A stretch of DNA of 35,054 bases. Source: Candidatus Rokuibacteriota bacterium (lineage in GTDB: Bacteria; Methylomirabilota; Methylomirabilia; Rokubacteriales; CSP1-6). Both the position numbers and the translations under genes were made by a program. Where the stretch lies: NCBI GenBank assembly GCA_003220675.1, contig QHTD01000061.1:1-35054 (forward strand), written 5' to 3'. This document shows, piece by piece, positions 1 through 35,054 of this stretch. The notes below the pieces were generated by a model that was not told where the DNA came from, did no database searches, and saw only the letters and a program-made list of their open reading frames with translations. Numbering within the stretch: the stretch's first letter is position 1; the number at the start of each line of letters is the position of its first letter.

Positions 1-903
1 CGAGCGGCTCGCGATCGACCGGGATCAGCCCCTTTCCCTCCTTGCCTGTCGATTCGGCAAGGAGCTGCTCGAGCCACGCCCCGAGGTCGTAGATCGCAGG
101 CGACGCGACCAGCGTGACCTTGTCGCGCCCTTGCGTCGCGAGGACGCCCAGGATGACGCCGAGGACGGCGCCGGGATTATTCCTCACGGGCACGCTCGGA
201 GCGCAGGCGTTCGCCATCTCCTGCGCCCGCCCGAGGAACCGCGCCACGTCGAGGCCCATGACCGCGGCCGGGACCATGCCGAAGTCGGAGAGCGCCGAGT
301 AGCGCCCGCCGATCGATGGCAGGCCGAAGAAGACCTGGCGGAACCGGTCGGCCTCGGCGACCTGCTGGAGCCTCGAGCCCGGATCGGTGATCGCGATGAA
401 TCGGCCGCCCGCGCGCTCCGCCCCGACGACCTGCCGGGCGCGCTCGAAGAAGTACTGCTTGAAGATGTTCGGCTCGAGCGTGCTCCCGGACTTCGACGAG
501 ACGATGAAGAGCGTCTTCGCGACGTCCACCTTCCGCTCGAACGCCCGGATCTGGGCGGGATCGGTGGAGTCGAGCACGAGCACCTCGGGGAATCCGGCGA
601 TCCGGCCGAACGTCTCCTTCAGCACCTCGGGGCAGAGGCTCGAGCCTCCCATGCCGAGCAGGAGCGCCCGCGTGAAGCCCTCGCGCGCGACGTCGTCGGC
701 CACGCGGCGGAGGCGGTCGATGCGGCTCGCCTGGTCCTCGGCGATCCCGAGCCAGCCGAGCCAGCTCGCTTCGTCGGCGCTCGTCCAGAGGCTGGCATCG
801 CGCGCCCAGAGGCGACGCACTTTCCCCGCTGCCGCCCACTCCTCGAGCGTCTTCCGCACGCGCTTCTCGAGATCGGGGGGCAGCGTCCGTGTCTGGCCGT
901 CCA
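1..903 (-). CDS. pgi: glucose-6-phosphate isomerase domain protein, Tal-Pgi type, 3' end outside the window
   Basis: It should interconvert glucose 6-phosphate and fructose 6-phosphate in the cytoplasm. 301 codons are visible; the C-terminus lies beyond base 1. The ATG at 903 opens with MDGQTRTLPPDLEK. The sugar-isomerase signatures LLLGMGGSSLCPEV, FIVSSKSGSTLEPN, FIAITDPGS and GGRYSALSDFGMVPAAV follow in order, then LLAESTGKEGKGLIPV. These match the isomerase half of bifunctional transaldolase/phosphoglucose isomerase proteins better than classical Pgi. No transaldolase precedes it: rpiA ends 65 bases upstream, so here the domain is a separate gene. The start is not certain, because the frame stays open further upstream and no good ribosome site sits just before 903. 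Family assignment is strong; start and full length are not. Confidence 0.85.
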
Positions 904-968
904 TCGCTACCGCCCGTGGATGAGCCCGGGCTCCTGTAGTTCCATGCGCGGCGCCGACGTGCCGACGG

Positions 969-1676
969 TCACGGCGACCCGCGCTGCCGAGTCAGCTCGC
1001 TCACGGAGGTCCCGTCGGCGACCAGGACGGTGTCCGCGGTCCCGAGGAAGAGCCCCGTGTCCACGACGCCGGGGATTGCGTGGATCGCGCGCTCGAGCCC
1101 GGGCGGGTCCGCGATCGGTCCCACCGCGCAGTCCAGGATGACGTTTCCGTTGTCGGTCACGAAGGGGTGCTCGGCGACCATCCTGAGCGTGGGCCGGGGG
1201 CCGAGCGCCGCGAGGCGGCGCCGGCACAGGGGCAGCGCGAACGGGATGACCTCGACGGGCAGCCGACCCCGGCTGCCGAGCCGCGGAACGAGCTTGTCAC
1301 GCTCGACCAGGATGATCTGGCGCCGCGACGCCGCCGCCACGATGCGCTCGCGCACCAGGGCTCCGCCGTACCCTTTGATCAGGTTGAGGTCGGGATCGAC
1401 CTCGTCGGCTCCATCCACCGTGACATCGATGTCCGCCTCGAGGCCGACCAGCGGGATGCCGAGCTCCCTCGCGAGCTCGGCCGTCGCCTCCGAGACGGGC
1501 ACGCCGCGCACGCGGAGGCCGTCGCCCACACGGGCGGCGAGAGCCCTCACGAACGCTGTCGCGGCTCGGCCCGCGCCGAGCCCCACGGCGGTGTCGTCCT
1601 TGACGAACCCGAGGGCCCGGCGAGCGAGCGCACTGAGCGGTTCCGCTGGGTCGAGGTGCACGCTTTCCGCCCCCAT
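969..1676 (-). CDS. rpiA: ribose-5-phosphate isomerase A
   Basis: It interconverts ribose 5-phosphate and ribulose 5-phosphate in the non-oxidative pentose phosphate pathway. The 235-residue length is normal for RpiA. The core DVTVDGADEVDPDLNLIKG carries the catalytic acid residues, the following GGALVRERI segment the catalytic Glu, and LVERDKLV the later Lys region. Two loops differ from the textbook form: the phosphate loop reads GLGAGRAATAF instead of GLGTGSTA, and the lysine loop reads KGYGG instead of KGGGG. The ATG at 1676 is preceded by a GGGGGTGAG stretch about 12 bases upstream. It is transcribed towards pgi, so the pair forms a sugar-phosphate module. It is divergent from the small gene at 1784. 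Confidence 0.93.
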   Translation of the reverse strand: MGAESVHLDPAEPLSALARRALGFVKDDTAVGLGAGRAATAFVRALAARVGDGLRVRGVPVSEATAELARELGIPLVGLEADIDVTVDGADEVDPDLNLIKGYGGALVRERIVAAASRRQIILVERDKLVPRLGSRGRLPVEVIPFALPLCRRRLAALGPRPTLRMVAEHPFVTDNGNVILDCAVGPIADPPGLERAIHAIPGVVDTGLFLGTADTVLVADGTSVSELTRQRGSP

Positions 1677-1783
1677 AATACGATCCGCTCACCCCCGCCA
1701 GCATACCCCCACGGCCTGCTCCCGCGGACCGCCGGAATCCCGCCCGTCCTTGCACTCATCGCAAGGGCCAGGAGGATGCGAGC

Positions 1784-2137
1784 ATGGACGCTGTCCTTGC
1801 GCTGCTGTTCATCGCCGCGCTGATCGCCGGTCCTCTCGGCGTGTTGGCGGTGCGCGATCGCCGGCGCGAGTCCGCCGAGGCCGTCCTCGCCGACATTCGG
1901 GCGGCCGTCAGGCGACGGCTGCGCGGCGAGTCCCTGCTTTCGGTCCAGGTGGTGCCCGCGACGCTCACGCGGCCCGGGCGCGTGGTGCTCTCCACGCCCA
2001 CCGGCTACGAGTACCTGACCAAGGCCGTGTGGACGACGGTCGCGAGGCGCGTGCCTGCGGGCTACGAGCTCGTCGTGACACGTCCGAGCCCTGTCGCACC
2101 GGAGCAGAGCGACCGAGCGCTCCCGCGCGCGGCCTGA
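1784..2137 (+). CDS. small membrane-anchored protein, unknown function
   Basis: I do not recognise this 117-residue protein. Residues about 4-22 (VLALLFIAALIAGPLGVLA) form one hydrophobic helix, followed by a charged stretch with many Arg and then a soluble domain of about 80 residues with mixed beta-like segments (LLSVQVVPATL, RVVLSTPTGYEYLTKAV, YELVVTR). This looks like an N-terminally anchored protein with a cytoplasmic domain. An AGGAGG ribosome site lies about 6 bases before the ATG, and codon third positions are GC-rich, so it is probably real. It converges on the OsmC gene with only 12 bases between the two stops. Confidence 0.7.
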   Translation: MDAVLALLFIAALIAGPLGVLAVRDRRRESAEAVLADIRAAVRRRLRGESLLSVQVVPATLTRPGRVVLSTPTGYEYLTKAVWTTVARRVPAGYELVVTRPSPVAPEQSDRALPRAA

Positions 2138-2149
2138 CAAGCTCCTGGT

Positions 2150-2617
2150 CTAGTCGTCCTCACGGACGTCGCCGTCCCACTCGATGGCGATGCCACGCTG
2201 GACCGACTGCGACGCCGGGCAGCCCTTCTCGTGCACCTCGATGGCCCGGAGCGCGTCCGGCCGCTTGCCCTTCGGGACCTTGACCGTGTAGCGGACCTTG
2301 ATGCGGGTGACGAGCGGCTTGCCGTCGACGTTCTCGATGAAGCCCTCGACGTCGGCGGTGAGCCGGTCCGGCTGGGTGGGGATCTTGCGCGCCGCTAGCG
2401 CCCCGGCTAGCGTGCCCGTCATTCAGCCGCCGACGGCGGCGACGAGATGGTCGAGCGTGGTCGGCGCCTCCTGCTCCGGCTCGACGCCGTAGAACTTCTT
2501 GATGCCGCCGTGCACGCCGTACACCACGGGATCGGGAAAGTTCTCGATCCACGCGCGCCGCAGCGGGCCCTTGTCCTTGATGATCCTGACCTTCGAGACG
2601 TGAATCAGCTCAGCCAT
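2150..2617 (-). CDS. OsmC-family protein, candidate selenoprotein (in-frame UGA at codon 65)
   Basis: OsmC/Ohr-like proteins are thiol peroxidases that use a reactive cysteine and a resolving cysteine. Read straight through, the gene gives 155 residues, normal for the family. Residues 1-64 end in TTLDHLVAAVGG; codon 65 is TGA (2423-2425); residues 66-155 continue with MTGTLAGAL and later HEKGCPASQSV, which supplies Cys133. Relatives have Cys at the position of codon 65 (AVGGC...TGTL), so the UGA replaces the peroxidatic residue. A stem-loop resembling a bacterial SECIS starts 10 bases downstream. TGA is an ordinary stop in neighbouring genes (rpiA, greA), so decoding would be local. GGGGAGG precedes the ATG; the K+ channel gene ends 18 bases upstream, suggesting one operon. 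A conventional pipeline would report 2423-2617 and 2150-2422 as two proteins. A nonsense mutation is the alternative, but it would have to hit exactly this codon. Confidence 0.85.
2393..2412 (-). promoter_or_regulatory. putative bacterial SECIS element in the OsmC-family gene
   Basis: In the mRNA sense the sequence CGCTAGC pairs perfectly with GCTAGCG across a 6-base loop CGGGGC. The stem starts 10 bases after the UGA at 2425-2423, so the loop lies about 18-23 bases downstream. Bacterial SECIS elements bind SelB, lie inside the coding region just after the UGA and carry conserved G in the apical loop. The geometry fits; SelB binding is inference. Confidence 0.75.
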
Positions 2618-2635
2618 ACGTGTCCTCCCCGGAGC

Positions 2636-3637
2636 TCAGCCCTCCGTGACGATGCGCTGGAGGGCCGCGTGCTGCTCGGTGTCAGCGCATCCCATGAGCA
2701 CGTCCCCGGCCTGGAGCACGCGCTCCTGCGATGGGTTGAAGACATGGCGCTGCGTCGCCCCCTCGCGCAAGGCAAACACGATCACGCCGGTCCGTTCCTG
2801 GAGCTTCAGCTCGCTCAGCGCCTGGCCCACCACTGCGGGGCCGACCGTGACCTCCTGGACGCGCGTCGCGCCCGGCTCCCGGAGCATCGCGTCGAGGAGA
2901 TCCACGACGTTCGGGCGCACCATCGCGGAGGCCAGACGCAGGGCGCCGATCGTGGCCATGGAGACGACCGCGCCGGCGCCCGCTTTGAGGAGCTTCGGGC
3001 CCGCGTCGTGCGCGACCGCCCGCGTCACGATCCGCATCGTCGGGTTCAGCTCGTGCGCCGACATGAGCGCGAAGAGGTTGTCCTTGTCCGAGGGCATGCA
3101 CGCGACGAGCCCGTGTGCTACCTCGACCCGGGCCCGGTGGAGCACGTCGCTCGTGGTCGCGTCCCCGATGATGTAGAGCATCCCCTCGCCGAGCTTCCGG
3201 ATCGCTTCCTCCTTCGTCGAATCGATCTCGATGCAGATGAAGGGCCGGCGCGTCCTGAGCAGCTCCCGCGCGACGTGTCGCCCCGTCTCCCCGCCGCCGC
3301 AGACGACGATGTGGTCCCGCAACGCTGCGATCTGTCGCTCCATCCTTCGCTTCTCCCATAGGTTCACAAGGTCACCCTCGACCCAGAACGCGGTAAGCGC
3401 GCCGATCCCGTACACGAGGCTCCCGCGGCCGGTGACGATGAGCGCGATCGTGAACCAGCGGCCGGCCCGCGACAGCGGATGGACCTCCTCGAAGCCCACC
3501 GAGGATATGGCGGTGACGGTCATGAACAGCGAGTCGAAGAGCGTCCACTTCTCGATGAGCTGGTAGCCGATGGAGCCGATCGCGATGACCCCGACGAGGA
3601 GGACCAGGACCTGCTTGATCCGGGCCGTCGACTTCAC
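2636..3637 (-). CDS. two-TM potassium channel with TrkA-N/TrkA-C (RCK) domain
   Basis: 333 residues. Residues about 8-25 and 62-84 are membrane helices flanking a pore loop with TAISSVGFEEVHPLS, so the filter reads SVGFE instead of TVGYG. From about residue 108 the Rossmann motif HIVVCGGGETGRHVARELL opens an RCK/TrkA-N domain. The acidic strand end ICIEID and IIGDATTSDVL follow, and a TrkA-C domain covers roughly residues 250-333. The protein should be a ligand-gated K+ channel of the MthK/Kch kind in the inner membrane. The start is GTG, overlapping the HAD gene's TGA by four bases (GTGA), which implies translational coupling. The OsmC gene follows after 18 bases. The K+ selectivity is inferred from the family. 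Confidence 0.88.
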   Translation of the reverse strand: MKSTARIKQVLVLLVGVIAIGSIGYQLIEKWTLFDSLFMTVTAISSVGFEEVHPLSRAGRWFTIALIVTGRGSLVYGIGALTAFWVEGDLVNLWEKRRMERQIAALRDHIVVCGGGETGRHVARELLRTRRPFICIEIDSTKEEAIRKLGEGMLYIIGDATTSDVLHRARVEVAHGLVACMPSDKDNLFALMSAHELNPTMRIVTRAVAHDAGPKLLKAGAGAVVSMATIGALRLASAMVRPNVVDLLDAMLREPGATRVQEVTVGPAVVGQALSELKLQERTGVIVFALREGATQRHVFNPSQERVLQAGDVLMGCADTEQHAALQRIVTEG

Positions 3638-4263
3638 GACGCCGAGACGCCCACGTCGGCCGCCGCGAGCTGCGCGCGCAAGTCGTCGCCCCGGTCGACG
3701 CGGTACAGGATCGCTCGAAGCCCGGCGCCCGCGGCCGCGGCGACGTTGGGCTCGTGGTCGTCGACGAACACGCAGGCGTCCGGGGGCAGCCCGTGCCGGT
3801 CACACGCGAGCGCGTAGATCTCGGGCTCAGGCTTGACGAGCCCGATCTCCGCCGAGCACACGATGTCGTCGAAGAGACCGGCGATGCCGAGGACCTTGCC
3901 GAGCCGTTCCCGCAGCGTCGTATCGCTGTTACTGAGGATCGACGTGCGATGGCGGGGTCGGAGCACGCGGATGAGCGCGATGTTCTCGGCGATCGGCCCG
4001 TGCGTCGCGCGCCATTGCGCGTGGAGGGGCGGCAACGGGCGGCCGGCGACCTGCTCGAGAGCGCGGTGAGCGCCGGCGAGCCAGGCGTCGCGGTCGCCGC
4101 GCCCCCGCTGCAGCCGAGACCACGCGTCCCCGTCATAGAGGGTGGCGCGGAGGCTGCCCTGCGGCAGGCCGTGCTCGGCCTCGAGCGCGCGGGCCGCTTC
4201 CCACTCCATGTTCCAGATCACCCCGCCGAAGTCGAAGATGACGGCGCGCGGCGACGTGGTCAT
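3634..4263 (-). CDS. HAD-superfamily hydrolase (IA, YihX-like)
   Basis: 209 residues, the usual size for a phosphatase of this group. Motif I is AVIFDFGGVIWN, with the nucleophile Asp and Gly in place of the second Asp, as in YihX-type proteins. Motif II is SILSNSDT, the motif III lysine lies in IGLVKPEPEIY, and motif IV is CVFVDDHEPNV. A helical cap lies between motifs I and II. Substrate is unknown; YihX relatives act on sugar phosphates such as glucose 1-phosphate, but nothing here proves that. The ATG overlaps the stop of the lipoprotein gene (ATGA), and its own TGA overlaps the GTG of the K+ channel, so the three genes are coupled. Confidence 0.87.
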   Translation of the reverse strand: MTTSPRAVIFDFGGVIWNMEWEAARALEAEHGLPQGSLRATLYDGDAWSRLQRGRGDRDAWLAGAHRALEQVAGRPLPPLHAQWRATHGPIAENIALIRVLRPRHRTSILSNSDTTLRERLGKVLGIAGLFDDIVCSAEIGLVKPEPEIYALACDRHGLPPDACVFVDDHEPNVAAAAGAGLRAILYRVDRGDDLRAQLAAADVGVSAS

Positions 4264-4532
4264 GGCTTGGGACGGGAACCGACGCCGTGCCTGCGAGGGT
4301 CGCTGAACGGCTTGTCCTCCTGCTTCGGGGCCGTCACCGCGACCCAGCCGCGGCGCTTCATACACTCCTCGTCGAGGTTGCTGCCCTTGGAGCACTCGGC
4401 GTAGTCGCGGCGGAACTCTTCCGTCGTGTACTTCTCGCCGATTTTCATCCATTCGCGCTCGTCGTCGCTCGCGCAGCCCGCGACCACCACCGCCAACCCC
4501 AGACCGGTCAGGATCGTCGCGGGGCGCGCCAT
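4260..4532 (-). CDS. small predicted lipoprotein
   Basis: 90 residues, starting MARPATILTGLGLAVVVAGC. The hydrophobic segment followed by VVAGC at residues 16-20 is a lipobox, so Cys20 should be lipidated after signal peptidase II cleavage. The mature part is short and charged (DDEREWMKIGEKY, CSKGSNLDEECMKRRGW) with two further cysteines at 47 and 57 that could form a disulfide. I know no function for it. It is the first gene of a coupled run with HAD hydrolase and K+ channel. The frame extends upstream without a stop, but the lipobox geometry decides for the ATG at 4532. Confidence 0.72.
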   Translation of the reverse strand: MARPATILTGLGLAVVVAGCASDDEREWMKIGEKYTTEEFRRDYAECSKGSNLDEECMKRRGWVAVTAPKQEDKPFSDPRRHGVGSRPKP

Positions 4533-4651
4533 TCTGGCCGCATTGTACCGCGACTCGGGTGCAGTCCGGCCCGGAGGACGGAGCCGTGCCCATCGCCCAC
4601 GCCAACGGCGTCGACCTCCACGACGAGGACACCCGATCGAGCCCTCGCGCT

Positions 4652-5665
4652 TCAGGCGAGGAGAGACGTGGGCGGCCTGACGAGCACGTAGCCCACGCCC
4701 GCACGCTCGAGCCAGACGCGGCAGAGCTGATCGAGCCGGTAGCGGCGCGTGACACTCGCCGCAGTCGGGCCGGCGGGATCGTTCACCAGGACCTCGTCGC
4801 CCTCGCAGCCCGTGAGCACCAGGAGGTGCCCGCTGGTCTCGGGCATCGCGGCGCCAACGAGCTCCCCCGCGCCGTAGGTGACGGAGGCGATCACGGGCAG
4901 ACCCTGCTCGAGACACCACGCCGCCGACGCCCAGTCGGGGAACCTCAAGAGGTAGCCGGCCACGCCGTGGCGCCCCGCGGCACTGATCGCCGCCGGCCAG
5001 ACGCCGTAGCGGTCGAGGGCGGGGTGGAAGATCTCGCGCGCGAGCGACGCGACCTCCACGCGCTCGCCCCAGTACGCGAGGACCATCGCGACGCTGGCGG
5101 GGGAGCAGATCCGCATCCGAATCGCCGCGTCGGCTTCCATCTGGCTCAGCGCGGGCACCGCAAGGCGCGTGGCGCTGGCGGACCGCGCGCCGGAGGGAGC
5201 CGCGAGGCTACCGTCCCACGCGGAGAGGCTCACGAGCCACGGCGCCGCGAAGGGGGCATGCCGACCCTCGCCGCGGACGCGCAGGCGCACGCGGACCGCG
5301 CTTGCCGGCGGCTCCGCCACGAACTCGTCGATCTCCGCAGCCAACCCCTCGGCACGCGCGGCGAGCGGCGCGAAGCGCGCCGCGCCAATCGTCGCGCCGG
5401 CGACCCACGCCGACCACCGGCCTGCGCGTTGCACCGAGACCTCGAACCTGAAGCTCGCGCGGGCGGAGCTCAGCGCGCTGAACGCAGGCACGAGATGACG
5501 CGCCGCCTTCCGCGGCCGCCACTCTGGGAGATCGACCACCGCGTCGTCGTCGTCGAGTCGTGGTGTCGGCGCGGCCTCGACGTCGCGGCGGCACGACGGG
5601 GGAATGACGTCCGCGAGGACGCTCGACGGCCAGCCGGAGGCTGCGAGGAAGAGATCAGTCGGCAT
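4652..5665 (-). CDS. C39-like cysteine peptidase family protein
   Basis: 337 residues. The C-terminal half is a papain-fold C39-like domain: VPALSQM (Gln175, oxyanion hole), RICSPASVAMVLAYWG (Cys187, nucleophile), ETSGHLLVLTG (His280) and VLVNDPAG (Asp296). All four catalytic positions are present. The N-terminal 150 residues are a beta-rich region (FRFEVSVQRAGRWSAWVAG, VRVRLRVRGEG) resembling a carbohydrate-binding or discoidin-type fold. No signal peptide or membrane helix is evident, and there is no ABC transporter domain, so it is not a bacteriocin exporter. Substrate unknown. It has its own 5' region with a strong hairpin at 5694-5719, and the lipoprotein gene starts about 120 bases after its stop. 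Confidence 0.8.
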   Translation of the reverse strand: MPTDLFLAASGWPSSVLADVIPPSCRRDVEAAPTPRLDDDDAVVDLPEWRPRKAARHLVPAFSALSSARASFRFEVSVQRAGRWSAWVAGATIGAARFAPLAARAEGLAAEIDEFVAEPPASAVRVRLRVRGEGRHAPFAAPWLVSLSAWDGSLAAPSGARSASATRLAVPALSQMEADAAIRMRICSPASVAMVLAYWGERVEVASLAREIFHPALDRYGVWPAAISAAGRHGVAGYLLRFPDWASAAWCLEQGLPVIASVTYGAGELVGAAMPETSGHLLVLTGCEGDEVLVNDPAGPTAASVTRRYRLDQLCRVWLERAGVGYVLVRPPTSLLA

Positions 5666-5693
5666 CAGGGGAGGCCAGCTGGATTGTCGGGGG

Positions 5694-5719
5694 CGTGGGC
5701 GGGAAAGCGCCCGCCCACG
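5694..5719. repeat. 10-bp inverted repeat between two minus-strand genes
   Basis: CGTGGGCGGG and CCCGCCCACG form a perfect 10-bp stem around the loop AAAGCG. It lies 29 bases before the C39-like gene and about 250 bases after the ABC permease gene on the same strand. No T-run follows on either strand, so it is not a classical terminator; it could be a protein-binding palindrome or a structured 5' leader. Confidence 0.5.
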
Positions 5720-5808
5720 GCATCCCCTGGTGTAGTTGCGCAGGCTTGGCTGCGCGTCCCGGACAAACCGGGATCAGGGACCTTCAGACTTGGGCGCCGC
5801 TCGTGCCG

Positions 5809-5859
5809 CTAGCAGGCTCCGGACGGCGCGGCCGCTAGGTCCGGTGGCAGGGTCTCCAT
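5809..5859 (-). CDS. possible 16-codon mini-gene METLPPDLAAAPSGAC
   Basis: In the 305-base gap between the ABC permease gene and the C39-like gene, an ideal ribosome site (AGGAGG, six bases before ATG) precedes a 16-codon frame ending in TAG. I recognise no family. It may be a leader peptide, a very small protein or chance. The rest of the gap (5666-5971) holds the 5694-5719 hairpin and nothing else I can identify. Confidence 0.25.
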   Translation of the reverse strand: METLPPDLAAAPSGAC

Positions 5860-5971
5860 CCAACACCTCCTGTATCCGAGTGGGCCCACAACGACGCACC
5901 GGGCGTCCCCGGCAGCGCCGTACTCCCTCTTTACTCCCCGCCCCGCGCCTCGTCAAGCGCCGAAGGCGACG

Positions 5972-6988
5972 TCACCGCGCCGCGCCGCGCAATCGAGGAT
6001 CGAGCACATCGCGCAGCGCGTCGCCGAGCATGTTGAACCCGAAGACGGCCAGCGAGATCGCCACCCCGGGCCACACGGCCATCCACGGCGCGCGGAACAT
6101 GTACGTGCGGCCCGAGCCCGAGAGCATCGCGCCCCACGACGGGAAGGGCGGCGGCACGCCGAAGCCGAGGAACGAGAGCGACGACTCCGCCAGGATTGTG
6201 GCGCCGAGCCCGATCGTCGCCAGGATGATGATCGTCGCCATGACGTTGGGCAGGATGTGGCGGGCGATGATGCGCGCGTGGCCGCAGCCGAGCGCGCGGG
6301 CCGCCTCGACGTACGTCGACTGGGCCACCGCGATCGCGGCGCCGCGGATCACGCGCGAGTTGATCGCGGCGATGAGGATGGCGAGCGCGACCACGAGGTT
6401 GAGAAGCCCGGGGCCGAGGACGGCCATGACCGAGAGGATGATCACCAGATACGGGAAGGACAGCCACGCGTCGACGAGCCGCTGGATCACGAGGTCGTAG
6501 GCCCCGCCGAAGTAGCCGCTCGACACGCCGATCACCGTCGCGAGGAAGATCGCGAGGCCGATCGTCGCAAAGCCCACCGTGATCGACACGCGTGCGCCGT
6601 AGACGACGCGGCTCCACATGTCGCGGGAGAGGTTGTCCGTGCCGAGCCAGTGGGCGGCGCTCGGCGGCTTCATGCGCGCACCGCGGACCGTCTCATCGTA
6701 GTCGTAGGGCGCGATCCGCTCGGCGAACGCCGCCATCACCAGCATCGCGACGACGATCAGGGCGCCGAGCGCGCCGAGCGGCTTGCGCCGCGCGAACCGC
6801 CCGACGCCTCGCAACGCTCGCGCGAGCGCGACGGACCGGTCGCGTTCGAGCGCGGGCTCCGCCCGCGTCCCCTCGGCTGGGCCGCTTTCGCGCGCGGGCT
6901 TTGCCCGCGCACCCCTCGGGAAGGCCTCGGAGGGGGCCACCGAGGCCCCCTCCGATTCAGTATCGGATTCGCGGATCGAGGACGGCAT
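5972..6988 (-). CDS. peptide-type ABC transporter permease (DppC-like)
   Basis: The second inner-membrane subunit of a dipeptide/oligopeptide/nickel-type importer. After about residue 75 it has the typical architecture: helix, periplasmic region with HWLGTDNLSRDMWSRVVYGAR, then helices with the EAA loop EAARALGCGHARIIARHILPN for contact with an ATPase, and the C-terminal GDALRDVLDPRLRG. The first 60 residues are abnormal: they translate the GC-rich hairpin repeat at 6845-6956 and the ATG at 6988 lies inside dppB. The in-frame TTG at 6814 would give a normal N-terminus (RGVGRFARRKPLGALG) right after the repeat and may be the true start. No ATPase gene lies downstream. Permease assignment is firm; the start is not. 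Confidence 0.88.
   Translation of the reverse strand: MPSSIRESDTESEGASVAPSEAFPRGARAKPARESGPAEGTRAEPALERDRSVALARALRGVGRFARRKPLGALGALIVVAMLVMAAFAERIAPYDYDETVRGARMKPPSAAHWLGTDNLSRDMWSRVVYGARVSITVGFATIGLAIFLATVIGVSSGYFGGAYDLVIQRLVDAWLSFPYLVIILSVMAVLGPGLLNLVVALAILIAAINSRVIRGAAIAVAQSTYVEAARALGCGHARIIARHILPNVMATIIILATIGLGATILAESSLSFLGFGVPPPFPSWGAMLSGSGRTYMFRAPWMAVWPGVAISLAVFGFNMLGDALRDVLDPRLRGAAR
6845..6956. repeat. stop-adjacent GC-rich hairpin repeat, copy 1 (between dppB and dppC)
   Basis: Three stem-loops: CGGAGGGGGCC with GGCCCCCTCCG (6928-6954, loop ACCGA), GCGCGGGC with GCCCGCGC (loop TTT, near 6890-6908), and CGCGGGC with GCCCGCG (loop TCC, near 6851-6867). On the minus strand it begins with ATCGGAGGGGGCC directly after the dppB TGA. 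It shares both modules with the copies at 14916 and 17055. Confidence 0.75.
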
Positions 6989-7901
6989 AGAGCGCGTCGA
7001 CGGCCAGGTTGATCATGACGATCGTCGAGACGACGACCAGGTTTACGCCCTGGATCACGGGATAGTCGCGCTGGTTGATCGCGTCGAAGAGGAAGCGGCT
7101 CATGCCGGGCAAGCCGAAGACCGTCTCGATGATCACCGTGCCGCCGATGATCTGCGGCAGCTGCGTGCCGAGCAGCGTGACGACCGGGATGATCGCGTTG
7201 CGGAGCCCGTGCTTCATCACGATCACCCGCTCGCCGAGCCCTTTCGCCCAGGCCGTCCGCACGTAGTCCTGGCGCAGCACCTCGAGCAGCATGCCGCGCG
7301 TGAGCCGCATCAGCGCCGCCCCCGCGCCGATGCCGAGGATGAGCGCGGGCAGGAGGTACTGCGCGACGTGCGCCAGGGGGCTCTTCGAGAACTCGGTGAA
7401 CTCGGTGACGGGCCGCCACCCCCACCAGATCGCGGGCAGCACGATCAGGAGCGTCGCGAGCCAGAAGCCGGGGACGGAGAGGCCGAAGATCGCCGCGCTC
7501 CGCGCGACGTAGTCCTGGATCGTGTCTTGGCGCGCGGCCGAGAGGACGCCGACGGGCAGCGCGATCAGCAGCGCGAACGCGAGCGCGAAGACGGCCAGCT
7601 CCATAGTCACGGGCAGGCGCTGGCCGATCTCCCGGAGCACCGGCCGCCGCGTCCAGAGCGACTCGCCGAAGTCGCCCCGCGACACGCGCCCCAGCCACTC
7701 GAAATACTGCACGAAGAGCGGCCGGTCGAGCCCGAGCTTCGTCCGCAGCTCCTCGACGTCCTTCGCGTACGCCTTCTCCGCGAGCATGAGCTGGACAGCG
7801 TCGCCGGGCAGGAGGCGCGGCAGCGTGAAGACGATCAGCGACGCGATCAGGAGCGACGGGATCGCGATCAGCAGGCGTTTCGCGAGATACCGCTTCAGCA
7901 C
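6957..7901 (-). CDS. peptide-type ABC transporter permease (DppB-like)
   Basis: First permease subunit, 314 residues, the family norm. The N-terminus MLKRYLAKRLLIAIPSLLIA is the typical first helix of DppB/OppB, followed by a periplasmic domain with LGLDRPLFVQYFEWLGRV and GDFGESLW. Five further helices follow, the EAA loop is YVRTAWAKGLGERVIVMKHGLRN, and the end is VDALYAVLDPRIRY. The start codon is GTG at 7901, 18 bases after the binding-protein gene's TAG. It belongs to the operon running from the aminotransferase gene through the binding protein to DppC. Specificity cannot be read from the permease. Confidence 0.93.
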   Translation of the reverse strand: MLKRYLAKRLLIAIPSLLIASLIVFTLPRLLPGDAVQLMLAEKAYAKDVEELRTKLGLDRPLFVQYFEWLGRVSRGDFGESLWTRRPVLREIGQRLPVTMELAVFALAFALLIALPVGVLSAARQDTIQDYVARSAAIFGLSVPGFWLATLLIVLPAIWWGWRPVTEFTEFSKSPLAHVAQYLLPALILGIGAGAALMRLTRGMLLEVLRQDYVRTAWAKGLGERVIVMKHGLRNAIIPVVTLLGTQLPQIIGGTVIIETVFGLPGMSRFLFDAINQRDYPVIQGVNLVVVSTIVMINLAVDALYAVLDPRIRY

Positions 7902-7919
7902 CGGCGCCGGTGACCCAGG

Positions 7920-9545
7920 CTAGCGATCGAGCCAGGCCGCCATCAGCCGACCCCCGTAGTCGTAGCCGAAGCTCGGCGCGTAGTTCTTCAGCGCGCCCTC
8001 CCAGACGCCGATGTACACGCCTGACGGCATCTGCACGTAGTACTGCTGCTTGGCCAGGTGGCGCTGGATGTCGAAGATGACCTCGCGCCGCTTGGCGAGG
8101 TCGACCGTGCGTCGCTGGCGGACGAGCATGTCGGACACCACGGGATCGTTGATGTGGCTCTGGTTCTTGAGCTCTTCCCGGTAATACTGGCCGAAGAGGA
8201 AGTTGTCGGGCTCCAGGAACCCCGTCTGTGGCCCGTACGTCATCGAGTCGAACTTGCCGTAGAAGCACGTCGCGATGTAGGCGCCGTACTCTTTCGTGTC
8301 GAGCCTGACGTCGATCCCGACGTCCTTCAGGTACTTCTGGACGAGCTGCATGGCGTCGACCAGGATCGTGGAGCCATAGGTCGTGAAGCACATGCTGGCC
8401 GGAAAGCCGTTGGGGTATCCGGCGGCGGCCAGCAGTCGCTTGGCCTCGGCCGGATCGTACGCGTAGTACTTGGCTCCCTCGCCGAGCTTGTCCATCGGCA
8501 CCGACCACTCCCTGAGCGCGGCCGGCACCGGCGGGTTGATCACCCCCACGCCCTCGAACACAGCGTCGATGATCGCCTGGCGGTCGATGGCCAGCGACAT
8601 CGCCTGGCGCACCCGGACGTCGCTGAACGGCTTCGCGTCGGTGCGCATCGAGATGTGGCTCATCACGGCGGAGGGGAACTCGACCGTCTTGAGGTTCGGG
8701 CGCTTCTGCTTGAGCGTGTCCTTGATCTGGACCCAGTCGGTCCGGTTGATGGTGCCCGGGAACTCCCAGCCGAGGTCGTACTTGCCGGCGAGGAACGCGG
8801 CGATGCGGGAGGCGTTGTCCTCGTCCACCGTCATCTCGACCCGGTCGATGTACGGCAAGCCCGCGATGAAGTAGCCGGGGTTGCTGACGAAGGTCAGTCC
8901 CACGTTGGGCCGGTAGGCGTCGAGCATCCAGGGGCCGGTGCCCACGACCGACTCCGCCTTCTTGAGATCGCCGTACTTCTCGACGACCTCCCTGGCGATG
9001 ATCGCGACCGCCATGGGGTTCGCCAGCATGTCGAGGAACCACACGAAGGGCTCCTTGAGCGTGAACTTCACGGTGTGCCTGTCGACCGCCTCCACCTTCT
9101 CCAGCGACCTGAGCATGTAGGCGTTGGCGTTGCCTTTCACGGTGAGGAAGTGGTTGACGCTGTACACGACGTCGTCGGCCGTCAGCTCGCGCCCGTTCAC
9201 CGGCGGCTTGTTGTGCCAGCGCACACCCTTCCGGAGCTTGAAAACATACGTCGTCTCGTTGGGCTGGCTCCACGACTCGGCCAGGTCGCCCTCGATCGCG
9301 AACGTGCCGGGGACCACGTTCGGCCCCGCCTTGTGCTTGAGCAGGCGGCTGTGGGTGAAGCTCAGCGCGATGTGGGTCTTGTAGGAGATGGTCTGGAAAG
9401 GATCGAAGTGCGGCGGGTCCCAGGTGCGGAGCGCCAGCGTGCCGCCCCGCTTCGGCGTCTGGCCGCGCGCGTGCGACGGTCGGACGGCCGTCGCGGCGAG
9501 CGCGATGCCGCCGAGCTTCAGTACGTGGCGACGGTTGAGATCCAT
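7920..9545 (-). CDS. ABC transporter substrate-binding protein, family 5
   Basis: Periplasmic receptor for the two permeases downstream; 541 residues, usual for SBP_bac_5 (DppA/OppA type). The N-terminus MDLNRRHVLKLGGIALAATA has a twin-arginine-like export signal (NRRHVLK) followed by a hydrophobic stretch and a likely cleavage site near SHARG. The mature start KRGGTLALRTWDPPHFDPF is characteristic, as are LAESWSQPNETTYVFKLRKGVRWH, PVNGRELTADDVVYS and VGTGPWMLDAY. No lipobox is seen. Ligand unknown; the linked aminotransferase suggests an amino-acid-like compound or a small peptide. It lies 36 bases after the aminotransferase gene. Confidence 0.93.
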   Translation of the reverse strand: MDLNRRHVLKLGGIALAATAVRPSHARGQTPKRGGTLALRTWDPPHFDPFQTISYKTHIALSFTHSRLLKHKAGPNVVPGTFAIEGDLAESWSQPNETTYVFKLRKGVRWHNKPPVNGRELTADDVVYSVNHFLTVKGNANAYMLRSLEKVEAVDRHTVKFTLKEPFVWFLDMLANPMAVAIIAREVVEKYGDLKKAESVVGTGPWMLDAYRPNVGLTFVSNPGYFIAGLPYIDRVEMTVDEDNASRIAAFLAGKYDLGWEFPGTINRTDWVQIKDTLKQKRPNLKTVEFPSAVMSHISMRTDAKPFSDVRVRQAMSLAIDRQAIIDAVFEGVGVINPPVPAALREWSVPMDKLGEGAKYYAYDPAEAKRLLAAAGYPNGFPASMCFTTYGSTILVDAMQLVQKYLKDVGIDVRLDTKEYGAYIATCFYGKFDSMTYGPQTGFLEPDNFLFGQYYREELKNQSHINDPVVSDMLVRQRRTVDLAKRREVIFDIQRHLAKQQYYVQMPSGVYIGVWEGALKNYAPSFGYDYGGRLMAAWLDR

Positions 9546-9581
9546 GGGGCCCCTCCCGTGGTTCGGTGTTCGGAGTGCGCG

Positions 9582-10868
9582 TCAGGTGCTCTCGGCGATC
9601 ACCGCCAGGGTCTGGTCGAACACCCCGAGCGTCTTGTCGACGTCCTCGTCCGTGTGGGCGAGCGAGACATAGATCTTGTTGACCGCCTTCACCACGCCGC
9701 GCCGCAGGAGCTCCGCGTTGAAACGCTTGATCCGCTCGCGGTCCGCCGTGAGCGTCGCCCGGTAGTCCACGATCGGGTGATCGGTGAAGAAGATATCGAA
9801 GACCGGTGGCTCCCCGCTCACCTGCGCCGCGACACCGTGCGTGAGCACGGCGGCGGCGAGCCCGTCGCGCAGTCGCGTGCCGGTCCCGAACAGCTTCGCG
9901 TACGTGCCCGGCTTCCGGAGCTCGGCCAGCGTCGCGAGCCCGGCGGCGCACGCGATCGCGTTGCCGTTGAACGTCCCGGCCTGCCAGACGTATTCCGGCG
10001 TTCCCTCGAGGGCGGCGTCGAAGTGTCGCATGAGCGCCTTGGGCCCCGCCACACACGCGAGCGGGAAGCCGCCCGCCACGACCTTCCCGTACGCGGCGAG
10101 GTCGGGCACCACGCCGTAGTGTTCCTGCGCGCCCCCGTACGCGAGGCGGAACCCGGTGACGATCTCGTCGAAGATCAGCGGGACGTCATAGCGTCGCGTC
10201 GCCGTGCGCAGGCCCTCGAGGAACCCGGGCGCGGGGACGATCGTCCGCTGGTAGGGCTCGATGATGACCGCGGCAAGTTGCGCGTGATGCGCGGCGATCA
10301 GCGCCTCCGCCGTGGCCAGGTCGTTGTACGGCGCGATCAGCACCTCGCCCTCGATCGCGTGCGGGATGCCCGCCGAGTCGGCCATCGGCGCCGGGAACGC
10401 CTTCGGCGACCGCGGCGAGACGCTCATCATCCCGTAGTCGTGAGTGCCGTGGAAGCCGCCCTCGAACTTCATGACCGTGTCGCGCTTGCGGAAGGCGCGC
10501 GCCACGCGGAGGGCGAAAAACGTCGCCTCCGTCCCGCTCGACGTATACCGCACCTGCTCGGCGCACGGCACGGCCCTCACCAGTTCTTCCGCCAATTCGA
10601 TCGCGGGCTCGTTGAGGAGCATGTACGAGGTGCCGCGCTCCACCTGCCGCCGGACCGCCTCGACGACGGCGGGATGGGCGTGACCGAGGAGCATGGGGCC
10701 GGAGCCGAGGAGGTAGTCGACGTAGCGCCGACCGTTCGTGTCCCAGAGGTACGCGCCGCGGCCCTCCTTCACGACGAACTCGAGCCCGGCGCCGCTCCGG
10801 TGATTGCCGAGCACGCCGCCGGGGAGCACGTGCGCGGCGCGTCGCAGGAGATCGTTCTGGTCGGTCAT
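9582..10868 (-). CDS. class III aminotransferase, glutamate-1-semialdehyde aminomutase-like
   Basis: PLP enzyme of 428 residues. The N-terminal pattern LPGGVLGNHRSG, the cofactor-site SSGTEATFFALRVARA, IFDEIVTGFRLAYGG (Asp234 for the pyridine nitrogen) and AAYGKVVAGGFPL (Lys262, Schiff base) identify the HemL branch of class III. True HemL makes 5-aminolevulinate, but here the gene leads an ABC transporter operon and heme genes are absent, so a catabolic role in transamination or amino shift of an imported amine is more likely (inference). A promoter-like TTGACC/TATCAT pair lies inside the 3' end of the upstream adh gene. AAAGGTG is the probable ribosome site before the ATG at 10868. Confidence 0.88.
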   Translation of the reverse strand: MTDQNDLLRRAAHVLPGGVLGNHRSGAGLEFVVKEGRGAYLWDTNGRRYVDYLLGSGPMLLGHAHPAVVEAVRRQVERGTSYMLLNEPAIELAEELVRAVPCAEQVRYTSSGTEATFFALRVARAFRKRDTVMKFEGGFHGTHDYGMMSVSPRSPKAFPAPMADSAGIPHAIEGEVLIAPYNDLATAEALIAAHHAQLAAVIIEPYQRTIVPAPGFLEGLRTATRRYDVPLIFDEIVTGFRLAYGGAQEHYGVVPDLAAYGKVVAGGFPLACVAGPKALMRHFDAALEGTPEYVWQAGTFNGNAIACAAGLATLAELRKPGTYAKLFGTGTRLRDGLAAAVLTHGVAAQVSGEPPVFDIFFTDHPIVDYRATLTADRERIKRFNAELLRRGVVKAVNKIYVSLAHTDEDVDKTLGVFDQTLAVIAEST

Positions 10869-10900
10869 ACTGAGCGCACCTTTCGGCCTCGCGGGCCTCG

Positions 10901-11935
10901 CTACAACAAGTGCGGCGATGATACTCGAGAACTTGCGCCGGTCAAGAGAACACCGGCGCCCGCGAAGGCGCCGCGCTTGAGGAGCTGGAGCGCCCGGTTC
11001 GCCTCCTCCAGCGGAAACGTCGTCGTCTCCGGGCGAATCGGGATCCGCGCCGCCTCGGCCAGCAGCTCCTCGCCGTCGGCGCGCGTGTTCGCGGTGACGC
11101 TCCGAATCGAGCGCTCGTAGAAGAGGTCGCGCTCGTACTCGAGGGCGGGCACGGGCGTCATGTAGATCCCCGCGAGCGCCAGCGTCCCGCCCCGCGCAAG
11201 GTTCCGGAGCGCCAGCGGCACGAGGTCACCGACCGGGGCGAAGACGATCGTCCCGTCGGTCTTCACCGGCATCGGCTCGCGAATGTCGCCGGCCCAAGTC
11301 GCGCCGAGCCGGCGGGCGAGCTCGCGATGGGACGCCTGGCGCGTGCACACGAACACCTCGCACCCCCGCGCGCGGGCCACCTGCAGGGTGACGTGGGCGG
11401 ATGCGCCGAAGCCGTAAATGCCGAGCCTGCCGCCGGGCGGCACGCCGCTCCGCTTGAGCGCCCGGTAGCCGACGATGCCCGCGCAGAGGAGCGGCGCCGC
11501 CTCGGCGTCGGTGAAGACCGTCGGGATCCGGTACGCGAACGCCTCGGGCACGACCGCGTAGTCGGCGAAGCCCCCGTCGGCGTGGTAGCCGGTGAACTCG
11601 GCTTGCTCGCAGAGGTTCTCGCGTGCCGACGTGCAGTACGCGCAGGCGCCGCACGTGCGGCGCAGCCACGCGATGCCGACACGCTCGCCCGCCGCGAAGC
11701 GAGCCGCCCCGGGCCCGCGGCCCTCGACCTCGCCCACGACCTGGTGGCCGGGGACGATCGGTGATCGCACGAGCGGCAGGTCGCCCTCGACGATGTGGAG
11801 GTCGGTGCGGCAGACGCCGCATGCGGCGACCCGCACGCGGATCTCGCCGGGGCCAGGCTCGGGGATCGGGCGGTGCTCGAGGCGGAGGGGCTCGCGCTCG
11901 ATCGGAGACTGAGCCGCGAGCGCCAGCGCTCGCAC
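10901..11935 (-). CDS. zinc-dependent alcohol dehydrogenase family protein
   Basis: 344 residues of the medium-chain dehydrogenase family. Catalytic zinc ligands lie in VAACGVCRTDLHIVEGDL and PIVPGHQVVGEVEG. The structural zinc site is the four-cysteine loop of RRTCGACAYCTSARENLCEQ. The NAD(P) motif is GIYGFGASAHVTLQVARARG; GFGASAH is typical of the subgroup annotated zinc-binding alcohol dehydrogenase family protein. It should oxidise an alcohol or reduce an aldehyde in the cytoplasm. Start is GTG at 11935, 6 bases after the citE-like stop. The C-terminal tail TGASSRVSSPHLL is longer than usual, and its DNA contains the promoter-like signal for the next operon. Confidence 0.92.
   Translation of the reverse strand: MRALALAAQSPIEREPLRLEHRPIPEPGPGEIRVRVAACGVCRTDLHIVEGDLPLVRSPIVPGHQVVGEVEGRGPGAARFAAGERVGIAWLRRTCGACAYCTSARENLCEQAEFTGYHADGGFADYAVVPEAFAYRIPTVFTDAEAAPLLCAGIVGYRALKRSGVPPGGRLGIYGFGASAHVTLQVARARGCEVFVCTRQASHRELARRLGATWAGDIREPMPVKTDGTIVFAPVGDLVPLALRNLARGGTLALAGIYMTPVPALEYERDLFYERSIRSVTANTRADGEELLAEAARIPIRPETTTFPLEEANRALQLLKRGAFAGAGVLLTGASSRVSSPHLL
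10918..10945 (-). promoter_or_regulatory. sigma70-type promoter for the aminotransferase/ABC operon
   Basis: On the minus strand TTGACC (10945-10940) and TATCAT (10923-10918) are 16 bases apart, five of six matches to each consensus box. Transcription would start near 10911, leaving a 5' leader of about 43 bases before the ATG at 10868. It overlaps the last codons of the adh gene. Confidence 0.55.
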
Positions 11936-11941
11936 GACGCG

Positions 11942-12820
11942 TCACTCTCCGGCGCGGGCGAGCAGCTTCCGGGCGCGCGCGAGGTGCGGGGCGTCCACCA
12001 TCCGGCCCCTGAAGGTGAACGCGTACACGCCGCGCCGCGCGTGCTCCTCGAAGGCGACGATCAGCTCGCGCGCCTCGTCGAGCGCCTCCTTCGCCGGCGT
12101 GAAGACGTCGTTGATGACGGCGATCTGGTTCGGGTGGATCGAGATCTTCCCGGTGAACCCCATGGCGACCGCGTCCTCGCACTCGCGGCGGAGGCCAGCG
12201 AGGTCAGCGATGTCGGTGTAGACCGTGTCGAGCGCGTCCACGCCGGCGGCGGCGGCCGCGACGGCGCACATGACGCGCGCGTGGCGGGGAATGTCGAGAT
12301 AGCGCCCCTCGGCGTCGCGCACGCGCGCGAGGCTCATCGCCGCGCCCAGATCCTCGACGCCCCACGAGATCGCGACGACGCGCGGCGACGCCGATGCGAC
12401 CTCGCGGATGTTCAGGAGCCCCTCGGGGGTCTCCGTCGCGATCAGCGTGAGCCGGGTCGCGCCGTTGGCGATCCCGTGGCGCTGCTCGAGCCGGTCGAGC
12501 GCCCCCGCGAGCTCGCGCACGTCGCCGGCGTGCCGCGGCTTCGGCACCACGTAGCCGTCGGGGCGGGCCACGATCGTCTCCTCGAGGTCCGCCCGCCCGA
12601 GCGGCCCCCAGATCGGGTTCATCCTCACCCAGCGCTCGCGCCCGCCGAACTCTCGATGGCTCAGCCAGTCCCTGACCACAGGGCGCGTCGCGGCCTTCCG
12701 GTCGGGCGGCACCGCGTCTTCGAGGTCGAGGATCAGCCCGTCGGCGGGCAGCGCGAGCGCCTTCAGGAGCATCTTCTCGTTGCCACCCGGCACGAAGTGG
12801 AGCGAGCGCCGCCGGCGCAT
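11942..12820 (-). CDS. HpcH/HpaI aldolase/citrate lyase family protein (CitE-like)
   Basis: 292 residues, a TIM-barrel CoA-ester lyase of the CitE/malyl-CoA lyase group. Signatures: RRSLHFVPGGNEKMLLKAL (start), ADGLILDLEDAVPPDRK (metal-site Asp and Glu), RWVRMNPIWG (Arg), LTLIATETPEGLLN (second Glu) and the tail GFTGKISIHPNQIAVIN. Likely reaction: reversible cleavage of a 3-hydroxyacyl-CoA such as malyl-CoA or citramalyl-CoA. Its ATG overlaps the TGA of the upstream MaoC-type hydratase by one base (TGATG), so hydratase and lyase probably act in sequence. The adh gene follows after 6 bases. Confidence 0.9.
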   Translation of the reverse strand: MRRRRSLHFVPGGNEKMLLKALALPADGLILDLEDAVPPDRKAATRPVVRDWLSHREFGGRERWVRMNPIWGPLGRADLEETIVARPDGYVVPKPRHAGDVRELAGALDRLEQRHGIANGATRLTLIATETPEGLLNIREVASASPRVVAISWGVEDLGAAMSLARVRDAEGRYLDIPRHARVMCAVAAAAAGVDALDTVYTDIADLAGLRRECEDAVAMGFTGKISIHPNQIAVINDVFTPAKEALDEARELIVAFEEHARRGVYAFTFRGRMVDAPHLARARKLLARAGE

Positions 12821-13272
12821 CAGGTACCCCGCTTGCGCATCATCGCGTTCCGGCGCGCCAGCATGACGACGTCGCCGTGCTGGTTCTTCGCCCGGTGCTC
12901 GAAGGTGACGATGCCCCACTGCGGACGCGACCGCGACTCGCGCTTGTCCACCACCTCGGTCTCCGCGTAGATCGTATCGCCGTGGAAGACGGGCTTCGGG
13001 AACTCGACCTTCTCGAAGCCGAGGTTGCCCACCGTCGTCCCGAGGGTCGTCTCGCCGACCGAGAGCCCCACCGCGATCCCGAGCGTCAGGATGCTGTTGA
13101 CCAGCGGCTTGCCGAACTCCGCCTTCGACGCGGCGTGGAAGTCGAGGTGGAGCGGCTGCGGGTTCATCGTCAGGCAGGTGAAGAAAACGTTGTCGGCCTC
13201 GGTGATCGTCCGCCCTGGCTGGTGGCGGAACGTCTGCCCGACCTCGAGCTCCTCGAAGAACTTCCCCGCCAT
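12820..13272 (-). CDS. MaoC-family dehydratase (enoyl/mesaconyl-CoA hydratase-like)
   Basis: 150 residues with a single hot-dog domain. The catalytic Asp/His pair lies in [20 protein letters not shown] followed by HLD, and [19 protein letters not shown] is the conserved helix. It should add water to an enoyl-CoA, giving the hydroxyacyl-CoA that the next gene's CitE-like lyase can cleave. The start at [12 protein letters not shown] is chosen because GAGGAGGGG lies directly before the ATG at 13272; the frame extends upstream to 13335. A TATA-like -10 box near 13296-13301 faces this gene, and an overlapping one faces the divergent NIPSNAP gene. Confidence 0.9.
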
Positions 13273-13297
13273 CCCCTCCTCCTCGGTCTCGCGATGG

Positions 13298-13303
13298 TAT
13301 AAC
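13298..13303 (+). promoter_or_regulatory. overlapping divergent -10 boxes
   Basis: TGGTATAAC on the plus strand gives an extended -10 (TATAAC) for the NIPSNAP gene, and the same bases read on the minus strand give GTTATACC for the maoC gene. No convincing -35 is visible on either side. Confidence 0.35.
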
Positions 13304-13356
13304 ATCCCCCACCACGATGGAATCCGCGTCCGCAACCCTCACGCGGGAGACGACCC

Positions 13357-13680
13357 ATGATCTATGAGTACCGCGCGTACTACGTGATGCCCGGCCGCAT
13401 GCCCGACATCCAGAAGCGCTTCGCCGAGATCACGCTGAACCTGTTCAAGAAGCACGGGATCAGGGTCGTCGGCTTCTGGGAAACGGTGGTCGGCGAGTCG
13501 AACGAGCTCGTCTACATCTGCGCGTACGACGATCTTGCCCACCGCCAGCGGGCGTGGTCGGCGTTCATGGCGGACCCGGAGTGGCAGGCGGCGCGGAAGG
13601 TCACGGAGGCGAACGGGCCGCTCGTCGAGCGCGTCGTCAACAAGATCTGGAAGCCGACCACCTTCTCGCCGATGCAGTAG
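13357..13680 (+). CDS. NIPSNAP family protein
   Basis: 107 residues, one ferredoxin-like alpha/beta barrel. MIYEYRAYYVMPGRMPDIQKRF at the start, GFWETVVGESNELVYICAYDDL in the middle and RQRAWSAFMADPEWQAA are the family pattern. Members are small dimeric proteins of poorly known role, often next to catabolic enzymes. It is followed after 11 bases by the L-2-hydroxyglutarate oxidase gene, so the two are probably cotranscribed. Confidence 0.9.
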   Translation: MIYEYRAYYVMPGRMPDIQKRFAEITLNLFKKHGIRVVGFWETVVGESNELVYICAYDDLAHRQRAWSAFMADPEWQAARKVTEANGPLVERVVNKIWKPTTFSPMQ

Positions 13681-13691
13681 CGGAGCCCGCG

Positions 13692-14894
13692 GTGACCCAC
13701 GACATCGCCATCGTCGGCGGCGGCATCGTCGGCCTCGCCACGGCGCGGGCGCTGCGCGAGCGCCTCCCCGGGGCGCGCCTCGTGATCCTCGAGAAGGAGC
13801 CGCGTCTCGCCTCGCACCAGACCGGCCACAACTCGGGCGTCATCCACTCGGGCATCTACTACAAGCCCGGCTCGCACAAGGCCAAGCTCTGCGTCGAGGG
13901 CAAGACGCTCATGTACCAGTTCTGCGAGAAGCACGGGATCCGCGTGGAGCGCTGCGGCAAGGTGATCGTGGCGACCTCGGAGACGGAGCTCCCGCGCCTC
14001 ATGACACTCTACGAGCGCGGGATCGCCAACGGCGTGCCCGTCGAGCTGCTCGAGCCCGCGCGCCTGCGAGACTTCGAGCCCCACGCCAAGGCGCTCCGCG
14101 CGATTCACTCGCCGTCCACGGCGATCGTGGACTACGGCGAGGTCGCGGACGCCATCGCGCGCGAGCTCCGGACCGCGGGGGTCGCGATCGAGACCGGTGC
14201 CTGCGTCACGGCGATCGCGCGGACGGGCGCCGGCCTGGAGCTCGCCACCCCCCGCCTCACCGTGAGGGCGCAGCGGCTCGTCAACTGCGCGGGACTCTAC
14301 TCCGACGTCGTCGCGCGCCTGGCGGGTGCCCGCACCGAGGTCAGGATCATCCCGTTCCGGGGCGAGTACTACATGCTCCGGCCCGAGCGGCGGTCGCTCG
14401 TGCGCGGCTTGATCTATCCGGTCCCCGATCCCGAGTTCCCGTTCCTCGGCGTCCACCTCACGCGCACGGTGCACGGCGACGTCGAGGCGGGGCCGAACGC
14501 CGTCCTCGCCTTCGCCCGCGAGGGTTATCGATTCGGCCGCGTAAGCCCGCGCGAGCTCGCCGGGACGCTCGCCTACCGGGGGTTCTGGCACATGGCGCGC
14601 CGCTACTGGCGCACCGGGACCTACGAGATGTACCGCTCGCTCAGCCGGGCGGCGTTCGCGCAGGCGCTTCAGCGGCTCGTCCCCGAGCTCACCTCCGCCG
14701 ACCTCGCGCGCGGCGGCGCGGGCGTCCGCGCACAGGCGGTGAGCCCCGACGGCTCGCTCGTGGACGACTTCCGCATCGTCGCGGAGCCCGACGCGATCCA
14801 CGTCCTCAACGCGCCCTCGCCGGCGGCGACCGCCTCCCTCGCGATCGGCCGCCACATCGCCGAGCTCGCCGCCGAGACCTTCGGCCTCGGGTAG
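13692..14894 (+). CDS. lhgO: L-2-hydroxyglutarate oxidase
   Basis: FAD enzyme of 400 residues that oxidises L-2-hydroxyglutarate to 2-oxoglutarate and passes electrons to the membrane quinone pool. The dinucleotide motif IVGGGIVGLATARALRER is at residues 6-23. HQTGHNSGVIHSGIYYKPGS is the hallmark of LhgO/L2HGDH. IIPFRGEYYMLRPE, PDPEFPFLGVHLTR and GPNAVLAFAREGY follow, with GAGVRAQAVSPDGSLVDDF near the end. The GTG start at 13692 is supported by the motif position; the frame extends upstream through the NIPSNAP gene. Together with glutaryl-CoA dehydrogenase and CaiB-type transferase in this window it fits glutarate/lysine-type catabolism, which is inference. Confidence 0.93.
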   Translation: MTHDIAIVGGGIVGLATARALRERLPGARLVILEKEPRLASHQTGHNSGVIHSGIYYKPGSHKAKLCVEGKTLMYQFCEKHGIRVERCGKVIVATSETELPRLMTLYERGIANGVPVELLEPARLRDFEPHAKALRAIHSPSTAIVDYGEVADAIARELRTAGVAIETGACVTAIARTGAGLELATPRLTVRAQRLVNCAGLYSDVVARLAGARTEVRIIPFRGEYYMLRPERRSLVRGLIYPVPDPEFPFLGVHLTRTVHGDVEAGPNAVLAFAREGYRFGRVSPRELAGTLAYRGFWHMARRYWRTGTYEMYRSLSRAAFAQALQRLVPELTSADLARGGAGVRAQAVSPDGSLVDDFRIVAEPDAIHVLNAPSPAATASLAIGRHIAELAAETFGLG

Positions 14895-14915
14895 AAGCGC
14901 TTCGGACCAGCCGCG

Positions 14916-14973
14916 TTCGAGCGCCGGCTCCGCCGGTTCGAGCGCGGGCTCCGCCGGGGCCCCCTCCGATTGA
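14916..14973. repeat. stop-adjacent GC-rich hairpin repeat, copy 2
   Basis: Two tandem 21-base units at 14916-14936 and 14937-14957 differ at one base, each carrying TTCGAGCGC and GGCTCCGCCGG. They are followed by GGCCCCCTCCGATT. Read on the minus strand the element begins AATCGGAGGGGGCC three bases after the EamA stop. It fills the gap between the convergent lhgO and EamA genes and could terminate both. Confidence 0.75.
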
Positions 14974-14974
14974 A

Positions 14975-15835
14975 TCAATGCGCGAGCGCGACGCAGACCA
15001 CGCCCGCCAGCACGATCGAGGCGCCCGCGAGCCGGGGCAGGAGCGGCCCCTCGCCGAGCCAGAGGCTCCCGATAAAGGCCGAAAAGAGGATCGAGAGCTC
15101 GCGCGCCGCGACGACATAGCCGACCTTCGAGAGGCGGAAGGCGAACAGCACGAGCAGGTAGCTCGTGAGGTTCATCGCCGAGGCGACAACGATCGTCTGC
15201 CAGTTCTCCCGCCACTCGCGGGCGAGAGCCGCCCGGTTACGCAGCACGACCGGTACCAGGAGCGCGCTCATGCCGAACCCCATGAGACCGATGTACGGCA
15301 GCGGGTGGAGGCGGGCGACGCCGGCTTTGTCGACGATCGAGTAGCTCGCGATGAGGAGCCCCGTGAGGAGGGCCCACGCGGTCCCGGCGCCGCTCGCCGG
15401 GGGGAGCGCTCCGCCCCGCCACGGCGCCGTGAGGTGGAGGCCCGCGACGCCCGCGACGACCAGGGCGATGCCGGTGGTCCCGAGGGGCGAGAGCCGCTCG
15501 CCGAACACCATCAGCGCGGCCACGGGCACGAGCGCCACGCCGAGGCCCCGCGCGATCGGGTAGACACGCGAGAAGTCGCCGTGCCGGTAGGCGCGGCCCA
15601 GCGCGTAGAAGTACACCGCGTGGATCGCGATGGTCGCGACCACGAAGGGAACGGCGGCGGCCGGGATCCTCTCGCCGGGGAGGGCGAGGAGCCCCACCGG
15701 CAGCAGGACCACGGTGGCGAGGGATACGGAGGACCAGAGGAAGACGAGCTGGTCCCGCGCGCCCTTGGCCAGCGCGTTCCAGACGGCGTGGAGCATCGCG
15801 GCAGCGATGACGAGGGCGAGCGCCTCGCCTGTCAC
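14975..15835 (-). CDS. EamA/DMT-superfamily transporter
   Basis: 286 residues with ten predicted membrane helices in two repeats of five, the DMT (10 TMS drug/metabolite exporter) arrangement. The first repeat contains AAAMLHAVWNALAKGARDQL, typical of EamA proteins, and YPIARGLGVALVPVAALMVFGERLS; the second contains LLTGLLIASYSIVDKAGV and ELSILFSAFIGSLWLGEG. Substrate unknown. Start codon is GTG at 15835. It is convergent with lhgO and divergent from the DGQHR gene. Confidence 0.9.
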   Translation of the reverse strand: MTGEALALVIAAAMLHAVWNALAKGARDQLVFLWSSVSLATVVLLPVGLLALPGERIPAAAVPFVVATIAIHAVYFYALGRAYRHGDFSRVYPIARGLGVALVPVAALMVFGERLSPLGTTGIALVVAGVAGLHLTAPWRGGALPPASGAGTAWALLTGLLIASYSIVDKAGVARLHPLPYIGLMGFGMSALLVPVVLRNRAALAREWRENWQTIVVASAMNLTSYLLVLFAFRLSKVGYVVAARELSILFSAFIGSLWLGEGPLLPRLAGASIVLAGVVCVALAH

Positions 15836-15884
15836 GCGGGCATCTTACGGAACTCCTGGTCGTTGCAGGCCGAAAATCCCTCTA

Positions 15885-15913
15885 TTGACAGGGGTTTGCA
15901 GATCAAGTAGAGT
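15885..15913 (+). promoter_or_regulatory. strong sigma70 promoter giving a near-leaderless mRNA
   Basis: TTGACA (15885-15890), 17 bases, then TAGAGT (15908-15913). The ATG of the DGQHR gene is at 15923, so a start about seven bases after the -10 box leaves only a few untranslated bases. No ribosome site precedes the ATG. Confidence 0.65.
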
Positions 15914-15922
15914 AACCGGCCT

Positions 15923-17053
15923 ATGATTACTGTCCCCTCGCGTCGGGTAAAGCAGTTCGGGGTGGAGTTCTACCAGGCCGGCCTCTCGGCAAAGGACATC
16001 GACCGGCTCGTGAAGTTCGAAGTGCTCGGCTATTCGGGCGGACCTCAGGAGGCACCGAAGCAGAGCCGCTCGAGCGCGAGGTCGCGGGTGAACTGGGACA
16101 TGCTCGAGAAGCGGATCGCCGAAAGCGAGACCGCCTATCAGCGGCCGGTCATCCGCCGGAAGATCGACGAGCTGGTGACGTACTACAAGGAGTGCAAGGA
16201 CGCCGGGACGCTGCCCGCGATCCCCGGCGCGGTCATCATCACCTCCGAGAAGCGGTTCACCTTCACCCCGGTCGCCGGTCACCACGACCTCGGGCTCCTG
16301 CAGATCCCCGAGGAGCACGGTGTGCTGCGCGTGCTCGACGGCCAGCACCGCCTGCTCGCGCTCCACGCGCTCAGCCAGGCAGGCGAGACCGTCTCCATCG
16401 AGGTGCCCGCCGTCCTCTTCGACTCGCTCGACGCGCGCCAGATCGTCGAGCTGTTCGTGACGATCAACGCCAAGCACACGCGCCTGAACCCGTCGCACAT
16501 CATCAGCCTCGCGGGCCGCAAGCTCTACCCGGACCCGAACCAGGCGCTCGCCCACGACGTGATCCGCTCGCTCAACGAGGACGAGACCTCGCCACTCCAC
16601 GGCGAGATCAAGATGCTCGGCACCGGGCGCGGGCGCGTGAGTCAGGCGCCGCTCGCCGAGGAGATCGTGGACTTCCTCGAAACCGTCGAGAAGCTCGGCA
16701 GCGGCGGCAGGATCCAGGAGATCCGCCACGGCGCGAAGCGCTTCTTCCTGAACTACGTCAAGGCGCTCTCGACCACGTTCCCCACCGCGTGGGCCAGCCG
16801 GAAGTACTCGATCAAGACGGGCGCGGCCCTGCGGGCGTTTATCCGCGCCGCGCCCGACGTCATGGCGCGCACGCGCGAGCTCAAGCGCGACCCGTTCGAC
16901 CTCAACGCGATCCGCGAGGCGATCAAGCCCTGGGCCGAGCGGCTCCGCGATCGGCGGTTCGAGACCGAGGGCGAGTGGAAGCTGAAGCTCGCCGGCGGCA
17001 CGCGCGGCACGGTCGAGATCCTCACGCGCGAGCTGCGCGAAGCGCTCCGCTAA
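15923..17053 (+). CDS. DGQHR domain protein (DndB-like)
   Basis: 376 residues. The motif GVLRVLDGQHRLLALHALSQ near residue 140 defines DGQHR proteins, a ParB/DndB-like fold. Further family features are VEYQ-like FGVEFYQAGLSAKDIDRLV at the N-terminus, ELFVTINAKHTRLNPSH and SLAGRKLY. DndB regulates DNA phosphorothioation operons and other relatives are found in defence loci. None of dndA, C, D, E or F is visible nearby, so this copy is an orphan; its role is open. It has its own strong promoter and no leader. A hairpin repeat follows the stop and may terminate it before the TfdA-like gene. Confidence 0.85.
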   Translation: MITVPSRRVKQFGVEFYQAGLSAKDIDRLVKFEVLGYSGGPQEAPKQSRSSARSRVNWDMLEKRIAESETAYQRPVIRRKIDELVTYYKECKDAGTLPAIPGAVIITSEKRFTFTPVAGHHDLGLLQIPEEHGVLRVLDGQHRLLALHALSQAGETVSIEVPAVLFDSLDARQIVELFVTINAKHTRLNPSHIISLAGRKLYPDPNQALAHDVIRSLNEDETSPLHGEIKMLGTGRGRVSQAPLAEEIVDFLETVEKLGSGGRIQEIRHGAKRFFLNYVKALSTTFPTAWASRKYSIKTGAALRAFIRAAPDVMARTRELKRDPFDLNAIREAIKPWAERLRDRRFETEGEWKLKLAGGTRGTVEILTRELREALR

Positions 17054-17054
17054 A

Positions 17055-17128
17055 GAATCGGAGGGGGCCTCGACGGCCCCCTCCGAGCCACCCCCAGGAT
17101 GGGTTGCGCCGGCGGAGCCGGCGCTCGA
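17055..17128. repeat. stop-adjacent GC-rich hairpin repeat, copy 3
   Basis: Directly after the DGQHR gene's TAA: AATCGG opens an 11-bp stem CGGAGGGGGCC/GGCCCCCTCCG (17059-17085, loop TCGAC), then an 8-bp stem GCGCCGGC/GCCGGCGC (17106-17124, loop GGA) followed by TCGAAC. The first stem is identical to that at 6928-6954. It may act as a terminator although no T-run follows. Confidence 0.78.
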
Positions 17129-17142
17129 ACAGGAGACGGGGT

Positions 17143-18090
17143 ATGGCTGAGACGGTGAGTCGGGTCGCGGTCACTCCCATCCATCCGTGCCTGGGCGCCC
17201 GCGTCGAGGGCGTCGATCTCGCGGGGCCACTCGACGAGGTGACGTTCCAGCGGATCTTCGACGCGTTCCAAGAGTATTCGGTGCTCGTCTTCCAGGACCA
17301 GCGGCTCACCGACGAGCAGCAGATGACGTTCAGCAGGCGTTTCGGTCCCCTCGAGACGACGATCAACTCGATCGGCCAGGAGCGGCGTCTGCACCCGAAT
17401 CTGGTCGACCTCTCGAACATCGACCCCCGGCGAGACGGCCGGCTGATGGGGTGGGACGACCGCCGCATGCTCTACCAGTCCGGCAACCAGCTCTGGCACA
17501 CGGACAGCTCGTTCAAGCCGGTGCCGGCCATGGCGTCGCTCTTGTCCGGGCGCGAGGTCCCCGCTGTCGGCGGGGAGACCGAGTTCGTGAGCATGCGTCA
17601 TGCATACGCCACGCTCCCCGAGGAGACGCGGCGGCGCCTGGAGGGTCGGGTGGTGGTCCACTCGATCCTCTACTCGCGGTCCACGATCGCCAAGGGGCTG
17701 TTCGACCCCGAGCAGGAGCGCGAGCAGCCGCCCGTGCGCCAGGCCCTGGTGCGCGCCAACCCGGTCAACGGTCGGAAGTCGGTCTACATCGGCTCGCACG
17801 CGTGGTACGTCGAGGGCATGGACTACGACGAGTCCTGTAGCCTGCTCGACGAGCTGCTGGCGCACACGACACGCCCCGAGCATGTCTATCAGCACCGATG
17901 GCACGCGTGGGACCTCGTGATGTGGGACAACCGGTGCGTGCTCCACCGCGGCCGGCCGTGGGACGCCACGCTCCACCGGCGCGTCATGCGCCGGACGACC
18001 GTGGCCGGCGAGGGCCCGACGGCCGATCCGCCGTTCGCCAGCCGCAGCGTCGCGTGGGACGGGATCATCCCCGAAGGCGTCGGGCTCTAG
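17143..18090 (+). CDS. TauD/TfdA-family 2-oxoglutarate-dependent dioxygenase
   Basis: 315 residues. The iron-binding triad is His119 and Asp121 in QLWHTDSSFKPVPAMASLLS and a distal His near residue 268 in NRCVLHRGRPWD; the 2-oxoglutarate-binding Arg lies in HRRVMRRTTV. The HTDSSF sequence and GGETEFVSMRHAYATLPEE resemble TfdA (2,4-D dioxygenase) more than taurine dioxygenase, but the natural substrate may be another carboxylate such as a phenoxy- or aryloxy-acid. Start at the ATG 17143 with AGGAG seven bases before it. Its stop shares the palindrome CTAG with the convergent CoA transferase gene. Confidence 0.92.
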   Translation: MAETVSRVAVTPIHPCLGARVEGVDLAGPLDEVTFQRIFDAFQEYSVLVFQDQRLTDEQQMTFSRRFGPLETTINSIGQERRLHPNLVDLSNIDPRRDGRLMGWDDRRMLYQSGNQLWHTDSSFKPVPAMASLLSGREVPAVGGETEFVSMRHAYATLPEETRRRLEGRVVVHSILYSRSTIAKGLFDPEQEREQPPVRQALVRANPVNGRKSVYIGSHAWYVEGMDYDESCSLLDELLAHTTRPEHVYQHRWHAWDLVMWDNRCVLHRGRPWDATLHRRVMRRTTVAGEGPTADPPFASRSVAWDGIIPEGVGL

Positions 18091-19253
18091 ACGACGCCGT
18101 CCCTTCTCAGTCCCGCAATCTCCTCGGGCGCGTAGCCCAGCTCGCGCAGGATCTCCTCGGTGTGCTCGCCGTGCTGGGGCGCGGGGCGACGGATCGTGCC
18201 GGGCGTGCGCGAGAGCGTGGCCGGCAGCCCCTGCACCCTGATCTCACCGCGCTCGGGATGGCGCACGGGCCGCGCCAGGTCGAGATGCTGCACCTGCGGG
18301 TCCTCGAAGACCTGCCTGATGTTGTAGATCGGCCCCGAGGGGACGCCCGCACGGTTGAGGGCCTCGATCCACTCGGCGCTCGTCCGCTTCACGAGCACCT
18401 TGTCCAACTCGGCGTTCATCGCCTTGCGGTTCCGTGAGCGGTCGGGCAGCGTCTTGAAGCGCGGGTCGTCGATCAGCTCGGGCGCGCCGATCGCGGCGCA
18501 GAGCCGTCGGAACATCGTCTGCCCCGAGGCGGCGATGTTGATGTGACCGTCGGCGGTCGTGAAGACGCCGGTGGGGATGCCGGTGGGATGATCGTTGCCC
18601 GCCTGCGGCGGAATCGCGCCGTCGATCAGCCAGCGCGCCGCCTGGAAGTCGAGCATCGTCACCATCGCCTGAAGCAGCGAGGTGTGCACCCACTGTCCCC
18701 GGCCGGACCTCTCGCGCTCGAGCAGCGCCACCAGGATGCCCTGAGCGAGATAGAGCCCCGCGGTGAGGTCGGCGACGGGAATGCCCACGCGCACCGGCCC
18801 CTGGCCCGGCAGGCCCGTGATGGACATGAGCCCGCCCATGCCCTGGGCGATCTGGTCGTAGCCGGGCCGGTCGCGATACGGCCCCGTCTGGCCGAAGCCG
18901 GAGATGGACCCGTAGACCAGGCGCGGGTTGATCCGAGAGAGCGCGTCGTAGTCGATCCCGAGCCGTGTCTTGACGTCGGGCCGGAAGTTCTCCACGAGCA
19001 CGTCGGCGCGGGCGACGAGGCGCTTGAGGATCTCGATCCCGCGCGGGTGCTTGAGGTCGAGCGTCATCGAGCGCTTGTTCCGCTGGAGATTCAGGAAGTC
19101 GAAGCCGAGCGACGTGGAGTCGCCCTCGATCTCCTCGCGCGCCTCCACCTTGATGACGTTGGCCCCCATGTCGGCAAGCTGGCGCACGGCGGTCGGGCCC
19201 GAGCGGGCGCGCGTGAGATCGACAACCGTGATGTGCTCGAGCGGCAGCTCCAT
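18087..19253 (-). CDS. CaiB/BaiF family CoA transferase
   Basis: Class III CoA transferase of 388 residues that moves CoA between carboxylic acids through a covalent aspartyl intermediate. Asp162 in RVGIPVADLTAGLYLAQGI is the catalytic position. Other signatures are LADMGANVIKVEA, NKRSMTLDLKHPRG, VLVENFRPDV and ISGFGQTGPYRDRPGYD. Its ATG overlaps the TGA of the alpha/beta hydrolase by one base. The hydrolase could release or remove an acid that this enzyme activates, but the substrate is unknown. The stop is interleaved with the TfdA-like gene's stop (CTAG). Confidence 0.93.
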   Translation of the reverse strand: MELPLEHITVVDLTRARSGPTAVRQLADMGANVIKVEAREEIEGDSTSLGFDFLNLQRNKRSMTLDLKHPRGIEILKRLVARADVLVENFRPDVKTRLGIDYDALSRINPRLVYGSISGFGQTGPYRDRPGYDQIAQGMGGLMSITGLPGQGPVRVGIPVADLTAGLYLAQGILVALLERERSGRGQWVHTSLLQAMVTMLDFQAARWLIDGAIPPQAGNDHPTGIPTGVFTTADGHINIAASGQTMFRRLCAAIGAPELIDDPRFKTLPDRSRNRKAMNAELDKVLVKRTSAEWIEALNRAGVPSGPIYNIRQVFEDPQVQHLDLARPVRHPERGEIRVQGLPATLSRTPGTIRRPAPQHGEHTEEILRELGYAPEEIAGLRRDGVV

Positions 19254-20140
19254 CAGCGTGTCCCCGCGGGAAGAATCGCGGAGCCCGTCTGCGAGGCGGG
19301 ATTGCGCCGTGTCCACGTCCCCGTGTCCACCGCGGCGAGGAAGTCGAGCACGGCGCGGTTGAACGCCTCCGGCTCCTCCAGGTTGATCGTGTGGCCCGAC
19401 TTCGGGATGACGACGAGCGCCGCCGTCGGGATCTTGCGTTTCATGAAGATCGCCGGCTCGAGGCACGGATCGTCCTCGTCGCCCGTCATGATCAGCGTCG
19501 GCACCTCGAGCTTTTCGAGCCGGTCGCCGAGGTCGAAGATCGAGGGCCGTGTCTGCTGCACGCCGCGCAGCGTGAGCACGTGGCCGCGGGCCGACCCTTC
19601 CGCGAGCCGCGTGTGGAACTCGCGCCAGCCCATCGGGTCCTTGTCCATGAGCTGCACGCGCGTCGGGCCCCTGGCGTAGATGTCGGCGGTCTTGGCCATG
19701 CCGTCTTCCTCGAAGCGCCGCGCCGTCAGCTCCGCGTCCGCGTGGAACTTCGCGCGGTCGCCCGGCACGCTGCCGTAGCCCGCGCCCGCGACGACCAGCG
19801 AGAGCGCGCGCTCCGGGTGGCGCAGGCCGAAGTGGAGCGTCGCATAGCCACCCATCGAAAGCCCGCACACATGGGCCTTCGCGATCTTCAGGGCGTCCAG
19901 GAGACCGCGAATGTCGTCCGCGGCCTGGTCCTGCGAGTAGGCCTTCGGATCCTCCGGCACGTCCGACGGCGGGTAACCACGCGCGTTGAAGGAGATCGTG
20001 CGATAGCGGCGGGAGAAGAAGCGCCCCTGGAGGTGCCAGCTCCGGTAGTCGCCGGCGAACTCGTGGACGAAGACGAGCGCCAGACCCTGGCCCGCTTCCT
20101 CGTAGTAGAGATTGACGCCGTTCGCACGCGCCGTCGGCAT
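19253..20140 (-). CDS. alpha/beta hydrolase
   Basis: 295 residues. The fold is shown by LALVFVHEFAGDYRSW (oxyanion region), the nucleophile elbow CGLSMGG (Ser95), the acid in MTGDEDD (221-224) and the catalytic His250 in PKSGHTINLEEPEAF. Activity could be an esterase, carboxylesterase or C-C hydrolase; the HE in place of HG after VFV is typical of a subgroup common in catabolic clusters. The last 25 residues, rich in Thr, Arg and Pro, have no match to the fold. Both ends overlap neighbours by one base (TGATG with greA and with the CoA transferase), so greA, hydrolase and transferase are translationally coupled. Confidence 0.9.
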   Translation of the reverse strand: MPTARANGVNLYYEEAGQGLALVFVHEFAGDYRSWHLQGRFFSRRYRTISFNARGYPPSDVPEDPKAYSQDQAADDIRGLLDALKIAKAHVCGLSMGGYATLHFGLRHPERALSLVVAGAGYGSVPGDRAKFHADAELTARRFEEDGMAKTADIYARGPTRVQLMDKDPMGWREFHTRLAEGSARGHVLTLRGVQQTRPSIFDLGDRLEKLEVPTLIMTGDEDDPCLEPAIFMKRKIPTAALVVIPKSGHTINLEEPEAFNRAVLDFLAAVDTGTWTRRNPASQTGSAILPAGTR

Positions 20141-20622
20141 CAGTCGGACCAGGAGAAGTTCGCCTTGAGGATCTCGAACTTCTTCTTCCCGCCGGGCAGC
20201 TCGGCCGTCGCCGTGTCGCCGACTTTCTTGCCGATCAGGGTGCGCGCGAGGGGGGCGAGGACCGAGATCCTGCCGCGAGCCGGCTCGGTTTCGTCGGAGC
20301 CGACGATCTGGTATCGGTATTCCTTCCCGCTCTCGTCCTCGAGGAGCACCGTGGAGCCGAAGGTGACGCGGTCGCCGCCGATCGGGGGCTCGATCACCTC
20401 GGCGTTGCCGACCTTGGCCTCGAGCGCCGCGATCCGGCCCTCGATGAAGCCCAGCTTTTCCCGCGCGGCGTGGTACTCGGCGTTTTCCGACAGATCCCCG
20501 TGCGCGCGCGCCTCGGCAATCGCCTTGGAGGTCGCCGGCCGCTCGACGCGCTTGAGACGCTCGAGCTCCTCCTTGAGCTTCTCGTGGCCCGCGCGGGTCA
20601 TCGGCGTTCGCTGGACCGACAT
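20140..20622 (-). CDS. greA: transcription elongation factor GreA
   Basis: 160 residues, normal length. The N-terminal coiled coil carries the conserved tip [19 protein letters not shown], with the Asp and Glu that stimulate transcript cleavage in the RNA polymerase secondary channel. The C-terminal domain has [38 protein letters not shown] and the final FEILKAN. It rescues backtracked polymerase. Start ATG at 20622 (MSVQRTPMT); the second ATG at codon 8 is also possible. It follows ppiD after 35 bases. Confidence 0.96.
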
Positions 20623-20657
20623 GGCCTTTACCTTAGCACGCGGCCCGGATGGACTCC

Positions 20658-22553
20658 TCAGCCCCGTCGCGACGTGGGCGTGTAGTGGACCTCGACCTTC
20701 GCGTTCACGCGCGCGGCGTTGACCCAGGACTCCCACGCCTGGCCTCGCTTCTGCGTGAGCACCTCCTGCGTGACCTTGTCGCGCTCGGCCGCCAGCGCGC
20801 CGAGGTTCGGCGGCACGCGCTCGAGCACCTTGAGCACGTAGTAGCCCTGCTGGGTCCCGACCGGCGCCGTGACGAAGCCGAGCGGCGCCTGGAGCGCCGC
20901 CAGCATGGCGTCGCCGGGCAGCTTCTCCGCGGGCTTCGCGCGCGAGAACCGCGGGGTCTGCCCCGTGACGGCGCCCGCCTTCTTCGCCGCCGCGAGGAGG
21001 TCGCCGCGTCTCGCCTCCTCGGCGAGTTGCCTGGCGCGCTCGAGCGCCTGGGCCGCCGCCTTCTCGCGCCTCACCGCGAAGGCCACCCGGTCCTTGATCT
21101 CGGCGAGCGCCGGCACGCCCGCCGGGATCGTCTCGACGGCCTTGAGCAGCACCAGCCCGGCGGCCGTCTTCACCGGCGGCGACACGCCGCCCGGCGTCAG
21201 GTTGAAGGCCGCCTCCTCGAGCGGATTGGGCCCGCCGCCGCCGGCGAAACGGCCCGTGCGAGCGACGCTGGACTCGGAGGCGGCGAGGCCGAGCTCCTTC
21301 GCCTGCCCCGTGAAGTCCTTCGCGGCCAGCAGCTTCGGCCGGATCTCCTCGGCGCGGGCGGTCATCACTTTCTCGGCCGCCTCGGCCTCGAGCCTGGCGC
21401 GAATCTGCGCGGCGACATCCTTCAGCGGCTTCTTGCCGGCCTCGCGGACGTCCAGGACCTTGATCGCGTGGAAGCCGAACGGCGTGCGCACGGGCTCCGG
21501 CGAGATCGCGCCTTTCTTCAACGCGAAGAGCGCCTGCTCGAACTGCGGGACCATCTCGCCCCGGCGGACCCAACCGAGGTCGCCCCCGTTCGGCGCGGAG
21601 CCCGGGTCCTCGGAGTTGTCCCTGGCGAGTTTGGCGAAGTCGCCGCCAGCCTTCGCGCGTCGGATGACGTCGGCGACCTTGGCCCGTGCCTTGTCCTCCC
21701 CCTCGCTGCCGCCGGCCTCGGGCACGCGCACCAGCACGTGGGAGGCGCGCGCCCGGCGCGGCTCCTCGAACTCCGTCGCGTGCTCCCGGTAGTAGCGCTC
21801 CACCGCGTCGTCCGCCACGGGCTTGAGGAAGTCTTTCCAGGCAAGCGTCACGGAGAGGACCTTGCGGCGCTCGGGCTGTCGGAACTCGTCAGGATGCGCG
21901 CTCAGGTACTTCCCGAGCTCGTCGTCGCTCGCCGTCGCCGCGGCGAAGAGCGGCCCGAGCTCGACCAGCGCCCACGCCGCACGGACCTCCTCGCGGCGCA
22001 GGACGAGGGCGTGCTCGACTTCCGCGGGCGTGACCTTCACGCCGCTCGTCACGAGCCCCCGTATCCTCCTGGACGTCAGCTCACGACGCACATCGTCGAC
22101 GTACGCAGACTCGCGAATACCGGCGCGCTTGAGGACCTCCTCAAAGCGCCGCCGCGTGAACCTGCCGTTTTCATGGAACGCGGACTGCGCGTTGACTTCG
22201 GCGTTCACCTCGTCGTCGGTCGCCTCGAGCCCTTCGGTGCGCGCTCTCTGGACGACCAGGGCCTCCTGAACGAGCGCGTCCATCACCTGCCGATCGAGGC
22301 CGAGTCGCTCGGCCAATTCGGCGGTCATCGGCTGCCGCGAGGACTGCGAATACATATTCGCGTAGGCCTGATAGGCGCGCTCGTAGCGCGCGAGCGGGAT
22401 CGCCTCTCCGTTGACCGTCGCGACGGCGTCGCGGCCCGAGCCGTCGCCGAACCCCCGCTGGCCGAAGACGAAGAGCGAGGCGATGAACGCCCCGATCACC
22501 AGGAGGAGGCCCACCTGGAGACTTCGCCGGTACCGCCGCATGAACGTGATCAT
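20658..22553 (-). CDS. ppiD: peptidylprolyl isomerase / periplasmic chaperone, PpiD/SurA-like
   Basis: 631 residues, like PpiD. One signal-anchor helix ([19 protein letters not shown], residues 12-30) leaves the bulk in the periplasm. A SurA-type N-terminal chaperone domain ([37 protein letters not shown]) is followed at about residues 265-365 by a parvulin domain: [50 protein letters not shown] and [16 protein letters not shown] second degenerate parvulin-like part lies near the C-terminus ([14 protein letters not shown]). It helps newly exported proteins fold. Downstream of trmI by 9 bases and upstream of greA. Confidence 0.93.
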
Positions 22554-22562
22554 CGGCGCGCG

Positions 22563-23402
22563 CTACGCCTCTGGATCGAGCGGCTGGACGCGAGGCCCGG
22601 TTCCGCCCTCGTCCTCGGGCACCACCCGGCGGGCCACGGTGATGAACCCGGTGTGCGCGACCATCCGATGGAACGGCCGGACCGACTGACCCTCGATGTT
22701 CCACGGCCGGTAGAGCGTCTCGAACGTCTCGATCAGCGCCCAGTGCCGCTCGCGCTGGAGCGCGTCCACGACCTGATGGGACTGGACGATCGTCGGCACG
22801 TAGCACAGAAAGATGCCCCCCGGCCGCAGCTTGTCGGCGACGAGCGTCGTGAGCTTCCACGGCTCCGGCAGGTCGAGCAGCACGCGGTCCACCACGGCCT
22901 CCTCGGCGAGCCCGTCCTCGACGGGTCGCAGGCGCACGGTGAGGTTCGTCACCTCGCCGAGCCTCATGTGGATGTTCGCGAGCGCGCGCCGCGCGAACTC
23001 CTCGCGCTGCTCAAAGGTGATGATCCGCCCTTCGGGCCCGACCGCCCGCAGGAGCGCGAGCGTGAGCGCGCCCGAGCCCGTACCCGCCTCGAGGACGCGA
23101 CAGCCGGGGTAGATGTCGGCCCAGAAGAGGATCATCGCGAGGTCCTTCGGATAGATCACCTGCGCGCCACGCGGCATATCGAGCACGTACTCCGCGAGCG
23201 TGGGTCGGAGCGCCACGTAACGCAGGCCCATCGAGGAACGCACCCACGTCCCCTCGAGCTGCCCGATGATCGCGTCGTGCGCGATCCAGCCGCGGTCGGA
23301 GTGGAACGTCTCCGACTTGCGAAGGAAGATCAGGTGGCGCTTGCCCCGCGCATCGATGAGCAGGACCTGCTCACCGTCCTGGAACGGGCTACCTTCGTTC
23401 AC
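22563..23402 (-). CDS. trmI: tRNA (adenine-58-N1)-methyltransferase
   Basis: 279 residues, SAM-dependent, places m1A58 in the T-loop of tRNA. After an N-terminal beta domain (GEQVLLIDARGKRHLIFL) come IIGQLEGTWVRSS, AQVIYPKDLAMILFWADIYPG, SAM motif LEAGTGSGALTLALLRAVG, GRIITFEQREEFARRALANI and the catalytic region DRVLLDLPEPW. All are the TrmI signature. Start codon GTG at 23402. It heads a run with ppiD and greA. The upstream gap to the MFS gene (23403-23495) has nothing recognisable. Confidence 0.95.
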   Translation of the reverse strand: MNEGSPFQDGEQVLLIDARGKRHLIFLRKSETFHSDRGWIAHDAIIGQLEGTWVRSSMGLRYVALRPTLAEYVLDMPRGAQVIYPKDLAMILFWADIYPGCRVLEAGTGSGALTLALLRAVGPEGRIITFEQREEFARRALANIHMRLGEVTNLTVRLRPVEDGLAEEAVVDRVLLDLPEPWKLTTLVADKLRPGGIFLCYVPTIVQSHQVVDALQRERHWALIETFETLYRPWNIEGQSVRPFHRMVAHTGFITVARRVVPEDEGGTGPRVQPLDPEA

Positions 23403-23495
23403 TGTATCGGGTGCCGCGGGGCCGGCCCACTCGGTGGGTGGCCTGAGACAAGGTGCGACCCGGCTCCGTTCGGCGTGTCGCTTCTCATTCCAGCT

Positions 23496-24716
23496 TCACC
23501 TGGCGACGCGCGGCGCGGGCAGGAATCGGGCGGTGACGAACCCCACGAGCGGCATGAGCGCGCTGACCGTGAGCGCCGCCGGCAGGCCCCAGCGGTCGGC
23601 GACCCAGCCGAGCGCCGTGACGCCGAGGCCCCCGGCGCCGATGGCGAAGCCGACGATGAGCCCCGAGGCCATCCCCGCGTTGCGGGGCAGGTAGGCCTGG
23701 CCGAGCACGATCGACACCGAGAAGCTCGACGTCAGCACCGCGCCGTAGAGCCCCAGCATCACGAACGCGAGGACGCCGGTCGTCTCCAAGAACACGAGCC
23801 CGAAGGGAATCGCGGCGAGGAAGACCCAGCGCATGAAGGGACGCGCGCCCCAGCGGTCGGCGAGGGGGCCCGCGACCACCGTGCCGAGAGCGCCCGCGCC
23901 GAGGAAGACGAAGAGCAGCGGCCCGACGAGCCGCGGGTCGGATTTCAGATAGTCCACGTAGTAGAAGGGGACGAAGGTCGTGAATCCGAGCTGCGCCCAC
24001 GAGCGAATCGCGACGAGAAAGATCAGGAGCGCCATCGCCCCGGGCATGTTGACGCCGCGCGCGGACGCGGTCGTCGCGGCGCGGGGCACCGCCGCGCGGT
24101 CGATGTGCGGCAGAACGGCCAGGAGGAGGCCGCCCACGATCACGGTCGGCACCAGCATGCCGAGCGTGCCGGCGAGCGAGAACCCGGTGACGAGGCTCGT
24201 GATCACCGGGGGTCCGAGCGCCATGCCGACGTTGCCGCCGAGCGAGAACCACGAGAGCGCGGTCGCCTTCCGATCGCCCGCCATGCCCGTCGCGGCCTTG
24301 TAGCCCTCCGGGTGCCACGCCGCGACGCCGAGTCCCATGACGAGCACGAGTCCGAGCACCGCGAGGTAGCCCGGCGCGATGCCCGTCAGCGCGAGGCCGG
24401 CGCCAGCGAGGAACACCGACGCTGGCAGGATCCAGCGCCGCGCGATCTGGTCGGAGAGGTAACCGAAGACCGGCTGGATCAGCGACGAGGTGAGCGTGCC
24501 GACGAGGACGATCGTCGCCGCCTCCGCATACGAGAGGCTGTGCGCGTTCCGGAGGAACGGCAACACCGCGGGGATCGAGCCCTGGTTCAGGTCGATGACG
24601 AGATGACCGAACGCCAGGAGCCCGATGAGCTTGGTGTGGGGCTTGACGCGCTCGACGGCGGCGACGAACGAGGTGGCGGCGGCCCCCTGGAGGACCGCTG
24701 GCTTCGAATCAGCCAT
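23496..24716 (-). CDS. MFS transporter, fosmidomycin-resistance (Fsr)-like
   Basis: 406 residues with 12 predicted helices. HLVIDLNQGSIPAVLPFLRNA in helix 1 and PVFGYLSDQIARRWILPASV after helix 2 are typical of Fsr-like exporters, as is GLGVAAWHPEGYKAA. The second half begins after a cytoplasmic loop at about residue 210 and repeats the pattern with GPLADRWGARPFMR. It exports some toxic or waste compound; substrate unknown. The ATG at 24716 (MADSKPAV) is preferred over the longer frame. It is divergent from the VOC gene across 29 bases. Confidence 0.9.
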   Translation of the reverse strand: MADSKPAVLQGAAATSFVAAVERVKPHTKLIGLLAFGHLVIDLNQGSIPAVLPFLRNAHSLSYAEAATIVLVGTLTSSLIQPVFGYLSDQIARRWILPASVFLAGAGLALTGIAPGYLAVLGLVLVMGLGVAAWHPEGYKAATGMAGDRKATALSWFSLGGNVGMALGPPVITSLVTGFSLAGTLGMLVPTVIVGGLLLAVLPHIDRAAVPRAATTASARGVNMPGAMALLIFLVAIRSWAQLGFTTFVPFYYVDYLKSDPRLVGPLLFVFLGAGALGTVVAGPLADRWGARPFMRWVFLAAIPFGLVFLETTGVLAFVMLGLYGAVLTSSFSVSIVLGQAYLPRNAGMASGLIVGFAIGAGGLGVTALGWVADRWGLPAALTVSALMPLVGFVTARFLPAPRVAR

Positions 24717-24729
24717 GACCTGCCAATGG

Positions 24730-24735
24730 TACACT
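24730..24735 (+). promoter_or_regulatory. extended -10 box before the VOC gene
   Basis: TGGTACACT (TG-extended, TACACT) lies 10 bases before the GTG start at 24746, predicting a start of transcription only a few bases upstream of translation. No clear -35 box. Confidence 0.35.
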
Positions 24736-24745
24736 ACTCGTCGCC

Positions 24746-25240
24746 GTGGACGCATCCCGCGCCGGTCTCAAGGTCCGCGAGCTCGGTCACGTCTCCCTCT
24801 TCGTCCGCGACCTCGAGGCGACGCGACGGTTCTACCGCGACATCCTCGGGCTCGCCGAGACCGGCACGGGCAAGGGCGGGCGCATCGTCTTCTTCTCCGC
24901 CGGCGTCCATCACCACGACGTCTCGTGCGAGCTGGCGCGCGCGGAAGGCCCCGGAGCGCAGCCCAAGGGCGTGCCGGGCCTGTACCACATCGCCTTCGAC
25001 GTCGGGAGCTCGCTCGCGGAGCTCGGCGCCGCGCGCCGGTGGGTGGAGGCTCGCGGGCTCACACCGTTCGGCGAGACGCCGAGCTCGTTCTGCGTGCGCG
25101 ACCCAGACGGCCACGAGATCGAGCTCTACGTCGAAGTCGCGCCTGAGTCGCGCGTCTCCGACACGGGGACCCGCACGCGCCACATCGAGACGACGCCCGC
25201 GGCGAGCGCCAGGACGACGACGCCGAACGCGGGCAGATAG
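24746..25240 (+). CDS. VOC-family (glyoxalase/dioxygenase) protein
   Basis: 164 residues, the first 130 forming one vicinal-oxygen-chelate module pair. Metal ligands fit His in ELGHVSLFVRD, His in LYHIAFDVGSS and Glu in GHEIELYVEV, with RRFYRDILGLAETG between. It could be a ring-cleavage dioxygenase, lyase or isomerase; the length is short for an extradiol dioxygenase. The Thr-rich last 30 residues lie in DNA that is also the 3' end of the opposing MFS gene (25126-25240), so the natural C-terminus may be an accident of a lost stop. Start GTG at 24746. Confidence 0.82.
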   Translation: MDASRAGLKVRELGHVSLFVRDLEATRRFYRDILGLAETGTGKGGRIVFFSAGVHHHDVSCELARAEGPGAQPKGVPGLYHIAFDVGSSLAELGAARRWVEARGLTPFGETPSSFCVRDPDGHEIELYVEVAPESRVSDTGTRTRHIETTPAASARTTTPNAGR

Positions 25241-26361
25241 CTGCCCCAGACGTCGTACATCGTCCCGCCGAGCCACGCGCCGAGCGCCTCTCCGGGGCCG
25301 ACGGCCAGCGCGAGCCAGCCGTAGATCGAGCCGAAGGACGCGCCCGCGAAGACGTCGGCCGCGCGTGCGGAGTGGACGATCCCCGTCGAGCCCTGCGCCA
25401 TGCCGTAGAAGAGGACGTACAGCGCGAGCCACCACGGAGCCGCCGTCGTCCGCAGAAGCACGAGGCAGCCGATGCCCGCGGCCGCGCTGGCGTACGTGAT
25501 CGTGAGCGTCTCCGCGCGCCCGAGCCGGTCGCAGAGGACGCCCGTCGTGAGGCGCCCGGCGAGGCTCACCAGGCTCACCGCGCCGAGGGCCGTCGCCGCC
25601 CGCGCGGGGGCAATCCCCTGATCGATCGCGTACGCGACCATGTGGACGTTCATGACCGGGAACGCGAACGCGCTGAAGAAGCGCGTCGCCGCGAGCCACC
25701 AGAACGGTCGCGACCGGATCGCGCCCGCGACGGTCCACGCGGCGGGTGGTTCCCGCGGTGCAAGGCGCCCGGCGTGTCCGTCACCGGGCAGGCGCTGGAA
25801 GGCACTCAGCGGCAGGACGATCAGCATGAGCAGCGCGGCCCAGACCAGAAGCGTCTCGCGCCAGCCGAGCGCGGACACGAGCGCCTGCCCCAACGGGATG
25901 AAGCAGAACGCGCCGAAGCCCGTCCCGAGATCGGCGACGGCGATCGCGCGCCCGCGCGCTCCGGGGTACCAGAGCGCGGCGAGGATCAGGTTCGCCTGGC
26001 TGCCGAGCGCGGCGAGGGCGAGGCCGCCGAGCACACCGTAGGTCAGCACGAGGAGCGGCAGCGAGTCGACCCGGCTCGCGAGCGCAAAGGCGAGCACCCC
26101 GAGCACGGCGCCCCCCTGGAAGAGGCGGCCGGGCCCCAGCCGGTCGAACGCCCAGCCGACGAGCGGGCCGCTGACGCCGCCGAGGAGCAGCGCCGCCGAT
26201 TGCACCGTCGCGACCTCGCCGCGCGACCCGCCGAACTCGGCGATGAGCGGCAGGTAGAGGACGGCGAACGCCATGAGGATGCCGTTCTGGATGGCGAGCG
26301 TCACGGCCGCGATCGCGAGGGCGCGTCGCGCGTGGCGCTCGGCCGGCCGGGCGTCCGTCAC
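25126..26361 (-). CDS. MFS transporter, monocarboxylate/oxalate-formate antiporter-like
   Basis: 411 residues and 12 helices. FAVLYLPLIAEFGGSRGEVATVQS, LLLGGVSGPLVGWAFDRLGPG and LAALGSQANLILAALWYPGARG place it in the MCT/OFA branch that carries small carboxylates. The second half has LAGRLTTGVLCDRLGRAET and YGMAQGSTGIVHSARAADV. GTG start at 26361 overlaps the TGA of the double-receiver gene by four bases. The gene therefore belongs to the operon gcdH - double receiver - MFS, which suggests uptake of a dicarboxylate or its precursor (inference). Its 3' end overlaps the VOC gene by 115 bases in antisense. Confidence 0.88.
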   Translation of the reverse strand: MTDARPAERHARRALAIAAVTLAIQNGILMAFAVLYLPLIAEFGGSRGEVATVQSAALLLGGVSGPLVGWAFDRLGPGRLFQGGAVLGVLAFALASRVDSLPLLVLTYGVLGGLALAALGSQANLILAALWYPGARGRAIAVADLGTGFGAFCFIPLGQALVSALGWRETLLVWAALLMLIVLPLSAFQRLPGDGHAGRLAPREPPAAWTVAGAIRSRPFWWLAATRFFSAFAFPVMNVHMVAYAIDQGIAPARAATALGAVSLVSLAGRLTTGVLCDRLGRAETLTITYASAAAGIGCLVLLRTTAAPWWLALYVLFYGMAQGSTGIVHSARAADVFAGASFGSIYGWLALAVGPGEALGAWLGGTMYDVWGSYLPAFGVVVLALAAGVVSMWRVRVPVSETRDSGATST

Positions 26362-27272
26362 CCGGCCAGATCGACTCGCCGCTGCGCCAGCGCCGCCTCG
26401 ATCGACTGCAGGAGGTGGGGAGGGTCGATCGGCTTCGTCACGTGGTCGAAGGCGCCAAACGCGAGGCTCCGCTTGGCCAGCTCGATGTTCACGCTCTCGT
26501 TCAGCATGATCACCTTCGCGGCGGGGACCAGCGCGACGATCGCGGGCAGCACCCCGACGCCGCTGAGCCCGGGCATCTCCACGTCGAGCAGCACGAGGTG
26601 GGGCGCCCTCTCCACGACCGCGCGCACGCCGCTGGCGGCGTCACTCATGAGACGGACCTCGTAGCCCGCCGCGGCGAGAACCTCCTCGAGCCTGTCGCGC
26701 AGCTCCGGCTCACCTACCACGACGAGAATCTCCGGCACCGCGGACACCGCCGCTGCGGCGCTCGGCGCGTCAGGTGGAGGCGCGGACGGCGCGCTCTCCA
26801 CCGGCGCGAGTGGCACACTCTCCGCCGGCGGGGGCGGCACGCTCTGCACTGGCGCGGGCGGCGCAGTCTCCACCGCCAGGGGCGGCACGCTCGCCGGCGG
26901 CGCGGGCGGCGCCGTCTCGGCGCGGAGCGCCGCGACCACGTCCGCCGGCGAGAGCGGCTTCGTGAGCACGGCCACCGCGCCGAGCGCGCGGGCCTGCGGG
27001 TGCAGCTCCTGGTCCGACGCGCCCGTGATCACGACGATCTTGATGCCCCGGTCGAACGCGCGGATCCGCTTGATCGCCTCGAGCCCGCCCAGGCGCGGCA
27101 TCACGAGGTCCAGCACGACGCCGGCCGGCCGAGTCCGCTTGACCTGCAGCAGCGCCTCCAGCCCGTCCGCCGCCTCGACGACGTCGAACCCCTCGCTTCG
27201 CAGGAGCTCGCCGACCGCCGCGCGCATGTCGCGATCGTCGTGCACCACCAGGACCTTCGGCGCCGCGCTCAC
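26358..27272 (-). CDS. double-receiver response regulator without output domain
   Basis: 304 residues. Receiver 1 (about 5-118): acidic pair Asp12/Asp13, phosphorylation site Asp55 (VVLDLVMP), Thr83 and Lys105 all present. Linker (about 120-178): proline- and alanine-rich with a repeated PPAP-type pattern. Receiver 2 (about 180-300): Asp230 (LLDVEMPG) and Lys280 (TKPI) are kept, but the acidic pair is replaced by Gly187/Glu188 and the Thr/Ser switch by Asn258, so phosphorylation may be weak. No DNA-binding or enzymatic domain follows, so it must signal through a partner. GTG start overlaps the gcdH stop (GTGA), and its own stop overlaps the MFS start in the same way. No histidine kinase is nearby. 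Confidence 0.88.
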   Translation of the reverse strand: MSAAPKVLVVHDDRDMRAAVGELLRSEGFDVVEAADGLEALLQVKRTRPAGVVLDLVMPRLGGLEAIKRIRAFDRGIKIVVITGASDQELHPQARALGAVAVLTKPLSPADVVAALRAETAPPAPPASVPPLAVETAPPAPVQSVPPPPAESVPLAPVESAPSAPPPDAPSAAAAVSAVPEILVVVGEPELRDRLEEVLAAAGYEVRLMSDAASGVRAVVERAPHLVLLDVEMPGLSGVGVLPAIVALVPAAKVIMLNESVNIELAKRSLAFGAFDHVTKPIDPPHLLQSIEAALAQRRVDLAG

Positions 27273-28441
27273 AGGCCGAAGGCGTCGAGGCCGGTGATGT
27301 CCCGGCCGATGATCAGCGTGTGGATGTCGTGCGTGCCCTCGTAGGTGTTCACGGTCTCGAGGTTCAGCATGTGGCGGATCACGGGGTGCTCGTCCACGAT
27401 GCCCGCGGCGCCCATGATGTCGCGCGCCATACGGGCGGTGTCGAGCGCGATCTGCGCGTTGTTCATCTTGGCCATCGAGATCTGCTGGGCTCGCGACTTG
27501 CCCTGATCCTTGAGCCGGCCGAGCCGCAGGACCAGGAGCTGCGCCTTCGTGATCTCGGTGATCATCCAGACGAGCTTCTGCTGGACGAGCTGGAACGAGG
27601 CGATCGACTTGCCGAACTGGATCCGCTGCTGCGCGTACTGGAGCGCCCAGTCGTAGCACGCCATCGCCGCGCCCACCGCGCCCCACGCAATACCGTAGCG
27701 CGCCTGGGAGAGGCAGCCGAGCGGCCCGCGGAGCCCTTTCACGTTCGGGAGCTTGTTCTCGAGCGAAATCTGACAATCCTGGAACGACAGCTCCGAGGTG
27801 ATCGAGGCGCGCATCGAGAACTTGCCGTGGATGTCGAGCGTCGAGAAGCCGGGCGTGCCGCGCTCGACGAGGAAGCCCCCGATCTCGCCGTCGTCCTCCT
27901 TGGCCCAGACCACGGCGACGTCGGCGATGGAGCCGTTGGTGATCCAGAGCTTGGTGCCGTTCAGGACGTACGCGTCGCCCTGCCGCCGGGCGCGCGTCTT
28001 CATCGAGCCCGGGTCGGAGCCATGGTCGGGCTCGGTGAGACCGAAGCACCCGACCTTCTCGCCCGTAGCGAGGCGCGGGAGCCATTTCTCCTTCTGCGCC
28101 TCGGAGCCGTACGCGTCGATGGGGTACATGACGAGGCCCGACTGGACCGACGCCACCGAGCGGAGGCCCGAGTCGCCGCGCTCGAGCTCCTGCATGATCA
28201 GCCCGTACGCGACGTTGTTGAGCCCGGCGCACCCGTAGCCCTTGAGCGTGGCGCCGAAGACGCCGAGTTCGCCGAGCTTCGGGATCAGCTGAACCGGGAA
28301 AGTCCCCGCGCGGTGGTGCTCGGTGACCACAGGGAGGAACTCGGCCTCCACCCAGTCGCGGACCGCGTCACGAACCATTCGCTCCTCTTCCGAGAGGAGG
28401 TCTTCGATCTCGTAATAATCGACGCCGCGGAATTTCTCCAT
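27269..28441 (-). CDS. gcdH: acyl-CoA dehydrogenase, glutaryl-CoA dehydrogenase-like
   Basis: 390 residues, FAD enzyme. GCFGLTEPDHGSDPGSMKTRA is the substrate/FAD loop of glutaryl-CoA dehydrogenases; NGTKLWITNGSIADVAVVWA and RIQFGKSIASFQLVQQKL follow, and the catalytic base is Glu368 in NTYEGTHDIHTLIIGRDITG. GcdH oxidises and decarboxylates glutaryl-CoA to crotonyl-CoA, feeding beta-oxidation. The first gene of a coupled operon with the double receiver and an MFS carrier. Other acyl-CoA dehydrogenases could show some of these motifs, but the whole pattern favours GcdH. Confidence 0.92.
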   Translation of the reverse strand: MEKFRGVDYYEIEDLLSEEERMVRDAVRDWVEAEFLPVVTEHHRAGTFPVQLIPKLGELGVFGATLKGYGCAGLNNVAYGLIMQELERGDSGLRSVASVQSGLVMYPIDAYGSEAQKEKWLPRLATGEKVGCFGLTEPDHGSDPGSMKTRARRQGDAYVLNGTKLWITNGSIADVAVVWAKEDDGEIGGFLVERGTPGFSTLDIHGKFSMRASITSELSFQDCQISLENKLPNVKGLRGPLGCLSQARYGIAWGAVGAAMACYDWALQYAQQRIQFGKSIASFQLVQQKLVWMITEITKAQLLVLRLGRLKDQGKSRAQQISMAKMNNAQIALDTARMARDIMGAAGIVDEHPVIRHMLNLETVNTYEGTHDIHTLIIGRDITGLDAFGL

Positions 28442-28470
28442 GGCCTAGTCCTTCCGACGCAACGCCGATG

Positions 28471-29130
28471 CTAGAGCCTGATCGGGTTGAAGTCCGTCTC
28501 GTAGTCGTAGGCGTCCACGTGCTCGCTCGCCTTGAGATAGGCCACGGTCGCGTACGTGAGCGGCGTCGCCGCCGCTTCGTACGCCACCTTCACGGCCCAC
28601 TGCGCGACGATGATGGCCCCGAGGGCGCGCGCGGGCACCGTGCCGGCGAAGGCGAGCGTCACGAAGATCACGGTGTCGAACGCCTGGCCGACGAGCGTGG
28701 AGCCGACCGTCCGCGTCCAGAGCCAACGCCCCTGCGTCAGGATCTTCATCTTGGCCAGCACGAAGGAGTTGGAGAACTCGCCCGCCAGGTAGGCGACGAA
28801 CGACGCCAGCAGGATCCGCGGCGTCTGCCCGAGGATCTCCTCGTAGGCGCTCTGGCCCTTCCAGAACGGCGCCGCCGGGATCTCGGCGCCGACCCAGATC
28901 GCCGCGACCATCAGCGCGTTGCACGCGAAGCCGAGCCAGATCACACGCCGCGCCGTCGCGTAGCCCCACACTTCCGTCAGGACGTCGCCCAGGACGTAGG
29001 AGAGCGGGAAGATCACGATGGCCGCCGTCAGGACCACCCCGCCAACCGTGATGAGCTTCGTCGCGATCGTGTTCGCGGTCAACAGGCACGTGACGAACAC
29101 CGAGGCGCAGGTGATCAACCGCCAGCTCAT
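28471..29130 (-). CDS. yhhQ: queuosine precursor transporter, YhhQ/VUT family
   Basis: 219 residues with about six helices. The start TCLLTANTIATKLITVGGVVL, the cytoplasmic YVLGDVLTEVWGYATARRVIW, AYLAGEFSNSFVLAKMKI and TVGSTLVGQAFDTVIFV are typical of the family, which takes up queuosine precursors such as preQ0/preQ1 or queuine for tRNA modification. No preQ1 riboswitch is apparent in the short upstream gap to the HD gene. Cytoplasmic membrane location is expected. Confidence 0.93.
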   Translation of the reverse strand: MSWRLITCASVFVTCLLTANTIATKLITVGGVVLTAAIVIFPLSYVLGDVLTEVWGYATARRVIWLGFACNALMVAAIWVGAEIPAAPFWKGQSAYEEILGQTPRILLASFVAYLAGEFSNSFVLAKMKILTQGRWLWTRTVGSTLVGQAFDTVIFVTLAFAGTVPARALGAIIVAQWAVKVAYEAAATPLTYATVAYLKASEHVDAYDYETDFNPIRL

Positions 29131-29151
29131 GGCCGTTCCCCCTCCGAGGTC

Positions 29152-30558
29152 CTAAACGTTCGTCAGGATCGCGGGCGGCTCCTCGCCGAGCGCCTTCTCG
29201 AGGGCCCGCGCGAGCTCGGCGTCGTGCTCGTGGCTCATCGCGAAGATCCGGCATTGGGCGACCTTGCCCGGCAGGTACTTGAGGATCTCCGTCAGGGGCG
29301 CCTCCGAGACGGTGTCCGTCGCCGAGTCGTAGACGTAGATCTGGCGGTCGCCCATCTTCAGCGGGTTGAGCGGCCGTGGGTCCTGCAGCGCCATATCGAT
29401 CTTGAACGGATACCCTCTGAGCCCGGGCGGCAGGAACACCCTCACCCGTTCTTCGACATCCTCCGCCTTGAGGAACGCCTGGCCGCGCTTGGGCTCGAAG
29501 AGGTCGAGGACGACCTCGTGCGACATCCGCCACTTGAGCTTCCGGTCGAGGATGTGCCGCCACTCGACGCCGAGCCTCTGTCTCGACGCCTCCTCGGCGT
29601 CGTGCCAGCGCCCGACGTCCTCGAGCAGCGTCCACTCCGTCAGGTGCAGGTACGGGTGGAGCTCCTTGCGGAGGTCGTAGGGGAACGCGATCCGCATCGT
29701 GTCGCGGAAGATCTCCTTGAGGTGCAGGTCGATGCCGCGCGTCGTCCGGTGGTAATAGACGTTCGTGTACATGTAGAAGCGGGCGTTCAGGAACATCGTG
29801 AACGCCTGGAGCCCGCCGCGGTCGAGCGTCAGCCCTTTCTCGGAGAAGAACGAGTAATAGATGATCCGCTCGATGTCGATCGGGCCGACCGCGACGCCGC
29901 ACATATAGGCGTCGCGCAGGACGTAGTCCATGTTGTCGGCGGTGAAGACGCCCGAGAGGAGCGGCTTCAGGAACGGGAGCCACTTCGGGTGCGACTCGAG
30001 CGGGTGCGTGTACGTCTTGCCCATCAGATAGCAGATCCACTCGGGATCGATGGCCTCGCCGGCGTTGAAGCGTCCGCTCGGGCTCCGCCGGAGATTCCGG
30101 AGGACGTCGGCCAGCTCCTCGCGGATGATCCGCTGGCCGATGAGCTCGTGGCTCAGGTCGTAGTCGACGAGGAAGTTATCGTCGAAGAAATGGCCGAACG
30201 GCCCGTGGCCGACGTCGTGCAAAAGCCCCGCCATGCGCAGCAGCTCCTCGATCAGCGCCGGCGAGGGTGCCTGGGGAAAGATCGCGCGCAGCGACGGGTA
30301 GAGCTGCTGGGCCATGCGGCCCGCGAGGTGCATCGCGCCGAGCGAGTGCTGGAACCGGCTGTGCTCGGCGGCGGGGAACACCCAGCGCGCCGACTGGAGC
30401 TGCGGCACGCGGCGCAGCCGCTGGACCCACGACGTGTCGATCAGGTCCTGCTCGGTCGCCTCGCCCGGGATCGCGCCGGCGCGGGTGTAGAGGATGTACT
30501 GATGGATGGGGTCGGCGATGAGGCCGCGCCCCTGATACGTGTCGGCGGCGCCCTTCAC
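29152..30558 (-). CDS. HD-domain phosphohydrolase (dNTPase/SAMHD1-like)
   Basis: 468 residues. The HD motifs are HSRFQHSLGAMHLA, LLHDVGHGPFGHFFDD and the late Asp in ADNMDYVLRDAYM, giving the His, His-Asp, Asp metal site. The start DPIHQYILYTRAG with ATEQDLIDTSWVQRLRRVPQL is the pattern of bacterial SAMHD1-like HD proteins, which hydrolyse dNTPs or related nucleotides; substrate unproven here. GTG start at 30558, three bases after the rfbB stop, so it belongs to the rfb operon although unrelated in function. Confidence 0.88.
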   Translation of the reverse strand: MKGAADTYQGRGLIADPIHQYILYTRAGAIPGEATEQDLIDTSWVQRLRRVPQLQSARWVFPAAEHSRFQHSLGAMHLAGRMAQQLYPSLRAIFPQAPSPALIEELLRMAGLLHDVGHGPFGHFFDDNFLVDYDLSHELIGQRIIREELADVLRNLRRSPSGRFNAGEAIDPEWICYLMGKTYTHPLESHPKWLPFLKPLLSGVFTADNMDYVLRDAYMCGVAVGPIDIERIIYYSFFSEKGLTLDRGGLQAFTMFLNARFYMYTNVYYHRTTRGIDLHLKEIFRDTMRIAFPYDLRKELHPYLHLTEWTLLEDVGRWHDAEEASRQRLGVEWRHILDRKLKWRMSHEVVLDLFEPKRGQAFLKAEDVEERVRVFLPPGLRGYPFKIDMALQDPRPLNPLKMGDRQIYVYDSATDTVSEAPLTEILKYLPGKVAQCRIFAMSHEHDAELARALEKALGEEPPAILTNV

Positions 30559-30561
30559 GAC

Positions 30562-31560
30562 CTACCGCCGCTCGTACTGCTTCTCGTAGTACGCGCGGAA
30601 CTCGCCGGACTTGAGTGGCCGCCACCACGCCTCGTGCTCGCGGTACCAGGCGACGGTCGCCGCGAGCGCGTCGCCGAAGCGGTGGCGAGGCGTCCAGCCG
30701 AGCTGGTGGATCTTCTTCGAGTCGAGCGAGTAGCGCCGGTCGTGGCCCGGCCGATCCTTCACGGGCTGGATCAGGGTCTCGGGCTTCCCCAGGAGATGGA
30801 GGATCTGGCGCGTCAGCACGATGTTCTCCACCTCGTGGCCGCCGCCGATGTTGTAGACCTCGCCCTCCCTGCCCTTCCGGAGCACCAGGTCGATCGCCGC
30901 GCAGTTGTCCAGCACGTAGAGCCAGTCGCGGACGTTCCGGCCGTCGCCGTAGAGCGGCAGCGGCCGGTCCTCGAGCGCGTTGGTAATGAAGAGCGGGATC
31001 ACCTTCTCAGGGTACTGGCACGGGCCGAAGTTATTGGACGAGCGCGTGATGAGCACGGGGACCCGGTGGGTGTGCCAGTACGCGAGCGCCAGGAGGTCGC
31101 CGCCCGCCTTCGAGGCCGAGTACGGGTTCGTCGGACGCAGCGGATCGCTCTCCCGCGACGAACCGCGCTCGACGGAGCCGTAGACCTCGTCCGTCGAGAT
31201 GTGGACGAAGCGCGGGATCCTGAGGTCCTTCACCGCCTCGAGCAGGGTGAACACGCCGAAGACGTCGGTCTTCAAGAACTCGTCGGGCTCCATCAGCGAG
31301 CGGTCGACATGGGTCGAGGCGGCTAGGTTCACGACGGCGTCCACGCCGTGCGCGACGTCACGGACGAGCTTGGCATCGCAGACGTCGCCGTGGACGAAGG
31401 CGTAGCGCGGGTCGGCCTCGACGTCCCTCAGGTTCGCCGGGTTGCCCGCGTAGGTGAGCTTGTCGAGATTGACCAGGGTATCGTCGGGGTGCGCTGCGAG
31501 GACGTGCCGGACGAAGTTGGAGCCGATGAAGCCGCTTCCGCCGGTGACCAGCAGCTTCAA
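30562..31560 (-). CDS. rfbB: dTDP-glucose 4,6-dehydratase
   Basis: 332 residues, short-chain dehydrogenase family. The NAD motif is VTGGSGFIGSNFVRHVLAAH, catalytic Tyr147 and Lys151 lie in NPYSASKAGGD, and Thr123-Asp124-Glu125 in HISTDEVYGSVE. FGPCQYPEKVIPLFITNAL and GDGRNVRDWLYV are the family's later markers. It converts dTDP-glucose to dTDP-4-keto-6-deoxyglucose. The start codon is TTG at 31560, the only one that fits. The upstream rfbC stop is 160 bases away because of a repeat element and duplicated DNA. Confidence 0.94.
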   Translation of the reverse strand: MKLLVTGGSGFIGSNFVRHVLAAHPDDTLVNLDKLTYAGNPANLRDVEADPRYAFVHGDVCDAKLVRDVAHGVDAVVNLAASTHVDRSLMEPDEFLKTDVFGVFTLLEAVKDLRIPRFVHISTDEVYGSVERGSSRESDPLRPTNPYSASKAGGDLLALAYWHTHRVPVLITRSSNNFGPCQYPEKVIPLFITNALEDRPLPLYGDGRNVRDWLYVLDNCAAIDLVLRKGREGEVYNIGGGHEVENIVLTRQILHLLGKPETLIQPVKDRPGHDRRYSLDSKKIHQLGWTPRHRFGDALAATVAWYREHEAWWRPLKSGEFRAYYEKQYERR

Positions 31561-31564
31561 CCGT

Positions 31565-31590
31565 CTAGCCCCGCGTCACGTCCCATGACG
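31565..31590 (-). pseudogene. duplicated rfbC 3' end
   Basis: On the minus strand this piece reads WDVTRG followed by TAG, the same ending as the intact rfbC at 31722-31748. The two DNA copies share TA, then CCCCGCGT, then ACGTCCCAT, with two differences over 21 bases (31565-31585 and 31723-31743). It lies just before the TTG of rfbB, the position where the rfbC stop would normally be. Either the target was duplicated when the element at 31600 inserted, or it is the tail of a lost second rfbC. Confidence 0.5.
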
Positions 31591-31599
31591 GCACGCCCG

Positions 31600-31722
31600 G
31601 GGCGATGCCAGATGACCAGCATCGCGAGGCCCGAGGGAGGAGCCTCCCCACGCTCCCGTGGTTGTACGTGAGGATCGGCGACGACCGAGAACGAAGCGAG
31701 GCGACGTCAGCTGGCATCGCCC
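31600..31722. mobile_element. 123-bp terminal-inverted-repeat (MITE-like) element
   Basis: GGGCGATGCCAGATGAC at 31600-31616 and GTCAGCTGGCATCGCCC at 31706-31722 are inverted repeats with one mismatch in 17. The interior has small hairpins (GGGAG/CTCCC and TCGG/CCGA) and no coding frame that resembles a protein. On the minus strand the element begins at the last base of the rfbC stop. The flanks are direct near-repeats. Size and structure suggest a non-autonomous element or a structured RNA; no transposase is nearby. Confidence 0.6.
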
Positions 31723-32258
31723 TATCCCCGCGTTACGTCCCATACGTCGGCGCCCGCGTAGTCCCACGGCAGCCGCCCCTCGTCGCACGTCGCGGGCTCG
31801 GGCGAGAAATGAAGGTCGGTGAAGTAGATGATCCGTCCCGTCGCCGCGCCGAGATTCCGCACGCCGTGGGCCACCCCCGGCGGGATGCGCAGCAGTCGCG
31901 ACGCACCGTCACCGAGCACGAGCCGCGAGCGCACGCCCTCCGTCTTCGAGCCCTGACGGACGTCGACGAGGACGACGAGCATGCGGTCGCCCGGAGGCAC
32001 GTACCAGATGTCGGTCTGGCGCGTGTGCAGGTGGAACGCCTTGATCGCCCCGGGGCTGAGCTCGCTGTAATTGATCTGTCGCAGCGCGAAGCCCGCGAAC
32101 GCCGCGGCCCGCCCGTCACTGAGCCGCGCCAGCTCGGTCAGCGTCCCAGCGTCATCGGCAAACCGCTTGAGCTCGACGAGCTCGATGCCGTCGATGGACG
32201 GTCCGGGCCCGTAGGACTGCATGTGGAAGGCGCGCTTCGCCTGAGGGGTGAATTCCAT
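31722..32258 (-). CDS. rfbC: dTDP-4-dehydrorhamnose 3,5-epimerase family protein
   Basis: 178 residues, a cupin. AIKAFHLHTRQTDIWYVPPG (His76/His78), MLVVLVDVRQGSKTEG, RLLRIPPGVAHGVRNLG and IIYFTD (Tyr145) mark the family. Compared with textbook RmlC the catalytic strand is divergent (AFHLH instead of GLHFQ), so a related sugar epimerase is possible. It would convert the 4-keto sugar from RfbB towards dTDP-4-keto-rhamnose. It lies 16 bases after rfbA. Its stop coincides with the edge of the TIR element. Confidence 0.86.
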   Translation of the reverse strand: MEFTPQAKRAFHMQSYGPGPSIDGIELVELKRFADDAGTLTELARLSDGRAAAFAGFALRQINYSELSPGAIKAFHLHTRQTDIWYVPPGDRMLVVLVDVRQGSKTEGVRSRLVLGDGASRLLRIPPGVAHGVRNLGAATGRIIYFTDLHFSPEPATCDEGRLPWDYAGADVWDVTRG

Positions 32259-32274
32259 CGGCGCCGGCTCGATC

Positions 32275-33159
32275 TTACGGCTCCGACTCGATCAGGCGCA
32301 ACAGGTACTGCCCGTAGGAGTTGTCCTTCATCGGCTTGGCGACGCCCACGACGTCGTCCGCCGTGATGTAGCCCATGCGGTACGCGATCTCCTCGATGCA
32401 GGCGACCATGAGTCCCTGGCGCTCCTCGATCGTCTGGATGAACGTCGAGGCTTGCAGGAGCGCCTCGTGAGTGCCCGTGTCGAGCCACGCGATCCCGCGG
32501 CCGAGCTTCTCGACGCGGAGCTGCCCGCGGCGGAGGTACGCCGTGTTGACGTCCGTGATCTCGAGCTCGCCGCGTGCCGAGGGCGTGAGACCCGCCGCGA
32601 TCTCCACGACCCGGTTGTCGTAGAAGTAGAGGCCCGTCACCGCGTACGGCGAGCGTGGGCGCGCCGGCTTCTCCTCGAGACCGACGGCTCGGCCTGTCGC
32701 GGCGAACTCGACGACGCCGTAGCGCTCGGGATCGCGGACCCAGTAGGCGAACACCGTCGCGCCCGAGGGTCGACTGGAGGCGCGCTTGAGGTAGTCGGGG
32801 AAGCCGTGGCCGTAGAAGATGTTGTCCCCGAGCGCCAGCGCGACGCGATCCCTGCCGATGAAGCGCCGGCCGATGACGAACGCCTGCGCCAGACCTTCGG
32901 GGCGCGGCTGCACCTCGTACTCGATGCGGAGGCCTACGTGGCCGCCGTCGCCGAGCAGCCGCTGAAACGCGCCCTGGTCCTGGGGCGTGGTAATGATCAA
33001 GACGTGGCGGATCCCGGCGAGCATGAGCGTCGAGAGCGGGTAGTAGATCATCGGCTTGTTGTAGATCGGGACGAGCTGTTTGCTCATCGCGAGGGTCAGC
33101 GGAAAGAGGCGGGTGCCGGAGCCTCCGGCAAGGATGATCCCCTTTATGGAATTCGCCAT
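32275..33159 (-). CDS. rfbA: glucose-1-phosphate thymidylyltransferase
   Basis: 294 residues. [18 protein letters not shown] is the nucleotide-binding signature and [20 protein letters not shown] the RmlA hallmark. [38 protein letters not shown] and [20 protein letters not shown] follow. It makes dTDP-glucose from glucose 1-phosphate and dTTP, the first step of dTDP-rhamnose synthesis for surface polysaccharide. The start is the ATG at 33159 (MANSIKG). First gene of the rfbA-rfbC-rfbB run; rfbD is not visible in the window. Confidence 0.95.
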
Positions 33160-33170
33160 GGATTCTTGAG

Positions 33171-33199
33171 AGTATAACAGCCGCCCTTGACTCCAGCGA
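33171..33199 (-). promoter_or_regulatory. promoter of the rfb operon
   Basis: On the minus strand TATACT (33176-33171) is a good -10 box preceded 17-18 bases upstream by a weak -35 (TCGCTG or TTCGCT). Transcription would start about five bases before the rfbA ATG region, again leaving a very short leader. Confidence 0.45.
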
Positions 33200-33222
33200 A
33201 GGCGCTGGACGGGCAATCCCCC

Positions 33223-33250
33223 TTGAACCGACCGGAAATAGGGGTAATAT
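33223..33250 (+). promoter_or_regulatory. promoter of the rhodanese-MoeB gene, leaderless geometry
   Basis: TTGAAC (33223-33228), 16 bases, TAATAT (33245-33250). The ATG is at 33258, seven bases after the -10 box, so transcription and translation should start at about the same base. There is no Shine-Dalgarno sequence. Confidence 0.55.
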
Positions 33251-33257
33251 CGGACCC

Positions 33258-34487
33258 ATGAAGACCCTGAAGGAGATGCTCTCGGAAGCACGGCAGGTCG
33301 TACCAGAGGAAGGGCCTGAGCAACTCCAGCGCCGTCTGAAGTCGGGAGAACCGGTCGTCGTCATCGACGTTCGTGATCCCGACGAGTACCGCGACGGCCA
33401 CATCGAGGCGGCCACGAACATCAGTCGCGGCTTCCTCGAGTTCAGGGTCGGCACCGCGGTGACCAACCCCTCGACGCCGGTCGTCCTCTACTGCCAGACG
33501 GGGCTCCGCTCCGTGCTCGCGGCGAAGGCGCTCAAGGAGCTCGGTTACGCGACCGTCATCAACCTCCAGGGCGGTTACCAGAAATGGGTGCAGTCGGGAT
33601 TCCCGGTCGTCCGCGAGGTTCCGATGACGGCCGACCAGATCCAACGCTACAGCCGCCACTTCCTGCTCCCGCAGGTGGGCGACCGTGGGCAGCGCAGGCT
33701 CCTGCGTTCCAAGGTGCTCCTGATCGGCGCCGGTGGGCTTGGCTCGCCGGCCGCGCTCTACCTGGCGGCCGCCGGCGTCGGCACCCTCGGCCTCATGGAC
33801 GGCGACGTCGTGGACATCACGAACCTCCAGCGCCAGGTGCTCCACACGACGGCGGAGATCGGTAAGCCGAAGGTCGAGTCGGGCGCGCGCACGATCAAGG
33901 CGCTGAACCCAGACGTGAACCTGATCCCACTGCCAATGCGCCTCACCGTCGACAACGTCATGGACATCATCAAAGATTACGACCTCATCGTCGACGGCTC
34001 CGACAACTTCGAGACGCGCTACCTCGTCAATGACGCCTGCTACCTCGCCGGCAAGACCAACGTCCACGGCTCGATCTTCCAGTTCGAGGGCATGGCGACG
34101 GTCTTCGCGCCGAACGAGGGCCCCTGCTATCGGTGCCTCTACCCCACGCCGCCGCCGGCCGGCCTCGTCCCCTCCTGAAGTGAGGCTGGCGTCCTGGGCG
34201 TGCTCCCAGGAGTGATCGGGCTGGTGCAGGCGACCGAAGCGGTGAAGCTGCTGCTCGGGATCGGCGAGCCGCTGATCGGGCGGCTCCTCACCTACGACGC
34301 GCTCGGCATGCGCTTCCGCGAGGTCAAGCTGCGCCGCGACCCCAAGTGCCCGGTGTGCGGCACGTCTCCGACCATCACGGACCTCTCGATCCACGTGAAC
34401 GGCGGCGGCGCCTGCGAGATCACGACCGACAGCCACCGCGAGCGCGTGAGCGACGCGGTGGGCGCCCTGCCCAAAGCCGGCGGCTGA
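33258..34487 (+). CDS. moeB: rhodanese-MoeB/ThiF fusion, candidate selenoprotein (in-frame UGA at codon 307)
   Basis: Read through the TGA at 34176-34178 the protein has 409 residues. Rhodanese domain (about 20-117): [17 protein letters not shown] and active-site Cys79 in YCQTGLRS. MoeB/E1-like domain (about 125-405): [15 protein letters not shown] motif [43 protein letters not shown], and zinc ligands Cys290/Cys293 (CYRC) and Cys364/Cys367 (CPVC). Between them relatives read VPSC(A)[10 protein letters not shown]; here [17 protein letters not shown], so the UGA replaces the conserved active-site cysteine. A SECIS-like hairpin starts 13 bases later. The enzyme should adenylate the C-terminus of a MoaD/ThiS-like sulfur carrier and load sulfur from the rhodanese. 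The domain order (rhodanese first) is the reverse of MoeZ/MOCS3. A naive reading splits it into 33258-34178 and a fragment starting near 34200. Confidence 0.87.
34192..34211 (+). promoter_or_regulatory. putative bacterial SECIS element in the rhodanese-MoeB gene
   Basis: TCCTGGG (34192-34198) pairs perfectly with CCCAGGA (34205-34211) around the 6-base loop CGTGCT. The stem begins 13 bases after the UGA. It matches the OsmC hairpin in stem length (7 bp), loop length (6) and position, with G in the loop, though the two sequences are unrelated. SelB recognition is inference. Confidence 0.72.
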
Positions 34488-34495
34488 CCGCGACG

Positions 34496-34876
34496 CGCGC
34501 GCTGGCCTGCTCGGGGCCGAAGAGCCCGGTCCTAGGACGGACGAGCGGGACGACGCCGTGTCCGCACGCTGCGACGCGCTTCTGGCGTGCCGGCCGCGTG
34601 CGCGCCTCGTGGGACGGGATCCTGGTCCTTCCCCACGTCGGCGGTGGCCTCGACCCCGGGCGCGGCCCGCTCGTCGCCGACCTCTCCGTCGAGAACCCGG
34701 GCGGCTTCGCGGCGAGCGAGCCATTGCGTCAGGTCGTTGCTCCCGGATATCAGCTGGACGCGCAGTCGTATGCGGCTCTTGGGCATTGGCTTACCGGAGC
34801 CGTTCCAGCACGAAGCGCGCGCCCGTCACACACGCCGCGGTCGCGGAGAGCGCGGCGCCGAGCGGCATCACCTTGA
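34496..34876 (+). pseudogene. possible decayed gene fragment after moeB
   Basis: One plus-strand frame has GC-rich third codon positions and a protein-like run (SWDGILVLPHVGGGLDPGRG, VADLSVENPGGFAASEPL, VVAPGYQLDAQSYAALGHWL) but no credible start codon after the moeB stop. I do not recognise a family. It may be the remnant of a gene damaged by the insertion at the right edge, or chance. The overlapping minus-strand frame is less protein-like. Confidence 0.3.
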
Positions 34877-34890
34877 GGCCCGTGCTGTGA
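34791..34890 (-). pseudogene. 3' remnant of a minus-strand gene
   Basis: The minus-strand frame ending in TAA at 34791 reads GLKVMPLGAALSATAACVTG then ARFVLERLR, with strongly GC-biased third positions and a membrane-helix look. The likeness to coding sequence stops near 34890, where the AT-richer stretch before the direct repeats begins. I interpret it as the last 30 codons of a gene whose body was cut off. No family recognised. Confidence 0.35.
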
Positions 34891-34979
34891 ATGGTTCCCG
34901 ACCTCCCGGGACTACGCGGTGCAAAGCAAACTCCATCCCTGAAAGGCAAACAGAATTCGGAACTTACGCTGCGCGACAG

Positions 34980-35029
34980 GCGCCCACTTTGGCACCCCGC
35001 ATCCGCCGGGCGCGCCCACTTTGACACCC
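34980..35029. repeat. two direct repeats, probable insertion-sequence end
   Basis: GCGCCCACTTTGRCACCC occurs at 34980-34997 and 35012-35029, 32 bases apart, one mismatch. Short repeats in tandem at an element end, with the core CAAAGTGGGCGC on the minus strand, resemble the multiple terminal repeats of IS21-type elements. The transposase would lie beyond 35054. The lower-GC stretch 34890-34979 holds no gene I can recognise. Confidence 0.45.
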
Positions 35030-35054
35030 GCGGGCAGCTTGCGGTTCCGCGCCG

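Follow-up and report, generated by a model that had tools for sequence, protein, structure and literature searches.

OsmC-like selenoproteins, as a kind, have been known since 2005, when three sequences with predicted SECIS elements were reported from the Sargasso Sea (PMC1088965). Five were found in the GOS data (PMC2398784), and reviews of 2022 and 2026 list the group with the motif UxxT (PMC9312934, PMC13188914). The NCBIfam model NF041052, 'OsmC-related (seleno)protein' (OsmC_like_Se), fits this published UxxT group. The peroxidatic cysteine of X. fastidiosa Ohr, Cys61, works together with Arg19 and Glu51; its disulfide partner is Cys125 (PMC5962072). The gene described here resembles the OsmC-like selenoproteins of the Sargasso Sea and GOS in its PF02566 domain, in a predicted UGA-encoded selenocysteine (Sec) at the column of the reactive cysteine, and in a predicted bacterial SECIS element downstream of it. 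It differs from the UxxT proteins of NF041052 in its motif, UxxG (U-MTG).

The window, i.e., the whole stretch of DNA that was analyzed, comprises 35,054 nucleotides from a Candidatus Rokuibacteriota bacterium. The OsmC-family gene is located on the minus strand (2617..2150), a strand assignment absent from the earlier note on this DNA. As that note had claimed, a single TGA (codon 65, 2425..2423, minus strand) joins two same-frame pieces of 64 and 90 residues. Translation of this TGA as Sec yields a full-length OsmC-family frame of 155 residues, MAELIHVSKV...LDHLVAAVGG-U-MTGTLAGALAARKIP...AIEVHEKGCPASQSVQRG..., which ends at a TAG stop. The residues around codon 65 are AVGG-U-MTGTL, and those around Cys133, the predicted resolving cysteine (codon at 2219..2221, minus strand), are HEKGCPASQS. 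Residues 49-147 match Pfam OsmC (PF02566) with 49 bits (E 8.6e-13, curated cut-off 27.5). The sole PDB sequence match at threshold was the Thermus OsmC protein 1ukk. Both of its cysteines align with U65 and C133, in agreement with the claim that the TGA (predicted Sec codon, 2423..2425, minus strand) sits at the reactive, peroxidatic cysteine while Cys133 is intact. An AlphaFold2 model based on a 36-row alignment has a pLDDT of 96, and in a fold comparison with the PDB the OsmC and Ohr structures come out on top, with TM values of up to 0.76. With a profile score above the cut-off, the OsmC fold and both redox positions, the protein belongs to the OsmC superfamily. A Shine-Dalgarno-like GGGGAGGA (2623..2630, minus strand) is located five bases upstream of the ATG of the full-length frame. 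The adjoining ORF at 1784..2137 (plus strand, 117 residues) has an N-terminal hydrophobic stretch and no Pfam match; it is conserved, with 76-80% identity in sister species. The neighbourhood of the OsmC gene is kept within the genus only and gave no hint of function.

UGA codon 65 is read here as selenocysteine with a probability of about 0.95, and 2617..2150 (minus strand) is thus a predicted selenoprotein gene. The case was made by computation, from conservation, decoding machinery, codon-level selection on the hairpin and fold; Sec insertion in the living cell is what we infer from these. At the ribosome, the hairpin downstream of UGA codon 65 would recruit SelB carrying Sec-tRNA, and Sec would be inserted at the OsmC reactive position in place of termination. 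The resulting product of 155 residues would fold as an OsmC/Ohr-type protein.

Homologues were compared at codon 65, a check that the earlier note had proposed. Among the best 80 homologues in GTDB genomes, which come from independent assemblies of several phyla, 74 have TGA and six have TGC at this column, so that it holds only Sec or Cys. Within the phylum, 95 genomes gave 66 matches scoring over 70 bits, and every one of these includes an in-frame TGA (one has a TAG as well); the matches next in score fall to 31 bits and lack a stop. Conservation of the TGA across phyla is far beyond chance. The gene selA is present in 84 of the 95 phylum genomes. Invariant columns in 36 aligned homologues include G34, H36, G37, G38, P47, D56, U/C65, G68, E95, Y110 and C133. 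Purifying selection acts on both halves flanking the TGA, with pN/pS values of 0.12-0.32 before and 0.18-0.28 after it. Two changes are required on an 85-row tree to account for the Cys forms (five from Terriglobia/Acidobacteria and one from Syntrophaceae), and each of these changes is nested within the Sec forms. All 16 Sec-form genomes tested contain selA, versus two of the six Cys-form genomes. The same family of genomes, including the sister species G037, commonly contains a Sec paralogue that is more distant (AVAG-U-MYGTL, 40-45% identity).

The same comparisons bear on other ways in which the TGA might be read. The ATG directly after the UGA, and the appearance of two small ORFs that ordinary annotation gives, are present as the earlier note had stated. 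They would suit two separate small proteins, one of 64 residues ending at the TGA and one of 90 residues starting at the next ATG. The two pieces are, however, the halves of one OsmC domain, and the Cys homologues form one continuous chain. Moreover, in many Sec homologues the codon after the TGA is CTG or CTC instead of ATG, and the Shine-Dalgarno-like GGGGAGGA precedes the first ATG, while no such site was found in the sequence context of the second. Two separate products are therefore considered very improbable.

Still less weight is given to a pseudogene or a sequencing error, in which the TGA would have arisen recently by nonsense mutation or be a base-calling error for TGC or TGT. One point change from TGC yields TGA, and TGC is the codon seen in the six Cys homologues, but the recurrence of TGA in independent assemblies of several phyla and in every phylum match above 70 bits, together with purifying selection that persists downstream of it, refutes this reading by conservation. 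The least probable reading takes TGA for a plain sense codon (e.g., for Trp) in the source organism. The frame is indeed open through the TGA, yet four other genes of the window as well as selA terminate with TGA. Since ordinary genes of the window end in this way, TGA is a normal stop here, and the sense-codon reading is refuted; the restriction of the column to Sec or Cys among the relatives and the Sec system in the genome also speak against it.

The predicted bacterial SECIS stem-loop (2393..2412, minus strand) begins 10 nt after the UGA and consists of CGCTAGC, the loop CGGGGC and GCTAGCG. The 7-bp stem, the GG-containing 6-nt loop and their distance from the UGA are present as described in the earlier note, and pairing continues beyond the stem at its base. 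G is present in the loop and the hairpin lies directly downstream of the UGA, the position of a SECIS element. The folding check recovered the hairpin, but its energy did not differ significantly from that of shuffled sequences: z was -0.95 against dinucleotide shuffles, which is unremarkable, and p was 0.055 against synonymous recoding/shuffle. The mean synonymous z was -1.06 across 75 UGA sequences versus -0.46 in 6 Cys homologues; the hairpin region of some relatives folds differently. The window gene uses CTA for both Leu codons that make up the centre of the stem; other genes of the same genome have CTA at 1 of 346 Leu codons. In 24 distinct close relatives, CTA occupies 31 of 48 stem Leu positions versus 2 of 139 Leu codons in the rest of these genes (Fisher P 8e-21, in a test that treats related sequences as independent). 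The A in the third position of these codons forms A-U pairs, where the commoner CTG would give G-U. This placement of CTA in both arms of the stem is far beyond chance. The stem is retained in most of 28 distinct relatives of the close group. Hardly any two-sided compensatory changes were seen among these 28, and base-pair covariation is uninformative because the codons constrain the stem. An Rfam search of the window gave no match at gathering thresholds. The SECIS argument rests on codon choice and conservation, while the fold energy of the hairpin alone is weak evidence.

The genome from which the window derives (4.08 Mb in 437 contigs, 97% complete) was searched for selA, selB, selC and selD, as the earlier note had suggested, and all four were found, although selC only as its 3' end of 43 nt. 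On contig C392, selA (596 bits) is directly followed by selB (368 bits). The selD gene (337 bits, C120:28738-29679) contains one in-frame TGA at the active site (AACAG-U-ASK), and its product, selenophosphate synthetase, is itself a predicted selenoprotein. An Rfam search of the genome for tRNA-Sec gave no hit above threshold; the hits below the cut-off were all ordinary tRNAs, among them those for Ser, Leu, Gly and Tyr. In genomes of the same genus, the tRNA-Sec gene is located approximately 1.3-1.4 kb upstream of selA; ARAGORN reports it as tRNA-SeC with the anticodon TCA, and the whole selC is present in three genomes. In the genome studied here, selA starts at base 1363 of its contig. This contig opens with TAGACAAACGGTCGATGGGTTCGACTCCCATACGCTTCCGCCA, which equals the last 43 nt of selC, is identical in three sister species and lies at the same distance from selA as the tRNA-Sec gene of the sister species. 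Given this identity and spacing, selC is present and was cut by the contig end. An absence of selC, as suggested by the Rfam search, was rejected on the basis of this comparison with the sister genomes.

Against NF041052 the window protein scores 25.2 bits (cut-off 95), and its motif UMTG departs from UxxT. None of the 36 aligned members reaches an E value under 5e-6 with this model, and an NF041052 search of the organism's own genome gave no match. Strong members of the model do occur in the phylum; they read ALAF-U-LMTQ, score 106-159 bits and contain one TGA each. On account of the UxxG motif and of 25.2 bits versus 95, the protein is placed, as a predicted Sec-containing member of the OsmC superfamily, outside the catalogued Sec-OsmC family. 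The statement in the earlier note that published surveys list OsmC-like proteins among the Sec families holds, with one refinement: the proteins listed are UxxT, a different OsmC subfamily from the UxxG protein of the window. No mention of the UxxG subfamily in Rokubacteria/Methylomirabilota was found in the article texts searched. One review refers to 63 predicted selenoproteins in a Methylomirabilota MAG, so the subfamily may sit in supplementary lists.

In G049 (contig C121) and G047 (contig C17), both of one related genus, a UxxG and a UxxT Sec-OsmC gene are no more than approximately 2 kb apart; the G049 pair is divergent and flanks a TetR-like gene. This proximity hints at shared regulation. 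An in-frame TGA also occurs in other OsmC-type genes of the phylum, which read ALG[SA]-U-xxxT, contain YARRKGW and match NF041052 below its cut-off. They are possibly a third Sec-OsmC group.

The protein shares its fold and two aligned redox residues with the OsmC family peroxiredoxins (TIGR03562; 1ukk, 1nye, 1qwi), and differs from them by the predicted Sec in place of the first Cys and by a score of 25 bits versus a cut-off of 85.8. With Ohr (TIGR03561) it shares the fold and a Cp/Cr pair like Cys61/Cys125 (PMC5962072); unlike in Ohr, the position of Glu51 appears to be Asp56, and the score is 12.3 bits versus a cut-off of 88.85. The assignment of Asp56 to the Ohr Glu position is from the 1ukk sequence alignment.

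The protein is probably a Sec-based thiol peroxidase with U65 and C133 in place of two Cys. This is the most likely function because these residues occupy both Cys places and Asp56 the Glu position. If the protein works like Ohr, a (lipid) hydroperoxide would most likely be attacked by the selenolate of residue 65; Cys133 would then resolve the selenenic acid by forming a selenenyl-sulfide, which a small dithiol or a thioredoxin-like partner would reduce. The peroxidase activity and its substrate are uncertain, because the canonical Glu position of Ohr is Asp56 and the equivalent of the catalytic Arg was not located in the model. It is possible, though not the favored view, that the selenoprotein is a thiol-disulfide or other redox relative of OsmC which acts on another substrate and is not a peroxidase. 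Such a role would be in line with scores far under the OsmC and Ohr cut-offs (25 versus 85.8 and 12 versus 88.85 bits) and with Asp56 itself; according to PMC4069020, another protein that had been described as a hydroperoxide resistance protein lacks thiol-dependent peroxidase activity. Against it stand the OsmC/Ohr fold and the invariance, at the Ohr/OsmC positions, of the two redox residues on which the two-Cys mechanism depends.

As judged from the sequences compared, UxxG is a separate, predominantly Sec branch of OsmC, outside the curated model tested. On balance, we favor the view that it represents a second, uncatalogued Sec-OsmC subfamily, which would be predominantly, and perhaps ancestrally, Sec across Methylomirabilota/Rokubacteria, Acidobacteriota, Thermodesulfobacteriota, Myxococcota and some Actinomycetota. 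The Cys forms would then be nested reversions, located in Terriglobia (most of them without selA) and in one Syntrophaceae. If true, this pattern reverses the usual picture of sporadic Sec forms among many Cys forms, and the nested changes from Sec to Cys offer natural pairs for asking what benefit selenium brings to an OsmC-type enzyme. Genes of the UxxG type are split and lost by ordinary annotation, and the single curated Sec-OsmC model tested fails to detect the subfamily, which appears mainly as predicted selenoproteins. The subfamily would add to the selenoproteome known from uncultured bacteria of soil and groundwater.

A second selenoprotein candidate is located in the window at 33258..34481 (plus strand). 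It is a rhodanese-ThiF/MoeB fusion (Pfam ThiF E 2e-84, Rhodanese E 5e-21) with an in-frame TGA at 34176..34178 and a hairpin 3' of this codon. MoeB is a listed selenoprotein family (PMC13188914).
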